From the NCBI GenBank assembly GCA_025964625.1, contig JAOPYL010000042.1:1-64000 (forward strand): DNA of 64,000 bases, written 5' to 3'. The notes under the pieces are model-generated. The model made no database searches. It was given only the letters and a program-made list of their open reading frames with translations, and was not told the DNA's origin. The DNA is from Actinoallomurus sp. (GTDB lineage Bacteria; Actinomycetota; Actinomycetes; Streptosporangiales; Streptosporangiaceae). The position numbers and the translations under genes were made by a program. Shown one piece after another: positions 1-64,000 of this stretch. How positions within the stretch are numbered: position 1 is the stretch's first letter; every line of letters begins with the position of its first letter.

Positions 1-61
1 TGCTCCTAGCCGGAGCTCCTCACTCGGTGCCCGGTCGTTTCGTGGGGATGGTGAGCTCGTT

Positions 62-868
62 TCAGCGACGGCGGTGTGCGGCGCGATCGTGCACAACATC
101 CTTGCGGGTTATCGCGAGATACCCGACGAAGCCGAGGACCACGACCGCCAGGGCAAGGCTGACCGGCCCGGTGCCCAGCGCGAGACCGCCCCGGTGGTGA
201 GACACCCCCATCCAGTCCGCGAATGACGCGCCGAGTGGGCGGGTCACGATGTAGGCGAACCAGAAGGCGAAGATCCCGTTCAGACCGAGCCGCCAGAACG
301 CCAGGGCCGGGATGGCGATCAGGACGGCGAACATCACGCCCGAGCCGAAGTAACCCAAATTCATGGTTACCGCAGTCATGTCGCCCGCGGCGGTGCCGAG
401 CGCGAACGTGGCCATTACCGTGGCCCAGTAAAACACCTCACGGCGCCAGGTGTAAATGCTGTGGATGGACAGTGTTCTTTCGCTCGCATACCAGACGACG
501 AAGATGACGGCCAGTGCGACAACGAAGAACGCGGTTGATACAAAATAGGGGACGCCTAGTACGACGTGCAGGACATCGGCGGCCATGGTGCCGAACACGC
601 TGACCATGACGACGGCTGTCCAGTAGATCCAGGCCACATATCGGCGGACGGAGAACTGCAGCGTCAGCGAGGCCGCCAATGCTATTCCGGCGATACCGAC
701 GGCGATCACCGGATTGAGTCGGTGGGCCAGGTAGTCCGAAGTCGTCTCGCCCATGCCCGTGGTCAGCACTTTTATGATCCAGAAGTAGACCGTCACTTCC
801 GGAACCTTGCTCATTGCGTGCCGCGCGGAGGCCAGGGGGCGGTTCTGCTGGAGTTGCCCTGTCGTCAT
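62..868 (-). CDS. COG4705-type membrane protein with fourfold internal repeat
   Basis: 268-aa integral membrane protein with roughly eight hydrophobic segments, resembling the uncharacterised COG4705 family; no function is known to me. A motif W-x9-G-x4-D occurs four times with identical spacing (W30/G40/D45, W83/G93/D98, W148/G158/D163, W203/G213/D218), each in a hydrophobic segment. This suggests a protein built from four copies of a two-helix unit, with acidic residues facing a common path. A transport or channel role for a cation is only a guess. The basic tail (RKDVVHDRAAHRRR) suggests a cytoplasmic C-terminus. It is monocistronic; its upstream region holds 11-bp direct repeats. Confidence 0.8.
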   Translation of the reverse strand: MTTGQLQQNRPLASARHAMSKVPEVTVYFWIIKVLTTGMGETTSDYLAHRLNPVIAVGIAGIALAASLTLQFSVRRYVAWIYWTAVVMVSVFGTMAADVLHVVLGVPYFVSTAFFVVALAVIFVVWYASERTLSIHSIYTWRREVFYWATVMATFALGTAAGDMTAVTMNLGYFGSGVMFAVLIAIPALAFWRLGLNGIFAFWFAYIVTRPLGASFADWMGVSHHRGGLALGTGPVSLALAVVVLGFVGYLAITRKDVVHDRAAHRRR

Positions 869-1429
869 GACGGCAAGGATGGCACATCCGCCCAGAAGGC
901 ACCCAATGCTCCTTGTCCTACCGCCCGCTCCGGGCCGACTCTATTCGGGAAGTAATCTTCAGGTAATTTTCCGGTAAAATACATTCCACGGACAGGCTCG
1001 GAGGCAGCACGGAGGACGACGCCGGTTGCTGCTGCAGCCCGTAATCATTCGGAAGCCTGTCGTCACGGAGCCAGAGCGCCACCGCGACGGCACCCGCCAG
1101 GCCGCAGATCGCGACGGAGTCGCCACGCGCCGGGGCCGAAGCGTCACAGACGGCTCGTCTCCGCCGCCGTGCCGCCGGGGAGCACTTCGCTCACGGCTGT
1201 TGCACCAGTTGCCGTCCAATATGACCCGGTGAGCGACACTCAGGCGCTGTGACAGTAGTGCCTTACCGCCTTTTCGCACCCTTGACCGTGAAATGAAAGA
1301 ACTCAGGTTGACGCTGCGCGCAGCCGAAACCTAGCGTGGGCGATATGCGCCATTTGTGACAAACCGCTGGGCGCCGTCTCATCGATCCGTTGAGCGCGGT
1401 CCGGGCGTCGGTAACTGGATATCGACCGT
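869..1429. other. Intergenic region, no gene seen
   Basis: About 560 bases between the divergent membrane protein and the small secreted protein. Open frames here have arginine-rich, non-protein-like translations. The only structure noted is an AT-rich set of 11-bp direct repeats near 950-982. Confidence 0.5.
950..982. repeat. Three 11-bp direct repeats, possible response-regulator site
   Basis: AAGTAATCTTC, AGGTAATTTTC and CGGTAAAATAC lie head to tail with an 11-bp period, in an AT-rich island inside GC-rich DNA. Period-11 direct repeats are typical of OmpR/PhoP-family binding sites. An OmpR-type regulator is encoded at 11176-11856, but no link is shown. Confidence 0.35.
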
Positions 1430-1444
1430 GGAGGCGGATAAGTA

Positions 1445-1774
1445 ATGCTCAGGACGAGTCTCATCAAGGGCGTGCTCGTCACCTCAATGCTCGCAGTTCC
1501 GGCCATGGTCACCGCCGCGGCAATCTTCCCCCAGGGCAATCCTGCCGCGTCACTGGCGAACAGCGGTCGAGGCCCGCATAGTACGCCGAGCCCCACACCG
1601 AGCGGCTGGAAGAAAGGACAGAAGTTCTCAACCGAGACCGAATGCTATGTCTACGGGAATAAGCAAGTCTGGCCGGTGTGGGAGTGCCGTCGGGAGGGCG
1701 ACCGCTGGCGTTACTATTACTGGACCGCCGGAGAGACGATATCGCCGCCGCCTTCCAAGCATCCCAAGCACTGA
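1445..1774 (+). CDS. Small secreted protein with one likely disulfide
   Basis: 109-aa protein with a cleavable-looking signal sequence (about residues 1-25, LIKGVLVTSMLAVPAMVTAAA), a Ser/Pro/Thr-rich linker, then a compact aromatic domain. That domain has two cysteines (TECYVYG and WECRR) about 13 residues apart, likely to form a disulfide outside the cell. The C-terminus is Pro/Lys/His-rich. GGAGG at 1430-1434 supports the ATG at 1445. I recognise no family. It is convergent with the sugar-kinase gene, and a strong hairpin lies between them. Confidence 0.7.
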   Translation: MLRTSLIKGVLVTSMLAVPAMVTAAAIFPQGNPAASLANSGRGPHSTPSPTPSGWKKGQKFSTETECYVYGNKQVWPVWECRREGDRWRYYYWTAGETISPPPSKHPKH

Positions 1775-1841
1775 CCACCGAAAGGACTACGGATGGTCCG
1801 CGCCGGCTCCGTGGGTCGCACGCCCGAGCCGACGTGGCAGT

Positions 1842-1884
1842 GCCACCGGACCGGCCCCGCGGGGATGGGGTCCGGTCCGGTGGC
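1842..1884. terminator. Bidirectional hairpin terminator
   Basis: GCCACCGGACCG (1842-1853) pairs perfectly with CGGTCCGGTGGC (1873-1884), with further pairing inside. It sits between the convergent small secreted protein gene and the end of the sugar operon. Confidence 0.75.
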
Positions 1885-1889
1885 GCGTT

Positions 1890-2828
1890 TCAGGAACGGC
1901 GCAGCCGGCGCCGTACGTCGAGGCTGTCGTGCAGCGTGACGTCGACGGTGAGGTCGCCGTCGACGTGCAGAACGGTGCCCGGCTGCTGTACGGCGGCGGC
2001 CGACCAGCCGAGGGCCGTGCGCAGCGCCTCGGGCCCGCGTGCCCCGGCGGCGAGGAAGCCGGCCAGTAGCGCGTCTCCGGCGCCCACGGTGCTGCGGGGA
2101 TCGGCGACGTACGCCTCGCCGTGCACCGCCTCCCCCTCCTCGACCAGCACCGCGCCGTCCGGTCCGAGGCTGGCCAGCACGGACCTGGCCCCCAGCTCCT
2201 GCAGCCGGCGGGCGGCCGCCAGCGCGTCGCCGAGCGTCTCGACCGGGCGCCCGGCGGCCTCGGCGAGCTCGTGGGCGTTCGGCTTGATCAGGTCGGGGCC
2301 GGCCGCAAGCGCCGCGACGAGCGGCGGTCCTGAACTGTCCACCGCGATGCGCGCCGGCGTCTGACGGGCCGCCGCGACCAGCTCGGCGTAGAAGCCGGGC
2401 CGCGCTCCGGCCGGAAGGCTGCCGCATCCGACGAGCCAGTGGGCCCGCTCGCCGGCCCTGATGGCGGCCTCGACCAGCGCCTTCAGCTCGGCCTCGGACA
2501 GTTCCGGGCCGGGTTCGTTCACCTTGGTGACCGTGCCGTCGGGCTCCAGCACACTGATGTTGCTGCGGACGTCACCGCGGATCGGGACGGCCACGTAGTC
2601 CAGGCCCGTCGCCCCCAGCATCGCCTCCAGGCGCGCGCCCTCGGCACCGCCGACCGGGACCACCGCGCGGCTGGCGTGTCCGTGGGCGCGCAGCGCCAGG
2701 GCCACGTTGACGCCCTTGCCGCTCGGCTCGCTCCAGCTGCTGGTCGCCCGCAGGACGTCGCCGTGCGTCAGCCGGCCCACAGCCAGGGTCCGGTCCACGC
2801 TCGGGTTGGGCGTGACTGTCACGATCAT
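1890..2828 (-). CDS. PfkB-family sugar (phosphate) kinase, 1-phosphofructokinase/tagatose-6-phosphate kinase type
   Basis: 312-aa ribokinase-fold kinase. The N-terminal TVTPNPSVDRT and SGKGVNVALAL are the substrate-binding signature of the FruK/LacC branch. The C-terminal STVGAGDALLAGFL carries the catalytic Asp and the anion hole. It is predicted to phosphorylate a ketohexose monophosphate to a bisphosphate, the substrate of the class II aldolase encoded at the other end of the locus. The ATG overlaps the stop of the DeoR gene (ATGA at 2825-2828), so the two are translationally coupled. It is the last gene of a six-gene leftward operon. Substrate stereochemistry (fructose, tagatose or another ketose) cannot be read from the sequence. 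Confidence 0.88.
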   Translation of the reverse strand: MIVTVTPNPSVDRTLAVGRLTHGDVLRATSSWSEPSGKGVNVALALRAHGHASRAVVPVGGAEGARLEAMLGATGLDYVAVPIRGDVRSNISVLEPDGTVTKVNEPGPELSEAELKALVEAAIRAGERAHWLVGCGSLPAGARPGFYAELVAAARQTPARIAVDSSGPPLVAALAAGPDLIKPNAHELAEAAGRPVETLGDALAAARRLQELGARSVLASLGPDGAVLVEEGEAVHGEAYVADPRSTVGAGDALLAGFLAAGARGPEALRTALGWSAAAVQQPGTVLHVDGDLTVDVTLHDSLDVRRRLRRS

Positions 2829-3625
2829 GCGCGCACCACTTCTACTCCCACGTCCTCGAACCGCCGGGCGTCCGTGTCGGACATTCCGGTGTCGCTGATC
2901 AGAAGGTCGATCTCGGACAGGTCGCCGTACTTGTAGAGGCTGATCCGGCCCACCTTGCTGTGGTCGGCGAGCAGGACCCGGCGGCGGGCGGCCTTGAGCA
3001 TCAGCCGTTTCACCGTCGCCTCGGACTCGTCCGGCGTGCGCAGGCCGTCGTCGACGGTAAGTCCGTTCGTGCCGAGGAAGGCAACGTCGACCCGGATCTC
3101 CGACAGCGCGCGGACCGCCCAGTTGTCGACCTCCGCGAACGTACGGCTCCGTACCCGGCCGCCGAGCGTGTGCACGGTCAGCCGGGGACGCGTCGCAAGC
3201 GTGAGCGCGATCGTCAGCGCGCTGGTGAACACGGCGAGGTCCCGGTCGGCGGGCATCAGCTCGGCGAGGCAGGCCGTCGTGGACCCGGCGTCCACGAGCA
3301 CGGCTCCCTCGGACGGGACCTCGCCCAGCGCCGCCCGCGCGATCCGGCGTTTCTCGTCGGCGTACTCAGTGCGTGCCGCGACCGCCGGCTCGAAGGACAG
3401 GTCCTCCACCGCCACCGCGCCGCCGTGCACACGGTGCAGGAGGCCCTGGCGTTCCAGCTCGGTCAGGTCCTTGCGGATCGTCTCCGTCGACACGGCCAGC
3501 CGATCCGCCATGTCCGTGACGTCGATGCGGCCTGCGCCGCGCAGCGTCTGGAGCAGGATCTGCTGCCGCTGCGCGGCGTACGGAGGGCGTTCGGCTCGCC
3601 GCCCGGGGTCGCCAGTCGGTGCCAC
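2825..3625 (-). CDS. DeoR-family transcriptional regulator of the sugar locus
   Basis: 266-aa DeoR-family repressor. An N-terminal winged helix (RQQILLQTLRGAGRIDVTDMADRL then STETIRKDL) is followed by the DeoRC sugar-phosphate sensor domain (VLVDAGSTTACLAELM, VFTSALTIALTLA, FLGTNGLTVDDGL, LLADHSKVG). The GTG at 3625 is chosen because GGAAGGGA lies about 8 bases upstream; the longer ATG frame adds only an Arg/Pro-rich leader. It sits inside the operon it presumably controls, probably responding to a phosphorylated intermediate made by one of the two kinases. Its likely operators lie in the divergent region at 7835-7944. Confidence 0.88.
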   Translation of the reverse strand: MAPTGDPGRRAERPPYAAQRQQILLQTLRGAGRIDVTDMADRLAVSTETIRKDLTELERQGLLHRVHGGAVAVEDLSFEPAVAARTEYADEKRRIARAALGEVPSEGAVLVDAGSTTACLAELMPADRDLAVFTSALTIALTLATRPRLTVHTLGGRVRSRTFAEVDNWAVRALSEIRVDVAFLGTNGLTVDDGLRTPDESEATVKRLMLKAARRRVLLADHSKVGRISLYKYGDLSEIDLLISDTGMSDTDARRFEDVGVEVVRA

Positions 3626-3650
3626 CGTCAGTCCCTTCCCTTCATGTCCG

Positions 3651-3690
3651 GCCCGCCGGGCCGCCGTGTGTGCGGACGGCCCCTGCGGGC
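3651..3690 (-). terminator. Intra-operon hairpin after the binding-protein gene
   Basis: GCCCGC/GCGGGC (3651-3656 with 3685-3690) encloses GGGCCG/CGGCCC (3658-3663 with 3677-3682). Such hairpins downstream of ABC binding-protein genes usually stabilise that part of the message and attenuate read-through, here into the regulator and PfkB genes. Confidence 0.5.
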
Positions 3691-3698
3691 GGAGGCGT

Positions 3699-4676
3699 CT
3701 AGCAGGAGGTCTTGTAAGCCGCCTGCCGGCTCGCGGCGGTCGACAAGTCATCTTGAGTGATCGTTGTGGTCGTTGTCCCGATTTTGGCGTTGGGCTTGCC
3801 GCCGGTCAGGGACGCCACGAGCTGGTCGACCGCGTCGACGCCGATCTGGTACGGCTGCTGGGCCACGAGCGCCTGCACGTCACCGCGCTTCAGCTGCTGC
3901 ATCTGCACCGGCCCGGCGTCGAAGCCGACCATCTTGACGGCGCTCTGCCTGCCCGCGTTCCGCAGACCGGTGGAGGCTCCCTCCGCGGCGAACTGGTTGG
4001 TGGCGAACACGCCGGCCAGGTCGGGGTTGGCCGACATGGTGGCGGAGATGATCGACGCCGCCTTCGCGGGGCTGTTGTCGTTGATCTGGGCGCCCAGGTA
4101 CTTGATGCCGGGGTACTTCTTGATCTCCTGCTCGAAGCCGTGCTGGCGGTCGTCCGAGGTCGAGGCGCCGGCCTTGAACGCGATGACCAGCACCTTGCCC
4201 TTCTGGCCGATGAGCTTGGCCAGGGCGTCAGCGGCCGCGGCGCCGCCGGCGGTGTTGTCGGTCGCCACGCTGCTCTCGGCGATGCCGCCGGTGGCGAGCG
4301 TGGTGTCGACCAGGCCGACCTTGATGCCGGCCTGCTTGGCGCGGAGCAGCGGCGGCACCATCGCCTTGGCGTCGGTCGGGGCGATCAGCATCCCGGCCGG
4401 CTTCCTGGCGATGACGCCGTCGACGATCGGGGTCTGCAGAGACGCGTCGAACTGCTGCGGCGCCTGCATGTCGACCTTCAGGCCGTTCTTGGCCGCCTCG
4501 GCCTGGATGCCGCACTGCATGGTGATGTAGAAGCTGTCGCCGGAGACGCCCGGCACGAAGGAGATGGTCTTCCCCTTGACGCCGCCGGTCGTACCCCCGC
4601 CTTGGCTGCCGCTGCTACAGGCGGCGAGCCCGACGCTGAGCGCGGCCGCCATTCCCAGCCATTTGATGGTCTGCAT
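3699..4676 (-). CDS. Sugar ABC transporter substrate-binding lipoprotein (RbsB-like)
   Basis: 325-aa periplasmic-binding-protein type 1 (Peripla_BP_4) protein anchored as a lipoprotein. A short signal sequence ends in the lipobox LAAC (Cys20), followed by a Ser/Gly linker. The two-lobed fold is visible in GKTISFVPGVSGDSFY, MLIAPTDAKAM, VGLVDTTLA, TDNTAGGAAAADAL and GVFATNQFAAEGA. It binds a monosaccharide for the ribose-type importer encoded by the next two genes upstream in the operon. GGAGG lies 4-5 bases before the ATG. The C-terminal KTSC and the internal Cys in TMQCGIQ may form a disulfide. Confidence 0.9.
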   Translation of the reverse strand: MQTIKWLGMAAALSVGLAACSSGSQGGGTTGGVKGKTISFVPGVSGDSFYITMQCGIQAEAAKNGLKVDMQAPQQFDASLQTPIVDGVIARKPAGMLIAPTDAKAMVPPLLRAKQAGIKVGLVDTTLATGGIAESSVATDNTAGGAAAADALAKLIGQKGKVLVIAFKAGASTSDDRQHGFEQEIKKYPGIKYLGAQINDNSPAKAASIISATMSANPDLAGVFATNQFAAEGASTGLRNAGRQSAVKMVGFDAGPVQMQQLKRGDVQALVAQQPYQIGVDAVDQLVASLTGGKPNAKIGTTTTTITQDDLSTAASRQAAYKTSC

Positions 4677-4704
4677 GAATCCTCCAAAGATTGTCGAAAG
4701 GTGG

Positions 4705-5736
4705 CTAGGGCCGTTCTCGGGCGGCCCGGCGCATCTGGTCGAGGTAGACCGCGGCGATCAGGACGACGCCGACCGCGACCTGCTGCCAGAAGGCCTGGAC
4801 GCCGAGCACGACGAACCCGTTCTGCAGCACGGTGGGGATGAAGACGCCGATGACAGTGCCGATCATGGTTCCGCGGCCGCCGAACAGGCTGGTGCCGCCG
4901 ATGACCACGGCCGCGATGGTGGAGAGGTTGTCGGTCGAGTGACCGCCGAGGGTCGTGGTGGCGAACCGCGCCAGCGAGAGGTACCCGGCCAGGCCGGCCA
5001 GCAGGCCCGCCACCGCGTACACCTTGATCAGGTGGCGGGAGGAGGCGACGCCGGTGCGGCGCAGCGCCTCGGCGTTGGAGCCGGCGGCGTACGTGTAGCG
5101 GCCGAATCTGGTCTGCGCCAGGATGATGCCGCCCGCGACCGCCACGGCCAGCGCGATGACGACCAGCCACGGCACCCCGGCCACCTTGCCGGAGCCGACG
5201 CTCAGGACCAGGTTGAAGGGCACGTCACGGACGTCAACGCCATTGGTGATGAGCAGCGCGACGCCCTGTGAGGCGCCCAGTGTGCCGAGCGTGACGATGA
5301 GCGCCGGGATGCGGGCCTTGGCCACCAGCACGCCGTTGATCACCCCCCACACGAGACCGGCCACCAGCCCGGCGAGCAGGCCGAGGAGCAGCACCCCGAC
5401 CGACTGGCCGCCGAGCGCCGCCATGACCTTGGCCGAGATCACGCCCGCGAACACGAGCACGCCGCTCACCGACAGGTCGATGCCGGCGGTGAGGATGACG
5501 TACGTGGCGCCGACCGCGAGCACGAGCAGGACGGCCGCGTCCGACGCGATGTTGACGAGGTTCGCGGAGGTCGGGAACGCGTGCGGGCTCAGGATCGAGA
5601 AGACCACGCACAGGATGACCAGCGCGCCGAAGATCCGGCCGGTCTCGCTGCGGCGCAGACGGTCGCCCACCGAGCGCCAGGCGGGGACCGGCGCCCCCGG
5701 TTCCTGGTCGGCAGGCCTGGAGTCGACGGTCGTCAT
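4705..5736 (-). CDS. Sugar ABC transporter permease (RbsC-like)
   Basis: 343-aa inner-membrane permease of the BPD_transp_2 (ribose/xylose/AraH) family with about ten membrane segments. Conserved blocks include GIDLSVSGVLVFAGV, GVINGVLVAKARIPALIVTLGTLG and a late IGGTSLFGGRGTMIGTVIG, the usual family signatures. The ATG at 5736 overlaps the ATPase stop (ATGA at 5733-5736), so the two are coupled; the frame extends further upstream but only as a shadow of the ATPase gene. It likely works as a homodimer with the single-domain ATPase. Confidence 0.92.
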   Translation of the reverse strand: MTTVDSRPADQEPGAPVPAWRSVGDRLRRSETGRIFGALVILCVVFSILSPHAFPTSANLVNIASDAAVLLVLAVGATYVILTAGIDLSVSGVLVFAGVISAKVMAALGGQSVGVLLLGLLAGLVAGLVWGVINGVLVAKARIPALIVTLGTLGASQGVALLITNGVDVRDVPFNLVLSVGSGKVAGVPWLVVIALAVAVAGGIILAQTRFGRYTYAAGSNAEALRRTGVASSRHLIKVYAVAGLLAGLAGYLSLARFATTTLGGHSTDNLSTIAAVVIGGTSLFGGRGTMIGTVIGVFIPTVLQNGFVVLGVQAFWQQVAVGVVLIAAVYLDQMRRAARERP

Positions 5737-6497
5737 GCGGCACGCTCCTCTGCGGTTCCGCTGGTCATCGCGGCGACGAGGTCTTCGACGGTGGCGTCGG
5801 CCGCGGTGAACCGCGCCACCCGGGCCCCGAGCCGCAGCACCTCGACCCGGTCCGCGACCTCCAGCACCTGCGGCATGTTGTGGCTGATCAGCACGACCGC
5901 GATCCCCTCGTCGCGGACCCGGCGGATCAGCTCGAGGACCTGCTCGGTCTGCACGACTCCGAGCGCGGCGGTCGGCTCGTCCATGAAGATCACGCGCTGC
6001 GCCCACATCGCCGCCCTCGCCACCGCGACGCTCTGCCGCTGCCCGCCGGACAGGGCGGCGACCGGAGCGGCGGCGTCCTTCAGCCGCACGCCCAGCCGCT
6101 CCATCTCCTTGGCCGTGTCGCGGCCCATCGCGCGCTTGTCGAGGAATCCGAGCCGGCCGAGCAGCCCAGGCCGGAAGATCTCGCGGCCGAGGAAGAGGTT
6201 GGCCGCCGGGTCCAGGTCGGCGGCGAGCGCCAGATCCTGGTAGACGGTCTCGATGCCGAGGTCGCGCGCGGCGTGCGGACTGTCGACCTGCACCGGCCTG
6301 CCGTCGACCAGGATCTGCCCGGCGTCCGGCCGGTCGGCACCAGAAAGGATCTTGACCAGCGTGCTCTTGCCCGCGCCGTTGTCGCCGATCAGCGCCACGA
6401 TCTCGCCCTTGTGCACCGTGAAGTCGGCGCCGCGCAACGCGTGGACCTGCCCGAAGCTCCTCTCGATGCCACGGGCCTCAAGCAGCGGTTCGCTCAT
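5733..6497 (-). CDS. Sugar ABC transporter ATP-binding protein
   Basis: 254-aa ABC ATPase with Walker A GDNGAGKST, Q-loop (VYQDLALA), signature LSGGQRQSVAVARA, Walker B VIFMDEPTAAL and switch His in LISHNM. Ribose-type importers usually have a fused double ATPase of about 500 aa (RbsA). This is the short single-domain form (FrcA-like), so a homodimer is expected. It starts at the ATG overlapping the kinase stop (ATGA at 6494-6497). The operon order is kinase, ATPase, permease, binding protein. Confidence 0.92.
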   Translation of the reverse strand: MSEPLLEARGIERSFGQVHALRGADFTVHKGEIVALIGDNGAGKSTLVKILSGADRPDAGQILVDGRPVQVDSPHAARDLGIETVYQDLALAADLDPAANLFLGREIFRPGLLGRLGFLDKRAMGRDTAKEMERLGVRLKDAAAPVAALSGGQRQSVAVARAAMWAQRVIFMDEPTAALGVVQTEQVLELIRRVRDEGIAVVLISHNMPQVLEVADRVEVLRLGARVARFTAADATVEDLVAAMTSGTAEERAA

Positions 6498-7834
6498 GAA
6501 TTCCTCCCAGGGATGGCGGTGGACACACCCGCCGCTTGGCCGGCCAGCAGAGCCGCGCCGCGAGCGCCGGCCTCCACGACCTCGCTTCGCCGGGCGTTGC
6601 CGAAGGCCCGGCGGCGCAACGTGACCATGGCCTCGCTGTGCGCCCATCCGCCGGTCATCACCACGCGGCCGTACTCGCCCGCGGCACCGGTCACGATCTT
6701 CTGCAGGCGCGCCGCCTCGGCGGTGGCCTCGTCCAACGCGGCCCGCCAGACGGCGGCCGGTGTGACGTCCCGCCCGGCGCCGGAGATCGTCGCGGTGCCG
6801 TCGCCGGCGAGCCGTACGCTCAGCGGGCCCGGCTCCGCCGCCAGTGCCGCGCGGTCCAGTCCGGGCAGGTCGTCGCGGCCCTGGCCGAGCAGCCGCAGCA
6901 CGTGCTGCAACAGCAGCCCGCCGCGGGTGGCGCCGAGGACCGACAGCCGGCCGGGCAGGGCGTGCCATCCCACCGTCACGCCGTGACGCGTCAACTCGAC
7001 CACCGCCGGCTCCGGCAGCGGCGCGGGCACGGTGCGCACCAGTGCCTCGGCCGTGCCGCAGGAGTCGAGGACGTCGCCGTCACCGGTGGCAGCGGCGCCC
7101 ACCGCGGCCGCCTGGTGGTCGTGTCCGGCGATGGTGAGGACGGCGCCGGCGAGCCGGTCGCCGGCCCGGTCCGGGGCCACCCGGCCGAGCGGCGTCCCGG
7201 CCTGCGCCAGCGGCGGGAGCAGCCCGGTGTCCGCGCCCGACCACTCCAGCGTCGGCGCCCACCATGTCCTGTCCCGCAGATGCAGCCATCCCGTCCGGGA
7301 GGCGAGGGAGTACTCGGAGGCCTGCTCACCGCCGAGGGCGTACACGACCCACTCGGCGACGTTCAGCCGCCGGACGGCGCGCTCGACGCCGTCGCCGTGG
7401 TCGCGCAGCCAGCGGTGCTTGGTCAGCGACCACTGCGTGCCGAGCGGCAGCCCGGTCGCGGCGGCGAACTCCTTCTCGCCGAGGTCGGCGGCCAGCCGTG
7501 CGGCCTGGTCGCGATCCCGGCTGTCGTGCCAGGCGATGAGCGGTGCGACGGGCCGGTCGTCCGATCCGAGCAACACCCCTACCTCGGCCATGCTCGCCAC
7601 GCCCAGCGCGACGACGTGGCCCTCCGGAGACCGCGTCAGCGCCTCGGCGAGCGCGGCGCGCACCGCGGACAGGACCCGCTCGGGATCGGTCTCGGTCCCA
7701 AACGGGGTGGTCCGCCAGGCCAGCGGAGCGCTTCCGTGGGCGAGCTCCCGCCCTTCGGCCGCGCAGACGGCGACCTTGACGGAGCTGGTTCCCACGTCGA
7801 CACCCACCAGTAGGTCAGGCACGTGAGCCACCAT
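6494..7834 (-). CDS. FGGY-family carbohydrate kinase
   Basis: 446-aa sugar kinase of the FGGY/ASKHA fold. The N-terminal phosphate-1 loop is LLVGVDVGTSSVKVAV; the acceptor-sugar region includes APLIAWHDSRD and NVAEWVVYALGG. The phosphate-2/adenosine motifs are AGHDHQAAAVGA and VMTGGWAHSEAM. It is the first gene of the leftward operon and presumably phosphorylates the sugar brought in by the ABC system. With the downstream PfkB kinase and divergent aldolase, the chain would be sugar, monophosphate, bisphosphate, two triose phosphates. The family covers many substrates (xylulose, gluconate, tagatose, fructose types), so specificity is not claimed. Confidence 0.85.
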   Translation of the reverse strand: MVAHVPDLLVGVDVGTSSVKVAVCAAEGRELAHGSAPLAWRTTPFGTETDPERVLSAVRAALAEALTRSPEGHVVALGVASMAEVGVLLGSDDRPVAPLIAWHDSRDRDQAARLAADLGEKEFAAATGLPLGTQWSLTKHRWLRDHGDGVERAVRRLNVAEWVVYALGGEQASEYSLASRTGWLHLRDRTWWAPTLEWSGADTGLLPPLAQAGTPLGRVAPDRAGDRLAGAVLTIAGHDHQAAAVGAAATGDGDVLDSCGTAEALVRTVPAPLPEPAVVELTRHGVTVGWHALPGRLSVLGATRGGLLLQHVLRLLGQGRDDLPGLDRAALAAEPGPLSVRLAGDGTATISGAGRDVTPAAVWRAALDEATAEAARLQKIVTGAAGEYGRVVMTGGWAHSEAMVTLRRRAFGNARRSEVVEAGARGAALLAGQAAGVSTAIPGRNS

Positions 7835-7944
7835 CCGGGGTTGCGTTTCATTCTGGTTAATTGGGGGTTACATGGTTATAGTTGGGAATCCTTGGAATCG
7901 TCAAGTCCTGTTCACAACCCGTTCGATCGAGAGGTCCCGCACTC
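7835..7944. promoter_or_regulatory. Divergent promoter/operator region of the sugar locus
   Basis: An AT-richer 110-bp gap between the divergent kinase operon and aldolase gene. GGTTA occurs three times (7855-7859, 7866-7870, 7874-7878). TTGGGAATC (7882-7890) and TTGGAATC (7892-7899) form another direct repeat. DeoR-family repressors usually bind such repeated half-sites; the assignment to the DeoR protein at 2825-3625 is inference. GAGAGG at 7929-7934 is the aldolase ribosome site. Confidence 0.5.
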
Positions 7945-8778
7945 GTGTCACTGACCCGTACCGGCGAGCTGGTCGCCGCGGCACGCGATGCCGGCGGCGG
8001 CGTCGGCGCCTTCAACGTGATCACCGTCGAGCATGCCGAGGGCATCGTCGCCGGCGCGGAACTCGCCGGTACGCCGGCGATCCTGCAGATCAGCCAGAAT
8101 GCGGTCCGCTACCACGACGGCCGGGTCGAGCCCCTCGCGGCGGCCTGTGCCCGGCTCGCGGAGACGGCGGGCGCCCCGATCGCCCTGCACCTCGACCACG
8201 TCGACGACCTGGAGCTGCTGCACCGCGCCGCGGACGCCGGCTTCAGCTCGGCGATGTACGACGCCTCACACCTGGACTACGCCGAGAACCTCGACGCCAC
8301 CCGGTCGGCGGCCACCTGGGCCCATGACAACGGCCTGTGGCTCGAGGCCGAGCTCGGCGAGGTCGGCGGCAAGGACGGCGTGCATTCCCCGACCGCGCGC
8401 ACCAAACCCGCCGAGGCCGCGGAGTACGTCTCCGGCACCGGCGTCAACGCCCTCGCCGTCGCGGTCGGCAGCTCGCACGCCATGACCACCAAGAGCGCAC
8501 GTCTCGACATCGACCTGATCCGCGAGATCCGCGCCGCCGTACCGGTCCCGCTCGTGCTGCACGGCTCCAGCGGCGTCCTCGACGACGACCTGCGGCAGGC
8601 CGTCGCCGCCGGCCTCACCAAGATCAACGTCGGGACCCAGCTCAACGTCGCCTTCACCGACGCCGTACGGCAGGCGCTGACGGACCCGGCCATGACCGAC
8701 CCCCGGAAGTACCTCCGGCCGGCCCGCGACGCCGTGGCCCGGACCATCGCCGGCATCCTCCGCACGATCGCCACCTAG
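7945..8778 (+). CDS. Class II fructose/tagatose-bisphosphate aldolase family protein
   Basis: 277-aa zinc-dependent ketose-bisphosphate aldolase (FbaA/GatY/KbaY family). It has GVGAFNVITVEHAEGI, the HLDHVDD zinc/catalytic segment, AELGEVGGKDG, a later zinc His in AVGSSHAM and LHGSSGV, and the phosphate-binding INVGTQLN. It is expected to cleave a ketohexose 1,6-bisphosphate to dihydroxyacetone phosphate and glyceraldehyde 3-phosphate, closing the pathway begun by the two kinases in the divergent operon. The GTG at 7945 has GAGAGG upstream. The position next to tagatose- or fructose-type kinases does not decide the epimer. Confidence 0.88.
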   Translation: MSLTRTGELVAAARDAGGGVGAFNVITVEHAEGIVAGAELAGTPAILQISQNAVRYHDGRVEPLAAACARLAETAGAPIALHLDHVDDLELLHRAADAGFSSAMYDASHLDYAENLDATRSAATWAHDNGLWLEAELGEVGGKDGVHSPTARTKPAEAAEYVSGTGVNALAVAVGSSHAMTTKSARLDIDLIREIRAAVPVPLVLHGSSGVLDDDLRQAVAAGLTKINVGTQLNVAFTDAVRQALTDPAMTDPRKYLRPARDAVARTIAGILRTIAT

Positions 8779-8789
8779 CGCTCGCTTGG

Positions 8790-8795
8790 TATAAC
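8790..8795 (+). promoter_or_regulatory. -10-like hexamer (leaderless-type) before the CaiB-like gene
   Basis: TATAAC ends five bases before the ATG at 8801. The only Shine-Dalgarno-like bases (GGAG, 8796-8799) are one base from the ATG and too close to work. A leaderless or near-leaderless transcript is therefore likely. Confidence 0.45.
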
Positions 8796-8800
8796 GGAGC

Positions 8801-9487
8801 ATGGCGTTGCTCGGCGGTCTTCGGGTGCTGGATCTGACGATGTGGCGGCCGGGGCCGTACGCCACGCAGCTCCTCGCCCAGCTCGGCGCGGAGGTGCTCA
8901 AGGTCGAACCGCCGGGCGGAGAGCCGATGCGGGCCTTCCGCGGCCACTTCGAGCTGCTCAACCGACACAAGCGCAGCATCGTCATCGACCTCAGGACCGA
9001 CGCCGCGAGGTGCCTGGCGCTGGCCGGGGGCGCGGACGTGTTCGTGGAGGGGTACCGGCCGGGGGTGGCCGACCGGCTCGGCGTCGGCTACGACGCCGTC
9101 CACGCGGTCAACCCCCGGATCGTGTACTGCTCGATCTCCGGGTACGGCGCCAGCGGTCCGCTCGCGGATCTCCCCGGCCACGACGTGAACTACCGCGCGT
9201 ACGCGGGCGCCGCACCGCCCGACGACGGCGGCCACGACCTCCCGGTCGCCGACATGACGGCGCTGCCCCGGGACGAGGTGGTGGCCCGGCTGCGCGCGGC
9301 CGGCGCGCCGGCCGCGCCAGTGCTCACCCGGGTGGAGATGCTCTCCGCCGGCCACTTCCGCGAGCGCGGCGTGGTCGACCGCGGCCCCTTCCACACCACG
9401 GTGCACCCCCGATTGCCTCCGGGAAACGCACCCGAGCTGGGCTGCGCCGAAGGCTGGGATCGCGCGGCTCCCCCGGAGGGCCACTGA
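8801..9487 (+). pseudogene. Internally deleted CaiB/BaiF-type acyl-CoA transferase/racemase
   Basis: 228-aa frame whose N-terminal ~155 residues are typical of type III CoA-transferases or alpha-methylacyl-CoA racemases (LRVLDLTMWRPGPYATQLLAQLGAEVLKVE, SIVIDL, RIVYCSISGYG, and PGHDVNY with His127). The C-terminal part (DEVVARLRAAGAPAAPVLTRVEML) is also typical. The expected central block of roughly 130-150 residues is missing: the sequence jumps from PVADM (about 152) to the C-terminal helix. Family members are about 360-400 aa. In mycobacterial racemase the catalytic Glu lies in the lost block. Either a decayed gene or a minimal variant; the frame itself is clean. Confidence 0.7.
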
Positions 9488-9581
9488 CCGCCGCGGACCC
9501 GCCCGGCCGGGGCGAGGCCGCCGCGACCGCGCACCGCCTCCGCCTCACGTGGAGCGCCCGGCCGCGAGCGACGCGGCGCGG

Positions 9582-10382
9582 CTACTCGGGGACGCGGGCG
9601 ACGCAGAAGACGGTCTGGCCGAAGGGCGGCCGGATGACACGCTCGATCGCGCGGGTGGTCGGCACGACCGTCCGGTCGTAGATCTTGACGAGTTTCGGGT
9701 CCGGGTAGCCGGCGCCGCCCCTGCGGACCGCGAGCCACCAGGCGATGCCGCCGAGGAAGTTGATCGGCTTCAGCACGTCGATGTCGAGCCCCGCACCGGT
9801 GACGGTCGCCGCCAGGGTCTTGGGGGTGTAGCGGGTGACGTGGCCCACCTTGCGGTCGAAGTCGCCGTACAGCTGCATGTAGCCGGGCACCCAGATGACG
9901 ATGCGGCCACCGGGCTCCACCACGGCGGCCAGGTCCTTCAGCGCGTGGACGTCGTCCCTGATGTGCTCCAGGACGTTCATCATGACGACCGTGTCGACCT
10001 TGCGCTTGATCTTGATGTCGGCGGGCAGCGCGAGGTCGAGCACCTCGACGTCGTCGTTGCCCTGGTAGCGCTTGGTCAGCTGCTCGACGCAGTAGGCGTC
10101 GTTGTCACTGACGACGAGGTGGTCGAGCCGCCCGGCGAACTGCTCGGAGAAGTGGCCGAGGCCGGAGCCGACCTCCAGCAGTGACCGGCCGACGTGCGGC
10201 GCCACCATGTCGTACTCGTACTGCCGGTAGTTGCGCGCCTCGTCACCGCCGAGGTGGTTCTCCAGCTGCCCCTCTCCGGCGGCGGGCTGCGCCTCGCCGT
10301 CAAAGGTCTCCGGTGTCTCGCGGCTACTGCCGAGCAGTCCGAGGAGAGTGCGGGCGATGGGGTTCTTCTTGGCTGATGGCAT
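9582..10382 (-). CDS. Class I SAM-dependent methyltransferase
   Basis: 266-aa methyltransferase. SAM-binding motif I is LLEVGSGLGHFSEQF, the acidic residue after strand 2 is in VVSDND, motif III is VDTVVMMNVLEHI, and PGGRIVIWVPGY is the post-I segment typical of the Methyltransf_11/UbiE-like class. A hydrophobic patch near the C-terminus (NFLGGIAWWLAVRR) may contact membrane or lipid. The ATG at 10382 is chosen; an alternative GTG 18 codons earlier overlaps a TAGACT promoter-like hexamer near 10426-10431. The substrate is unknown. It is monocistronic. Confidence 0.8.
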   Translation of the reverse strand: MPSAKKNPIARTLLGLLGSSRETPETFDGEAQPAAGEGQLENHLGGDEARNYRQYEYDMVAPHVGRSLLEVGSGLGHFSEQFAGRLDHLVVSDNDAYCVEQLTKRYQGNDDVEVLDLALPADIKIKRKVDTVVMMNVLEHIRDDVHALKDLAAVVEPGGRIVIWVPGYMQLYGDFDRKVGHVTRYTPKTLAATVTGAGLDIDVLKPINFLGGIAWWLAVRRGGAGYPDPKLVKIYDRTVVPTTRAIERVIRPPFGQTVFCVARVPE

Positions 10383-10598
10383 GCGATCACTCGCTGATGT
10401 CGTCGACGGGGCCCGGGCGCGGGCCAGTCTATCCACACGATCACCCCGGCCGGACCCGTCTCAAGCGCGCGTCGCCGCCCAGACCGTTACCCGTCCCGGA
10501 AAGATCCTGGTGTTTCCCAGGGAACTCCAAGCTTCCTCCCCCGCTCCTTTTATGCCGGTCCGTTTCACTGGAACACGTCAACAGAGGAGGAAGCGAAC

Positions 10599-11096
10599 GT
10601 GAACAAGAAGGCTCTCGGCGGTGTGTCCGCTCTCGCCATCGGCGTGGTGGGAACCGGTGTCTACCTCGCGGTCCCGGCCTCAGCCGGCGCGTCGAACGGC
10701 ACGGCCACCACGGCGTCCACGCAGCACGCCAAGCAGAACGGCAAGCAGAACGGCAAGCACCTCCTACGCGGCATCGGCGTCCACGGGCAGGCGACGGTCC
10801 GCACCAAGAAGGGCTTCGCCCAGGTCTCCTGGCAGCGCGGCCTGCTGACCGGAAAGAGCGGCGGGACCCTCACCGTGCGCAGCCTCGACGGCACGACCTG
10901 GCAGTGGACGACGGACGCCAAGACGCGGGTCCGTAAGGACGGCCAGAAATCCGACCTCGGCACGTTGGCCGTGCATGACTTCGTCTTCGTCGCGGGAGCG
11001 GACGGCGCCAACGGCAGCCGTACCGCCAAGCGGGTGATCGTCCCCAAGAAGGTGCCGGCCAACGCGACCCAGTCGCCGGCACCGGCCCACAGCTGA
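10599..11096 (+). CDS. Secreted protein with beta-rich (DUF5666-like) domain
   Basis: 165-aa exported protein. The signal peptide has a lysine start (MNKKAL) and a likely cleavage after PASAGA. A Gln/Lys/Asn-rich linker with KQNG repeats precedes a domain with LTVRSLDGTTWQWTTDAKTRVRKDGQK, like the small beta-barrel units seen in DUF5666-type proteins. The C-terminus is Ala/Pro-rich, as for wall-spanning proteins. The GTG at 10599 has a strong AGAGGAGG at 10583-10590. It is just upstream of a two-component system, so it could be its target or sensor accessory, but nothing direct shows this. Confidence 0.75.
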   Translation: MNKKALGGVSALAIGVVGTGVYLAVPASAGASNGTATTASTQHAKQNGKQNGKHLLRGIGVHGQATVRTKKGFAQVSWQRGLLTGKSGGTLTVRSLDGTTWQWTTDAKTRVRKDGQKSDLGTLAVHDFVFVAGADGANGSRTAKRVIVPKKVPANATQSPAPAHS

Positions 11097-11175
11097 GCCC
11101 GCGCGCCGATCTGGGCCCGCACGCCCTCCCGTCCGAAGGCGCGTGCGGACCCGGATCGGCGCGATGATGGCATCA

Positions 11176-11856
11176 ATGGACAAGCCACGTGTGCTCGTCG
11201 TTGACGACGAGCCGAACATCCGGGACCTGGTGGACGTCGCGCTGCGCTTCCACGGGTTCGCCGTGACCACCGCCGGCACGGGCGACGAGGCCCTGCGCCG
11301 TGCGAATGACGACCGCCCCCAGCTGATCGTGCTGGATGTCATGCTGCCCGACCTCGACGGCTTCGAGGTGTGCCGTCGGCTCCGCACACGCGGCGACGAG
11401 ACACCGGTCATCTTCCTCACCGCGCGGGACACGCCCTCGGACACGGTCACCGGGCTGACCCTCGGCGGTGACGACTACGTGACGAAGCCGTTCTCGGTCG
11501 ACGCCCTCGTCGCCCGTATCCGCGCCGTGCTGCGGCGTACCGCCGCCGCCCCGGAACCGGCCGACGAGATCCTCCGCGTCGGTGACCTGGAGCTGGACGA
11601 GGCGCGCTGGTGCGTCCGCCGGGACGGCGCCGAGATCGAGCTGTCCCCGACGGAGTTCCGGCTGCTCGCCTACCTGATGCGCAACTCCGGCCGGGTGCTG
11701 AGCCGTACCCAGCTGCTGGAGAACGTCTGGGGCTGGGACCACTCGGCGAACTCACCGGTCGTGGAGACGTACGTCAGTTACCTCCGGCGGAAGATCGGAC
11801 CGGATCTCATCCACACCCAGCGCGGTGTGGGGTACGCGCTGCGCCCGCCCGCATGA
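11176..11856 (+). CDS. OmpR/PhoB-family response regulator
   Basis: 226-aa response regulator. The receiver domain (acidic pair in VLVVDDEP, phospho-acceptor Asp54 in LIVLDVMLPD, Thr in FLTARD, Lys in VTKPF) is followed by a winged-helix Trans_reg_C domain ending HTQRGVGYAL. It pairs with the histidine kinase whose ATG overlaps its stop (ATGA at 11853-11856). The most similar familiar class is the actinobacterial PrrA/TrcR-like regulators. In-frame ATGs at 11164 and 11167 are alternatives; 11176 is preferred because a GATGAT hexamer ends 7 nt before it and no good ribosome site is present. Confidence 0.9.
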   Translation: MDKPRVLVVDDEPNIRDLVDVALRFHGFAVTTAGTGDEALRRANDDRPQLIVLDVMLPDLDGFEVCRRLRTRGDETPVIFLTARDTPSDTVTGLTLGGDDYVTKPFSVDALVARIRAVLRRTAAAPEPADEILRVGDLELDEARWCVRRDGAEIELSPTEFRLLAYLMRNSGRVLSRTQLLENVWGWDHSANSPVVETYVSYLRRKIGPDLIHTQRGVGYALRPPA

Positions 11857-13223
11857 GGTCGCTCAACACCCGGCTGATCGCCGGGCTGCTCGCCGTCACC
11901 GCCGTCGGCCTGGTGCTGATGGCGCTGGTCAGCACGGTCGTCCTGCGCGGTTACCTGATGCACCGCTTGGACCGGCAGCTCGTGGCCGTACGGCGGGAGT
12001 CCCAGGTGGTACGGGCCGTCGACAGCCTCGCACCGGCCCGCTTCATCATTTTGAACGTGACACAGACCGGGGTCGCCCGGGCGATGAGCGGCGACGATCC
12101 GGACCCGTCCAAGGCCATCGAGCGGGTGGAGAACCTGGGCCCGTCCACGTTCTACGCCCAGGCGGCACGCGCCAAGCCGTTCCGCTTCGGGCCGTCGCAC
12201 GCGATCGCCCGGATCGGCCCGCGCGGCCACGTGATCGTCATCGTGGCCCCGCTCGGCGAGATCCAGGCGGCCGTACGCGGGCTCGTCATCACCGAGCTGG
12301 TCACCGGAGCGACGCTGCTCGCCGTGCTGGCGCTGGCCGCCCGGTGGCTGATCCGCAGCGGGCTGTCGCCGTTGTCGCGGATGGCCACCACCGCCCACCG
12401 CATCGCCGGCGGCGGGGACCTGCGCGCCCGCATGGAGGAGTCACCGTCCGAGGTGGGGCGGCTCGCCGGGGCCATCAATCTCATGCTCGACCGGATCGAG
12501 CAGGCGTTCGTGGCCCGGGTGCGCTCGGAGGCGAAGGTACGCGAGTTCGCCGCGGACGCGTCGCACGAGCTGCGCACCCCGCTCACCACGATCCGCGGCT
12601 ACTCGGAGCTGTACGAGCAGGGCGCGGTCGACGCCGACGAGGCGATGCGCCGGATCTCCGCCGAGTCCAAGCGCATGGGGCGCCTCGTCGAGGAACTCCT
12701 CGAGATGGCCCGCCTGGACAAGGGCTCCGCGCTATCGCTCGAACACGTCGACCTCGCGGTGCTGGCCCGGGACGCGGTCGCCGACGCCGCCGCCGTGGAG
12801 CCGGGCCGGCCGGTGACGCTCGATGCTCCGGACTCCCTGGTCGCCTGGGCCGACGAGGCCCGCGTCCGGCAGGTCCTGGCCAACCTGCTGGCCAACGTAC
12901 GAGCCCACACCCCGCCGGAGACGCCCGCGATCGTACGGCTGATCGAGACGTCCTCGGCCGTGGTCATCGAGGTGGCGGACGACGGGCCCGGAATGAGACC
13001 CGAGGAGGCCGCCCGCGCGTTCGACCGTTTCCACCACGCGCCCGGCGGCGGCACCGGCCTCGGCCTGGCGATCGTGGCCGCCATCGCGGCGGCGCACGGC
13101 GGCCGCGCCATGCTCAGGTCCGCACCCGGCTCCGGCACCGGCGTCCGGATCGAGCTTCCTCGCGGCGGACAGGTGCCCGAGGGCGTGGGACAAGGCGAGC
13201 AGCTCGAACAGGACCAGCGCTGA
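11853..13223 (+). CDS. Membrane sensor histidine kinase
   Basis: 456-aa kinase. A first membrane segment (about 8-32) and an extracytoplasmic loop of about 120 residues precede a second membrane segment near residue 145 (LVITELVTGATLLAVLALAA). A HAMP linker (LSPLSRMATTAHRI...) leads to the HisKA domain with the phospho-His in ADASHELRTPL (about His237). The HATPase has an N box (VLANLLANVRAHT), G1 (VADDGPGM), F (FDRFHH) and G2 (GTGLGLAIV). It works with the overlapping response regulator. The C-terminal tail (GVGQGEQLEQDQR) is polar and unremarkable. Confidence 0.92.
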   Translation: MRSLNTRLIAGLLAVTAVGLVLMALVSTVVLRGYLMHRLDRQLVAVRRESQVVRAVDSLAPARFIILNVTQTGVARAMSGDDPDPSKAIERVENLGPSTFYAQAARAKPFRFGPSHAIARIGPRGHVIVIVAPLGEIQAAVRGLVITELVTGATLLAVLALAARWLIRSGLSPLSRMATTAHRIAGGGDLRARMEESPSEVGRLAGAINLMLDRIEQAFVARVRSEAKVREFAADASHELRTPLTTIRGYSELYEQGAVDADEAMRRISAESKRMGRLVEELLEMARLDKGSALSLEHVDLAVLARDAVADAAAVEPGRPVTLDAPDSLVAWADEARVRQVLANLLANVRAHTPPETPAIVRLIETSSAVVIEVADDGPGMRPEEAARAFDRFHHAPGGGTGLGLAIVAAIAAAHGGRAMLRSAPGSGTGVRIELPRGGQVPEGVGQGEQLEQDQR

Positions 13224-13282
13224 CCCGGGGTGAGACGAGGCCGATGGGCGTGGCGGCGAGGGAAGTTTGCCGCTTGCGGCGC

Positions 13283-13296
13283 CTACTGGCGGGTAG
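13283..13296. promoter_or_regulatory. Inverted repeat upstream of the acyl-CoA dehydrogenase gene
   Basis: CTAC-TGGCGG-GTAG, a short inverted repeat with perfect 4-bp arms, 35 bp before the start codon. It is a candidate operator for a TetR-type fatty-acid regulator; one half-site pair only, so weak. Confidence 0.3.
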
Positions 13297-13330
13297 AACT
13301 CAGGAGTAACTTCCTTGTGAGGTGATCGTC

Positions 13331-15217
13331 GTGACACACGTGGACGAACGCACCGCCCGCCGCGTGGCCGAAGAGGCCCGCGAGACCGCATGGCGCCTGC
13401 CCAGCTTCGGCAAGCAGCTCTTCCTCGGGGACTTCCGGCTGGATCTGATCCATCCGCATCCCGAGGCCGAGAAGAAGATGCGGCGCACGGGTGAGGACTT
13501 CCTCACCCAGATCCGGGAGTTCTGCGAGACCAGGGTGGACGCCCGGATCATCGAACGCGACGCGCGCATCCCGGACAAGGTGATCAAGGGATTGAAGGAG
13601 CTGGGCGCCTTCGGGATGAAGATCCCCGAAGAGTACGGCGGCCTCGGGCTCAGCCAGCTCTACTACAACAGGGCGCTGATGCTCCTGGGGACCGTGCACC
13701 CCGCGCTCGGCGCGATGCTCTCCGCCCACCAGTCGATCGGCGTACCGCAGCCGGTGAAGCTGTTCGGCACGGAGGAGCAGAAACGGACCTACCTGCCTCG
13801 CTGCGTCAACGAGATCAGCGCGTTCCTGCTGACCGAACCCGACGTGGGTTCCGACCCGGCGCGGCTGCGCACGACCGCGGTGCCGGACGGCGACGACTAC
13901 ATCCTGGACGGCGTCAAGCTCTGGACGACCAACGGCGTGGTCGCGGAGCTGCTCGTCGTGATGGCCAGGGTGCCCGAGTCCGAAGGGCACCGTGGCGGCA
14001 TCACCGCGTTCGTCGTCGAGGCGACCGCCGAGGGCATCACGGTCGAGAACCGCAACACCTTCATGGGGCTGCGCGGCATCGAGAACGGCGTCACCCGCTT
14101 CGACCAGGTGCGCGTGCCGGCCGGGAACCGCATCGGCAAGGAGGGCCAGGGCCTGAAGATCGCCCTGACCACGCTGAACACCGGCCGCCTGTCCCTGCCC
14201 GCGATGTGCGCCGGGGCGGCGAAGTGGAGCACCAAGATCGCCCGCGAGTGGTCGCGGGTGCGGGTGCAGTGGGGCCGCCCGATCGGCGAGCACGAGGCGA
14301 TCGCATCCAAGATCGCCTTCATCGCCGCGACGTCGTACGCCATGGAGGCGATGCTCGACCTGTCCAGCTCCCTCGCCGACGACGAGCGGGGCGACATCCG
14401 CATCGAGGCGGCGCTGGCCAAGCTGTACGCCTCGGAGATGGGCTACCTCATCGCCGACGACCTGGTCCAGATCCGCGGCGGACGCGGATATGAGACCGCC
14501 GAGTCCCTCGCCGCGCGCGGCGAGCGCGGCGTGCCGGCCGAGCAGCTGGTCCGCGACATGCGCATCAACCGGATCTTCGAGGGCTCCTCGGAGATCATGC
14601 GGCTGCTCATCGCCCGCGAGGCGGTGGACGCGCATCTGTCCGTGGCCGGCGACATCATCGATCCCGAGGCCGACCTGCCCCGCAAGGCCAAAGCGGTCCG
14701 CCGGGCCGGCGGCTTCTACGCCAAGTGGCTCCCCACTCTGGTGACGGGACCGGGCCAGCGCCCAGGCGCGTACGCCGACTTCGGGCCGCTGGCCAAGCAC
14801 CTGCGCTACGCCGAGCGCGCGTCCCGCAAGCTGGCCCGCTCGATCTTCTACGCGGCCGGGCGCTGGCAGGGCAGGCTCGAACGCAAGCAGGGCTTCCTCG
14901 GCCGCATGGTCGACATCGGCGCGGAGCTGTTCGCGATGAGCGCGGTCTGCGTACGGGCCAAGGCCGACGACCGGCCGGAGGCGTACGAACTGGCAGACGC
15001 GTTCTGTGAACAGGCGCGGATACGGGTCGGTGAGCTGTTCGACCGGCTGTGGCACAACACCGACGACCTCGACGCCGAACTCGCCAAGCGCGTCATGGAC
15101 GGCCGCTACGCCTGGCAGGAGGAGGGCGTGCTGGACCCGTCGATCCCGGGTCCGTGGATCGCCCCGGCCGAGCCGGGCCCGTCCGAACGCGAGAACGTCC
15201 ACCGCACCGTCGGCTGA
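13331..15217 (+). CDS. Long (VLCAD/ACAD9-like) acyl-CoA dehydrogenase
   Basis: 628-aa flavoenzyme, longer than the usual ~380 aa. The standard dehydrogenase module contains FLLTEPDVGSDPARLRTTA, a substrate loop near LWTTNGVVAELLVV, ARVQWGRPIGEHEAI and the base Glu in RIFEGSSEIMRL. A C-terminal ~180-residue helical extension (KAKAVRRAGGF onward) resembles mitochondrial VLCAD/ACAD9, so membrane association or long-chain substrates are likely. The GTG at 13331 is preferred because GAGGTGAT (13319-13326) is an almost perfect ribosome site for it; the earlier GTG at 13322 lies inside that site. It carries out the first beta-oxidation step; the thiolase at 17590-18735 could serve the last. Confidence 0.9.
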   Translation: MTHVDERTARRVAEEARETAWRLPSFGKQLFLGDFRLDLIHPHPEAEKKMRRTGEDFLTQIREFCETRVDARIIERDARIPDKVIKGLKELGAFGMKIPEEYGGLGLSQLYYNRALMLLGTVHPALGAMLSAHQSIGVPQPVKLFGTEEQKRTYLPRCVNEISAFLLTEPDVGSDPARLRTTAVPDGDDYILDGVKLWTTNGVVAELLVVMARVPESEGHRGGITAFVVEATAEGITVENRNTFMGLRGIENGVTRFDQVRVPAGNRIGKEGQGLKIALTTLNTGRLSLPAMCAGAAKWSTKIAREWSRVRVQWGRPIGEHEAIASKIAFIAATSYAMEAMLDLSSSLADDERGDIRIEAALAKLYASEMGYLIADDLVQIRGGRGYETAESLAARGERGVPAEQLVRDMRINRIFEGSSEIMRLLIAREAVDAHLSVAGDIIDPEADLPRKAKAVRRAGGFYAKWLPTLVTGPGQRPGAYADFGPLAKHLRYAERASRKLARSIFYAAGRWQGRLERKQGFLGRMVDIGAELFAMSAVCVRAKADDRPEAYELADAFCEQARIRVGELFDRLWHNTDDLDAELAKRVMDGRYAWQEEGVLDPSIPGPWIAPAEPGPSERENVHRTVG

Positions 15218-15257
15218 CCTCGGAGAACAAGCGGCGGGGCCGAGGATGTCAGATCGG

Positions 15258-15287
15258 GGGCACTCCGGGGGACGCCTCGGAGTGCCC
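15258..15287. terminator. Hairpin terminator after the acyl-CoA dehydrogenase
   Basis: GGGCACTCCG (15258-15267) pairs perfectly with CGGAGTGCCC (15278-15287) around a 10-nt loop, between convergent genes. Confidence 0.75.
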
Positions 15288-15317
15288 GGCTGCCGAGCCA
15301 TGAGATCTCACCCTGAC

Positions 15318-15336
15318 GACCGCTGAGGAAACGGTC
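15318..15336 (-). terminator. Small hairpin downstream of the secreted-protein gene
   Basis: GACCG/CGGTC stem with a 9-nt loop, 29 bp beyond the stop of the leftward gene. It may assist the larger hairpin at 15258-15287. Confidence 0.35.
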
Positions 15337-15364
15337 GCCGGGCGACCCGGTCTTCCTCCGGTCC

Positions 15365-16255
15365 TTACAAGGGCCTTGGGATCGTCCGGCGGACACCGGA
15401 GGGCTCGAAGTCGTACACCGTGTGGTTGATCTGCAGTCCGTCGACCGCACCGGCGAAGATCGCGTTCCTGCCTACGCTGATGCCGATACTGAGACTGACG
15501 ATGGCGTCCGGCAGCTTGGACTTGATGACGCTGAACGAACAGGGAGTGATCTGGTTACAGCCGGTCGCCGTCTGGAGGGTTCCGTTGGTGGGAAACCAGC
15601 CGCTGCCGGCGCCGCTGGCGTCGTACTGCTGCCACGTGTTGGAGAGCACGGTCGTTGGGCGCGACGGGGGGGTCGACAGTGCCGGCACGTAGTTCAGGCT
15701 CGTGTAGCCGACCCCGAACGCCCTGGGATTGGACTCGATGGAGATGCCCGGTAGTCCGGTCACGCTGGGCGTGTCCTCCCCAACGTAGATCCAGTACTTG
15801 AGGACATTGATGGTGCGGAGCGGCAGTCCCGCGAAGATCGTCTCGTTGCCGAAGTCGATCTTCTCGGCGAAGCTGCCGACGAGAATGCCCAGGCTGCCGA
15901 CACCGTAGGGGGGCGGGATGGTGGCGGCCAGGCTGCTGGGACCGCTGCGGCTGTACGGCCCGCCGCGCAGGGCGGCGGTCGGCTCACCGGTGGTGTTGCG
16001 AAGGATCACCCCCCACTTCGTGGAGGCGAACGCGGCCGGCGGGACCGGGCGACCCGTGAGTCTCAGCGTCCGTGCCGCCCGCCTGAGTGCCGCCGCTCCC
16101 ATGCCCCCCGGTGGACCGCTGTGCGCGATCGACAGGGCCGGCTGCGGCAGGGGCCGGAAAGTCGCTCCCGCGCCGGCCGGGTTCGCGGTCAGCGTGCCCG
16201 CACCCGCGAGTGCCAGACCCAACGCGATCCGGGCCGGGAAATTCGAGGTTCTCAT
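15365..16255 (-). CDS. Secreted protein of unknown function
   Basis: 296-aa exported protein. An N-terminal signal sequence (about residues 1-30, RIALGLALAGAGTLTANPAGAGA) leads to a mature part rich in Gly, Ser, Pro and Thr with beta-type alternation (WGVILRNTTGEP, GVGSLGILVGSF, LKYWIYVGEDTPSV). Two cysteines (TGCNQITPCSF) are six residues apart and probably bridged. I recognise no family. It lies 27 bp downstream of the beta-helix gene on the same strand and is probably co-transcribed with it. An extracellular surface or carbohydrate-related role is only a guess. Confidence 0.7.
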   Translation of the reverse strand: MRTSNFPARIALGLALAGAGTLTANPAGAGATFRPLPQPALSIAHSGPPGGMGAAALRRAARTLRLTGRPVPPAAFASTKWGVILRNTTGEPTAALRGGPYSRSGPSSLAATIPPPYGVGSLGILVGSFAEKIDFGNETIFAGLPLRTINVLKYWIYVGEDTPSVTGLPGISIESNPRAFGVGYTSLNYVPALSTPPSRPTTVLSNTWQQYDASGAGSGWFPTNGTLQTATGCNQITPCSFSVIKSKLPDAIVSLSIGISVGRNAIFAGAVDGLQINHTVYDFEPSGVRRTIPRPL

Positions 16256-16282
16256 GAACTACTCCCCTGACGATGAGGCTGC

Positions 16283-17212
16283 TCAGTTGCAGAGCGGGTT
16301 GGCCGGACTGCAGTTGTCGGGGGTGTTGCCGCGGACGATCGAGCGCCGGATGGTGACGGTGCCGAAGACCCCACCGCCGGTGGTGGCCCGGTTGCGTAGG
16401 ACAAGGGTGCGGATGAGCGAGGTGCTACCGGCGTTGAAGACACCGCCGCCGTTGTTGGTCGCGCTGTTGTCGACGATGGTGCTTTGGATGATGAAGGATG
16501 TTCCGCCCGACTGGGTGTTGATACCGCCGCCGTTGCCCGTGCCCGCGACGCCCACGGTGCTGGTGGCGTTGTTCGCGACCAGGCGGCTCTCGAAGAGGGT
16601 CAGGCTGCCGGCGTTGTAGATGCCGCCGCCGTTGCCCGTGGTGGTCTCGGCGAGCGTGCGGACGGCCTCGTTCGCGCTGATCACGGTATGGGCGACCACC
16701 GCGCGCGCACCGGAGAGGTTGGCCAGCGCCCCGCCGTTGCCGCCGGCGGTGAGCGGGAGGCCCGCGAGGTTGTCGTTGAGAGTCACGTGGTTGAGCACCA
16801 GGCGCCCGGCATTGCGGATGGCGCCGCCGTCTCCGGCGGGGTTTCCGTTCCGCAGGAAGATACCGATTACGCGTAGCCTTCCTGTCCCGGCGACGTCCAG
16901 GAGACGGAAATTAGCGGCGGTGGCCGGATCGTGCCTGATAACGGTGCCCGGCCCGCCGAGAAGGGTGACATTACCGATGATCTGCGGCAGTTGAGCGGTG
17001 ATGTTGTAAATGCAGTAGGGGGCCAGCCGTAGCACGGTGGGCGTGGCGTTCGCCGCGGCGACCGCATTGGCCAGCAACGTCGCGTCACAAGGCACTTCGA
17101 CGACCGGCGCTCCCCGCGCCGCCTGCGCCGACGCAGGCGCCGCGGCCGCCAGGGCCGCCACCGTAAGGACCACGCCCCCTATGTCACCGAGTGTTCTGGC
17201 AAATGAACGCAT
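16283..17212 (-). CDS. Secreted right-handed parallel beta-helix protein
   Basis: 309-aa exported protein. The signal peptide ends around PASAQAA. The body contains about seven repeats of a 25-35-residue rung, with GNGGGIYNAG, GNGGGINTQSG, NGGGVFNAGS and TGGGVFG turns followed by SLTLFES, SFIIQST and SLIRTLV strands. This is the pattern of pectate-lyase-fold or polymorphic-membrane-protein-like beta-helices. Two Cys pairs are seen (VPCDAT with APYCIYN, and NCSPANPLC at the end). The ATG at 17212 follows GGGGGAAG; a longer frame gives a non-signal leader. No polysaccharide-lyase catalytic residues could be identified, so binding rather than cleavage is possible. Confidence 0.8.
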   Translation of the reverse strand: MRSFARTLGDIGGVVLTVAALAAAAPASAQAARGAPVVEVPCDATLLANAVAAANATPTVLRLAPYCIYNITAQLPQIIGNVTLLGGPGTVIRHDPATAANFRLLDVAGTGRLRVIGIFLRNGNPAGDGGAIRNAGRLVLNHVTLNDNLAGLPLTAGGNGGALANLSGARAVVAHTVISANEAVRTLAETTTGNGGGIYNAGSLTLFESRLVANNATSTVGVAGTGNGGGINTQSGGTSFIIQSTIVDNSATNNGGGVFNAGSTSLIRTLVLRNRATTGGGVFGTVTIRRSIVRGNTPDNCSPANPLCN

Positions 17213-17589
17213 CAGGCTTCCCCCGGACCGATATGGGCATTTCCTATTATCGGCGACGAATGGCATCGCGAAGTCTCCGAGTCTGGCCCGAAAAGACGGT
17301 TGCACATTATCGCAACGACAGCGATGGTGTCGATCTTCAATTCTTGACTAGATCTTGTAGTCCCTTTTATGCGCCACCCCACCAGCCGATCCAACCCCCG
17401 GAACCACGATCACACCCGGGCTGCAGCGGATGGCCGCGAGCGTGATGCCCTCCTCGGCCGGCTGGATCACGCGCCGGATCCGGTTCGGCTCATGATGCGA
17501 GTAGCGCCGGGCCGGCCGGACGCTGAAGGGCGGGGTGCCGAAGCACCCCGCCCTTCAGCGTCCGGCCCGCGGCCGGGCCGTCACCGCGC
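17213..17589. other. Intergenic region with promoter-like AT-rich part and terminator
   Basis: No gene is seen. The part near the beta-helix gene is AT-richer and carries GATAAT-type hexamers on the minus strand (near 17240-17247 and 17306-17312) that could be its -10 element. The far end holds the thiolase terminator. Confidence 0.4.
17514..17567 (-). terminator. Very long perfect hairpin with UUCG loop
   Basis: A 25-bp uninterrupted stem (17514-17538 with 17543-17567) closes a 4-base loop. Read in the direction of the thiolase gene, which ends 22 bp away, the loop is UUCG closed by C-G, the classic ultrastable tetraloop. Confidence 0.85.
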
Positions 17590-18735
17590 CTATACGCGCT
17601 CGATGATGGTGGCGTTGGCCTGGCCGCCGCCCTCGCACATCGTCTGCAGGCCGTAGCGGCCGCCGGTGCGCTCCAGCTCGTGCAGGAGCTTGGTCATCAG
17701 GATGCTGCCGGTGGCGCCCAGCGGGTGGCCGAGCGCGATGGCGCCGCCGTTCGGGTTGGTCTTCCCCAGCGACGCGCCGGTTTCCCTGGCCCAGGCCAGC
17801 GGCACCGGGGCGAACGCCTCGTTGACCTCGAACACGTCGATGTCGTCGATCGACAGGCCACCCCGCTTGAGCGCCTTCTCCGTCGCCGGAATCGGCCCGG
17901 TGAGCATGTACACCGGGTCGGAGCCCTCGACGATGAGTGTGCGGATGCGCGCCCGTGGCGTCAGGTTGTGCTGCTTGACGGCCTCCTCGGACGCGATGAG
18001 CAGCGCGCCGGCGCCGACGGAGATCTGCGAGGCCACGGCCGCGGTGAGCTCCCAGCCCTCGCGCAGTGGCTTCAGCCCGGCCATCTTCTCCAGCGAGGTG
18101 TCCGCACGGGGGCCCTCGTCCTTGCTGACGCCCGCGATGGGCGCGATCTCCCGGTCGAAGTAGCCGTTCTCGACCGCGTTCACCGCGCGCTGGTGGCTCT
18201 CCAGGGCGAACTGCTCGAGGTCGCCGCGCTTGAAGCCCCATTTCTCGCACATGAGCTGCGCGCCGCGGAACTGCGAGATCTCCTGGTCGCCATATCGCTC
18301 GCTCCAGCCCTCGCCGTACGGGAAGGGCATGCCCTTCTCCAGGGCCATGGTCACGCTGGAGCCCATCGGCACCATGCCCATGTTCTCCACGCCGGAGGCC
18401 ACGACGAGGTCCTGGGTGCCGGACAGCACGCCCTGGGCGGCGAAGTGGATCGCCTGCTGCGACGAACCGCACTGCCGGTCGATGGTCACGCCGGGCACGC
18501 GCTCGGGCAGCCCGGCCGACAGCCAGGCGGTACGCGCGATGTCGAGCGACTGCGGGCCGACCTGCATGACGCAGCCCATGATCACGTCGTCGACCGCCTC
18601 GGGGTCGACGCCCGTACGCTCGACGAGTTCCCTGAGCACGTGCGCGCCCAGGTCGGCCGGGTGCACCGCCGCGAGAGCACCCTTCTTGGTCCCTACCGGG
18701 GTACGGACCGCTCCGACGATATACGCCTCGGCCAC
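17590..18735 (-). CDS. Acetyl-CoA acetyltransferase (thiolase)
   Basis: 381-aa thiolase-superfamily enzyme. The nucleophile Cys is in TIDRQCGSSQQA; the NEAFA motif is VFEVNEAFAPV; catalytic His is in ALGHPLGATG; the second Cys is in MCEGGGQANA. Length and motifs fit the acetyl-CoA C-acetyltransferase/FadA class, acting in the last beta-oxidation step or in acetoacetyl-CoA formation. The GTG at 18735 follows GGAGG with a 4-base spacer, so the 12-residue upstream extension is rejected. A 17-bp perfect interrupted palindrome 38 bp upstream suggests TetR-type control. Confidence 0.92.
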   Translation of the reverse strand: MAEAYIVGAVRTPVGTKKGALAAVHPADLGAHVLRELVERTGVDPEAVDDVIMGCVMQVGPQSLDIARTAWLSAGLPERVPGVTIDRQCGSSQQAIHFAAQGVLSGTQDLVVASGVENMGMVPMGSSVTMALEKGMPFPYGEGWSERYGDQEISQFRGAQLMCEKWGFKRGDLEQFALESHQRAVNAVENGYFDREIAPIAGVSKDEGPRADTSLEKMAGLKPLREGWELTAAVASQISVGAGALLIASEEAVKQHNLTPRARIRTLIVEGSDPVYMLTGPIPATEKALKRGGLSIDDIDVFEVNEAFAPVPLAWARETGASLGKTNPNGGAIALGHPLGATGSILMTKLLHELERTGGRYGLQTMCEGGGQANATIIERV

Positions 18736-18773
18736 GACGCCTCCAAGTCTCTTGTGGGGGTTCCGTCCCAACT

Positions 18774-18790
18774 ACCGAACATTATTCGGT
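18774..18790 (-). promoter_or_regulatory. 17-bp operator-like palindrome before the thiolase gene
   Basis: ACCGAA-CATTA-TTCGGT: perfect 6-bp arms, 5-bp spacer. On the minus strand it contains TAATGT, which could be the -10 element, so a bound repressor would block the promoter. This is the size and symmetry of TetR-family operators; the regulator is not identified. Confidence 0.55.
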
Positions 18791-18859
18791 CAGTAAGAGG
18801 CTACCCCGCCCAGCCCTCACGTCCATGTGACCCTGCTCTCCCGTCCGGTGACAACCTCC

Positions 18860-18901
18860 GGCCGCGACCGCGTTCCACCCGCGGGTGGAACCGTCGCGGC
18901 C
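18860..18901 (-). terminator. Hairpin terminator after the pyruvyl-transferase-like gene
   Basis: GGCCGCGAC...GTTCCACCC pairs with GGGTGGAAC...GTCGCGGCC, with a small internal loop. It ends five bases before the stop codon of the leftward gene, so it follows that gene directly. Confidence 0.7.
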
Positions 18902-18905
18902 GGGG

Positions 18906-19775
18906 CTACGCTCCGGTGCCGAGCGCGGTGAGCAGCTCGGCGAGCAGGCCGTCATCGGTGACCGGTGACCGGGCCGCGGCCCGCCCGCCACCGGACAGGC
19001 ACCAGGCCCACCACCGGTCCAGGGCGCTCTCGGACAGCTCGCCGGCGGTCAGCACGGACGGCCACGACCAGGCCCGCGCCTGCGCGGCCACCTTCGCTCC
19101 GCCCGCCACCGGATCTACGGCGAGGACCGGCACGCCGCACCGCAGCGCCGTGACGAGACCGTGCAGCCGGGTGGTCACGATGACGTCGAGGCGCGCCACG
19201 ACGGACAGCAACTGGTCCGGGGTGGCGAACGAGCGCCAGTCGCACCGGTCCAGGCGGGTGTCCAGCGACAGCCGTGCGCAGTCCCGGCCGGCCAGCCACG
19301 ATGTCAGCCGGAGATGCACTTCGTCGTGGCGGCGCCGCGCGCCGTACTCTCCCTGCCCGGGCGCCAGCACGACGCCGGCCACCGGCACGGGCCCGGCCGC
19401 TCCCAGGGCGGCGAGGTCGCGCCGCGGCGGGGCGCCGGGGGCGTCTCTCGCCAGGACGACGTGGAACCCGGCGGCCGCGGGGTCGCGATGGTCGATCACC
19501 GACACGCCGACGGCGATCCGGCGGCACCCGGCGTACCGCTCGTGCAGGTAACGCAGCTGCGGGCCGTGCAGCGGACCGCAGATGAAGATGACGTGGCTGT
19601 ACGACTCCGGACGCGCGTCTCCGAGCGTCAGCGCACCCGGCCGGAAGACCGGGCTCCACGCCACGTCACAGGGCAGGTCCGCGAGCGCCGCCCGCACGGC
19701 CTCGAGGCTCAGGACGTCGCCGGCGGTGGCCTCCCCGTGCAGGAAGCTGAACCAGCCGGTGAGAAGTATCCGCAT
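18906..19775 (-). CDS. Polysaccharide pyruvyl transferase family protein
   Basis: 289-aa protein resembling the CsaB/WcaK pyruvyl-transferase fold. It has an N-terminal RILLTGWFSFLHGEATAGDVLSLEAVRAAL (Rossmann-like opening) and the C-terminal signature VIVTTRLHGLVTALRCGVPVLAVDP with its conserved Arg-Leu-His-Gly. Such enzymes add ketal-pyruvate to cell-wall or exopolysaccharide sugars. The ATG at 19775 has AGGGA five bases upstream; an ATG at 19790, two bases after the upstream lipoprotein stop, is the alternative and would make the pair tightly coupled. It is shorter than typical members (about 350-400 aa). Confidence 0.72.
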   Translation of the reverse strand: MRILLTGWFSFLHGEATAGDVLSLEAVRAALADLPCDVAWSPVFRPGALTLGDARPESYSHVIFICGPLHGPQLRYLHERYAGCRRIAVGVSVIDHRDPAAAGFHVVLARDAPGAPPRRDLAALGAAGPVPVAGVVLAPGQGEYGARRRHDEVHLRLTSWLAGRDCARLSLDTRLDRCDWRSFATPDQLLSVVARLDVIVTTRLHGLVTALRCGVPVLAVDPVAGGAKVAAQARAWSWPSVLTAGELSESALDRWWAWCLSGGGRAAARSPVTDDGLLAELLTALGTGA

Positions 19776-19792
19776 CCGGTTCCCTGCCATGG

Positions 19793-20347
19793 TCAGCCGG
19801 TCGGTGCCGCCTTCTCCAGCATGTTCAGGTGCTTGTGGAGGGTCGGGAGGGCCGCGCGGGCGAGGGCGATCACCTTCGGCGAGGACCCCTCGCGCACCTC
19901 CGCCTCGGTGTCGGCGATCATCTTCTTGTGGCCCGCGATCATCAGGGACACGAAGTCGCGATCGAACTGGCTCCCGGACTCGTTCTCGAGCCGCTGGGCG
20001 ACGGCGAGGTAGTCGCGTCCCGGGGTCCTGGGCAGCTCGACGGCCAGGGCGTCCGCCACGCGGGTCACCTCGTTGTCGAAGTGGCTGTGGTCCATGATGA
20101 ACGTGGCTCCGACGCGTCGCACCGCCGCGCTCGAGCCCTTCTTCTCGGCGAGCTTGCCACCCTGTACTTCCGCCAGGTTGGCCTGGTGGGCCTCTACCAG
20201 CCACGAGCGGTCGCGGCTGGAGACGGAGGGCCCAGGCGAGGCCGAGACCGTTCGCACCGCCTGCGGACCGGTGCCGCTCGTGCCGCATGCCGCGGACGCC
20301 GCCAGCAGGAGTGCCACGGTCGCGAGGAAGTACGGATGACGTGTCAT
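19793..20347 (-). CDS. DUF4142 lipoprotein
   Basis: 184-aa exported lipoprotein (signal ending in AASAAC, lipidated Cys about 21) with a four-helix DUF4142 domain. Its His-rich helices are visible: FIMDHSHFDNEVTRVADAL, MIAGHKKMIADTEAEV and LPTLHKHLNMLEKA. DUF4142 is a ferritin-like helical bundle often seen with stress or envelope genes; metal binding by the His residues is plausible but not shown. The ATG at 20347 has AGGAGG six bases upstream. It is co-directional with, and overlaps or abuts, the pyruvyl-transferase-like gene. Confidence 0.85.
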   Translation of the reverse strand: MTRHPYFLATVALLLAASAACGTSGTGPQAVRTVSASPGPSVSSRDRSWLVEAHQANLAEVQGGKLAEKKGSSAAVRRVGATFIMDHSHFDNEVTRVADALAVELPRTPGRDYLAVAQRLENESGSQFDRDFVSLMIAGHKKMIADTEAEVREGSSPKVIALARAALPTLHKHLNMLEKAAPTG

Positions 20348-20672
20348 GGAGTGCCTCCTGTGCCCCATCTGGCCGGTCTCACCGGTCTCGCCGGGATATG
20401 ACGGACTCCGGGCGGGCCCCACCCGCCGGGTGCGGTCCTTGTCACCTGCGGAGCCCGCTTCTTCGATTGGTGCGATCGGTATCGCTCTACCCGCACGAAG
20501 CGACACCATGCCATCGCCGCAAGTCACGACGCCCGGTGCGGCCACCTGTGGTACCGGGCCGCGGCGCCGCCGCTGAGCGCCGGCCCCGGCCGGGGCCGGA
20601 TGCGCCGCCGGGCACCCGGCCCGGCACGCGTTTGGCGTTACGCTGTTCCGGGTCGCACCGGAGGAGAGAACC
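20348..20672. other. Divergent intergenic region, no gene seen
   Basis: 325 bases between the DUF4142 gene and the 54-aa membrane protein gene. It contains a GC-only palindrome (20580-20599, CCGGCCCC...GGGGCCGG) of unclear meaning. No convincing coding frame was found. Confidence 0.4.
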
Positions 20673-20837
20673 TTGAGTGGTCTCGTCACGCTCGCACTGC
20701 TGGCGATCTTGTGCGCGTACATCGTCACTCGCGTCATGCGGCGGATGGGCATGGGTATGTCCCGCAACAGCACCGTCGGCCTCATGTTCGTCTTCGTGCT
20801 GGTCGTGCTGATGGTCTGGGGTCAGACGATCAAGTAG
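20673..20837 (+). CDS. 54-aa two-helix membrane protein
   Basis: A short frame starting TTG at 20673 with a strong GGAGGAG (20660-20666). It encodes 54 residues: a first hydrophobic helix (LVTLALLAILCAYIV), a short basic Met-rich loop (RVMRRMGMGMSRNS), a second helix (VGLMFVFVLVVLMVW) and a polar end (GQTIK). The design is that of a small membrane hairpin protein with a positively charged cytoplasmic loop. I recognise no family. Good codon bias, the ribosome site and the sensible topology support it. Confidence 0.65.
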   Translation: MSGLVTLALLAILCAYIVTRVMRRMGMGMSRNSTVGLMFVFVLVVLMVWGQTIK

Positions 20838-20912
20838 CCGTTTCGTCGAACTCCCGGGTGCCCGGCCGCGTCTTACTCGATGCGAAGCCCCGAACGGCCT
20901 GGGAGGCGACCT

Positions 20913-21557
20913 GTGTCACAAGCAAGCTCGCAGGCGGCCGAAGCCGCCGGTCATCTACGCCGCCTTGTGGACTTCGCCGAGCCCCGGCCGGACGACACGT
21001 GCCTCGACGTGTCGCTTGGCGCCTCCGCGCTGGCCTCCGCCATCCGTCCCTCGGTACGGGAGGTCACCAGCGCCGGCATCGGCCCGCTGCCGGAGGGGCC
21101 GTTCACGCTGGTGACCGCGCGGCTTACGCTGGCACGCGCGGCGGATCCCGTCGGGCTGCTGCGCGACATGCTGCGCATCTGCGGAGGGCGCCTCGTGCTC
21201 GCCGACCTGGTCCGCACGCGCACCGGCGACGGCAGCCACATCGAGCGACTACGCGATCCTGCGCACACCGCGACCCCGACGCCGCCCGAGCTGATCGAAC
21301 TGCTCAGGAGGGCCGGCGGCACGATGCGCCGGTTCGACGTGTTCACCATCGAGCGCCCCGTCGAGCCGTGGCTGGCACAGGCACGCGAGGCCGACCGCAT
21401 CCGCCGGGAGCTCGCCGCCGAGCTCGACGGCGGCCCCAGGACCGGCGCCCGTCCTCGCCTCATCGGCCGCGAGCTGTGGTTCGCCCAGTCGTGGGCCTAC
21501 ATCGCCGCCGAACCGGTCAGGCGGCGTCCGCCGGCACCAGCACCGCCGCGCCGGTGA
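20913..21557 (+). CDS. Degenerate methyltransferase-fold protein
   Basis: 214-aa protein that looks like a UbiE-type methyltransferase that has lost the SAM-binding glycine loop. The position of motif I reads [12 protein letters not shown], while the later [36 protein letters not shown] matches the usual motif III/post-I region. It may be catalytically dead or bind another ligand. The GTG at 20913 has GGGAGG six bases upstream. Its last 41 bases overlap the convergent alcohol dehydrogenase gene. Confidence 0.6.
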
Positions 21558-22518
21558 CGCGATCGGCGGCCAGGTCGGCGAGCGCGCGGTCCGCCTCGTC
21601 CAGTGCGTACGGCGTGACCGTCACCTTCAGGCCGAGCCGGTCTGCGAGCCGCAGGAACTCCTCCCCGTCGGCGCGCGTGTTCGACGTGACGCTGCGGAGC
21701 TGCCGCTCCTGGTAGAGATGTGCCTGGTAGTTCAGGGCCGGCACGTCGCTCAGGTGGATGCCCGCGATGGCGAGCGTGCCGCCGCGGTCGAGGCGTTCGA
21801 GGGCGGCCGGCACCAGCTCTCCGGCGGGCGCGAAGATGATCACCGAGTCGAGGGGCTCGGGGCTGGGATCGAACGAGCCCTGCGCGGACGCCGCCCCGAG
21901 CTCCAGGGCCAGCTCGCGGGACGCCTCCGCACGCGTGAACACGTGGACGGCGGCGCCCCCGGCGATGGCGATCTGCGCGGTCAGATGCCCTGACCCGCCG
22001 AATCCCCAGATGCCGAGCCGACCGCCCGGAGGCAGCGCGGCCCGCCGCAGCGCGCGGTATCCGATGATCCCCGCGCACAGCAGCGGCGCGACCTCCGCGT
22101 CCGGCCGCTCGCCGGGCAGCGCGTAGACGTACGCCTCCGGCGCCACGGCGTACTCGGCGTAGCCGCCATGTGCGTCCCAGCCGGTGTAGACCGAGAACGG
22201 GCAGAGGTTCTCCGCACCGCGGCGGCAGTACGCGCACGCGCCGCAGGTACCCCGGAGCCAGGCCACGCCGACACGGTCGCCCACCGCGAACCGGGCGCCC
22301 GGCGTCACGACCTCACCGACGATCTCGTGGCCGGGCGTCACTCCGGGCAGGTGCGGCGGGAGGTCCCCCTCGACGACGTGCAGGTCGGTACGGCACACGC
22401 CGCAGGCCCGCACCCGCACGAGCAGCTCGCCCGCGGCCGGCTCCGGCACATCGCGCTCGGTGGCCCGCAGCGGCCCCGTGCCGATCGGCCCGGGTCTTCG
22501 CACCTCCCACGCCAGCAC
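21517..22518 (-). CDS. Zinc-dependent alcohol dehydrogenase
   Basis: 333-aa medium-chain dehydrogenase/reductase. Catalytic zinc ligands are in [13 protein letters not shown] (Cys) and TPGHEIVG (His-Glu); the structural zinc loop is [17 protein letters not shown] (four Cys). The Rossmann motif is [16 protein letters not shown] (G-x-G-x-x-G). It resembles the AdhP/AdhA branch, oxidising small alcohols with NAD(P). A TAGGCT hexamer ends six bases before the GTG and there is no ribosome site, so the mRNA is probably leaderless. Confidence 0.9.
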
Positions 22519-22524
22519 GTGACC

Positions 22525-22530
22525 AGCCTA
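22525..22530 (-). promoter_or_regulatory. -10 element, leaderless start of the alcohol dehydrogenase
   Basis: TAGGCT on the minus strand, then six bases, then the GTG start at 22518. The expected transcription start falls on the start codon. Confidence 0.6.
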
Positions 22531-22534
22531 ATAC

Positions 22535-24796
22535 TCAGGCCTTCAGCGGGATCTCGAACCAGACGGCCTTGCCGTCGTTGGTGGGCCGCGATCCCCAGCG
22601 CGCGGCGAGCTGGTCCACAAGGTAGAGTCCGCGGCCGCCTTCGTCGGTCTCCCCCGCGCTCCTGATCCGCGGCAGTCGCATGTCGTTGTCGAGCACTTCC
22701 ACCCAGACCGCTCGCTCACCGCGGCGCAGCCGCAACCTGAAGTCCTTGGTTCGAGGCTCTCGGCGGGTGGTCAGGTCCGGCAGCTCGTCCCAGGGGTCCT
22801 CGAAGCCCACCGGGCCGTCGAGGCCCAGCACCCCCTCGAGGACGAGCTCACGGCGCGGGGTCGGCGCATTGGCCGCGTGCAGCACGACGTTCGTGACGAC
22901 CTCGGAGACGAGCAGGCAGGCGAGCTCGGCCTGCTCGTCGAGCATGCCCCAGCTGGCGAACGTCTCGGCGGCCATCCGCCGCGCCTCCGAGACCATGATC
23001 GGCTCAGCTGGAAAGGACCGCTCCTCGACCTGCAGCCGGGTCGGAGCCGTACGGACCACGACGATCGCGACGTCGTCGTCGATGTCACCGGGAACGGCCT
23101 CGAAGGCCGCGTTGGCGATCGACTCGATGTCCTTGCGGGCGGCCTGCCGGACCGACTCGCGCAGCAGCTCGCGGGCCTGCTCGCGCGTGTAGTGCTCACC
23201 GTCGTCCTTCGGCCGACGCTCGATCAGCCCGTCGGTGTAGAGCACCAGCGTGGTGCCCGGAGGCAGCTCGCGCATCTCCTCCTCGTAGAGGATGTCGCCG
23301 CCGACGCCGGGCTCGCGCACACCGAGCATGACGCCCTTCCCGACGGCCTCCATGTCGTTGACCTCGCCGTCGATGATCAGCAGCGGGGGTTCGTGCCCGG
23401 CGTTCGCGAAGGAGAGCATCCGCGACCAGGCGTCGTACACGAAATACGTGCAGGACACCAGCGGAGGACGCATCTCCAGCGCTTCGTCCGTGCCGCCACT
23501 CCCCGCCTCTCCCGGCGGGTAGCGCCCCGGGCTGATCATCGTGCGCACCCACTCGTCGAGCTTGAGCAGGATGTCGGCCGGTGGCTTGTCGTCCTGCGCG
23601 AAGGCCCGGAGGGCGGCCCGCAGCTGCCCCATCACGGCCGCCGCCCGTGCGCCGCGGCCCTCCACGTCGCCGATCACCAGGCCGACGCGGCCCGCCGACA
23701 GCGGGATGACGTCGTACCAGTCGCCGCCCACCTGGGTCTGGATGCCCTGACCGTGCGACTCGAGAGGCCTGGCCGGCTCGTAGCGCCAGGCGATCTCCAG
23801 TCCGTCGAGGTGCGGCGGCCGGTCGCCGGGCAGCAGGTTCTTCTGGAACGCGAGAGCCGTCTCGCGCTCCTCCTCGAAGAGCATGGCGTTGTCGATGGCC
23901 AGCGCGACGCGGCTGGCGATCGCACCGACGAGGTCGCGGTCGAAGCCGTCGAAGTGCGGGTCGGGCCGGACACTGATACCGGACAGCGCCAGGCTCATCA
24001 CGCCGAGCACCTCGCCGCGGGCGAGCAGCGGCGCCGCGATCACCGATGTCACGCCGAGCTCGTCTCCGAGCTGCTTGCTGGCGGCGTTCGGCGCCGTCAT
24101 CCGCTCGGCCATGACGTCCTCGACGACGACCGCGTCGCGGCGGCTGAGCGCCTTCGCGCAGAAGTGGCCGGGCGGGTACTCGATCGCCTCGCCGAGCTCG
24201 GCCCACGTGCCCGGCGGAGGCACCCAGTCGTTCCCGTGCCGGGAGACCCGGCGGACGAGCTTCTCGCCGGCGAACAGGTCGATGAAGCAGTGGTCGGCGA
24301 ACTGCGGCACGAGCGTGTCCGCGACCCTGCGCAGCGTCTGCTGGAGCTCGAGCGAGGCGGCCAGCCGCTCACCGATGCGTTCGAGGAGGCCGTACCGGTC
24401 CTGGTCGCGCTGGTTGCTGCGGAGCGCCTCGCGGGCGAAGATCACTGTCCCTTCGACCGATCCGGAGGGGTGCCGCAACGGCACGGCGTAGACGCGGGTG
24501 TAGACCGTGCTGCCATCGGCGCGGAGATTGCAGAAGGTGCCTTCCCAGACCCCGCCCCTCAGGACGTTCCTCGCCAGCTCCTTGGCCAGCTCGTGATCCT
24601 CCTCGGCGATGCCGAGGGACAGGATCGAACGGCCGATGTACTCCGAGCCGCCGAAGCCCAAGAGCGTCTCGGTGAAGGCGTTGCAGTAGATGACGTTGCT
24701 GAAGCGATCACAGACGATGACCGCCATCTCCGCCTGGTTCAGCACGCTCTCCGCCGGCAGCAGCGCGTCGACGGGCGGTTCGCCCCATCGCGTCAT
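22535..24796 (-). CDS. PAS-GAF-SpoIIE phosphatase with C-terminal HATPase
   Basis: 753-aa signalling protein with four modules. A PAS domain spans about 15-125 (VIVCDRFSNVIYCNAFTETLLGF) and a GAF domain about 150-305 (VTSVIAAPLLARGEVLGVMSL). A PP2C/SpoIIE phosphatase spans about 325-570 (VGGDWYDVIPLSAGRVGLVIGDVEGRG, ...LVLYTDGLIERR, DDDVAIVVV), and an RsbW-type ATPase follows (SEVVTNVVLHA, DEGGRGLYLVDQLA). It would both phosphorylate and dephosphorylate an anti-sigma-antagonist, a self-contained partner-switching regulator common in actinomycetes. The input signal is unknown; no sigma factor or antagonist is adjacent. Confidence 0.9.
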   Translation of the reverse strand: MTRWGEPPVDALLPAESVLNQAEMAVIVCDRFSNVIYCNAFTETLLGFGGSEYIGRSILSLGIAEEDHELAKELARNVLRGGVWEGTFCNLRADGSTVYTRVYAVPLRHPSGSVEGTVIFAREALRSNQRDQDRYGLLERIGERLAASLELQQTLRRVADTLVPQFADHCFIDLFAGEKLVRRVSRHGNDWVPPPGTWAELGEAIEYPPGHFCAKALSRRDAVVVEDVMAERMTAPNAASKQLGDELGVTSVIAAPLLARGEVLGVMSLALSGISVRPDPHFDGFDRDLVGAIASRVALAIDNAMLFEEERETALAFQKNLLPGDRPPHLDGLEIAWRYEPARPLESHGQGIQTQVGGDWYDVIPLSAGRVGLVIGDVEGRGARAAAVMGQLRAALRAFAQDDKPPADILLKLDEWVRTMISPGRYPPGEAGSGGTDEALEMRPPLVSCTYFVYDAWSRMLSFANAGHEPPLLIIDGEVNDMEAVGKGVMLGVREPGVGGDILYEEEMRELPPGTTLVLYTDGLIERRPKDDGEHYTREQARELLRESVRQAARKDIESIANAAFEAVPGDIDDDVAIVVVRTAPTRLQVEERSFPAEPIMVSEARRMAAETFASWGMLDEQAELACLLVSEVVTNVVLHAANAPTPRRELVLEGVLGLDGPVGFEDPWDELPDLTTRREPRTKDFRLRLRRGERAVWVEVLDNDMRLPRIRSAGETDEGGRGLYLVDQLAARWGSRPTNDGKAVWFEIPLKA

Positions 24797-24892
24797 GGGC
24801 CTGCCACCTTGCCGTCGTTCACTGGGCCCCCCGTACCGTCCCCTTCACTATTGAACGACGAACCAGGCGCCGGGATACGTGGAACGGCCAAC

Positions 24893-25597
24893 TCAGCGCT
24901 TGGATACGAAGACGTGGGAGGCGATCCGGCTGGGGAGCTCCGTCGAGGGGCTGTCGGCTTCATTGTCGCGCGTCACCCGGACACCATCGTCGCCTGTGGC
25001 AAGCGTTACCTCACGTCCCGGTTGTATCCCGATCTGCTTCAGTTTAAGCATGAGCGCCGTGTCGCTCTGAACCTGCTCGCTGATCCGCCGGACGACCACG
25101 GTCGTGCCGGTCGCCGTCGCGACGTCGGTCATGACCGCCAGCGGCTCGCCCTGAGGCATGGCGGACACGTCGGCGCCCAGCTCGGCCAGGCCGGGAATGG
25201 GGTTGCCGTGCGGGCAGGTCGACGGGTCGCCGAGCAGGATCACGAGCCGCCGCTCCACCTCTTCGGACATCACGTGCTCCCAGCGGCAGGCCTCGACGTG
25301 GACCTCTTCCCAGGGGAGCCCGATGACGTTGACGAGGAGACATTCGGCCAGCCGGTGTTTGCGCATCACGCGGACCGCCAGGGACCGGCCGGTCTCGGTC
25401 AGGTCGAGGTGGCGGTCGCCCTCGACCTTCACGAGCCCGTCGCGCTCCATCCGGGCCACGGTCTGGCTGACGGTCGGGCCACTCTGCGACAACCGCTCGG
25501 CGATGCGCGCGCGAAGGGGCACGATGCCCTCTTCCTCGAGCTCGAAGATCGTGCGGAGATACATCTCCGTCGTGTCGATCAGGCCGTGTGCGGTCAA
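24893..25597 (-). CDS. ideR: Iron-dependent repressor (DtxR/IdeR family)
   Basis: 234-aa metalloregulator. An N-terminal winged helix (TTEMYLRTIFELEEEGIVPLRARIAERL, SGPTVSQTVARMERDGL) precedes a dimerisation/metal domain with VMRKHRLAECLL (His, Glu) and HVEACRWEHVMS (His, Cys, Glu, His), matching both metal sites of DtxR/IdeR. A C-terminal SH3-like domain (VVVRRISEQVQSDTALMLKLKQIGIQPGREVTL) follows. The Cys in EACRWEH marks it as an iron rather than a manganese (MntR) type. The TTG at 25597 is used, with GGAGGG five bases upstream. It represses iron uptake and activates storage genes when Fe(II) is plentiful. Confidence 0.88.
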   Translation of the reverse strand: MTAHGLIDTTEMYLRTIFELEEEGIVPLRARIAERLSQSGPTVSQTVARMERDGLVKVEGDRHLDLTETGRSLAVRVMRKHRLAECLLVNVIGLPWEEVHVEACRWEHVMSEEVERRLVILLGDPSTCPHGNPIPGLAELGADVSAMPQGEPLAVMTDVATATGTTVVVRRISEQVQSDTALMLKLKQIGIQPGREVTLATGDDGVRVTRDNEADSPSTELPSRIASHVFVSKR

Positions 25598-25760
25598 TGC
25601 GCCCTCCAGTTTCGCCCTTTGATGCTACGGCCGAACGTGACCGCTCAGGGAACCCGTAGCGGCAAGGAGGATCCTTGTGTGTTCATATACCCGAACATCG
25701 GCCGTGGATGTGGTCTTCCCTCCCGGTTGATCCCGTTTCTTCAGTAGGTTGGGCCACGCC

Positions 25761-26408
25761 ATGTCACCCTTCGAAGGAGCCGGCCGCTACCTGCCTCCGG
25801 GGGCAGGTCTCGACGGGCTGCGTCGCGCCGCCGCGGGCTGCCAGGGCTGCGATCTCCACGCGGACGCCACCCAGACCGTCTTCGGCTCGGGCTCCGCGTC
25901 CGCACGCGTCGTGCTGGTCGGCGAGCAGCCCGGCGACCAGGAGGACCGGCAGGGCGCGCCGTTCGTCGGCCCGGCCGGCAAACTGCTGGACACGGCCCTG
26001 GCCGACGCGGGAATCGACCGCGCCGACGCGTACGTCACCAACACGGTCAAGCACTTCAGGTTCAGCCGGTCCGGCACGGGGACGCGCCGCATCCACCAGA
26101 CCCCGGACGCGGCCCAGGTGGCGGCCTGCCGCCCATGGTTGTCCGCCGAACTGTGCGTCATCGACCCCGAGATGATCGTGCTCCTGGGCGCGACGGCCGC
26201 CAAGGCACTGCTCGGCCCCTCGTTCCGGGTCACGAGGCAACGGGGCCGGCTCATCACCCGGCCGCCGCTCGACGACGAGGCCGCGACGCAGAACGGCTTC
26301 TACCTGGCTACCATCCACCCGTCGGCGGTGCTGCGCGCCGACGACCGTGACGCCGCGTACGCGGGCCTGGTCTCCGACCTGCGGGTCGCCGCCGAGGCCC
26401 TCCGCTGA
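25761..26408 (+). CDS. udgX: UdgX-type uracil-DNA glycosylase (covalent DNA-linking)
   Basis: 215-aa iron-sulfur uracil-DNA glycosylase. Motif A is VLVGEQPGDQED, the cluster cysteines are Cys27, Cys30 (GCQGC), Cys123 and Cys132, and the C-terminal motif is TIHPSAVLR. The decisive feature is the insert TRRIHQTP (His112), matching the KRRIH loop known only in UdgX. There the His attacks the abasic site after uracil removal and leaves the protein covalently bound to DNA. Family 4 UDGs lack this loop. It lies divergent from ideR; the start is preceded by TAGGTT at 25745-25750. Confidence 0.85.
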   Translation: MSPFEGAGRYLPPGAGLDGLRRAAAGCQGCDLHADATQTVFGSGSASARVVLVGEQPGDQEDRQGAPFVGPAGKLLDTALADAGIDRADAYVTNTVKHFRFSRSGTGTRRIHQTPDAAQVAACRPWLSAELCVIDPEMIVLLGATAAKALLGPSFRVTRQRGRLITRPPLDDEAATQNGFYLATIHPSAVLRADDRDAAYAGLVSDLRVAAEALR

Positions 26409-26482
26409 CCGGTCGGCTCCCTCATGCCTCACCGTCCGCCGTCACCGTCACAACGCCCTCACCGGCGGAGTCACCGGCACGG

Positions 26483-27808
26483 TCACCGGTCCGCGGTGTA
26501 GCGGAGGAAGGACGGGACGGCGAGTCCGGCGAGCACGACCAGGATGGCGCAGGCGAAGCCGCCACCGGCCCAGGACGCGGTCGCGCCGACCAGGCCGGCC
26601 GTTACGCCGGCGCGCAGGTCGCCCAGCCGCGGGCCGCCCGCGACCACGACGGTGAACACGCCCTGCAGCCGCCCGCGCATCTCATCGGGGGCGTACGTCT
26701 GCAGGATCGTCTGCCGGAAAACCGCGGAGACGAGGTCGGCCGCGCCGCCGAGGGCGAGCATCAGGGCCGCGAGCCACAGCGAATGAGCGAGCCCGGCCGC
26801 GGCGACGGCCAGGCCCCAGAGCGCGATGACCGCGATGAGCGCGATGCCCTGCCGGCGGATCCGGCCGATCCAGCCGGATACGAGACCGCCCGCGACGGCG
26901 CCGACGGCGATGGCCGCGACCAGCCAGCCGACCGCCTGTTCGCCGCCGAAGCGGGTCGCCGCCACCTCGGGGAACAGCGCACGGGGCATCGCCACGCCCA
27001 TCGCGATGATGTCGACGGCGAACGACATCATCAGCACCGGCCGCGTGGTGAGGTAGCGCAGCCCCTCGATGACGGAGCGCAGTCCGGGCCGTCCCATCTC
27101 CTCGCCGAGCGGCGGCAGCGAGGGCAGGCGTACGGCCGAGTAGAGGCCGACCGTGAAGAGAACGGCGTCGATGCCGTAGGCCACCGGGTAGCCGCCGTGC
27201 CCGATCACCACGCCCGCCAGCATCGGCCCGGCGAACGTCGCGACCTGGGAGGCGGTGAAGTTCAGCGTGTTGGCCGCGGGCACGAGAGACGTCGGCAGCA
27301 GACGGGGGATGACGGCACCGCGCGTCGGCGCCGTGATGGCGAACCCGACCGCCTGGACCACCACCAGACCGATGATCAGCGCGACGCTCCGGCCGCCGAG
27401 GAACGCCTGGACGAACAGGCCCAGCGTGGACGCCCACGTCACGAGAGAGGCCAGGATCAGGAGCCGGCGGCGGTCCATCGTGTCGGCCACCGCGCCGCCC
27501 CACAGCCCGAACACGATCAGCGGTACGAGGTTCGCGGGGCCGAGGAGCCCGACCCAGAACGAGGACTTGGTCAGCTCGTACACCTGCACGGAGATCGCCA
27601 CGGAGGTGAGCTGGAAACCCGTGAACGAGACTCCCTGCCCGATCCAGAGCCGCCGGTACGCCGTATGGCGCAGCGGGCGCGTGTCGATGGCGGCCCGGCG
27701 TGCCAGCCGCCCGATCCGCGCCGACCGTGACCCGGGCGGGCTCTCCGGAGAGCCGGCGGGGGCACTCATATCGAGATCGGCAGGGGAGGATTCGGGGTCG
27801 GCACTCAC
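26483..27808 (-). CDS. MFS transporter (exporter type)
   Basis: 441-aa major-facilitator protein with about twelve membrane segments. It has a polar N-terminal region of about 65 residues, the MFS_3/EntS-like opening (RPLRHTAYRRLWIGQGVSFTGFQLTSVAISVQVYEL), and the loop 2-3 motif GGAVADTMDRRR. Family members export small molecules such as siderophores or drugs; the substrate here is unknown. The GTG at 27808 overlaps the pdxH stop (GTGA at 27805-27808), so translation is coupled to pdxH. Confidence 0.85.
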   Translation of the reverse strand: MSADPESSPADLDMSAPAGSPESPPGSRSARIGRLARRAAIDTRPLRHTAYRRLWIGQGVSFTGFQLTSVAISVQVYELTKSSFWVGLLGPANLVPLIVFGLWGGAVADTMDRRRLLILASLVTWASTLGLFVQAFLGGRSVALIIGLVVVQAVGFAITAPTRGAVIPRLLPTSLVPAANTLNFTASQVATFAGPMLAGVVIGHGGYPVAYGIDAVLFTVGLYSAVRLPSLPPLGEEMGRPGLRSVIEGLRYLTTRPVLMMSFAVDIIAMGVAMPRALFPEVAATRFGGEQAVGWLVAAIAVGAVAGGLVSGWIGRIRRQGIALIAVIALWGLAVAAAGLAHSLWLAALMLALGGAADLVSAVFRQTILQTYAPDEMRGRLQGVFTVVVAGGPRLGDLRAGVTAGLVGATASWAGGGFACAILVVLAGLAVPSFLRYTADR

Positions 27809-28458
27809 GGGCTCAGTCTCTCGACCACCCATTCGCCTGATTCGCCCGGGCCTGGGCGACGGTAGCGGAGGCGGTCGTGCAGGCGGTTCGGGCGGCCCTG
27901 CCAGAACTCCACGCTCGACGGGATGACGCGGTAACCGCCCCAGAAGTCCGGCAGCGGGACAGCGCCCGGCCAGCGCTCGGCGAGATCGGCGTAGCGGCGT
28001 TCGAGCTCCTCACGGCCGACCACCGACGACTGGTGCTCGCTCGCCCACGCCCCGAGCTGCGAGCCGTGCGGCCGGGTGCGGAAGTAGGCCGCCGACTCCT
28101 CACGGGACAGCCGCTCGGCGATCCCCTCGACGATGACCTGCCGGTGCACGGGGTGCCAGGGGAACAGCAGGGACACGTGGGGGTTCACCGCGATCGACCG
28201 GGCCTTGCGCGATCCGTGGTTGGTGAAGAACCGGAAATCTTCAGGACCGTACCCCTTGAGGAGCACCGTCCGGGCGCTGGGCGTACCGTCTGCGGTGACC
28301 GTGGAGAGAATCATGGCGTTGGGCTCGGGCAACTCCGCACCTACCGCGTCCGCGAACCAGACGTCGAACTGGTCGAGGGGGCATGCGGCGAGGTCGGGTT
28401 CGTCCAGCCGGGCACCCTTGTAGGACTTCCGCAGGTCTGCGGGATCAGGTGGTTCCAC
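27805..28458 (-). CDS. pdxH: Pyridoxamine 5'-phosphate oxidase
   Basis: 217-aa FMN flavoprotein converting pyridoxine or pyridoxamine 5'-phosphate to pyridoxal 5'-phosphate. FMN/substrate motifs are RTVLLKGYGPEDFRFFTNHGSRKARSI, and the C-terminal PNRLHDRLRYRR is the PdxH dimer signature with its Arg-x-His. Length matches E. coli PdxH. The GTG at 28458 is preferred over the upstream ATG; GAGAGG lies 10 bases before it. It supplies PLP, used by serC at 30203-31306 among others. It is divergent from the citrate synthase gene. Confidence 0.93.
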   Translation of the reverse strand: MEPPDPADLRKSYKGARLDEPDLAACPLDQFDVWFADAVGAELPEPNAMILSTVTADGTPSARTVLLKGYGPEDFRFFTNHGSRKARSIAVNPHVSLLFPWHPVHRQVIVEGIAERLSREESAAYFRTRPHGSQLGAWASEHQSSVVGREELERRYADLAERWPGAVPLPDFWGGYRVIPSSVEFWQGRPNRLHDRLRYRRPGPGESGEWVVERLSP

Positions 28459-28634
28459 GACAGGACATCCTCTCGCGCCTCCCAGGGGGCGGCGCGTCAA
28501 GGTTCCCGCCAGGAGTTGCCAAAAACGAAAAAATTGCGCATATCACACCCCCCCGGGTACAGACCACTGTGCATGAAGCGGTTCAATGACCGGTGGCGTC
28601 TTGTACATCATGGGGACGAAAGGCAGGACAGAAC

Positions 28635-29741
28635 ATGTCCGACTTCAAACCCGGCCTCGAAGGCGTAGTGGCCTTCGAGACTGAGATCGCAGAACCGGAC
28701 AAGGAGGGCGGCGCTCTCCGATACCGGGGAGTCGACATCGAAGATCTCGTTGGCCATGTCTCCTTCGGTGACGCATGGGGGCTGCTGGTCGACAACAGCT
28801 TCACCCCCGGGCTGGCTCCGGCCGAGCCCCACGTCCTTCCGGTGCACTCCGGCGACGTGCGTGTCGACGTCCAGAGCGCGCTACCGATCATCGCGCCCGC
28901 GTACGGCATGCGCCCGCTCCTCGACATCAGCGACGAGCAGGCCCGCGAGGACCTGGCCCGGACCTCGGTGACCGCCCTGTCGTTCGTCGCGCAGAGCGCC
29001 CGCGGCCTCGGCCTGCCGATGGTCTCGCAGGACCGCATCAACGAGGGCCGGACGATCACCGAGCGGTTCATGATCCGCTGGCGTGGCGAGCCGGATCCCC
29101 AGCATGTGAAGGCGATCGACGCCTACTGGGTGTCGGCCGCCGAGCACGGGATGAACGCCTCCACCTTCACCGCCCGCGTCATCGCCTCCACCGGCGCCGA
29201 CGTGGCGGCCTCCATGTCCGGCGCCATCGGCGCGATGTCCGGTCCGCTGCACGGCGGCGCCCCGGCTCGCGTGCTGCCGATGATCGAGAAGGTCGAGCAG
29301 CTCGGTGACGCCCGCAAGGTCGTGACCGACATCCTGGACAACCACGAGCGGCTGATGGGCTTCGGCCACCGCGTCTACCGTGCTGAGGACCCTCGCGCCC
29401 GCGTGCTCCGGCGCACCGCCAAGGAGCTGGGCGCGACCCGGTACGAAGCGGCCAAGGCCCTGGAGGACGCGGCCCTCGCGGAGCTGCGCGAGCGGCGTCC
29501 GGACCGCCCGATCGAGACCAACGTGGAGTTCTGGGCCGCGGTCATCCTCGACTTCGCCGAGGTGCCGCCGCACATGATGCCGGCCATGTTCACGTGCGCA
29601 CGCACGGCGGGATGGGCGGCGCACATCCTGGAGCAGAAGCGCACCGGCCGTCTCGTCCGGCCCAGCGCCCACTACGTCGGCCCGGCGTCCCGTCCGGTGT
29701 CCGACGTGACCGGCGCCGATGAAGTGGTGAAGAAGGCCTGA
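28635..29741 (+). CDS. Citrate synthase (type II-like, short form)
   Basis: 368-aa citrate synthase: oxaloacetate plus acetyl-CoA to citrate. Catalytic His residues are in SGPLHGGAPARV and FGHRVYRAEDPRA; the catalytic Asp is expected in the C-terminal NVEFWAAVILDFAEVP; CoA-binding MMPAMFTCARTAGWAAH follows. Length and motifs fit the second citrate synthase (CitA-like) of actinobacteria; a 2-methylcitrate activity cannot be excluded. The ATG at 28635 is used, with AGGACAG upstream; the longer frame starts in the promoter region. A hairpin terminator follows. Confidence 0.92.
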   Translation: MSDFKPGLEGVVAFETEIAEPDKEGGALRYRGVDIEDLVGHVSFGDAWGLLVDNSFTPGLAPAEPHVLPVHSGDVRVDVQSALPIIAPAYGMRPLLDISDEQAREDLARTSVTALSFVAQSARGLGLPMVSQDRINEGRTITERFMIRWRGEPDPQHVKAIDAYWVSAAEHGMNASTFTARVIASTGADVAASMSGAIGAMSGPLHGGAPARVLPMIEKVEQLGDARKVVTDILDNHERLMGFGHRVYRAEDPRARVLRRTAKELGATRYEAAKALEDAALAELRERRPDRPIETNVEFWAAVILDFAEVPPHMMPAMFTCARTAGWAAHILEQKRTGRLVRPSAHYVGPASRPVSDVTGADEVVKKA

Positions 29742-29771
29742 ACGCGGTGGCCGAGTTCTGAAACCGACACG

Positions 29772-29804
29772 ACGGCCCGCGGTGCCCTGGCATCCGCGGG
29801 CCGT
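29772..29804 (+). terminator. Terminator after citrate synthase
   Basis: CGGCCCGCGG (29773-29782) pairs with CCGCGGGCCG (29794-29803), extended by A-T outside and TGCC/GGCA inside. Confidence 0.75.
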
Positions 29805-29846
29805 ACGCGTTCCCCGGGCCTGCTGCCGGCATCGCCCGGCATAGGC

Positions 29847-29852
29847 GACGAT
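29847..29852 (+). promoter_or_regulatory. -10-like hexamer, leaderless start of the 95-aa protein
   Basis: GACGAT ends six bases before the ATG at 29859; no ribosome site is present. Confidence 0.4.
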
Positions 29853-29858
29853 GGCCCC

Positions 29859-30146
29859 ATGTATACCGGCCCCCTCGACGAGGACCCCGACGGCCGCGAC
29901 GCCGAACTGCTCCGATACGAACGCGAACGCGAACGCCGCATCGAGCGCCGCAACCGGGTCTCGTGGAAAATCGTGGCCTGGGTGATGGCCTGCGCGCTCG
30001 CGCTCCTGTCGTACGACTCCGGCGGCGCGGCCCTCGACGCGCGCCATGCGGGCAGGCCCTGGCTGTACCCGGCGGGCATCTCGGCGACCTGTGCGCTGGT
30101 CCTCGCCGGACTCATCGTGCGGGCGCTGAGACGACGGCGGGGATGA
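29859..30146 (+). CDS. Small two-helix membrane protein
   Basis: 95-aa protein. The N-terminal 30 residues are highly charged (RYERERERRIERRNR), followed by two hydrophobic segments (VSWKIVAWVMACALALLSY and YPAGISATCALVLAGLIVRAL) and an Arg-rich end. Both ends should be cytoplasmic. I recognise no family. It lies between the citrate synthase terminator and serC, probably on its own leaderless transcript. Confidence 0.6.
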   Translation: MYTGPLDEDPDGRDAELLRYERERERRIERRNRVSWKIVAWVMACALALLSYDSGGAALDARHAGRPWLYPAGISATCALVLAGLIVRALRRRRG

Positions 30147-30190
30147 GTCTCACATCGCGGACCCACCTGAGACCGGTGCCGCAGGTCAAT

Positions 30191-30196
30191 TAGGCT
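30191..30196 (+). promoter_or_regulatory. -10 element, leaderless start of serC
   Basis: TAGGCT, six bases, then GTG at 30203; no Shine-Dalgarno. This is the same layout, with the same hexamer, as at 22525-22530 and 34400-34405. Confidence 0.6.
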
Positions 30197-30202
30197 TCTT
30201 GA

Positions 30203-31306
<1,104 letters not shown>

Positions 31307-31312
31307 CCCGGA

Positions 31313-33265
31313 TCACAGCTCGGGGGGCGGTACGGCGGCGTGGCCGGCGTCGGGCGGCCCCCAGGGAAGCCCGTGGCGTTCGCAGGCGCGGCGCAGCTCG
31401 TTCAGGTCGGGCGGGAAGGACACCCGCCGTAGCACCCGCCCGACCGGGCTCCACACCACGAGCCGCGGCGTTTCGGAGTCGTCGATCCCCACGCCGCCGA
31501 GGGCCTGCCGGGTGACGCTCCACTCGGTGCGCCCGAGCCGCGTCACCGAGGAGATCTCCGAAGAGGAGACGCGCAGCTGCGGACGGTTGCGGTCGTACAG
31601 CCACGTGCCGGCGACAGCGAGCACGAGGGCCGACGGCACCGCCCAGGCCAGAGCGGTGCAGAACCCGCCGATATCCGTGCGCAGCCACAAGGCGCCCAGC
31701 ACCGCGACCACCTCGCACAGTGTCGCGGTCACGGCGTAGGCGAGGACGCGCGTGCGCGTCGGGACGTCGAGCTGGGCCGCCGGCAGCGACTTCGCCTCCG
31801 CGCCCGTAGGCCGGGCGTCCGTTCCGATGCGGATCATCGACCCGTGGAACGCGGCGTTGACGTACGCGTCATACTCGGGATCGGTGATCGGCAGCTCCAC
31901 GCGCCGCGCGGACTCACGCAGGTCACTGCGGGAGATCCGGAGCATCGACAGGGGCGCGGAGAGGAACTCGTCGCCGTCGTCGTCGTACATCCGCAGCCAC
32001 GCGTGCCCGTCCACGGTGAGCAGCTCGATGCCGCCGATGCGCTCGCGCGGCATCCGGAGGATGACGTCACCGGCGCCGTCGGCCCAGCCGATTCCGTCGT
32101 CGTCGACCACCAGCCTCCCGCCGGGCACCCGCGAGAAGATCTCCGGCAGGCCGGCCAGGCCGTACTCCGACGGCCGGGGCGCGCCCTGGTCCGCGGTGAT
32201 GACCTGGTAGCCGCGCTCGTCGAGCGCGTGGGTGAGCTGGAAGACGTCCAGGCCGCCGACCGGCAGCCGGGCCAGCACCTCCAAGCGGTGCCCGAACACG
32301 GTGACCACGGCCCGCTCGCCGGCCGGCCGGCCCGACACGGGGTCGACGGCCGTGCCGAGGCCGACGACCGCGACGGCCACCTGGCCGGCGGGGATCCGCC
32401 AGTCACCGACCGTCGCCTGCCGGACGCGCAGCTCCGACGGGGTGATCGTCCATTCCAGCGGAGCACCCACCAGCCGACGGCGCCGAGCGGTGAAGAGCGC
32501 CATCCCGCCCATGAGGGCCCACAGGCCGCCCATCAGCCGCGTCCCGAAGTCCAGCCCGCCCTCCAGTGCGGTACGGGCCAGCATGGTCAGGGCGAGCAGC
32601 GCGACGAGGAGCCCGAGCGCCGTCCCACGCCGCCACCCGGACACGGTGCTCAGGCGCACGGCCCCGGTCCGCCCGGCGGGATGCGGCTCGTGCGCTACGG
32701 CCAGCAGCGCCGCCTCCTGGTCGCGCAGCCGCTGCTCGGCCCCGCGGCCGAGAGCCCGGGGGGCCTCGTCCTCCGGCGGCAGGCTCTCGTCGTCGAAGAC
32801 CGATCGGTCACCGTCGATGACATGCGTGGTGATGCCGAGCCGCCGGGCCGTGACGTAGAACGTCAGCGGGTCGAAGCCCATCTCGGCGAGGGAGCCGGCC
32901 GTCGCGACTCCGAACCGGTGAAAGATCGTGAGCGTCCCGTCGTCCGCGGTGACCGCGAACTCCTCGATGCGGCTCCGCTCGTACGCCTCCACGACCGAGC
33001 CGTCGGCGGCGAGACGTTCCAGCCCCGCCTCCGACAGCCGCCACGTTCCGGACCGGCCCCGCCCCAGCCCCAGCAGCCAGGGCAGTACGTTGCACGCGAC
33101 GACGGCCGCCATCCACACCGCGGGCGGGCGGATCGGCAACAGCGCGACGAACAGCGACAGGAGGGCGAACGGCCCGGCCGCGACCGGACGCAGCCGGCGC
33201 GCGGGGGCACGAAGGCCGATCAACTCGAGGTCCACGAGAACCGATCGTGACATGTCAGCGCTCAT
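31313..33265 (-). CDS. Large membrane protein of unknown function
   Basis: 650-aa protein with two hydrophobic segments near the N-terminus (FALLSLFVALLPIRPPAVWMAAVVAC...), a second pair near residues 200-250 (GTALGLLVALLALTMLAR, MGGLWALMGGMALF) and a third pair near 515-560. Soluble PH-like or beta-rich stretches lie between (WRLSEAGLERLAADGSVVEAYERSRIEEF; LRVSSSEISSVTRLGRTEWSVTRQAL). Those repeated stretches look like three copies of a small bPH-type domain, each after a membrane pair. The ATG at 33265 lies four bases after the upstream stop, so the two genes form an operon. No function is recognised. Confidence 0.65.
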   Translation of the reverse strand: MSADMSRSVLVDLELIGLRAPARRLRPVAAGPFALLSLFVALLPIRPPAVWMAAVVACNVLPWLLGLGRGRSGTWRLSEAGLERLAADGSVVEAYERSRIEEFAVTADDGTLTIFHRFGVATAGSLAEMGFDPLTFYVTARRLGITTHVIDGDRSVFDDESLPPEDEAPRALGRGAEQRLRDQEAALLAVAHEPHPAGRTGAVRLSTVSGWRRGTALGLLVALLALTMLARTALEGGLDFGTRLMGGLWALMGGMALFTARRRRLVGAPLEWTITPSELRVRQATVGDWRIPAGQVAVAVVGLGTAVDPVSGRPAGERAVVTVFGHRLEVLARLPVGGLDVFQLTHALDERGYQVITADQGAPRPSEYGLAGLPEIFSRVPGGRLVVDDDGIGWADGAGDVILRMPRERIGGIELLTVDGHAWLRMYDDDGDEFLSAPLSMLRISRSDLRESARRVELPITDPEYDAYVNAAFHGSMIRIGTDARPTGAEAKSLPAAQLDVPTRTRVLAYAVTATLCEVVAVLGALWLRTDIGGFCTALAWAVPSALVLAVAGTWLYDRNRPQLRVSSSEISSVTRLGRTEWSVTRQALGGVGIDDSETPRLVVWSPVGRVLRRVSFPPDLNELRRACERHGLPWGPPDAGHAAVPPPEL

Positions 33266-33269
33266 CCCG

Positions 33270-34259
33270 TCATGACCCTCGTCTGCGAGCGAACATCGCC
33301 ACACCCGCCAGCGCGACCCCTCCGGCGATCAGCAATACGATCGTCGTCGATCCCTTCCGCGGGTGCCCGGCCGGGCCCTTGGCGGGAGCGGCCGTGGATC
33401 CCGGAGACTCGACGCGCGCCGGCAGCGCCCCGGCCGGTACCGGTATCCGCCACAGCGGCTGTCGCCTGCCTTCGGAGCTGAGCAGCAGCGACCGGCCATC
33501 GGGCGTGAAGGTGATGCCCTCCCCCTGCTTCTGTCCCGGGATCGACAGCGTGGACAGCGCCTTGCCCGGCGCGGAATAGATCTCCGCGTCCCAGTAGGTG
33601 CGGATGACGAACGTACGGCCGTCCGGCGAGAAGGCCCCGTCGGTCGCGTACAGCGGGGCGTCGCCGACCCTGTGCATGACGTTGAAGCCGCTGGTCCGGA
33701 GCCTCTTCGGCCCCTCGTACAGCGAGCCGCCGAACTCCTTGCTCGCGATGTAGAGCCGGTTGGTGCGCGGATCGATCATCATCGTCTCGGCGTTACGGGC
33801 CCCGTCGGCGTACTTGACCCGGTACGCGGTCGCGCGCAGCGTTTGAGTGCGCAGCACCGCCGGCTCCGGGATCCGGTAGACGGTGACATACGGCCACGCG
33901 CCGTTCAGGTTGTCGCCGATGTCACCGGCGTAGAGGCCGTCCGCGCCGATCGCCATGGCCTCCCAGTCGCGGTTCCGCGCACCGCCGAACGTCAGCGTCG
34001 CCTTCGTACGGCAGTCCGGGCCGATGGCGAACACCTGCGGCGTGCCGCCGGAGTCGTTGAACGTGTAGACGATCCCCGGATGACGCCGGCTCGCGGCGAG
34101 ACCGCTGGACTCGATGATGCGCGGATCCTCGATCGTGCAGACCTTCTTGGCCGCGTCCGCCCTCGCCGGCGCCGCCCAGGGCACCCCGCCCGGTACGGCG
34201 GCGAGAAAGACGCCGGCCACAACGGCCCTGGTCATGACCGCGGGCGTGCGAGACGGCAT
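33270..34259 (-). CDS. Secreted beta-propeller-like protein with C-terminal membrane anchor
   Basis: 329-aa exported protein. A signal peptide (about residues 1-35, AVVAGVFLAAVPGGVPWAAPARADA) leads to a beta-propeller-type domain with short strands and turns (GIVYTFNDSGGTPQVFAIGPD, LYAGDIGDNLNGAWPYVTVYRIPEP, LYATDGAFSPDGRTFVIRTYWDAEIYS, GEGITFTPDGRSLLLSSEG). A Pro/Ala/Gly linker and a final transmembrane helix with Arg tail (TTIVLLIAGGVALAGVAMFARRRGS) follow. There is no LPXTG, so it is not a sortase substrate. The Asp-rich turns may bind calcium. The function is unknown. Confidence 0.7.
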   Translation of the reverse strand: MPSRTPAVMTRAVVAGVFLAAVPGGVPWAAPARADAAKKVCTIEDPRIIESSGLAASRRHPGIVYTFNDSGGTPQVFAIGPDCRTKATLTFGGARNRDWEAMAIGADGLYAGDIGDNLNGAWPYVTVYRIPEPAVLRTQTLRATAYRVKYADGARNAETMMIDPRTNRLYIASKEFGGSLYEGPKRLRTSGFNVMHRVGDAPLYATDGAFSPDGRTFVIRTYWDAEIYSAPGKALSTLSIPGQKQGEGITFTPDGRSLLLSSEGRRQPLWRIPVPAGALPARVESPGSTAAPAKGPAGHPRKGSTTIVLLIAGGVALAGVAMFARRRGS

Positions 34260-34309
34260 GCCCCTGATCTTCACCGCTCGGCGGGGCCACGAAGCGTCGC
34301 CGGGACGCC

Positions 34310-34393
34310 TCAATGGAGAATCGTGCCGACGACCACGGCCAAGACGAGAACCGCCAGGACGGTCGGCAGCAGCCATCGAGGAGCACGGTTCAC
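34310..34393 (-). CDS. 27-aa single-helix membrane peptide (leaderless)
   Basis: A GTG-initiated 28-codon frame encoding MNRAPRWLLPTVLAVLVLAV and a short end (VVGTILH). It has a positively charged start and one perfect transmembrane helix. Its GTG lies six bases after TAGGCT (34400-34405 on the minus strand), exactly as in serC and the alcohol dehydrogenase gene. It precedes the secreted beta-propeller gene by 50 bp on the same strand. Proteins this short are hard to confirm; the promoter match is the main argument. Confidence 0.5.
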   Translation of the reverse strand: MNRAPRWLLPTVLAVLVLAVVVGTILH

Positions 34394-34399
34394 GTATCG

Positions 34400-34405
34400 A
34401 GCCTA
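34400..34405 (-). promoter_or_regulatory. -10 element of the 27-aa peptide operon
   Basis: TAGGCT on the minus strand, six bases before the GTG at 34393. Confidence 0.5.
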
Positions 34406-34665
34406 TTCGCTCCACCGGTGACCCGAACCGCTGAGGCGGTCACAGCGCCTATGAGGTCCTGAGCGCCTGCACGGCCGCACGGCACCGGCCTGGGTGACAA
34501 AACCCACCCCGGGCGCCCGCACCTCCCACGCGGCGCGCTGAGCCCGCTCAGCGTGGCCGTGGACGCCGAGGGGCACCTCGCCTCGTCGTACCGCACCACG
34601 TTCCTACGCCAGGACACCCGATCCCCCCTTCGTGGGCGGTACGCGGCTGCGGCACGATGGCTCCC

Positions 34666-36915
34666 GTGACTGACGCGCGACCGGCTGCCTCCGCCGAACT
34701 GCGTGAGCTGAAGGCGGTGCTGGAGCGGATCACCTTCGCCAACGAGGAGACCGGCTACACCATCGCCCGCGTCGCGACCGACCGGTCCGGCTCGGAACTG
34801 CTGACGGTGGTGGGGCCACTGCTCGGTGCCCAGGTCGGTGAGAGCCTCCGGCTGACGGGCCGGTGGACGTCGCACCCGAAATACGGCCGCCAGTTCGAGG
34901 TGCGTTCGTACACGACCGTGCTGCCCGCGACGGTTCAGGGCATCCGCCGGTACCTGGGATCGGGACTCATCAAGGGGATCGGCCCGGTGATGGCCGAGCG
35001 GATGGTCGACCACTTCGGCACGGAGATCCTGCGTGTGATCGAAGAGGACCCTGACCGCCTGATCGAGGTGTACGGGCTGGGCCCGAAGCGTTCGAAGCGG
35101 ATCGCGGCCGCCTGGGAGGAGCAGAAGGCCATCAAGGAGGTGATGGTCTTCCTGCAGGGACACGACGTGTCGACCTCACTCGCGGTGCGCATCTACAAGC
35201 AGTACGGCGACACCTCGATCTCGGTGGTGCAGAAGGAGCCGTACCGGCTCGCCGCCGACGTGTGGGGCATCGGGTTCAAGACCGCCGACACCATCGCCCG
35301 CGCGGTCGGCATCCCGCACGACAGCCCTGAACGCATCAAGGCCGGTCTGCGGTACACCCTCTCGGAGGCGGCCGACAACGGGCACTGCTACCTGCCCGAG
35401 CCGAACCTGATCACCGAGGCGACGAAGATCCTCGAGGTACCGCGCGAACTCGTCGGTCCCTGCCTGGACGAGGCCGTCGCGGCCGAGGAGGTCGTACGGG
35501 AGCCGGTGCCCGCCGCCGGGGGCTCGATCCCCGCGGTGTACCTGGTGCCATTCCACCGCGCGGAGCGTTCCCTGTCCGGTGGGCTGCTGGAACTGCTGCA
35601 CGCCAAGGAGGACCGGCTGCCGGGCTTCCAGAAGGTCGACTGGGCGAAGGCACTCGGCTGGCTGCGACGGCGCGGGGCCGCGTCCTCGGCGGGCGCCCCG
35701 AGCGGTACCGAGCTCGCGCCCGAGCAGGAGGAGGCGGTACGGCTGGCGCTGACCACCAAGGTCGCCGTCCTCACCGGAGGTCCCGGCTGCGGAAAGAGCT
35801 TCACCGTGCGCTCGATCGTCGACCTCGCACGGGCCAAGCACGCGAAGGTGGTGCTCGTCGCGCCCACCGGCCGGGCGGCCAAGCGGCTGGCCGAGCTGGC
35901 CGGGCACGAGGCCGCGACGGTCCACCGGCTGCTGCAGCTTCAGCCCGGCGGCGATCCGACGTACGACCGGGACAACCCCCTCGACGCGGACCTGGTCGTG
36001 GTCGACGAGTCCTCGATGGTCGACGTGATCCTCGCGAACAAGCTGGTCAAGGCAATCCCGCGCGGCGCGCACCTGCTGCTGGTCGGCGATGTCGACCAGT
36101 TGCCCTCGGTCGGCGCCGGGGAGGTGCTGCGCGACCTGCTCGCCACCGAGACGATCCCGCGCGTACGGCTCACCAAGATTTTCCGGCAGGCGCAGCAGTC
36201 CGGGATCGTCGTCAACGCGCACCGCATCAACGCCGGCCGATCCCCGCAGACGACGGGATTCCCCGACTTCTTCCTCTTTCCGTGCGAGGAGACGGAGCTG
36301 ACGGCGGAACTCACCGTCGACATCGTCGCTCAGCGGATCCCGCGCAGATTCGGACTCGACCCCCGTCGCGACGTGCAGGTGCTGGCCCCGATGCACCGCG
36401 GTCCCGCCGGGGCGGGGAACCTCAACACGCTGCTGCAGGAGGCACTCACCCCGCACCGCGACGGACAGGCCGAGCGGCGCTACGGCGGCCGGGTGTACCG
36501 CGTGGGCGACAAGGTCACCCAGCTGCGCAACAACTACGACAAGGGCGCCGCGGGGGTCTTCAACGGCACCGTCGGCGTGGTCACCGGAATCTCGCTCGAG
36601 GAGCAGGCGCTCACCGTGCTCACCGACGAGGACGAGAGGGTCGACTACGACTTCGCGGAGCTGGACGAGCTCGCCCACGCCTACGCCGTCACCATCCACC
36701 GCTCGCAGGGCAGTGAGTACCCGGCCGTCGTCATCCCGCTGACCACCAGTTCGTGGATGATGTTGCAGCGCAACCTGCTCTACACCGCCGTCACCCGGGC
36801 GAAGAGACTCGTGGTGCTGGCCGGGTCGCGCCGGGCCCTGGCCGCGGCCGTACGTACCGCGGGCGCCGGCCGCAGGCACACCGCACTGGACCACCGCGTG
36901 GGCGCCGGCGCGTGA
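34666..36915 (+). CDS. recD2: RecD2-type DNA helicase
   Basis: 749-aa superfamily 1B helicase (5'-3'), stand-alone RecD2 type, not part of RecBCD. The N-terminal OB-like and helix-hairpin-helix region (GLIKGIGPVMAERMVDHFG, VYGLGPKRSKRIAAAW, WGIGFKTADTIAR) is characteristic. Helicase motif I is TGGPGCGKSFT (about 373), motif II VVVDESSMVD, motif III LVGDVDQLPSVGAG, motif V/VI AVTIHRSQGSEYP and LLYTAVTRAK. It has roles in DNA repair and replication-fork processing. The GTG at 34666 is preferred because CACGAT ends seven bases before it; the ATG three codons earlier is the alternative. Confidence 0.92.
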   Translation: MTDARPAASAELRELKAVLERITFANEETGYTIARVATDRSGSELLTVVGPLLGAQVGESLRLTGRWTSHPKYGRQFEVRSYTTVLPATVQGIRRYLGSGLIKGIGPVMAERMVDHFGTEILRVIEEDPDRLIEVYGLGPKRSKRIAAAWEEQKAIKEVMVFLQGHDVSTSLAVRIYKQYGDTSISVVQKEPYRLAADVWGIGFKTADTIARAVGIPHDSPERIKAGLRYTLSEAADNGHCYLPEPNLITEATKILEVPRELVGPCLDEAVAAEEVVREPVPAAGGSIPAVYLVPFHRAERSLSGGLLELLHAKEDRLPGFQKVDWAKALGWLRRRGAASSAGAPSGTELAPEQEEAVRLALTTKVAVLTGGPGCGKSFTVRSIVDLARAKHAKVVLVAPTGRAAKRLAELAGHEAATVHRLLQLQPGGDPTYDRDNPLDADLVVVDESSMVDVILANKLVKAIPRGAHLLLVGDVDQLPSVGAGEVLRDLLATETIPRVRLTKIFRQAQQSGIVVNAHRINAGRSPQTTGFPDFFLFPCEETELTAELTVDIVAQRIPRRFGLDPRRDVQVLAPMHRGPAGAGNLNTLLQEALTPHRDGQAERRYGGRVYRVGDKVTQLRNNYDKGAAGVFNGTVGVVTGISLEEQALTVLTDEDERVDYDFAELDELAHAYAVTIHRSQGSEYPAVVIPLTTSSWMMLQRNLLYTAVTRAKRLVVLAGSRRALAAAVRTAGAGRRHTALDHRVGAGA

Positions 36916-37077
36916 AGTCCTCTGTCAGAGCGCGCGTCGAAGCGACGACCGGCCTTCGCGCCGCCTCCAAGGCTCCCGGACAGCCTGCTCGACTGCCGGG
37001 CAGGTACGTTTTCGAGTACGGGGAGCCGGTCTCGATCACCGGCCACAGGTGACGCACCAGATTGCGAGTGAGGACAC

Positions 37078-37917
37078 ATGGAGCTGTTGCATTCCGGCAA
37101 GGTCCGGGACGTCTACGCCGACGACGGCGATGTGATCCTCGTTGCTTCCGACCGGGTGAGTGTGTACGACGTCGTCCTGCCCACGCCGATCCCCGGCAAG
37201 GGTGAGATCCTCACTCAGCTGTCACTGTGGTGGTTCGAGCGACTCGCCGACGTCGTGCCGAACCACGTGATCTCCGCCGAGGATGTTCCCGCCGAGTGGG
37301 CGGGGCGGGCGATCCGCTGCCGGCGCCTGGAGATGCTCCCGGTCGAGTTCATCGCCCGCGGCTACCTGGCAGGTCTGGGGCTGAAAGAGTACGAGAAGCA
37401 GGGCACGGTCTCGGGGGTACCCCTTCCTCCCGGGCTCGTCGAGGGCTCGAAGCTTCCGGAGCCGGTGTTCACGCCGACCACGAAGGCCACGTCCGGGCAC
37501 GACGAGTTCATCACCTTCGACGACGTGGTACGGGAGATCGGCGCCGGCACCGCCGAGCGGCTCCGCGACCTCACCCTGGAGATCTACCGCCGCGGCGCGG
37601 CCCTGGCCGCGGAGCGCGGGATCCTCATCGCCGACACCAAGCTGGAGTTCGGCCGCGCCCCGGACGGCACGCTCGTGCTCGGAGACGAGGTACTGACTCC
37701 CGACTCGTCCCGGTTCTGGCCGGCCGATGACTGGCGGCCGGGCCGGGCGCAGCACGGACTCGACAAACAGTTCGTCCGTGACTGGTCAGCGACGATCACC
37801 GACTGGGACCGGACCCCGCCCGGCCCGCCGATCCCGGACGACATCGTGGACGCGAGCCGCGCCCGCTACATCGAGGTCTACGAGCGGATCACCGCCTCGC
37901 CGTGGAAGGGACGGTAG
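37078..37917 (+). CDS. purC: SAICAR synthetase
   Basis: 279-aa phosphoribosylaminoimidazole-succinocarboxamide synthase, joining CAIR and aspartate with ATP in purine synthesis. Landmarks are LLHSGKVRDVY (ATP loop), LVASDRVSVYDVVLPTPIPGKG, LPVEFIARGYL, the signature LIADTKLEFG, and LTPDSSRFWPADDW. Length matches the actinobacterial enzyme. The ATG has GAGG seven bases before it. No other purine gene is adjacent. Confidence 0.95.
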   Translation: MELLHSGKVRDVYADDGDVILVASDRVSVYDVVLPTPIPGKGEILTQLSLWWFERLADVVPNHVISAEDVPAEWAGRAIRCRRLEMLPVEFIARGYLAGLGLKEYEKQGTVSGVPLPPGLVEGSKLPEPVFTPTTKATSGHDEFITFDDVVREIGAGTAERLRDLTLEIYRRGAALAAERGILIADTKLEFGRAPDGTLVLGDEVLTPDSSRFWPADDWRPGRAQHGLDKQFVRDWSATITDWDRTPPGPPIPDDIVDASRARYIEVYERITASPWKGR

Positions 37918-37965
37918 CCAAGGCCGGCGTGCCAGGGCTCGCACGGCTCATCCCGGCAGACCACG

Positions 37966-38520
37966 CTAGTTCTGGCCGGTGGGGCTCAGCGGCCACGAGT
38001 GCAGGGTCTCGTAACGCATCTTCGCCCCCAGGTGACTCTGGACGAGGTGGATCTCGCCCGCGACCCAGGGCGTCCCCTCGTACGTCTCGAGTTCGCCGAC
38101 GAGCGGCCTGAGGTCGACAGGGCTGCGGGCGCGTGCGACCGTGAGGTGCGGGTGGAAGCGCTGATGCTTGCCCGTGCCGACACCTTCATGGTGTCCGGCC
38201 GCCAGGCAGGAGTCGGAGAGACGTTGCAGGTCGGCATGGATACCGGTCCACAGCGTGCGCGCGGCGGCGGGGCGGGGAAAGGTCCCCGCCCCCGCGAATG
38301 ACAGCTCCCGCCGCGGATGCCGCGCGGCGGCCCGTTGCAGGCGGGGCAGCAGCCGAGCGGCGACGCGGTCGTCGACCTCGCCGTAGAAGGCCAGCGTCAC
38401 ATGCCAGAACTCGCGCGGCGTCCAGCGCAGGGCGGGCCAGTCATCGCGGCGTGGGCCGAACGCGGCCTCGACCTCGTCGAACGCGGTCTCCGGCGGCAGC
38501 AGCGCGACGAACAGCCTCAC
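37966..38520 (-). CDS. thpR: RNA 2',3'-cyclic phosphodiesterase (2'-5' RNA ligase family)
   Basis: 184-aa 2H-phosphoesterase with the two catalytic H-x-T motifs, WHVTLAFYG near residue 40 and HPHLTVARA near residue 123. The N-terminal MRLFVALLPP is typical of ThpR/LigT. These enzymes open 2',3'-cyclic phosphates at RNA ends. It starts 12 bases after the MFS stop on the same strand and is therefore probably third in the marR-MFS operon, an unusual partner for a drug-efflux-type pair. Confidence 0.9.
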   Translation of the reverse strand: MRLFVALLPPETAFDEVEAAFGPRRDDWPALRWTPREFWHVTLAFYGEVDDRVAARLLPRLQRAAARHPRRELSFAGAGTFPRPAAARTLWTGIHADLQRLSDSCLAAGHHEGVGTGKHQRFHPHLTVARARSPVDLRPLVGELETYEGTPWVAGEIHLVQSHLGAKMRYETLHSWPLSPTGQN

Positions 38521-38532
38521 GCCACCAGCTTC

Positions 38533-39780
38533 TCACCTCGTGCCGCCGAACGTTCTCAGCAGCACGCGCGGCCGTACGACCGCGAGGGCGGGCCGGGGCG
38601 CCATGATGGCGACCACGCCCAGCACGGCGGCCAGCGAGACGATGCCGCCGAAGATGACGCTCCACCGGGGCCCGAAGATCTGCGCCAGCCAGCCGATGAG
38701 CGGCGAACCGATCGGCGCGCTCCCGGCGAAGACGAGCAGGTACAGGCCCATGACCCGGCCGCGCATCGACGCCGGCACGCTCAGCTGCATGACCGCGTTC
38801 GCGGTGGTGTTGAACGTCAGCAGCGCGACGCCGGTGGGCACGAGCATGACGAGGAACGATGGGTAGTTCGGCATCAGGCCAGTAACGATCTCCAGCACAC
38901 CGAAGACCGCCGCGGCGACGAGGAGGAGCCGCAACCGCGGCTGTTTCCGGCGGGCGGCGAGCAGCGAGCCGGCCAGGGCGCCGACGGCCAGCATGGTCGA
39001 GGCAAGGCCGAACGACGAGGCTCCGCTGTGGAAGACCTGCCGGCTGATCAGCGCGGTTGTGATCTGGAAGTTCATGCCGAACGCGGCGACGAAGCCGACG
39101 ATGATGAGCACCATGACCAGGTCGCGGCGCCCGCGGACGTACCGCAGCCCTTCCCTCAACTGGCCCTTTGCCCGCGGCACGCGGTCCTTGATGTAGAGGT
39201 CGTCGTCGCGCATGAGGTACAGGCCGAACAGCACGGCGCCGAACGACGCCGCGTTGACGAGGAAGACCGGCCCGGTGCCGATGGCGGCGATGAGGACGCC
39301 CGCGATGGCCGGGCCGACGATCCGCGCCATGTTGAAGATCGCACTGTTCAGGGCGATGGCGTTGGACAGGTCGCTGGGTCCGACCATCTCCACCGCGAAG
39401 CTCTGCCGGGTCGGGTTGTCCACCACGGTGGCCATGCCCAACCCGAACGCCAGGGCGTACACCTGCCACACGTGGGCGGTACCGGTGACCGCGAGCACGC
39501 CGAGTACCAGCGCGAGCGCCCCCATCACCGCCTGGGTGATCATCAGGACCCGCCGTTTGCGGAAGCGGTCGGCCAGCACACCTCCGTACAGACCGAACAG
39601 CAGCAAGGGCAGGAACTGCAGACCGGTCGTGATGCCGAGCGCCGTCCCGCTGCCATGGGTGAGGCCGAGCACCAGCCAGTCCTGGGCGACGCGCTGCATC
39701 CAGGTGCCGCTGTTGGACACGACCTGCCCGGCCGCGAACAGCCGGTAATTCCTGTTCCGGAGCGATCGGAAAAGGCTCAC
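38533..39780 (-). CDS. MFS efflux transporter under MarR control
   Basis: 415-aa MFS_3/EntS-like transporter with about twelve helices. Its opening LFRSLRNRNYRLFAAGQVVSNSGTWMQRVAQDWLVL and loop motif GGVLADRFRKRRVLM are typical. The GTG at 39780 overlaps the MarR stop (GTGA at 39777-39780). The longer frame upstream is only a shadow of the marR gene. It probably exports a toxic or self-made compound whose sensing relieves MarR; the substrate is unknown. Confidence 0.9.
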   Translation of the reverse strand: MSLFRSLRNRNYRLFAAGQVVSNSGTWMQRVAQDWLVLGLTHGSGTALGITTGLQFLPLLLFGLYGGVLADRFRKRRVLMITQAVMGALALVLGVLAVTGTAHVWQVYALAFGLGMATVVDNPTRQSFAVEMVGPSDLSNAIALNSAIFNMARIVGPAIAGVLIAAIGTGPVFLVNAASFGAVLFGLYLMRDDDLYIKDRVPRAKGQLREGLRYVRGRRDLVMVLIIVGFVAAFGMNFQITTALISRQVFHSGASSFGLASTMLAVGALAGSLLAARRKQPRLRLLLVAAAVFGVLEIVTGLMPNYPSFLVMLVPTGVALLTFNTTANAVMQLSVPASMRGRVMGLYLLVFAGSAPIGSPLIGWLAQIFGPRWSVIFGGIVSLAAVLGVVAIMAPRPALAVVRPRVLLRTFGGTR

Positions 39781-40217
39781 ACCATGCTGAGCCGCTCCAG
39801 GATCGGCGCCGCCTGCCGCAGTATCGCCCGCTCCTCCGGGGTCAGTTCGGCCAGTCGCTGCGCCAGCCACGCCTCCTTGCGGCGGCGTTCCTCCTTCAAG
39901 AGCTTCTCGCCCTGTTCGGTGAGGCTGAGGATGACCTGCCGCCGGTCCGTCGGATGCGGGCTGCGGGTCAGCAGCCCCTTCTCCTCCAACATGGAGATCA
40001 CGCGTGTCATCGAGGGCGGTTGCACCTTTTCGTGCTCGGCGAGCTCGCCGGGTGTCAGCGCGCCATGCCGGGACACTGCTCCGAGCGCGGCGATCTGCGT
40101 GGCGCTCAAGGAATGATCGCGCTGTGCGCGCATGCGGCGTGAGAGTCGGGAGATCGAGACGCGAAGGGCCGCCGCCAGGCCCGCACGGCTTCTGGTCTGT
40201 GATGTTTGCATGTTCAT
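39777..40217 (-). CDS. MarR-family repressor
   Basis: 146-aa winged-helix regulator. Recognition region LSATQIAALGAVSRHGALTPGELAEHEKVQPPSMTRVISMLEEKGLLTRSPHPTDRRQVILSLT contains the helix-turn-helix and the wing Arg pair (DRRQ). N- and C-terminal helices form the dimer. It is the first gene of the marR-MFS-thpR operon. A 26-bp palindrome covers its start codon (40217-40242), so it almost certainly represses itself and the exporter. Confidence 0.92.
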   Translation of the reverse strand: MNMQTSQTRSRAGLAAALRVSISRLSRRMRAQRDHSLSATQIAALGAVSRHGALTPGELAEHEKVQPPSMTRVISMLEEKGLLTRSPHPTDRRQVILSLTEQGEKLLKEERRRKEAWLAQRLAELTPEERAILRQAAPILERLSMV

Positions 40218-40242
40218 TAGCAGAAGTCATTACTCTTGCTAA
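40217..40242 (-). promoter_or_regulatory. MarR operator overlapping its own start codon
   Basis: TTAGCA (40217-40222) and TGCTAA (40237-40242) are perfect arms of a 26-bp palindrome that matches its reverse complement at 20 of 26 positions. Its edge touches the marR ATG. Its size is typical of MarR operators. Confidence 0.6.
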
Positions 40243-40246
40243 CGAT

Positions 40247-40262
40247 ATACGACGTGTCGTAT
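40247..40262. promoter_or_regulatory. Second perfect palindrome upstream of marR
   Basis: ATACGAC-GT-GTCGTAT, perfect 7-bp arms, 4 bp from the MarR palindrome but of different sequence. It may be a site for another regulator of the same promoter. Confidence 0.45.
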
Positions 40263-40793
40263 TCCGCCAAGTCGTTAGCGATGCGTACGACTTCGGCCCT
40301 CCTTCTCGACGGCGCACTCGCCTGATCAGCGGCCCGCGCGCCCCGGGCCGCCCGGAACCGGCACCAGGGCCGGGAGGGGACATGACGGGCCCCGCCGTGC
40401 GCGTCGCGGGCGCGGCAGCGTGGGCCTCTTGAGGTGAACCAGACATGACATCGCCGCTCCGCACGCGGAACGGCACCCGTGTGCGGAGCGCCACGGCGAG
40501 CCGACCGTCCGAATGCGACAGCCGCCCGCGCGACATGCACCGCTGGGCACGCTGCCCACCTGGCCGATACGACCAGACCGCTCTAATATTCGCACACCAC
40601 GACGAAACACCATCAATCACCCGTCGACCGGTCGAGGCCGCTCCGCGGCTCAGCGGCGCCCGTCGTCACGCGCCATCTCCCCGTCGGCACCCCTCGAGCC
40701 GTTGTTCATGTGCGCAGAGTGACAGACGGGACGACACCGACGGAAGACCCATTTAGCGCGATCACGGCTCTGCAGCCGACCATGCGGGGCGGA
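40263..40793. other. Intergenic region, no gene seen
   Basis: About 530 bases between marR and the DUF2530 gene. Open frames have Arg/Ser/Pro-rich translations unlike proteins. An AT-richer patch around 40583-40620 could hold a promoter. No RNA gene is recognised. Confidence 0.45.
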
Positions 40794-40799
40794 TACGCT
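40794..40799 (+). promoter_or_regulatory. -10 element, leaderless start of the DUF2530 gene
   Basis: TACGCT, six bases, then ATG at 40806; no ribosome site. Confidence 0.55.
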
Positions 40800-40805
40800 G
40801 ATCAC

Positions 40806-41051
40806 ATGACGCGCCCGCGACGTCCCGATCCGCCCCCGATGAAGACCGACGACGTTCTCGTCGCCGCGGTCGGCACGGCGGCGTTCGCGGTGGCGTTCGT
40901 CGTACTGCTGCTCGTGCCGCTGGACCCCGCCGACCGGTGGTGGCGCTGGGTGTGCGTGACCGGCTTCGCCATGGGCGCCTTCGGCTGCTGGTACATCCCG
41001 CGGCTGCAGAAGGGCCGCGCCGACGCCGCCGCCCGCCGCACCGCGCACTGA
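40806..41051 (+). CDS. DUF2530 membrane protein
   Basis: 81-aa protein with two membrane helices (VLVAAVGTAAFAVAFVVLLLV and WWRWVCVTGFAMGAFGCWYI) after a short basic, proline-rich start (TRPRRPDPPPMKTDD), ending in an Arg/Lys-rich tail. This matches the small actinobacterial DUF2530 family, whose function is unknown to me. In other actinomycetes it lies near the sacsin-like, DUF3027 and cold-shock genes, as here. The start follows a leaderless-type promoter. Confidence 0.75.
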   Translation: MTRPRRPDPPPMKTDDVLVAAVGTAAFAVAFVVLLLVPLDPADRWWRWVCVTGFAMGAFGCWYIPRLQKGRADAAARRTAH

Positions 41052-41113
41052 GCACCCGCCCACGGCGCCACGCGCTGAACACCCGCCCGCCGCACCTCGC
41101 GGCGGCCCCGGCG

Positions 41114-44100
41114 TCAGCCGAAATCGGCCTCGGCCAGCAGCATGGGCAGTTGCCCGGGGTTCCGCAGCGCGGCCTCGGCGAGCAGCCGGTCGGCCCAGCG
41201 CCCACACGCCCACGCGATTCCGCGGGCCAGCCCCGCCGGGCCGCTCGCATGCACCGTGCCGTCCGCATACCACCAGGGGACCTCCTGGCCGTCCACGACG
41301 AGCGGGTCGTGGTGGACGTACGTCTCCGGCGCCTCCGGCAGCACCGCCCGCACAGCCGCCGGCACCGGCCGGCCGGTGCCGGCCGTCTCGACCACGCCGG
41401 GCACCTCCTCGCTGCCCAGGGCCAGGTCCAGCGCGTCCGCGGCGTCCACCGGCACGAACAGCAGCGGCTGCGACGCGAGCAGCGGCAGCAGGTCGGGCCG
41501 GTCCACGACGATGGCGTCGTCGGCCGGCACCACCTCGGGCTCTCCGCCGACGAGCGCCCGGACCCGGTCCGGGGGGTCGATGTCGAGCTCGGTAGCGGCC
41601 AGCGCCCGCCAGAGCTCGCGCAACCGCTCCCCGGAGACCGTACGGGTGGGGTCGGCCAGCCGGTCCAGCAGCTCCGCGGGCCCGTCCGGCTCGCCGAGCA
41701 GTGAGCCCAGGGTGGTGCGCACACCGAGCGCCCGCGCGATCTCCGGGTCGAGGCGGGCCGGTGCGAGGTCGTACAGGTCTTCGAGGTCTCCGGGAACGCA
41801 CAGTTCTCCCGGCCGCCGGCCGTCCAGCACCGGATGCCGGCGCAGCCACCAGGCGGTGTAGGACGGCACCGACACTCGGCGGCCGTCGGCGAGGATGACG
41901 TGGACCGGCTCGGCGAGGGCGGCCCGCAGCGGAGGCGCCGCGAGCAGTGTCAAGGCGCTCGTCCAGTCGGCGACGAACTCCAGGTCCCGGACCGCGGTGA
42001 ACTCGGGCACCACGAAACCGTCGCCGAACTGTTCCGCCCATTCCTCCTCACCGTCGAGGTGGAGGCCCGGCTCGGTGACGTCGTCGGCGCGGACGAGCGC
42101 GAACGTCCGCAGCACCCCCGCCGCCTCGAGGACGTCTGCGCCGTACCGCTCGACGAGTGCGGTGTCCGCGACGCCGAACGGCGCGTCGCCGGCCACCACT
42201 CCACCCAGCGGAGCGCCGGGCAGTAGCAGCTCACCGGCCGGATACGGCTCACCGTCGTCGCCCGGCAGCGCCAGCTCGGCCAGCCACGGCTCCTCGCCGG
42301 GCCGGAGATGGGCACGGGCCACGAGAGTGAGAACGGCGTGCCAGATCGGCTCCGGGTCGTCTTCGTCGTACGACGCCGCCACCGCCGCACGGGTCGCCGG
42401 GTCGGTGAGCACCGCGCGCGGACCGGCCTCCACCGCGCCGAGCCGGAGCAGCAGGGGATGCGCGGCATCCGGATGGACGACGCGCAGGCCGAGCGCATCG
42501 AGTCCGGCCGCGTCGGTCACGAGCAGCCCACGCGGGCCCCGCACGGTACGGCCGTCGGCGAGCGGCACGGGCAGCCCGGTCAGCGCCTCCCGGTCGGCGC
42601 CCTCGAGCGCTGAGTACAGCCGCCGCCACCAGGCGGGATCCCGGTCCAGCCCGGCGAGTGCGTCGACCACGTCGGCAACGCCCAGGAGGCGGACGCCGAG
42701 CGCGGCCAGGGCGGGATGGCGGGCCGGCCACGTGGCCGGCAACAGCCCGGGGACGACCTCGGCCAAGACCTCCGGCAGGGCCGCGGGCCCGTCCACCGAC
42801 ACCGCGTCCCGGCCCCGGACCAGCGCCGTCTGCTCCCCGGCGAGCCCGCCGGCGAACTCCGCTGGGTCATCGCCGATGATCTGACCGCCCACGCCGCCGG
42901 CGATCGGAACGGCCATAGGGAGCAGCGGCGTTTCCGGAAGGCGGCCAAGGATCGCGCGGCGGATCCGGGCGTCCAGCTCGCCCCTGGCGACCGGGCCGGG
43001 CACGAGGTCGAGCAGGTGCGGAGTGGGCGGCAGCAGCTCGATGTACGCCTCCGCGGCCCGCTCGACGAGAAAACCGGTGAGCGGGCCGTGCGCGACGTGC
43101 CGCCGGTCGGGGGCGAGGGGGAACGAGCCGAGGAGCAGCGCGTGCAGCCCGAGCGGCTCGTCGCTCGGCGTGGGCGCGTGGATCACGGCCGGTACGTCGT
43201 CGGGCAGCGGCTCGTCGGAGACCGCCCAGCGCACCTGCCAGTACGGGCGTTCCTCCACCGGCCGGTCGGCGAGCAGGGACGCCTCGACCTTGCCGTGCGC
43301 CTCTGCCGTGCGCCAGGTCTTCCCGTTGATCGTCACCGTGCCCGTGGTGGGGCCGTCTCGTCCCTGGTGCGCGCCCGGAGCGTCCCAGGTGGCGGTGAGG
43401 GTGCGTGCGTCTCCACCCGCGTCGATGACGATCTCGGCGAGTGCGGGAAGAGCGAGCATGAGCGCCGGCCCGGTCTCGTCGAGCAGCCGGCGGACCAGCG
43501 CCTCGGCCTCGGTGTCGCGCAGCGGCAGCCGTACGAGCGTGTCGAAGCCGTGGGGTACGGACCCGGCACCGCCGGCGGAGGGCGGGGGCGCGTCGAACGG
43601 CAGCCGCAGGACCGGAACCCCGCCGCCGCGCCGTTCCAGCTCGCCGGCGAGTGCGGGGATCGCGGCGACGGTCGCGCGGGTCCGCCCGGCCGACCACGTC
43701 ACTCCGGCGGCCGGAGGCCGCAGGGACGGATCGCCGCCGGAGGCGGCCTCCCGGGAACGTGACACGATCGACGGCTCGTCACTGACCGCGACCACGGCGG
43801 CGAAGCCCACTCCGAACCGGCCCGCCGACGCCGTGTCATCGCGTTTGGCCGACGCACGGAGCGTGCTGAGTGCCTCCACGCCGGCGACGTCCAGGGGAGC
43901 GCCGGTGTTGGCGGCGCTCAGCACCCCGTCGCGCAGGGTGAAACGGATCCGGCCGGGCACTCCGGCGCGTGCCGCCGCGTCGGCGGCGTTCTGCGCCAGC
44001 TCGATGATCACTCTGTCGCGGTAACCGCCGCGGGCGTGGTCCTCCTCCGCGTTCGCGTCCTCCCGGAACCGGGCCGGCGACGCCGTCCACCCGGCCAGGA

Positions 44101-44140
44101 CCCGCTCGCGGATCGCGACGGTGCCGTACGGATCCTCCAT
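41114..44140 (-). CDS. Sacsin-N-terminal-like GHKL ATPase domain protein
   Basis: 1008-aa protein with an N-terminal Hsp90/GHKL-type ATPase of the sacsin (SIRPT) kind. N-box: VIIELAQNAADAAARAG; LSTLRASAKRDD; glycine lid GRFGVGFAAVVAVSDEPSIVSRS. The remaining ~850 residues are acidic and helical, with no second catalytic domain I can name. Such proteins are conserved in actinomycetes next to DUF3027 and cold-shock genes; a chaperone-like role is inferred from the ATPase class only. The ATG has GAGAGGTG five bases upstream. It follows the DUF3027 gene in the same direction after a gap of 50 bp, so co-transcription is likely. Confidence 0.8.
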   Translation of the reverse strand: MEDPYGTVAIRERVLAGWTASPARFREDANAEEDHARGGYRDRVIIELAQNAADAAARAGVPGRIRFTLRDGVLSAANTGAPLDVAGVEALSTLRASAKRDDTASAGRFGVGFAAVVAVSDEPSIVSRSREAASGGDPSLRPPAAGVTWSAGRTRATVAAIPALAGELERRGGGVPVLRLPFDAPPPSAGGAGSVPHGFDTLVRLPLRDTEAEALVRRLLDETGPALMLALPALAEIVIDAGGDARTLTATWDAPGAHQGRDGPTTGTVTINGKTWRTAEAHGKVEASLLADRPVEERPYWQVRWAVSDEPLPDDVPAVIHAPTPSDEPLGLHALLLGSFPLAPDRRHVAHGPLTGFLVERAAEAYIELLPPTPHLLDLVPGPVARGELDARIRRAILGRLPETPLLPMAVPIAGGVGGQIIGDDPAEFAGGLAGEQTALVRGRDAVSVDGPAALPEVLAEVVPGLLPATWPARHPALAALGVRLLGVADVVDALAGLDRDPAWWRRLYSALEGADREALTGLPVPLADGRTVRGPRGLLVTDAAGLDALGLRVVHPDAAHPLLLRLGAVEAGPRAVLTDPATRAAVAASYDEDDPEPIWHAVLTLVARAHLRPGEEPWLAELALPGDDGEPYPAGELLLPGAPLGGVVAGDAPFGVADTALVERYGADVLEAAGVLRTFALVRADDVTEPGLHLDGEEEWAEQFGDGFVVPEFTAVRDLEFVADWTSALTLLAAPPLRAALAEPVHVILADGRRVSVPSYTAWWLRRHPVLDGRRPGELCVPGDLEDLYDLAPARLDPEIARALGVRTTLGSLLGEPDGPAELLDRLADPTRTVSGERLRELWRALAATELDIDPPDRVRALVGGEPEVVPADDAIVVDRPDLLPLLASQPLLFVPVDAADALDLALGSEEVPGVVETAGTGRPVPAAVRAVLPEAPETYVHHDPLVVDGQEVPWWYADGTVHASGPAGLARGIAWACGRWADRLLAEAALRNPGQLPMLLAEADFG

Positions 44141-44190
44141 CGTGCACCTCTCACAGCTCGGCCGCGGAGAACGAGCCGCGGAGCCTGCGG

Positions 44191-45006
44191 TCAGCTGTGA
44201 CCGAGGGCTTCCTCATCGGTCAGGGAGGCGGAGGGCATGACGTCGTAGCCCATCTCGTCCACGATCGGCGGCGCCGACCCGCTCGCGGCCGGGAGCACGA
44301 CCGCCTCCGAATGCGCGCCGCACCCGTGGTCGACGGAGACGACCCTGCCGTCGTCGGGCGCGTACTCGTTGGCGCACACGCCGAAGAGCTGCCGCAGCCC
44401 ACCCGCCAGCGATACGAAGAAGGCGCAGGTGGCGCAGTGCGCCGGGGCCGCGCGGGCCAGCGGGTTCGCCGGCCCGGAGTCGCCGGCGTACCACCGGGTC
44501 GCGGCCTCGTCGCGTCCCTCGGCGGACAGCACCCGGTGCCGGCCGAGGCCCAGCTCCCAGTAGAGCTGCCGGTCGATGTCCTCATCGGTCTGGGTGAAGC
44601 CGGGCGCCAGGCGCGGGTCGTCGACGGGCGTGGGCAGCAGATCGCCCGGGCCGAGGTCGCCGGGGCGCAGCCGATCGCTCCACGGCACCCATGCCGGGGA
44701 GAGCATCGCGTCGTCACTGGGGAGCAGCACGCACTCGCTCACCGTGACGTTCTTGGCCCGGGAGGCCCGGACGACCGAGACGGCCCATCGCCATCCGTGG
44801 TACGCCGGGTCCATGCAGACGAAGTAATGGGTGACGACCCGGTCGCCTTCGGGGAGCATGCCGAGGTGATCGCCGACGTGCTCGGGCCGAGAGGTCTCCT
44901 CGGCCGCTGAGCGCGCCAAGTCGACGGCCTCGGCGGCCGCGACGTCGACCCCGGGCGTACGGCTCCGCCTGGCAGCGGCCGGACTGGTAGAACGCACTGG
45001 ACTCAC
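44191..45006 (-). CDS. DUF3027 protein
   Basis: 271-aa cytoplasmic protein of the actinobacterial DUF3027 family. Features are HYFVCMDPAYHGWRWAVSVVRAS near the N-terminus and a metal-binding-like Cys cluster in HCATCAFFVSLAGGLRQLFGVCANE followed by VDHGCGAHSEA. The four cysteines and two histidines there could bind zinc or an Fe-S cluster. The function is unknown. GTG start; GACAAT lies seven bases upstream, suggesting a leaderless transcript. It is divergent from the MFS gene, whose start is 60 bp away. Confidence 0.82.
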   Translation of the reverse strand: MSPVRSTSPAAARRSRTPGVDVAAAEAVDLARSAAEETSRPEHVGDHLGMLPEGDRVVTHYFVCMDPAYHGWRWAVSVVRASRAKNVTVSECVLLPSDDAMLSPAWVPWSDRLRPGDLGPGDLLPTPVDDPRLAPGFTQTDEDIDRQLYWELGLGRHRVLSAEGRDEAATRWYAGDSGPANPLARAAPAHCATCAFFVSLAGGLRQLFGVCANEYAPDDGRVVSVDHGCGAHSEAVVLPAASGSAPPIVDEMGYDVMPSASLTDEEALGHS

Positions 45007-45065
45007 ATAAACGATTGTCGCCCATAGATGGGCATGGGTTTGCCCCGAAGAGGCAGACTTACGCT

Positions 45066-46433
45066 ATGAGTTTGCGGACGCGGACGGGCGCCGCCGGGCG
45101 GGCGACCCGCACGGCGGCCCAGAAGGCCGGGCGCGTGACGCGTAAAGCCACCCACGCCGGCGGCGCGGGCCGTTCCGGTCTCGGCAACCTCATCGAGCTC
45201 AACGCGGTCAACAGCGCCGGTGACGCGCTGATCGCGGTCGCGCTGGCAGGCACGATGTTCTTCAACCTGGACGTCAAGCAGGCACAGGGCCAGGTAGCGC
45301 TCTACCTGCTGGTCACGATGGCGCCGTTCGCACTCGTCGCACCGCTCATCGGGCCCGCGCTGGACCACATGCGTCACGCGCGCCGCGTCGCCATCGCCGG
45401 CACCATGCTCGCCCGGGGACTGCTGTGCTGGGGCATGGCCGGGGCGGTGCTGCACAAGGATCCGCTGACGCTGATGCCGGCCGCGTTCGGCGCACTGGTG
45501 CTGTCGAAGGCCTTCGGGGTGTCACGCAGCGCCGTCACTCCGCGCGTGCTGCCAGAGGGCCTCAACCTGGTCACCGCCAATGCCCGGGCGTCTTTCAGCG
45601 GGCTGGTCGCCGCGTCGGTGGTGGCACCGCTCGGGGCCGGGCTGGTCGCCCTCACCAACGCGGGCTGGGCGCTGCGGGTCGCCACTCTCGTGTTCATCGC
45701 CGGAGCGATCCTCGGGATCCGGCTACCGTCCCACGTGGACACCCCCGAGACCGCCCACGAGCCCGGGCCGGCCCGGGCGACCGGCCGAACCCGCTGGCGG
45801 ACGCTGCTGCGCGTGGGCCCCGTCGTCGGCGAGGCGATACGGGCCAATGCGGCGCTGCGGGCGTTCTCCGGCTTCCTGATCCTGTACCTGGCGTTCCTGC
45901 TGCGGACGAAATCGTTCATCCATCCGGTGTCGCCCAACGTCGCGCTGGGCCTGCTGGCCGCAGCGGCCGGGGCCGGCGGCCTGGTCGGCACCGCCCTCGG
46001 GGCGCTGGCCAAGGCGCGGGCACCGCTCGCCATCGTGTTCGGGACGCTGGCCATCACGACGCTCACCGCGGCCGTGTGCGCGGTGTTCTTCGGCCTGGTG
46101 GCGGCGCTGGTGGTCGCCTTCGCGGGCGCGATGGGCCAGTCGCTCGGCAAGCTCAGCCTCGACGCGATCGTGCAGCGTGAGATCGGCGAGGAGGTCCGGT
46201 CCTCGACGTTCGCCGTGTCGGAGACCATCCACCAGCTCGTCTGGGTGATCGGCGGGCTGGTCGGACTGGGCATGTCGATCGTCGCCTCGAACGGACACAT
46301 CGCCTTGTCCATCGTCGCGGCCGCCCTGGCCGCGACGATGGTCGCGCTGGTGTACCGCCGGGCGACCCGCCGTGCCGTGCGACGCCGGCGAGGCCACCCG
46401 GAAGGCGAGCCGACCGCCGCCGACACCGCCTGA
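45066..46433 (+). CDS. MFS transporter with basic N-terminal tail
   Basis: 455-aa membrane protein with about twelve helices, preceded by a 35-residue Arg/Ala-rich tail (RTRTGAAGRATRTAAQKAGRVTRKATH) without acidic residues. Helix 1 begins around LNAVNSAGDALIAVALAGTMFF. The middle loop (HVDTPETAHEPGPARATGRTR) is polar. It belongs to the major-facilitator superfamily; the substrate is unknown. CAGACT ends six bases before the ATG. Conserved gene order with DUF3027 suggests a shared but unknown role. It is convergent with the cold-shock gene. Confidence 0.8.
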   Translation: MSLRTRTGAAGRATRTAAQKAGRVTRKATHAGGAGRSGLGNLIELNAVNSAGDALIAVALAGTMFFNLDVKQAQGQVALYLLVTMAPFALVAPLIGPALDHMRHARRVAIAGTMLARGLLCWGMAGAVLHKDPLTLMPAAFGALVLSKAFGVSRSAVTPRVLPEGLNLVTANARASFSGLVAASVVAPLGAGLVALTNAGWALRVATLVFIAGAILGIRLPSHVDTPETAHEPGPARATGRTRWRTLLRVGPVVGEAIRANAALRAFSGFLILYLAFLLRTKSFIHPVSPNVALGLLAAAAGAGGLVGTALGALAKARAPLAIVFGTLAITTLTAAVCAVFFGLVAALVVAFAGAMGQSLGKLSLDAIVQREIGEEVRSSTFAVSETIHQLVWVIGGLVGLGMSIVASNGHIALSIVAAALAATMVALVYRRATRRAVRRRRGHPEGEPTAADTA

Positions 46434-46451
46434 GGGCGGCCCGGTCCGCGT

Positions 46452-46838
46452 CTACTGCGGGTCGAGGTCGTCGGCGACCGCGCGCAGCACATCACCGATC
46501 TGCTTGGCCACCTTGCCCTCGGGGTGCTTACCCCGGCGGTAGGTGGTGGAGATCCCGTCGAGGAGCTTGATGAGATCCTCGACGATCATGACCATCTCGT
46601 CCGGCTTCTTGCGCTTGGCCTTGACCACCGACGGCGGCGCCTCGAGCGGGCGGACGCTCAGCGCCTGCTGTCCTTTACGGCCTTCGACGACCCCGAACTC
46701 CACGCGTTGCCCGGGTTTGAGCGAGGTGACCCCGGACGGCAGCGCGGAGGAATGCACGAAGACCTCACCGCCGTCGTCGCGCGTGAGAAAGCCGAACCCC
46801 TTGTCGACGTCGTACCACTTGACCTTGCCACTGGGCAC
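46452..46838 (-). CDS. Cold-shock protein with C-terminal extension
   Basis: 128-aa protein. An N-terminal cold-shock domain (about 1-65) carries RNP1 KGFGFL and RNP2 VFVHSSAL and binds single-stranded nucleic acid. A C-terminal extension of about 60 residues (KAKRKKPDEMVMIVEDLIKLLDGISTTYRRGKHPEGKVAKQIGDVLRAVAD) is predicted helical. Typical cold-shock proteins stop near 67 aa, so this is the extended actinobacterial class found beside DUF3027 genes. GTG start with GAGG six bases upstream. Confidence 0.9.
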   Translation of the reverse strand: MPSGKVKWYDVDKGFGFLTRDDGGEVFVHSSALPSGVTSLKPGQRVEFGVVEGRKGQQALSVRPLEAPPSVVKAKRKKPDEMVMIVEDLIKLLDGISTTYRRGKHPEGKVAKQIGDVLRAVADDLDPQ

Positions 46839-46883
46839 AGGTGACCTCGTTGCTAGCTCTTGTCCGGACAGGCGATATCAAGG

Positions 46884-47507
46884 CTATTGCCTCGACGCGG
46901 AGCCTGGGTTGATCAGTTCGGTCAAAGTCTCCGGGAAAACCCGCAAATCGGGCAACACGATATCGGCTCCGTACGCCAGCAGCGCCTCCGAGTCGAACGG
47001 CCCGGTCGCGACGCCCACGCTGCGCGCCCCGGCCGCGCGGGCGGCGTCGACGTCGGCGACGTGGTCACCGGTGTAAACGGTGGCTCGGTGCTCCCCGATC
47101 GCCCGGCCCTTCGCGGCACCGTACAGGGCCCCGACCACGTGGTCGACGTTCAGGCCGAGGAAGCGGACGGTCGCCTCGGCGTCGCGCTGGTTCTTGGCCG
47201 TGACCACGACGACCCGGCCTCCCCGGGCCCGTACCGCGTCGACGGCCGCGGCGGCACCGGGCATCGGCACGGTGGCGGGCACCGCGACCTCTCCGTAGAA
47301 CTCGCGGTAGCGTGCGGCCACCGCCGGGACGTCCTCAGCGGGGAACCAGTGGGCGAGCTCGGTCTCCAGCGGCGGCCCCAGCCGGGACACGACGGCGGCG
47401 GAGTCGATGGGCACACCCGTCTCCGCCGACAGCCGGTCGAAGGCCGCGGCGATACCCTCTCGTGTGTCGGCAAGGGTCATGTCCAGGTCGAATCCAATGG
47501 CGATCAC
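46884..47507 (-). CDS. HAD-family phosphatase
   Basis: 207-aa haloacid-dehalogenase superfamily hydrolase. Motif I is GFDLDMTLADT (nucleophile and acid Asp), motif II VVVTAKNQ, motif III lysine in GAAKGRAI, motif IV YTGDHVADVDAA. The cap domain is a small helical bundle (C1 type), like phosphoglycolate or beta-phosphoglucomutase-type enzymes. The substrate is unknown. TACCCT lies seven bases before the GTG, so it is probably leaderless. Confidence 0.88.
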   Translation of the reverse strand: MIAIGFDLDMTLADTREGIAAAFDRLSAETGVPIDSAAVVSRLGPPLETELAHWFPAEDVPAVAARYREFYGEVAVPATVPMPGAAAAVDAVRARGGRVVVVTAKNQRDAEATVRFLGLNVDHVVGALYGAAKGRAIGEHRATVYTGDHVADVDAARAAGARSVGVATGPFDSEALLAYGADIVLPDLRVFPETLTELINPGSASRQ

Positions 47508-47514
47508 GCGCCCC

Positions 47515-47520
47515 AGGGTA
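47515..47520 (-). promoter_or_regulatory. -10 element, leaderless start of the HAD hydrolase
   Basis: TACCCT on the minus strand, seven bases, then GTG at 47507. Confidence 0.5.
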
Positions 47521-47640
47521 CGTACGGCCTGGGGCTACGCGGGCCCGCGCCCTCCCGGCAGTGGCGATGCGACGGGATCCGAGTGGGAGGGCGCGGAGTC
47601 TGCGCGAATATGGATCTATGGATTTCGTCACCGGCACGAA

Positions 47641-47656
47641 CTCGTATTAGAACGAG
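47641..47656. promoter_or_regulatory. Short inverted repeat in the divergent region
   Basis: CTCGT-ATTAGA-ACGAG, 5-bp arms, in an AT-richer intergenic stretch upstream of the small membrane protein gene. It could be an operator or a small hairpin. Confidence 0.3.
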
Positions 47657-47749
47657 CCCGAAACGACGGTTAACGCGATGCGGATATACCCAGTGGCGAC
47701 TCTCCAAACCGCGCCGCTCACAGATCGCTCCCCCGGGTAGGAAATGAAC

Positions 47750-48187
47750 ATGGCGAAATGGCGGGAAAAGACTGGCAATACGGTTACGGGCCCTGAGCAG
47801 GAATCCGAGCGGGAGTCCGCGCCGGAGACCGCAGCTCCGGGGCACGCCGGACGGCGGAGGCTCGGCCGGCGCCACCGGGACGGAGACAGCGTGCGGGCCG
47901 GCGTGAAACGGATCTCCGGCGCGGCGGCCACCCTTGTCACGATCATCGCAATGATCATTTGTGTGCTGCTGGCGCTGCACATCGCCTTCGTCGTCTTCGC
48001 GGCGAATCACGACAACTCGATCGTGGGCACCGTCAACGACTGGGCCGACTGGTTCGCCTGGCGGTTCCGGGACATGTTCGTACCCAAGGATCAGCGGGTG
48101 GGGGTGCTCGTCAACTACGGGATCGCCGCCGTCGTCTACCTCATCGCCGGCCGGGTCGCCGCCGGGGTGATCCGCCGGATCCGCTGA
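47750..48187 (+). CDS. Small two-helix membrane protein
   Basis: 145-aa protein. A long charged N-terminal region (about 60 residues, many Glu then Arg: [15 protein letters not shown]) precedes two membrane helices ([26 protein letters not shown] and [19 protein letters not shown]). A conserved-looking polar loop lies between them ([25 protein letters not shown]). The loop's Trp/Asp/Phe pattern suggests an amphipathic surface helix. I do not recognise the family. The ATG at 47750 is chosen over 47744 because AGGA lies seven bases before it. Its stop abuts a perfect hairpin. Confidence 0.65.
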
Positions 48188-49874
48188 CCCGCCGTACGGC
48201 GGGGCAAGCCCGTACGGCTTGCCCCGCCGTACGGGCCGTCTCGGTGGTCGAGGCGTCCTCCAGGCCGAGCTCCCGGATCGACGCCTCGCGCATCTTGAAC
48301 TTCTGGATCTTTCCGGTGACCGTCATCGGGAAGCCGTCGGTGAACCGGACGTAACGCGGGATCTTGAAGTGCGCCAGCCTGCCCCGGCAGTAGTCCCTGA
48401 CGTCCCCCTCCGTGAGGGCGGCCCCTGGGCGCGGCTTGACCCAGGCGCAGAGCTCCTCGCCGTACTTCGCGTCCGGAACCCCCACGACCTGGACGTCCTC
48501 GATGTCCGGGTGGCCGTACAGGAACTCCTCGATCTCGCGGGGGTAGAGGTTCTCGCCACCTCGGATCACCATGTCCTTGATCCGGCCGACGATGTTGACG
48601 TAGCCGCCCTCGTCGATGGTCGCGAGGTCGCCGGTGTGCATCCAGCGCGCGGCGTCGATCACCTCGGCGGTCTTCTCCGGCTCCTCCCAGTAGCCCAGCA
48701 TCACCGAGTAGCCGCGGGCGCACAGCTCACCGGGCGTGCCGCGCGGCACGGTCAGGCCGGTGGCCGGGTCGACGACCTTGACCTCGATGTGCGGGTGCGC
48801 GCGCCCGACGGTGGACACCCGGCGGTCGACCTCGTCGTCGAACCGGGTCTGGGCGGACACCGGCGAGGTCTCGGTCATGCCGTAGCAGATGGTCACCTCG
48901 CGCATGTGCATCTCCGAGACCACCCGCTTCATCACCTCCACCGGGCACGGCGAGCCCGCCATGATGCCGGTGCGCAGCGAGGTCAGGTCGTACTCGGAGA
49001 ACTCCGGCAGCCCCAGCTCGGCGATGAACATCGTCGGTACGCCGTACAGCGAGGTGCACCGCTCGGCCTGGACGGCGTCGAGTGTGGCCCTGGGGTCGAA
49101 GACCGGCGCCGGGATCACGATGCAGGCGCCATGAGTGGTGATCGCCAGGTTGCCGAGCACCATGCCGAAGCAGTGGTAGAACGGCACCGGCACGCACACC
49201 CGGTCGATCTCGGTGTAGCGGCACAGCTCACCGATGAAGAAGCCGTTGTTGATGAGGTTGTGGTGCGACAGCGTCGCGCCCTTGGGGAAGCCCGTGGTGC
49301 CTGAGGTGTACTGGATGTTGATCGGATCGTCGGGTGACAGCGTGCCCATCCGCTCGGCGAGCCGTTCGGGGTCCAGTGCCGCGCCCGCGATGGACAGCGC
49401 CTCCCACTCCTGCGTGCCCAGGTAGATCACGCGTTCCAGGGCGGGCAGCTCGGCACGGACCTCCTCCACCATGGCCCGGTAGTCGCTGTCCCTGTACTCG
49501 GCGGCGCTCACCAGGAGCTTCACTCCGGAATGCCGCAGGGCGTACGCCACCTCGTGGGTGCGGTACGCCGGGTTCACATTGACGAGGATCGCCCCGATCG
49601 CGGCCGTGGCGTACTGCAACAGCACCCATTCCGGATTGTTCGGCGACCAGATGCCGACCCGGTCGCCCTTGCCGATGCCGGCGGCGAGCAGCCCGCGGGC
49701 GAGCGAGCCGACCTCCTCGTCGAACTCCAGGTACGTCCACCGGCGTCCGCTGGGGACGTCGACGAGCGCCTCACGGTGCGGGCAGACGGACGCGACGCGT
49801 CGCAGGTTCTGCCCGATGGTCTCGCCGAGCAGCGGGAGATCCGAGGTGCCGTGGCTATAGGACGGACGGGGCAT
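48141..49874 (-). CDS. Long-chain fatty-acid/acyl-CoA synthetase (FadD-like)
   Basis: 577-aa AMP-forming ligase. ATP/AMP motif [19 protein letters not shown]5-type [56 protein letters not shown], and the catalytic lysine region [12 protein letters not shown]. It activates fatty acids to acyl-CoA for beta-oxidation. AGGAGG lies five bases before the ATG at 49874. The last ~32 residues (after EDASTTETA) are Arg-rich and unlike the family. They are encoded by the terminator hairpin and by 47 bp of the convergent gene, as if the natural stop had been lost. A TetR gene is divergent. Confidence 0.9.
48192..48234. terminator. Perfect 19-bp hairpin, bidirectional terminator inside fadD 3' end
   Basis: Arms 48192-48210 and 48216-48234 are perfectly complementary around CGTAC. 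It begins five bases after the stop of the 145-aa membrane protein gene and lies within the coding frame of the leftward ligase. Confidence 0.8.
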
Positions 49875-50001
49875 GGCGGCCTCCTCATGCGCTTTCTCGC
49901 ATCCTGCACCCAAGCCACCACATCAGGTAAGAGGTCCGTACGACATGCGCCGTCGGGTAAGTGCTTTCATGGCCTACGCTTTTCGGGGAGGACCACACAC
50001 A

Positions 50002-50616
50002 ATGCAGAGATCTACGCGTGAACGGATCGTGGCCGAGGCGCTCCGGCTGTTCGCCGAGCGGGGGTACGCCGCGACGTCCGTGGCGGAGATCGAGGCCGCG
50101 TCGGGTCTGTCGCCGGGGGCCGGGGGGCTCTACCGGCACTTCCGCTCCAAGGAGGAGGTGCTCGCCGCGGCCGTACGCGAGCACATCACCCGTACCTCCA
50201 AGCAGATCACCGCGACCTTCCAGCAGGCGGCCGGCTTCCAGGACCGGCCGCTGGTCGACCGGCTGCGGCTGGCCGCGACGGTGGGCCTGGGCAAGATGCG
50301 CGAGGAGGCCGACCTGATCCGGGTGCTCTTCCGCGACCTGGACAAGTTCCCGAACCTCATCGCCGAGATGCGCGAGGGCATCGTCAACCCGCTCTACGAC
50401 GTGATCGCCAAGTGGCTCGCCGGCCAGCCGGAGATGGCCGGCATCGACGAGGACTGGGACGCCATCTCCCTGGCGCTCGGCGGCGCGATCGTCAACTACT
50501 GGCTCGCCAACGACGCCTTGTACGAACCGCCCAAGCGCATCGACGAGGAGCGTTTCATCAACAGCTGGGCCCGGCTCGCCATGGGCCTCGTCGGCGAGAC
50601 CGCGGAGGCGGTCTAA
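50002..50616 (+). CDS. TetR-family regulator, divergent from fadD
   Basis: 204-aa regulator. The N-terminal helix-turn-helix is IVAEALRLFAERGYAATSVAEIEAASGLSPGAGGLYRHFRSKEEVL, with a C-terminal helical ligand-binding domain. Its position back to back with an acyl-CoA synthetase suggests control of that gene with an acyl-CoA ligand; this is inference. GGAGG lies ten bases before the ATG. GGTAAG occurs twice in the intergenic region (near 49925 and 49954) but no strong palindrome was found. Confidence 0.88.
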   Translation: MQRSTRERIVAEALRLFAERGYAATSVAEIEAASGLSPGAGGLYRHFRSKEEVLAAAVREHITRTSKQITATFQQAAGFQDRPLVDRLRLAATVGLGKMREEADLIRVLFRDLDKFPNLIAEMREGIVNPLYDVIAKWLAGQPEMAGIDEDWDAISLALGGAIVNYWLANDALYEPPKRIDEERFINSWARLAMGLVGETAEAV

Positions 50617-50641
50617 GGCGCAGCCCCCTTCAAATCCGGAT

Positions 50642-50647
50642 TACCGT
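50642..50647 (+). promoter_or_regulatory. -10 element, leaderless start of the XPB partner gene
   Basis: TACCGT, seven bases, then GTG at 50655. Confidence 0.5.
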
Positions 50648-50654
50648 TGTGGGA

Positions 50655-53009
50655 GTGAGCACGGATACCTACGCGGACTGGCTGCGAGCGCGCGACGACG
50701 ACGAGTTGCGCGCACTCTTCGCATGCCGGCCCGAGCTGATCACGCCGGTGCCCGCGGACATCACCGCGCTGTCCTCCCGCGCGTCCGCGTTGTCGGCCAT
50801 CTCACGGGCGCTCGACCGCCTCGACCGCTTGGCGCTGAGCGTCTTCGAGGCGCTGGTCACACTGCCCTCCCCCACCACGTACGCCGACCTCGCCGCGACC
50901 GTCGACACCGACGTGCGAGGCCCGCTCGACCGGCTGCGCGCCCTGGCCCTGGTCTGGGGCGACGACCAGGAGCTGCGGATCGCGCCCGGCGCGCGGCAGG
51001 CCGTTCCGCATCCGGCCGGGCTGGGCCCGCCGGCGCGGGAGGCGTTCGCCTCCTATCCGTCCGACCGGCTGTCGGCGCTGCTGGACGATCTCGGCCTGGA
51101 GTCCGCCGACCAGATCTGCGGCCGGATCGAGTCGTTGATCGAGGACGCGGGCCCGGAGGCACGGTCCGCCCTGGACCGGCTCGCCTGGGGGCCTCCGGTC
51201 GGCCGGGTCGACGGCGCCCGCCGCCCCGTCACGCTCGCCACCGCGTCCTCCCCGGTCGAACGGCTGCTCGCGCGGGGGCTGCTGGCCGCCACCGACGACC
51301 GCACCGTGATGCTCCCCCGCGAGGTCGGGCTGTATCTACGGGGCGGCCGCGTCTTCCGCGCGCTGGAGACGGCGCCGCCGCCGCTGGGCGGCACCGTACG
51401 CGACCCGCGGCTCATCGACCGCACCGCCGGCGGCCAGGCGTTCACCACCGTGCGCACGCTCGAAGACCTCCTCGAACGGTGGGGCGTCGACCCGCCGGGC
51501 GTGCTGCGCAGCGGCGGGCTGGGCGTCCGCGACCTGCGGGCCAACGCCGTCCTGCTCGACGTGCCGGAGTGGACGGCGGCCCTCCTGATCGAGGTCGCGT
51601 ACGCCGCGGGGCTGCTCGCCCGTAGTGGCGACTTCGACGGCTCGGGCATGGTGGGGCGTGGCCGCGGGGGTGAGGCACTGTGGCTGCCGACCCAGGCGTA
51701 CGACCTGTGGCGGCTGCAGGACGTCGAACGACGCTGGCTCGCCCTTGCCGGGGCCTGGCTGCGGATGGACCGCGTGCCGGGCCTCGCGGGCGAACGCGAC
51801 GACCGCGACCGGCCGATCAACGCGCTGTCCAACGAGGCGATCCGCGCCAGCGCGCCGCAGATCCGCCGATCGGTGCTCGCCGCTCTGGCGGACGCCCCGG
51901 AGGGCACGGCGCCGAAGGCCGAGGACGTCTACGCCCACCTCGCCTGGCGGGAGCCGCGCCGCGGCGGCAGGCTGCGCGAGCGGCTCGTCGGCTGGGCGCT
52001 GCGGGAGGCCGAGGTGCTCGGCCTGACCGGGTTCGGGGCTCTGGCGGCCCACTCCCGCGCGCTGCTGTCCGACGACGATCCCGCCAAGGCGCTGCTCAAG
52101 GTGCTGCCCACACCCGTCGACCATGTGCTGCTCCAAGCGGATCTGACGGCGGTCGCCCCGGGGCCGCTCATCACCGATCTGGCCCGTGAGCTGGCGCTCG
52201 CGGCGGACATCGAGTCGACCGGCGGGGCCACCGTCTACCGGTTCACGCCCGAGTCGGTGCGCCGAGCGCTCGACGCGGGACGCGGCGCCTCCGAGCTGAT
52301 CGACCTGCTCAAACGGCATTCGGCCACCGGCGTGCCGCAGCCGCTGAGCTATCTCATCGAGGACGTCGCCCGCCGTCACGGCCGGCTGCGCATCGGCCAC
52401 GCCTCGGCGTACGTCCGCAGCGACGACCCGGCCGTGCTCGACGAGATCCTCGCCGACCGGCGTTCGGACCAGCTGCGGCTGCATCGGCTCGCCCCCACGG
52501 TCCTCGCCGCCCGCGTAGCGCGGGCCGAGCTCCTCGACGCGCTGCGCACCCTGGGGTACGCGCCGGTGGCCGAGTCCCCCGAGGGATCCGTCGTGATCAC
52601 CCGCCTGGACGCGCAACGTGCCGAATCAGCCGGGCACGGCACGTACGAACAGGCCCACCACGCGGTCACCGACGGCTTCGAGCCCGATGTCTCCGTCATC
52701 ACCGCGGCCGTCCGCGCTCTGCGGGCGGGCGACGAGGCCGCCCGCGTCGCCACTCCGAACGGATCCCCGCCGCGTTCTCCGGCCATCGCCATGGTCCAGC
52801 GCCTGCGTGAGGCGGCGGATCGCGGGGCGCGCATGTGGATCGGCTACCTGGACCAGCAGGGGCAGGCGTCCAGCCGCATCATCGAACCCGCCCGGATCGA
52901 GGGCGGTTTCCTCACCGCCTACGACGCGACCCGCGCCGCCGTTCACCGGTTCGCCCTGCACCGCATCACCGGCATCGCCGACATCTCCGACGTCGACGGC
53001 TCGGCCTGA
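50655..53009 (+). CDS. Helicase-associated protein (Rv0862c-like) with C-terminal WYL-like region
   Basis: 784-aa protein of the helicase-C-terminal/XPB-Ssl2-like class that accompanies XPB in actinobacteria (Rv0862c next to Rv0861c in M. tuberculosis). The N-terminal third is helical with winged-helix features (LDRLALSVFEALVTLPSPTTYADLAATV). The middle has a C-terminal-helicase-like domain (LIEDVARRHGRLRIGHASAYVRSDDPAVLDEILADRR). The end has a WYL-like ligand domain (MWIGYLDQQGQASSRIIEPARIEGGFLTAYD). There is no Walker A motif, so it is a partner, not an ATPase. Leaderless GTG start. XPB follows 155 bp downstream. Confidence 0.82.
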   Translation: MSTDTYADWLRARDDDELRALFACRPELITPVPADITALSSRASALSAISRALDRLDRLALSVFEALVTLPSPTTYADLAATVDTDVRGPLDRLRALALVWGDDQELRIAPGARQAVPHPAGLGPPAREAFASYPSDRLSALLDDLGLESADQICGRIESLIEDAGPEARSALDRLAWGPPVGRVDGARRPVTLATASSPVERLLARGLLAATDDRTVMLPREVGLYLRGGRVFRALETAPPPLGGTVRDPRLIDRTAGGQAFTTVRTLEDLLERWGVDPPGVLRSGGLGVRDLRANAVLLDVPEWTAALLIEVAYAAGLLARSGDFDGSGMVGRGRGGEALWLPTQAYDLWRLQDVERRWLALAGAWLRMDRVPGLAGERDDRDRPINALSNEAIRASAPQIRRSVLAALADAPEGTAPKAEDVYAHLAWREPRRGGRLRERLVGWALREAEVLGLTGFGALAAHSRALLSDDDPAKALLKVLPTPVDHVLLQADLTAVAPGPLITDLARELALAADIESTGGATVYRFTPESVRRALDAGRGASELIDLLKRHSATGVPQPLSYLIEDVARRHGRLRIGHASAYVRSDDPAVLDEILADRRSDQLRLHRLAPTVLAARVARAELLDALRTLGYAPVAESPEGSVVITRLDAQRAESAGHGTYEQAHHAVTDGFEPDVSVITAAVRALRAGDEAARVATPNGSPPRSPAIAMVQRLREAADRGARMWIGYLDQQGQASSRIIEPARIEGGFLTAYDATRAAVHRFALHRITGIADISDVDGSA

Positions 53010-53027
53010 CCGCGCTCACCGGCCGAT

Positions 53028-53063
53028 GGCCGGGGTCGCGGTGCCCGCCCCGAGACCCCGGCC
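53028..53063 (+). terminator. Hairpin between the XPB partner gene and XPB
   Basis: GGCCGGGGTC (53028-53037) pairs with GACCCCGGCC (53054-53063). It may terminate or attenuate transcription before the XPB gene. Confidence 0.5.
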
Positions 53064-53164
53064 CGCGTGGAATGGGCCAGAGCGTTCCCTGACGATCACG
53101 CGCGGGAAGCCCCAAGGGGGTTCCGACTGTTGGACACTGTGACTCCCACGTTGAAAGGCATTAC

Positions 53165-54817
53165 GTGACCGACGGCCCGCTGATCGTCCAGTCCGACAAG
53201 ACCCTGCTGCTCGAGGTCGACCACGAGGCGGCGGGTGCGTGCCGCAAGGCCATCGCCCCCTTCGCCGAGCTGGAACGCGCGCCCGAGCACGTCCACACCT
53301 ACCGGATCACCCCGCTGGCGCTGTGGAACGCCCGCGCCGCGGGCCACGACGCCGAGCAGGTGATCGACGCCCTCATCGGCTTCGCGCGATACCCGGTTCC
53401 GCACGCGCTTCTCGTCGACATCGCCGACACCATGGGCCGGTACGGACGGCTGCGACTGGAGAAGGACCCGAGCCACGGGCTGGTGCTCGTGTCGTCGGAC
53501 CGTGCCGTGCTGGAGGAGGTGCTGCGCGCCAGGAAGCTGCAGCCGATGTTCGGGCCTCGCGTGGACGACGACAGCGTCGCCGTGCTTCCCAGCGAGCGCG
53601 GCACGCTCAAGCAGGCCCTGCTGAAGCTGGGCTGGCCGGCCGAGGACCTCGCCGGGTACGTCGACGGCGAGGCACATCAGATCTCCCTCACCGAGAACGA
53701 CTGGACCCTGCGGCCCTATCAGCACGACGCGGCGGAGTCGTTCTGGCACGGCGGGTCCGGCGTGGTCGTGCTGCCCTGTGGCGCGGGCAAGACGATCGTG
53801 GGGGCGGCGGCGATGGCGCACGCGTCCGCGACCACCCTGATCCTGGTGACGAACACCGTCTCGGCGCACCAGTGGAAGCAGGAGCTGCTGCGCCGCACCT
53901 CGCTGACCGAGGAGGAGATCGGCGAGTACTCCGGTACGAAGAAGCAGATCCGCCCCGTCACGATCGCGACCTACCAGGTCATGACAACCCGGCGGAAGGG
54001 CGTCTACTCCCACCTGGAGCTCTTCGACGCGCGCGACTGGGGCCTGATCCTGTACGACGAGGTGCACCTGCTGCCCGCGCCGATCTTCCGGATGACCGCC
54101 GACCTGCAGACGCGCCGCCGCCTGGGGCTGACCGCGACGCTCGTGCGCGAGGACGGCCGTGAGGGCGACGTGTTCTCACTGATCGGGCCGAAGCGGTACG
54201 ACGCTCCGTGGAAGGAGATGGAGGCGCAGGGCTGGATCGCCCCGGCCGACTGCGTCGAGGTGCGGGTGACGCTGACCGACTCCGAGCGGCTCGCCTACGC
54301 CACCTCCGAGCAGGAGGACCGCTACCGCTTCTGCGCCACCACGCCCACCAAGTCGTCGGTGGTACAGGCCCTGGTCGAGCGCCACCGCGGCGAGCAGACC
54401 CTGGTCATCGGCCAGTACATCGACCAGCTCGACGAGCTCGGCGAGCGCATCGGCGCTCCGGTGATCAAGGGCGAGACGAAGATCAAGGAGCGGGAGCGGC
54501 TGTTCGACGCGTTCCGGTCGGGCGAGGTCTCAGTGCTGATCGTCTCCAAGGTCGCGAACTTCTCCATCGACCTGCCCGAGGCCGCCGTGGCCGTACAGGT
54601 GTCGGGCACCTTCGGATCCCGGCAGGAGGAGGCCCAGCGGCTCGGCCGGGTGCTGCGGCCGAAGGCGTCCGGGAAGGGCGCCCGGTTCTACTCCGTGGTC
54701 GCCCGCGACACCCTCGACCAGGACTACGCCGCCCACCGGCAGCGGTTCCTCGCCGAGCAGGGTTACGCCTACCGCATCGTCGACGCCGACGCCGTCTTCG
54801 CCGACGAAGAGATCTGA
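53165..54817 (+). CDS. XPB/ERCC3-type DNA helicase
   Basis: 550-aa superfamily 2 helicase. An N-terminal XPB-specific domain (about 1-170) is followed by Walker A VLPCGAGKTIVGAAA, DExH box ILYDEVHLLPA, motif III LGLTATLVREDG and the RED-like loop, then motif VI EEAQRLGRVLRPK. It is a 3'-5' DNA translocase related to the eukaryotic TFIIH subunit; in mycobacteria the enzyme acts in DNA repair. AAAGG lies six bases before the GTG. It lies downstream of the Rv0862c-like gene, though a hairpin separates them. Confidence 0.93.
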   Translation: MTDGPLIVQSDKTLLLEVDHEAAGACRKAIAPFAELERAPEHVHTYRITPLALWNARAAGHDAEQVIDALIGFARYPVPHALLVDIADTMGRYGRLRLEKDPSHGLVLVSSDRAVLEEVLRARKLQPMFGPRVDDDSVAVLPSERGTLKQALLKLGWPAEDLAGYVDGEAHQISLTENDWTLRPYQHDAAESFWHGGSGVVVLPCGAGKTIVGAAAMAHASATTLILVTNTVSAHQWKQELLRRTSLTEEEIGEYSGTKKQIRPVTIATYQVMTTRRKGVYSHLELFDARDWGLILYDEVHLLPAPIFRMTADLQTRRRLGLTATLVREDGREGDVFSLIGPKRYDAPWKEMEAQGWIAPADCVEVRVTLTDSERLAYATSEQEDRYRFCATTPTKSSVVQALVERHRGEQTLVIGQYIDQLDELGERIGAPVIKGETKIKERERLFDAFRSGEVSVLIVSKVANFSIDLPEAAVAVQVSGTFGSRQEEAQRLGRVLRPKASGKGARFYSVVARDTLDQDYAAHRQRFLAEQGYAYRIVDADAVFADEEI

Positions 54818-54820
54818 CCG

Positions 54821-54997
54821 TCAGACGCCGAGGACGCCGCCGAACCCCCTGTTCGACGACCGCGTCGCGTCGTAGGCGAGCGGGCAGGCCGGCACGAGCA
54901 TGCGGATCGGCTCGGGCAGTCGGAAGTTCAGCTGCAGGACGTAACGGTCGGCATCGCTGCCGCCGGGCCGGGTGGCGAGGAAGCGGCACGCGGGCAT
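54821..54997 (-). CDS. 58-codon open frame downstream of groEL, possible remnant
   Basis: A minus-strand frame of 58 codons with a protein-like composition (DADRYVLQLNFRLPEPIRML, YDATRSSNRGFGG) but no ribosome site. Its ATG lies just beyond the groEL terminator, so it would rarely be transcribed. It could be the tail of a lost gene. I recognise no family. Confidence 0.25.
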   Translation of the reverse strand: MPACRFLATRPGGSDADRYVLQLNFRLPEPIRMLVPACPLAYDATRSSNRGFGGVLGV

Positions 54998-55001
54998 GGC
55001 A

Positions 55002-55034
55002 AAGGGGCGGTCCCAGCACCAAGGACCGCCCCTT
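55002..55034 (-). terminator. groEL terminator
   Basis: AAGGGGCGGTCC (55002-55013) pairs perfectly with GGACCGCCCCTT (55023-55034). In the groEL direction the stem is followed by UUUGCC, a weak U-tract. Confidence 0.85.
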
Positions 55035-55045
55035 CCACCTGCGGA

Positions 55046-56788
<1,743 letters not shown>

Positions 56789-56793
56789 CTAGG

Positions 56794-56820
56794 TTGGCAC
56801 TCTCAATGGCGGAGTGCCAA
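56794..56820 (-). promoter_or_regulatory. CIRCE element 1 (HrcA operator)
   Basis: TTGGCACTC-N9-GAGTGCCAA: perfect arms, with the 9-bp spacer of the classic CIRCE consensus. It lies about 125 bp upstream of the groEL start. Confidence 0.95.
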
Positions 56821-56827
56821 CGCCTGT

Positions 56828-56854
56828 TTAGCACTCTACCCCGTCGAGTGCAAG
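56828..56854 (-). promoter_or_regulatory. CIRCE element 2 (degenerate)
   Basis: TTAGCACTC-N9-GAGTGCAAG: the same architecture with imperfect outer arm positions, 34 bp centre to centre from the perfect copy. Tandem HrcA sites. Confidence 0.8.
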
Positions 56855-56883
56855 CCACACCGCCCTCACCAGGCCGGACACGA

Positions 56884-56913
56884 CAAAGCCCGGCGCCGCA
56901 GCGCCGGGCTTTG
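56884..56913 (-). terminator. Terminator of the cold-shock gene
   Basis: CAAAGCCCGGCGC (56884-56896) pairs with GCGCCGGGCTTTG (56901-56913), 13 bp perfect with a 4-nt loop. It separates the cold-shock gene from the groEL promoter. Confidence 0.85.
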
Positions 56914-56929
56914 CCTGAAGGCCATGGGG

Positions 56930-57130
56930 TCAGAGCGTGCGCACCGACTCCGCCTGCGGACCCCGGTCGCTCTGCGTGATCTCGAACTCGACCCGCTGCC
57001 CCTGCTCGAGGCTGCGGTAGCCATCGGAAAGGATGGCCGAGTAGTGCACGAATACGTCCCTGCCACCGTCGACCGCGATGAAGCCGTAGCCTTTGTCCGC
57101 GTTGAACCATTTGACGGTGCCTTGTGCCAT
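56930..57130 (-). CDS. Cold-shock protein (CspA type)
   Basis: 66-aa single cold-shock domain: [22 protein letters not shown] (RNP1) and DVFVHYSAI (RNP2), ending [15 protein letters not shown]. It is an RNA/ssDNA chaperone in the cytoplasm. It is standard length, unlike the extended copy at 46452. The ATG at 57130 is chosen; a longer frame starts 12 codons upstream without family similarity. It is monocistronic, with its own terminator, just upstream of groEL. Confidence 0.95.
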
Positions 57131-57440
57131 TCCCAACACTCCCACCCGGGCAATCCCCGTGGTCATTTCCCACGGCTACCGACTCGAGCCCGCCGAAGGC
57201 GCGGAACCCGTCGGCCGCCCGAGACTCGGCTGTGGCGGCCATCGCCGACCATACACACGGCTACGGTCCGTGCAACAGCCTTTACTCACGATGTGGGGAC
57301 GGCCGATCCTGGTCAAAATCGGATCGCCCAATCAGGAACCGAGTCATCGGCCGGTAAACGCACTCCCGGCGTGACGCCATCAAGCCATCCGCGGCCCGGA
57401 TCGGCGGTGCGGCGTGGTGGAGCGCCGCACCGTCCCGTCC

Positions 57441-57719
57441 CTAGCCGCCGGCGACGGCCGGGATGATCGAGACCTGTGTGCCCTCCGGGGTCACGGTGTC
57501 CAGCCCGTCGGCGAAGCGAACGTCCTCCTCGCCCACGTAGACGTTGACGAACCGCCGGATCTTTCCGTTGTCGTCGAGGATGCGCGCGGCGATGCCGGAG
57601 AAGCTGGCCTCCAGGTCCGCGACGACCTCCCGCACGGTCGAGCCGGACGCCTTCACCTCGGCCTCGCCTGCGGTGTAGCTGCGGAGGATCGTCGGGATGC
57701 GGACGCTGATCGAGCTCAT
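57441..57719 (-). CDS. metO: MoaD/ThiS-like sulfur-carrier protein (MetO-like)
   Basis: 92-aa beta-grasp (ubiquitin-like) protein with the terminal AVAGG that is adenylated and thiocarboxylated in ThiS/MoaD/CysO carriers. Other features are VRIPTILRSYTAGEAEVKASGSTVREVVADLEASF and FVNVYVGEEDVRFADGLDT. Its ATG overlaps the stop of the upstream threonine-synthase-like gene (ATGA at 57716-57719). That coupling, plus the SAM riboswitch, suggests it hands sulfur to that enzyme for homocysteine synthesis rather than serving thiamine or molybdopterin. CysO of the CysM cysteine pathway is the closest known parallel. Confidence 0.8.
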   Translation of the reverse strand: MSSISVRIPTILRSYTAGEAEVKASGSTVREVVADLEASFSGIAARILDDNGKIRRFVNVYVGEEDVRFADGLDTVTPEGTQVSIIPAVAGG

Positions 57720-58960
57720 GCCAGCCCTGCCTTCCGGAATGCGTCGAGAGAGGGAGCGATGTTCGCGGACGGCCGCGCCACCGGGGCCACCGCGTCCAGG
57801 GTCTTCAGGCCGTCACCGGAGTTGATGAAGACCGTCTCGGCGTCCGGGTCGAGCACTCCGGTGTCCAGCAGCTTGCGCAGCGCGCCGAGCGTGACGCCGC
57901 CGGCCGTCTCACCGAAGATCCCCTCGGTCCGCGCGAGCAGTCTGATGCTGTCGACGACCTCGGCGTCGGAGACGTCCTCGATGGCGCCGCCGGTCCGGCG
58001 GACGGCGTCCAGGACGTACGGCCCGTCGGCCGGGTTGCCGATCGCGAGCGACTTGGCGATGGTGTCCGGCTTCACCGGCTGCACGACGTCGTGGCCGGCC
58101 TTGAACGCCGCCGACACCGGCGAGCACCCGGTCGCCTGCGCGCCGAACACCTTGTACGGCTTGTCCTCGACCAGGCCCAGCTTGATGAACTCCTGGAACG
58201 CCTTGTCGATCTTCGTGAGCTGGGAGCCGGAGGCGATGGGGACGACGATCTGGTCGGGCAGCCGCCAGCCGAGCTGCTCGGCCACCTCGTACCCGATCGT
58301 CTTGGAGCCCTCGGCGTAGTAGGGCCGCACGTTGACGTTCACGAACGCCCACTCGTCCTGCTCGCCGGCGATCTCGGACGCCAGCCGGTTGACGTCGTCG
58401 TAGTTGCCGTCGACGGTCACGAACATCCCGCCGTACACGGCGGTGGTGACGATCTTCTGCTGTTCGAGATCCGACGGCACGAACACCGCGCTGCGGATGC
58501 CGGCGCGCGCCGCCGCGGCCGCCACCGCGTTGGCCAGGTTGCCGGTGGACGGACAGGCCAGCACCTTGAAGCCGAGCTCGCGGGCGGCGGCCAGAGCGAC
58601 CGCGACGACGCGGTCCTTGAACGAGTGGGTGGGGTTGCCGCTGTCGTCCTTGACCCACAGGGACCGCATCCCGAGCGACTCCGCGAGGTTGTCGGCGCGC
58701 ACCAGGCGCGTGAATCCGGGCTCGGTGTTGGGCGTGTCGACGACATCCGACGGCACGGGAAGCAGGTCGCGGTACCGCCAGATGTTGCGGGGACCCGCCT
58801 CGATCCGCTCGCGGGTGACACCGTCGTAGTCGTAGGTCACCTCGAGCGGGCCGAAACACAGCTCACAGGCGTAACGCGGGCCGAGATCATAGGATTCTCC
58901 GCATTCACGGCAGGTGAGCGCGGTTGCCGGACCGAGGTTCCGGACGGATGTCTGCGACAT
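57716..58960 (-). CDS. metM: Threonine-synthase-like PLP enzyme, probable homocysteine synthase (MetM-like)
   Basis: 414-aa fold-type II PLP enzyme that general annotation would call threonine synthase. The N-terminus has a zinc-ribbon-like Cys set (C17-x2-C20, C32-x2-C35). The PLP lysine is Lys115 in NPTHSFKDR; phosphate-binding ACPSTGNLANAVAA and the C-terminal FINSGDGLKT are typical. Threonine synthase uses O-phosphohomoserine; the same substrate plus carrier-bound sulfur would give homocysteine. The SAM-I riboswitch upstream and the coupled sulfur carrier favour that role, as reported for MetM/MetO in Streptomyces (from memory). A true threonine synthase cannot be excluded by sequence alone. 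Confidence 0.8.
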   Translation of the reverse strand: MSQTSVRNLGPATALTCRECGESYDLGPRYACELCFGPLEVTYDYDGVTRERIEAGPRNIWRYRDLLPVPSDVVDTPNTEPGFTRLVRADNLAESLGMRSLWVKDDSGNPTHSFKDRVVAVALAAARELGFKVLACPSTGNLANAVAAAAARAGIRSAVFVPSDLEQQKIVTTAVYGGMFVTVDGNYDDVNRLASEIAGEQDEWAFVNVNVRPYYAEGSKTIGYEVAEQLGWRLPDQIVVPIASGSQLTKIDKAFQEFIKLGLVEDKPYKVFGAQATGCSPVSAAFKAGHDVVQPVKPDTIAKSLAIGNPADGPYVLDAVRRTGGAIEDVSDAEVVDSIRLLARTEGIFGETAGGVTLGALRKLLDTGVLDPDAETVFINSGDGLKTLDAVAPVARPSANIAPSLDAFRKAGLA

Positions 58961-58974
58961 GGAGCGAGGCCTCT

Positions 58975-59150
58975 CTCCTCATCTTTCCCGTGCCACTTTG
59001 GTCACGAGCCGGAGTTGGCACCTGTCCCGGGCGGCCTCGCTGTCAGACTGGCGAGTTGCGGCGTGCCGAAGGCACGCATGTGGACCGCATAGTCCGGGAG
59101 GGTTGCCGGGGCTTCAACGGGCCGGTCCCTCCACCCCTCTGGATGAGCGG
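58975..59150 (-). ncRNA. SAM-I (S-box) riboswitch
   Basis: Minus strand. The P1 5' strand CTCATC (59142-59147) pairs with GATGAG (58978-58983). Conserved cores are AGAGGGGTGGAGGGAC, GGCCCGTTGAAGC, CCCGGCAACC, GGTGCCAACTCC and GGGAAAGATGAGGA, in S-box order. The P3 region between GGCAACC and GGTGCCAA is unusually long (about 80 nt) and contains two extra hairpins (59061-59077 with a UUCG loop; 59036-59055). The 3' strand of P1 adjoins GAGGAGAGAGG, the ribosome site of the downstream gene, so control is probably translational: SAM binding would hide the site. Confidence 0.93.
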
Positions 59151-59304
59151 TATTAAGTTGTAACGGCAACTGTATACGCGACTGACCGGTTCCCCGCCAC
59201 CGGGTCTCAGGCCGCGAGACGTCCGGCACGGGACGGCTTCCCTCTTTATCACAACGAAACGGGCACCGTCGGACCTGCCTCGATCGGGCTCCACGCCGGG
59301 CGGT

Positions 59305-59310
59305 TACCCT
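59305..59310 (+). promoter_or_regulatory. -10 element, leaderless start of otsA
   Basis: TACCCT, six C residues, then ATG at 59317; no ribosome site. Confidence 0.55.
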
Positions 59311-59316
59311 CCCCCC

Positions 59317-60738
59317 ATGGCTGACACGCAGGTGCTCGTCGCGTCCAACCGGGGCCCTGTCTCGTTCGCGCTGGCCGGCGACGGGACGCTGTCGATGCGG
59401 CGCGGCGCGGGCGGTCTCGTCTCCGCCCTCGCCGGGGTGGGCGGGGACATCCTGTGGGTCTGCGCCGCGCTGTCGGACGCCGATCGCGCCGCCGCCCGCA
59501 GGGCACCGGACGACCGGCTGGACGTCCCCGGCGTCGGAGCCGTGCGGATGCTGGACATACCGGCCGGCACCTTCCACCGGGCCTACAACGCGGTCGCCAA
59601 CTCGACGCTGTGGTTCGTGCATCACATGCTGTACGACACCGCGAACAAGCCGCACTTCGACGCCCGCTCCCGGCGCGACTGGCAGTCGTATGAGGCCTAC
59701 AACGCGGCGTTCGCCGACGCGCTGGCCCAGGACGCCCCGCCCGGCGCCAAGGTCGCCGTTCAGGACTACCACCTGGCGCTCGCCCCCAAGCTGCTGCGCG
59801 AACGCCGTCCCGACGTGAAGATCGCGCATTTCTCGCACACGCCGTGGGCGCCCGCGGAGTACTACCGGCTGCTGCCGGACGACATCGGGTGCCAGGTACT
59901 CGAGGGGATCCTGGGCGCCGACCACGCCGGCTTCCTCACCGGCCGCTGGGCCGACGCGTTCCTCGACTGCTGTGCCGTCATCCTGCGGGCCAAGGTGGAC
60001 CGCGCGGCACGTACGGTCGCCTTCCGCGGGCACGTCACCCGGATCGGCGTGCACGGCCTCGGCGTCGACGGGGAGTCACTCCGCGCCCGTGCCGGCGAGC
60101 CGGACGTGGCCGCCCGCGCCGGCACGCTGCGCGAGCAGGTCGGCGACCGGCGACTCATCGTGCGCGTCGACCGCACCGAGCTGTCCAAGAACATCGTGCG
60201 CGGCCTGGCCGCCTACCGCGAGATGCTCGCCAAGCACCCCGAGTGGCACGGCAGGGTCGTCCACGTCGCATTCGCCTATCCGTCACGGCACGACCTCCCG
60301 GAGTACCGGGAGTACACCGCCGCCGTGCAGCGGACCGCGGCGGAGATCTCCGACGAGTTCGGCCACGACGCGTGGGAGCCGCTGATCCTGCAGGTGAACG
60401 ACGACTATCCGCGCTCGCTCGCGGCGTACGGCTTGGCCGACGTGCTGCTCGTCAACCCGATCCGGGACGGCATGAACCTCGTCGCCAAGGAGGGGCCGGT
60501 GCTGTCGCGGCAGGGATGCGCGCTGGTGCTGTCGCGCGAGGCGGGAGCCGCCGCCGAACTGGCCGGCGACGCGATCCTGGTGAACCCGTTCGACGTGTCA
60601 CAGACCGCCGAAGCGCTGCACCAGGCGCTGCTCATGCCGCGCGACGAGCGGGCCGAACGCTGCGAGCGCCTCGCCGCGGCCGCCACCGCGCTGCCGCCGC
60701 AGCGATGGCTCGCCGACCAGCTCGCCGCCCTGGTGTGA
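59317..60738 (+). CDS. otsA: Trehalose-6-phosphate synthase (GT20 family)
   Basis: 473-aa GT20 glycosyltransferase making trehalose 6-phosphate from a nucleotide-glucose and glucose 6-phosphate. Recognisable are VASNRGPVSF and GGLVSAL near the start, VQDYHLALAPKLLRERRPDVKIAHFSHTPWA, VDRTELSKNIVRGLAAY and NPIRDGMNLVAKEGP. The matching phosphatase gene otsB lies 3 kb away at the right window edge, separated by the sigma and kinase genes. The central DGMNLV motif and length match the family. The product protects against desiccation and osmotic stress. Leaderless start. Confidence 0.93.
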   Translation: MADTQVLVASNRGPVSFALAGDGTLSMRRGAGGLVSALAGVGGDILWVCAALSDADRAAARRAPDDRLDVPGVGAVRMLDIPAGTFHRAYNAVANSTLWFVHHMLYDTANKPHFDARSRRDWQSYEAYNAAFADALAQDAPPGAKVAVQDYHLALAPKLLRERRPDVKIAHFSHTPWAPAEYYRLLPDDIGCQVLEGILGADHAGFLTGRWADAFLDCCAVILRAKVDRAARTVAFRGHVTRIGVHGLGVDGESLRARAGEPDVAARAGTLREQVGDRRLIVRVDRTELSKNIVRGLAAYREMLAKHPEWHGRVVHVAFAYPSRHDLPEYREYTAAVQRTAAEISDEFGHDAWEPLILQVNDDYPRSLAAYGLADVLLVNPIRDGMNLVAKEGPVLSRQGCALVLSREAGAAAELAGDAILVNPFDVSQTAEALHQALLMPRDERAERCERLAAAATALPPQRWLADQLAALV

Positions 60739-60748
60739 ATGGCCGGCC

Positions 60749-61300
60749 TCAGTTGTAGCCGTCGCCCAGCGACTGGCGGACCTGCTTGCGCGCCTCGTGG
60801 ATTCGGGACTTCACGGTGCCCAGCGGCAGGCCGAGCTGCTTGGCGATCTCGCTGTACTCCAGCTGGGACACGTCGCGCAGCACCAGCGCCTCGATGAGGT
60901 CCGGCTTGCGGCGTTCGAGATCCTCCATGGCGTCCAGGATGTCCACCCGCGATCCAGCGATGACGCTGGTGCGGCGGGGATCCGGCCGCTGGTGGGGCAG
61001 CTCGCCGCCCTGCTCAATCGACCGGCGCTTGAGCGAGCGGTACGTCGAGCGCGCCGAGTTGGCCACCACCACGTGCAGCCACGTGCTGAAGCGCGAACGC
61101 CCCTCGAACCGGCCGATGTTCCTCGCCACCAGCACCAGCGCGTCCTGGCAGGCCTCCTCGGCGTCCTGGCGGCACGGCAGGAACCGGGCGCAGTGCCGCA
61201 GCACATTCGGCTCGATCACCCGGATCAGGTCGTTCAGCGCGTCCCGATCCCCTTCCGCGGCCCGCTGAGCCAGTTCCTCGGTCCGCTCGTCGTACGCCAT
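60749..61300 (-). CDS. ECF-type RNA polymerase sigma factor
   Basis: 183-aa sigma-70 family factor. Sigma region 2 (NDLIRVIEPNVLRHCARFLPCRQDAEEACQDALVLVARNIGRFEGRSRFSTWLHVVVANSARSTYRSL) and region 4 (LIEALVLRDVSQLEYSEIAKQLGLPLGTVKSRIHEARKQVR) are joined by a short linker, with no region 1.1 or 3. No anti-sigma factor gene follows; the divergent membrane Ser/Thr kinase, 48 bp away, could be the partner that senses the signal. The start has GAGGGCGGG upstream. Confidence 0.9.
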   Translation of the reverse strand: MAYDERTEELAQRAAEGDRDALNDLIRVIEPNVLRHCARFLPCRQDAEEACQDALVLVARNIGRFEGRSRFSTWLHVVVANSARSTYRSLKRRSIEQGGELPHQRPDPRRTSVIAGSRVDILDAMEDLERRKPDLIEALVLRDVSQLEYSEIAKQLGLPLGTVKSRIHEARKQVRQSLGDGYN

Positions 61301-61336
61301 GACCCGCCCTCGCCCTCACCGTCGCCCCGTATTGGG

Positions 61337-61342
61337 CATGAT
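61337..61342 (+). promoter_or_regulatory. -10-like hexamer before the Ser/Thr kinase
   Basis: CATGAT, six bases, then GTG at 61349, which is in frame with the ATG at 61355. Confidence 0.4.
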
Positions 61343-61348
61343 ACGGGG

Positions 61349-63082
61349 GTGTCCATGCCTTCGACTGTCGGCCGTTACCGAATTGATCGCGCACTGGGAT
61401 CGGGAGCATTCGCCTCCGTGTGGCTCGCCCATGACGAGGTTCTCGACGCCCAGGTTGCGGTGAAGCTGCTGGCCGGCGGCCTCATCGACGACCTCGACGT
61501 GCGCGACCGCTTCCTCGAGGAGGCCAAGATCCTGCGCCGGGCCGACTCCGAACGGCTCGTACGCGTGCACGACATCGGTGAGCTCGACGACGGGCGGCCC
61601 TACTTCGTCATGTCGTACGCCGACCTCGGCACGCTCGCCGACCGGATGAAGAACCGCGAGCTGCCGGTAGCCGAGGCGTTGCGGCTGGCCACAGAGGTCG
61701 CGCACGGCGTCGAGGTCATCAACAGGCTCGGGGTGATCCACCGCGACCTGAAACCGTCGAACGTCCTGTTCCAGTCGACGACCGACGGCGGCGAGCGGCT
61801 GCTGATCGCCGACCTCGGGCTGGCCAAGGCGCTCGCGCACGCATCGGGGGCCTTCACGCTCCCGGTCGGCACGCCCGGGTACATGTCCCCCGAGCAGGCC
61901 CGGTTCGGCGGCGGCCTCGACGTCCGCGCGGACGTGTACGGCCTGGGCGCGCTCACCTATCACCTCATGACCGGCCGGCCACCGGGCACCGCGCCGGTGC
62001 TCGTACCGCCCAGCGCCATCCGGCCGGGTCTCCCGCCGGCCGTCGACGAGATAGTGATGCGGGCCCTGGAAGCGGACCGCGAACGCCGGTGGCCGTCCGC
62101 CGAGGCGTTCGCCGCCGCCCTCGGCGTCCCGCTGGCGTCGGCGCGCGAAGAGAGCCTGAGCGACCGGCCGGAGGAGGGCGGCCCGCAGGACGAGACGGTG
62201 GACGACGCCCCGCCGACCGGCACGGAGACGATGCACGACTCCGCCTCGGGCACGGCCGATGGCTCCGAGCCGGAGGCGGTCCGCGACTACGGTTCGGGAA
62301 CGGTGCGCGACTCTGGGCCGGGCCGCGAGTCGCCCGAGGACCCGACCGTGCAGGTGCCGCCGCCGTACGATCCGGGCGACCAGACGACCGAGGACCCGCC
62401 CGCGGAGCCGGAGTCTCCCGACAAGACGCTCGTCGACTTCCGGATCGACCGGCCGCGTGAGCGGAGCGAGCACCTGCAGCCCGAGTCCCGCCAGGAATCC
62501 CAGCCCGGAAAGCCCCGCCGCAAACGGCTGCTGGTCGTCGTCGGGCTGGCCGCGGTACTGGCCGTGGGGGGCGGGGGCGCTTACGCCATCGGCAAGCTCA
62601 CCGGTTCGAAGTCGGCCAAGCCCGGGGACACGTTCGTCACGGTCACCGACGTGACGGGACGGCTGAGCCTGCGTGTGCCGCCGGCCTGGAAGCTTCAGTC
62701 GCAGCACACCACCTGGCCCGTCCCGGTCAACGACCGCGCGCAGGCGCCGGCCCTGCGCGCCACGCCCGACTACGACCAGTTCGTCAGGGACGACGTGGCG
62801 ACCCCGGGGGTTTTCGCGGGGCTGACCCACGACCTGAGCGTCAAGCTGCCTCCGGTCACGCTGGGCACGCATCGCGCGAAGTGCACCGAGAGTGCGCCCC
62901 GGTCGTACCACCACGGCTCGCTGAGCGGCGAGATCACGCCGTGGCACTGCGGCACGATCACGATCAGCGAGGTCGGGCTGCGGGACTCGAGCGGGAAGTT
63001 CGGGCTGTGGGTCCGGGTAAAGCTGACCGGTCCCCCGGACATCACGCAGCAGATCCTGGACAGCATCCGGACCAAGAGTTGA
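61349..63082 (+). CDS. Membrane Ser/Thr protein kinase
   Basis: 577-aa Hanks-type kinase. ATP loop LGSGAFASVW, Lys in QVAVKLL, catalytic loop VIHRDLKPSNVLF, metal motif ADLGLAKAL (DLG, not DFG), activation end GTPGYMSPEQA. Kinase about 1-270, then an acidic, Pro/Gly-rich, disordered linker (about 270-390) with repeated SGT and D/E patches. One membrane helix follows (KRLLVVVGLAAVLAVGGGGAYAI, about 395-415), then an extracellular domain of about 160 residues with two cysteines (AKCTESA, WHCGTI). The outside domain likely senses a ligand; no PASTA repeats. It is divergent from the ECF sigma gene. Confidence 0.9.
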   Translation: MSMPSTVGRYRIDRALGSGAFASVWLAHDEVLDAQVAVKLLAGGLIDDLDVRDRFLEEAKILRRADSERLVRVHDIGELDDGRPYFVMSYADLGTLADRMKNRELPVAEALRLATEVAHGVEVINRLGVIHRDLKPSNVLFQSTTDGGERLLIADLGLAKALAHASGAFTLPVGTPGYMSPEQARFGGGLDVRADVYGLGALTYHLMTGRPPGTAPVLVPPSAIRPGLPPAVDEIVMRALEADRERRWPSAEAFAAALGVPLASAREESLSDRPEEGGPQDETVDDAPPTGTETMHDSASGTADGSEPEAVRDYGSGTVRDSGPGRESPEDPTVQVPPPYDPGDQTTEDPPAEPESPDKTLVDFRIDRPRERSEHLQPESRQESQPGKPRRKRLLVVVGLAAVLAVGGGGAYAIGKLTGSKSAKPGDTFVTVTDVTGRLSLRVPPAWKLQSQHTTWPVPVNDRAQAPALRATPDYDQFVRDDVATPGVFAGLTHDLSVKLPPVTLGTHRAKCTESAPRSYHHGSLSGEITPWHCGTITISEVGLRDSSGKFGLWVRVKLTGPPDITQQILDSIRTKS

Positions 63083-63087
63083 CCTCG

Positions 63088-63116
63088 CGTACGATATATC
63101 GTTAATAGATCGTACG
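63088..63116 (+). promoter_or_regulatory. PadR operator palindrome
   Basis: CGTACGAT (63088-63095) and ATCGTACG (63109-63116) are perfect arms, with the self-palindromic ACGATATATCGT (63091-63102) overlapping the left arm. It ends nine bases before the padR ATG and overlaps its ribosome-site region, so autoregulation is likely. Confidence 0.7.
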
Positions 63117-63125
63117 GGAGAGGTC

Positions 63126-63662
63126 ATGCGCAGACGACCCATGCACAGCGAGGACCGCGCGGCGTTCGGCGGCTGGGGCCCGGGCTTCGTCCCCCGCGGC
63201 CGGGGCGGCCGCGGGGGACGCCGCACGAAGCGCGGGAACGTGCGGGCGGCGATCGTCGCGCTGCTGGCCGAGCGGCCCATGCACGGTTACGAGATGATCC
63301 AGGAACTCGAGAGCCGCACCGGCGGGCTGTGGCGGCCAAGTCCGGGATCGGTCTACCCCACGCTGCAGCTGCTCGAGGACGAAGGACTGATCTCGGGGGA
63401 GCAGACGTCGGGCAAGCGGCTGTTCGCGCTGACGGAGACCGGGCGCGCCGAGGCCGGCACCCAGCAGACCCCGCCCTGGGCGGAGATCACCGAAGACGCC
63501 GGCGAGGCCGCCACGCACGTCCACACCGCGATGGGCCAGTTGATGATGGCCATCCGCCAGGTGATGCACGCCGGCAACGAGGAGCAGCGCGAACGCGCCC
63601 TCGACGTCATCAACGACGCCCGGCGCCGCCTGTACGGAATTCTCGCCGACGACCAGGACTGA
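63126..63662 (+). CDS. PadR-family regulator
   Basis: 178-aa regulator. An Arg/Gly-rich N-terminal tail of about 38 residues (GRGGRGGRRTKRGNVR) precedes the PadR winged helix (VRAAIVALLAERPMHGYEMIQELESRTGGLWRPSPGSVYPTLQLLEDEGLISGEQTSGKRLFALTETG) and a C-terminal helical dimer arm. GGAGAGG precedes the ATG. The palindrome just upstream is the expected operator. The target outside its own gene is unknown; no transporter gene follows in the window. Confidence 0.9.
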   Translation: MRRRPMHSEDRAAFGGWGPGFVPRGRGGRGGRRTKRGNVRAAIVALLAERPMHGYEMIQELESRTGGLWRPSPGSVYPTLQLLEDEGLISGEQTSGKRLFALTETGRAEAGTQQTPPWAEITEDAGEAATHVHTAMGQLMMAIRQVMHAGNEEQRERALDVINDARRRLYGILADDQD

Positions 63663-63685
63663 GAGCGCCCTCCGGCCGGGCGCTC
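63663..63685. terminator. Bidirectional terminator between padR and otsB
   Basis: GAGCGCCC (63663-63670) pairs with GGGCGCTC (63678-63685) around a 7-nt loop, between convergent genes. Confidence 0.7.
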
Positions 63686-63692
63686 CGGCCTC

Positions 63693-64000
63693 TTAGGACA
63701 ATTCCCTCGTGAGCGATTCGACCATGCGCACAACTCCCGCCGGGCCGTCGACGATCAGATCGGCGCGCTCGGCCAGCGCGGTCACCTCGTCGGAGGAGCT
63801 GCACACCTTGACACCCGGTGTGCCCTCTTTGCGCAGCGTCTCGACCGCGTCGTACGCGGCCAGGTCGCCCAGGTCGTCACCGGCGTAGAGCACCGCCGCG
63901 GCGTCGCTCTCGGCGGCGAGGGCGCGCAACGAGGCGCCCTTGTCCATGCCGGGCGGGCGCAACTCGAGGACCAGCCGGCCGGGCTCGACCACGAGCCCGG
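63693..64000 (-). CDS. otsB: Trehalose-6-phosphate phosphatase, C-terminal part (cut by window edge)
   Basis: C-terminal ~100 residues of an OtsB-type HAD phosphatase. LVLELRPPGMDKGASLRAL and VLYAGDDLGDLAAYDAVETLR hold the conserved Lys and the GDD/DD metal-binding Asp residues of HAD motifs III and IV. It would convert trehalose 6-phosphate to trehalose, the step after OtsA encoded at 59317-60738. The gene continues beyond base 64000; the first part, with the nucleophile Asp, is outside the window. Stop codon TAA at 63693-63695. Confidence 0.85.
   Translation of the reverse strand, partial: GLVVEPGRLVLELRPPGMDKGASLRALAAESDAAAVLYAGDDLGDLAAYDAVETLRKEGTPGVKVCSSSDEVTALAERADLIVDGPAGVVRMVESLTRELS

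Follow-up and report, generated by a model that had tools for sequence, protein, structure and literature searches.

A DUF347 gene at the start of a contig

The window, by which we mean the whole 64,000-nucleotide stretch analyzed here, carries on its minus strand (62..868) a gene for a DUF347 (PF03988) four-repeat membrane protein of 268 amino acids, identified from its open reading frame (868 to 62, stop codon included) and from four Pfam stretches. Because the window starts at base 1 of contig C336, the downstream side of the gene is cut off. PF03988 is the sole Pfam family listed for the protein at E values up to 1 (E 3.1e-52; 175 bits against a gathering cut-off of 28.2), and all four stretches were above the cut-off in a profile search of the genome's contigs. 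An NCBIfam search returned only a sub-threshold row, at 14.8 bits against 160. The family is described as four tandem repeats, each made of two membrane helices with a conserved Trp, and the window protein matches this layout, with two helices and a conserved Trp in every one of its four tandem repeats. We conclude that it is an ordinary DUF347 member, and nothing was found that sets it apart from the family.

Upstream of the gene lies a short open reading frame without a Pfam match, followed by minus-strand genes from position 1890 that encode a PfkB-type sugar kinase, a DeoR-type regulator, a periplasmic sugar-binding protein, an ABC permease, an ABC ATPase and an FGGY-type sugar kinase. These neighbors give no functional clue. 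PepSY, UppP and two-component genes were absent from the seven upstream reading frames scanned against Pfam, which reach to 7.8 kb, and no metal gene was found among the upstream Pfam matches; in both cases the downstream side lies beyond the contig end.

Conservation of the W-x9-G-x4-D motifs

The protein contains four exact copies of W-x9-G-x4-D, at the positions claimed in a sequence-only reading of the gene and with no fifth match elsewhere in the protein. All on the minus strand, they are W30-x9-G40-x4-D45 in helix 1 (734..781), W83-x9-G93-x4-D98 in helix 3 (575..622), W148-x9-G158-x4-D163 in helix 5 (380..427) and W203-x9-G213-x4-D218 in helix 7 (215..262), and each motif Trp is preceded by an aromatic residue (F29, Y82, Y147 and F202). 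Among 100,000 shuffles of the same composition, the motif count was 0 in 98,462, 1 in 1,528, 2 in 10 and three or more in none. Four copies of an arbitrary triple are not rare, because 199 of 200 shuffles had some spaced residue triple (within 20 positions) with at least four copies; the rarity lies in this particular triple of scarce residues, together with its conservation.

A family alignment had been set beforehand as the check on motif conservation, and in it all four motifs proved to be near-absolutely conserved. The alignment comprised the window protein and 219 sequences of at least 200 amino acids, with 18 shorter pieces left out, and the full set of twelve motif residues was kept in 215 of these 220 sequences (window included), all four repeats being complete in them as in the window protein. 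Relatives with the full set are 27–82% identical to the window protein. In 80 close sequences (the window and 79 of 80 loci; L052, cut by its own contig end, was left out of alignment A1) the twelve residues are invariant. Two of the five exceptions (L292 and L258) have gaps in repeat 1, and another (L101) has Ser in place of Gly. The second gene of a Rhizobium locus (L031, 2920-3783), 19% identical, has Ala for Gly in repeat 2; it also has Leu for K33 and Thr for E41, and this relative may belong to a separate subfamily. The last exception, a Ktedonobacter paralog (L185, 5808-6638), has Asp replaced by Asn in repeats 1 and 4 but in no others, and is useful as a natural mutant.

Conservation extends beyond the motif residues. 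T94 (within motif 2), T159 (motif 3), R210 (motif 4) and W126 are present in 220 of 220 sequences, T209, P211 and E144 in 219, and K33 and E41, both within motif 1, in 217 each. The conserved core is net acidic, with four Asp and E41 against K33 and R210. The window protein has zero Cys, and no His is invariant in the family (H101 is His in 125 of 220 sequences and H136 in 174 of 220).

Distribution and paralogs

The family is spread over several bacterial phyla, plasmids and a metal-induced transposon. At E 0.001 or better, and with the center genome counted each time, DUF347 was found in 22 of 296 genomes of the window's phylum; for the phyla to which a Rhizobium, an Alicyclobacillus and a Ktedonobacter locus belong, the counts were 43 of 349, 4 of 249 and 35 of 201, respectively. 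Control genomes gave a match in 0 of 14, and 255 of 72,556 plasmid records had one. A tree of 156 sequences contains two deep clades, one of 132 members (support 1.0) and one of 23 (support 0.70), plus one outlier. The window protein falls in the larger clade together with MmfC1 of the mmf cluster described below, and MmfC2 falls in the smaller.

The window's own genome has two further DUF347 copies, 49% and 29% identical, with four motifs each (L095, 508-1305, and L096, 509-1408, on contigs C67 and C132). There is one per deep clade, and both lie near contig ends. A clade-1 gene was also present nearby at 9 of the 23 clade-2 loci (L001, L035, L038, L057, L089, L092, L126, L128 and L135), and such neighbors are perhaps partners; their co-occurrence is favored by sampling, since the window protein was the query with which most of these loci were retrieved. 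Elsewhere, the DUF347 copy at about 2577649-2578304 of G076:C1 is in short frames, one of them with a stop, and that of L114 is in a short or incomplete frame. Both are perhaps decayed genes or sequence errors.

Predicted fold and membrane topology

An AlphaFold2 model from an 80-row alignment (mean pLDDT 90.4, pTM 0.84) predicts eight membrane-length helices and a short C-terminal helix. On the minus strand, these are helix 1 (residues 24-50 of a predicted helix 11-50; 719..799), helix 2 (53-74; 647..712), helix 3 (79-103; 560..634), helix 4 (108-130; 479..547), helix 5 (141-168; 365..448), helix 6 (172-194; 287..355), helix 7 (198-221; 206..277) and helix 8 (233-254; 107..172), the last of which is also coupled to helix 1 by coevolution. 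In the model the motifs fall in the odd helices 1, 3, 5 and 7. Among 56 representatives less than 70% identical, 30 columns reach at least 95% conservation, and the same four helices hold 26 of them. The proposal of about eight helices with fourfold pseudo-symmetry is supported by four two-helix repeats in the Pfam stretches, the model and the conserved faces.

Averaged over 157 sequences, Lys plus Arg came to 2.4 at the N-terminus, 2.1 in loop 2-3, 3.8 in loop 4-5, 1.1 in loop 6-7 and 2.3 at the C-terminus, and to 0.4 in loop 1-2, 0.2 in loop 3-4, 0.2 in loop 5-6 and 1.1 in loop 7-8, with loops 6-7 (1.10) and 7-8 (1.11) tied and the weakest two. Loop charge and the positive-inside rule therefore place both termini inside, with the motif helices parallel and running outward. 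By the same rule, the four Asp in the model would sit at about equal depth, 3–5 residues from the outer helix ends. Each motif had been described as opening with an aromatic-Trp pair and closing with a membrane-buried Asp; the pair stands, whereas the Asp is placed near the outer membrane face and not mid-membrane. On a helical wheel with Trp at 0 degrees, the conserved face points in the same direction in helices 1, 3, 5 and 7 (323-342 degrees), with Asp at 60 degrees and Gly at 280 flanking it.

A sequence search of solved structures found no relative, with one chance row at E 0.83, and Foldseek found nothing at E 0.001 or better against either the PDB (best 0.33) or viral models. The top row of the structural comparison, HGSNAT (PDB 8vlu), aligned 244 residues with the window model at Z 8.0, and we rejected it as homology given an rmsd of 6.2 Å and 6% identity; helical bundles can attain a Z of about 8.0 through their common arrangement. 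A weak structural match does not prove that the fold is new. Several MFS chains were among the weak rows of the comparison (Z up to 5.7). MmfC has been labeled an MFS protein in print; the window protein has no MFS profile match in Pfam at E values up to 1.

Coevolution supports a closed ring of helices

A mean-field coupling analysis of the 220 sequences, with an effective number of 124, covered 26,106 residue pairs. T42-T233, T112-A161, G177-F216 and P53-M95 took ranks 1, 2, 3 and 8. In each of these pairs one residue is at the outer start of an even helix and the other at Trp+12 or +13 of the odd helix that comes next. When the repeats were aligned separately, the partners came to lie in columns 57, 61, 61, 57 and 17, 17, 18, 18, and the four pairs are symmetry-equivalent within about one helical turn, not exactly. 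T42-T233 couples helix 1 with helix 8. Over all helices, the eight cyclic-neighbor pairs score above the other 20 (p 1.4e-5), and helix 8 with helix 1, a pair whose coupling is not attributable to sequence proximity, scores above all 20 non-neighbor pairs. Since helix 8 is coupled to helix 1, the repeats would close on themselves.

The coupling of helix 8 with helix 1 exceeded 18 to 20 of the 20 non-neighbors in all seven variants of the analysis (three other weightings and four random halves). Cyclic-neighbor p values were 0.012, 0.035, 0.021 and 0.109 in the four halves, and 0.016 with weights at 60% identity (effective number 19). Column shuffling removed the cyclic-neighbor signal and left helix 8-helix 1 above just 7 of 20. 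Single pairs were unstable, with P53-M95 moving to ranks 17, 115, 97 and 101 and one half placing G177-F216 at 410. We take these results as support for helices arranged in a closed ring.

In the odd helices, the side turned toward the previous even helix lies at 138-149 degrees (resultant 0.32-0.46). This is approximately opposite to the conserved side and suggests that the conserved faces point to the interior. The face toward the repeat's own even helix had no resolved direction (resultant 0.20-0.34). Direct couplings between odd helices did not rise above register-shifted nulls in averaged maps (the observed value was equaled or exceeded in 33 and 50 of 200 shifts), an outcome that would be expected if the facing residues never vary. 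Symmetry-averaged even-odd values are circular, the register of the even helices having been picked from the top couplings, and hence were not used. From the conserved faces and the ring closure we infer that the motif helices lie on the inside and that their Asp residues converge.

Genomic neighborhood

Gene calling for the context counts relied on crude scripts. A response regulator and kinase occurred within 5 kb of DUF347 in 12 of 36 genome stretches compared with 4 of 40 control stretches (p 0.013), and lipid-phosphatase families (PAP2/UppP) in 3 of 36 compared with 2 of 40, which is not significant (p 0.45); the controls come from the same genomes, include no plasmids and span 13 kb of scanned sequence, whereas cases were scanned for 5 kb per side. 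Some of the 36 stretches share a genome, at least five repeat loci of the close set (L180, L184, L189, L192 and L194), and most are without any of the families sought. At plasmid loci (20 hand-chosen among 60 matches listed, with L091, from Cupriavidus and without annotation, left out) both two-component genes (8 of 19, p 0.007) and PAP2/UppP (8 of 19 against 2 of 40 controls, p 0.001) were found within 5 kb, figures that are partly circular because the family profiles were seeded with proteins from those loci. The 80 close loci, mostly Streptomyces and not independent, had two-component genes in 35 cases, PAP2/UppP in 15 and DedA in 12, with DedA at 1 of 40 controls.

Pfam was also used on two genes each side, giving 222 neighbor proteins from 52 of 55 case loci (two of which match DUF347 itself) and 125 of 160 control genes. 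HisKA was matched in 18 of the 222 and is not among the 25 families listed for the 125 controls, and the response-regulator domain was matched in 16 of 222 against 2 of 125. PAP2 was matched in 8 of 112 neighbor proteins from the plasmid-rich half and is likewise not among the 25 families listed for the controls. Metal-transport families are few among the 25 listed of 99 and of 85, with one FeoB and one chromate transporter among 112 proteins; single plasmid stretches hold iron, nickel, chromate or vacuolar-iron-type transport genes. On an Enterobacter plasmid (L137, 2517-4136 and 4989-5756), the DUF347 gene adjoins an annotated mcr-10.1 lipid A phosphoethanolamine transferase.

Relation to published systems

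The family had been described as uncharacterized, which holds biochemically, but DUF347 (PF03988) has already been put forward in print: passages of a Frankia study propose it, with UppP, as a new potential metal transporter and report three UppP-DUF347 operons as up-regulated by lead (PMC4531530). The Frankia proteins are, like the window protein, actinobacterial members of DUF347, and are given six membrane segments there, whereas our model has eight helices. In addition, mmfC1 and mmfC2 are described as the DUF347 genes of the Pb/Zn-induced mmf cluster in passages of three papers (PMC12029693, PMC4914505, PMC2864759). This cluster is found on Tn6048 in Cupriavidus metallidurans, with a copy on the Variovorax plasmid pHB44, and MmfC1 and MmfC2 have four motif copies each, like the window protein, to which the pHB44 copies are 44% and 31% identical. 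On pHB44 the gene order is PepSY, undecaprenyl-diphosphatase, DUF347, small protein, DUF347, response regulator and kinase. The mmf genes are carried on a transposon together with PepSY, UppP and two-component genes, in contrast to the visible surroundings of the window gene.

The statements on mmf in PMC12029693 call its function unknown and report that strains with and without mmf did not differ in growth under Cd, Co or Zn, and those in PMC4914505 describe plasmid effects on Fe and V uptake and on bacitracin and argue for metal uptake, not export. Other passages report enrichment of DUF347 in Arctic algae and cold-adapted dinoflagellates (PMC9756366, PMC6249206). The matching passages of two Tn6048 papers (PMC13192273, PMC6210171) contain nothing on function, and PMC8069873 was set aside as a DUF347 source, the match in its text being a longer DUF number only. 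No structural or transport study of the family was among the literature matches listed.

A candidate metal carrier

We tentatively propose, at somewhat less than even confidence, that the window protein is a pseudo-fourfold ring that carries a cation or metal in envelope metal stress. The four two-helix repeats, in the same orientation and with N and C termini inside, would close into the ring. Its core would be the four motif helices, each presenting the same conserved face, on which Trp is close to the cytoplasmic end of the helix and Asp to the outer one, and E41, R210 and K33 would break the symmetry of this core. We infer that a cation, with a divalent metal as the likeliest candidate, would bind to the core at the outer layer of Asp residues and would be carried across the membrane, probably outward, within an envelope metal-stress response. 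Metal handling is a best guess that falls a little short of an even chance. It is favored by the published metal hints and by the nearby two-component and lipid-phosphatase genes at some loci. Against a carrier are the two conserved positive charges, K33 and R210, in the same helices as the motifs, and other points against a metal carrier are the lack of Cys and of an invariant His and the absence of a visible metal-gene neighbor at the window gene. The reported lack of a Cd, Co or Zn growth effect (in the mmf passages of PMC12029693) and the small number of metal-transport families among the neighbor families listed also count against the proposal, and the case made for uptake (in passages of PMC4914505) counts against export.

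The Gly and Asp could instead be structural, joining and capping the four core helices in a protein that serves as a scaffold or sensor-kinase partner and not as a carrier, which we consider somewhat unlikely. Asp and Gly flank the conserved face, as they would in side-to-side packing of neighboring helices, and two-component genes are linked to DUF347 in the genome stretches as well as at plasmid and close loci. However, pure packing would rarely need four conserved Asp plus Glu, Lys and Arg in membrane helices, and a linked regulator also fits a regulated transporter; in each set, moreover, the majority of loci lack one. A role in an envelope-lipid module, in undecaprenyl-phosphate recycling or lipid-carrier homeostasis beside PAP2/UppP phosphatases and DedA, with the metal response arising only via envelope damage, also seems unlikely. 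It draws on the frequency of PAP2/UppP at plasmid and close loci, of PAP2 among neighbor proteins and of DedA at close loci, and on the higher bacitracin resistance reported for pHB44, which has mmf genes (in passages of PMC4914505). The lipid-phosphatase link is, however, not seen in the whole-genome stretches, and a net-acidic core would suit a cation better than a lipid phosphate. In the same passages, pMBUI8, which has mmfA and mmfB without the mmf DUF347 gene, also raised bacitracin resistance, and pBS64, with the whole cluster, showed no such effect; therefore, the bacitracin effect does not point to DUF347.

Influenza M2 is a four-helix proton channel, and by analogy the fourfold axis could form a channel for protons or a monovalent cation, gated on the inside by a ring of Trp and filtered on the outside by a ring of Asp. 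The predicted equal depth of the four Trp on the conserved face near the cytoplasmic end, the four Asp at the outer end and the closed ring would agree with such a channel. Nonetheless, we consider it quite improbable, with R210 and K33 on the same conserved face expected to hinder an open cation path and with induction by heavy metals, reported in passages of PMC12029693 and PMC2864759, counting against it.

Returning to the cation or metal carrier, DUF347 is a known family with an unusually clean architecture, to which the present analysis adds the family-wide constancy of the motifs, the outward topology of the Asp residues and the evidence for ring closure. It is possible, although we hold this with more doubt than belief, that a single-chain, parallel, pseudo-fourfold fold without a clear solved relative, with a central cation path, an outer Asp ring, an inner Trp ring and one symmetry-breaking set of Glu, Arg and Lys, represents a new architecture for a metal or proton carrier. 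Should the ring prove correct, a short list of mutants for directly testing transport is given by the twelve motif residues together with E41, R210 and K33.
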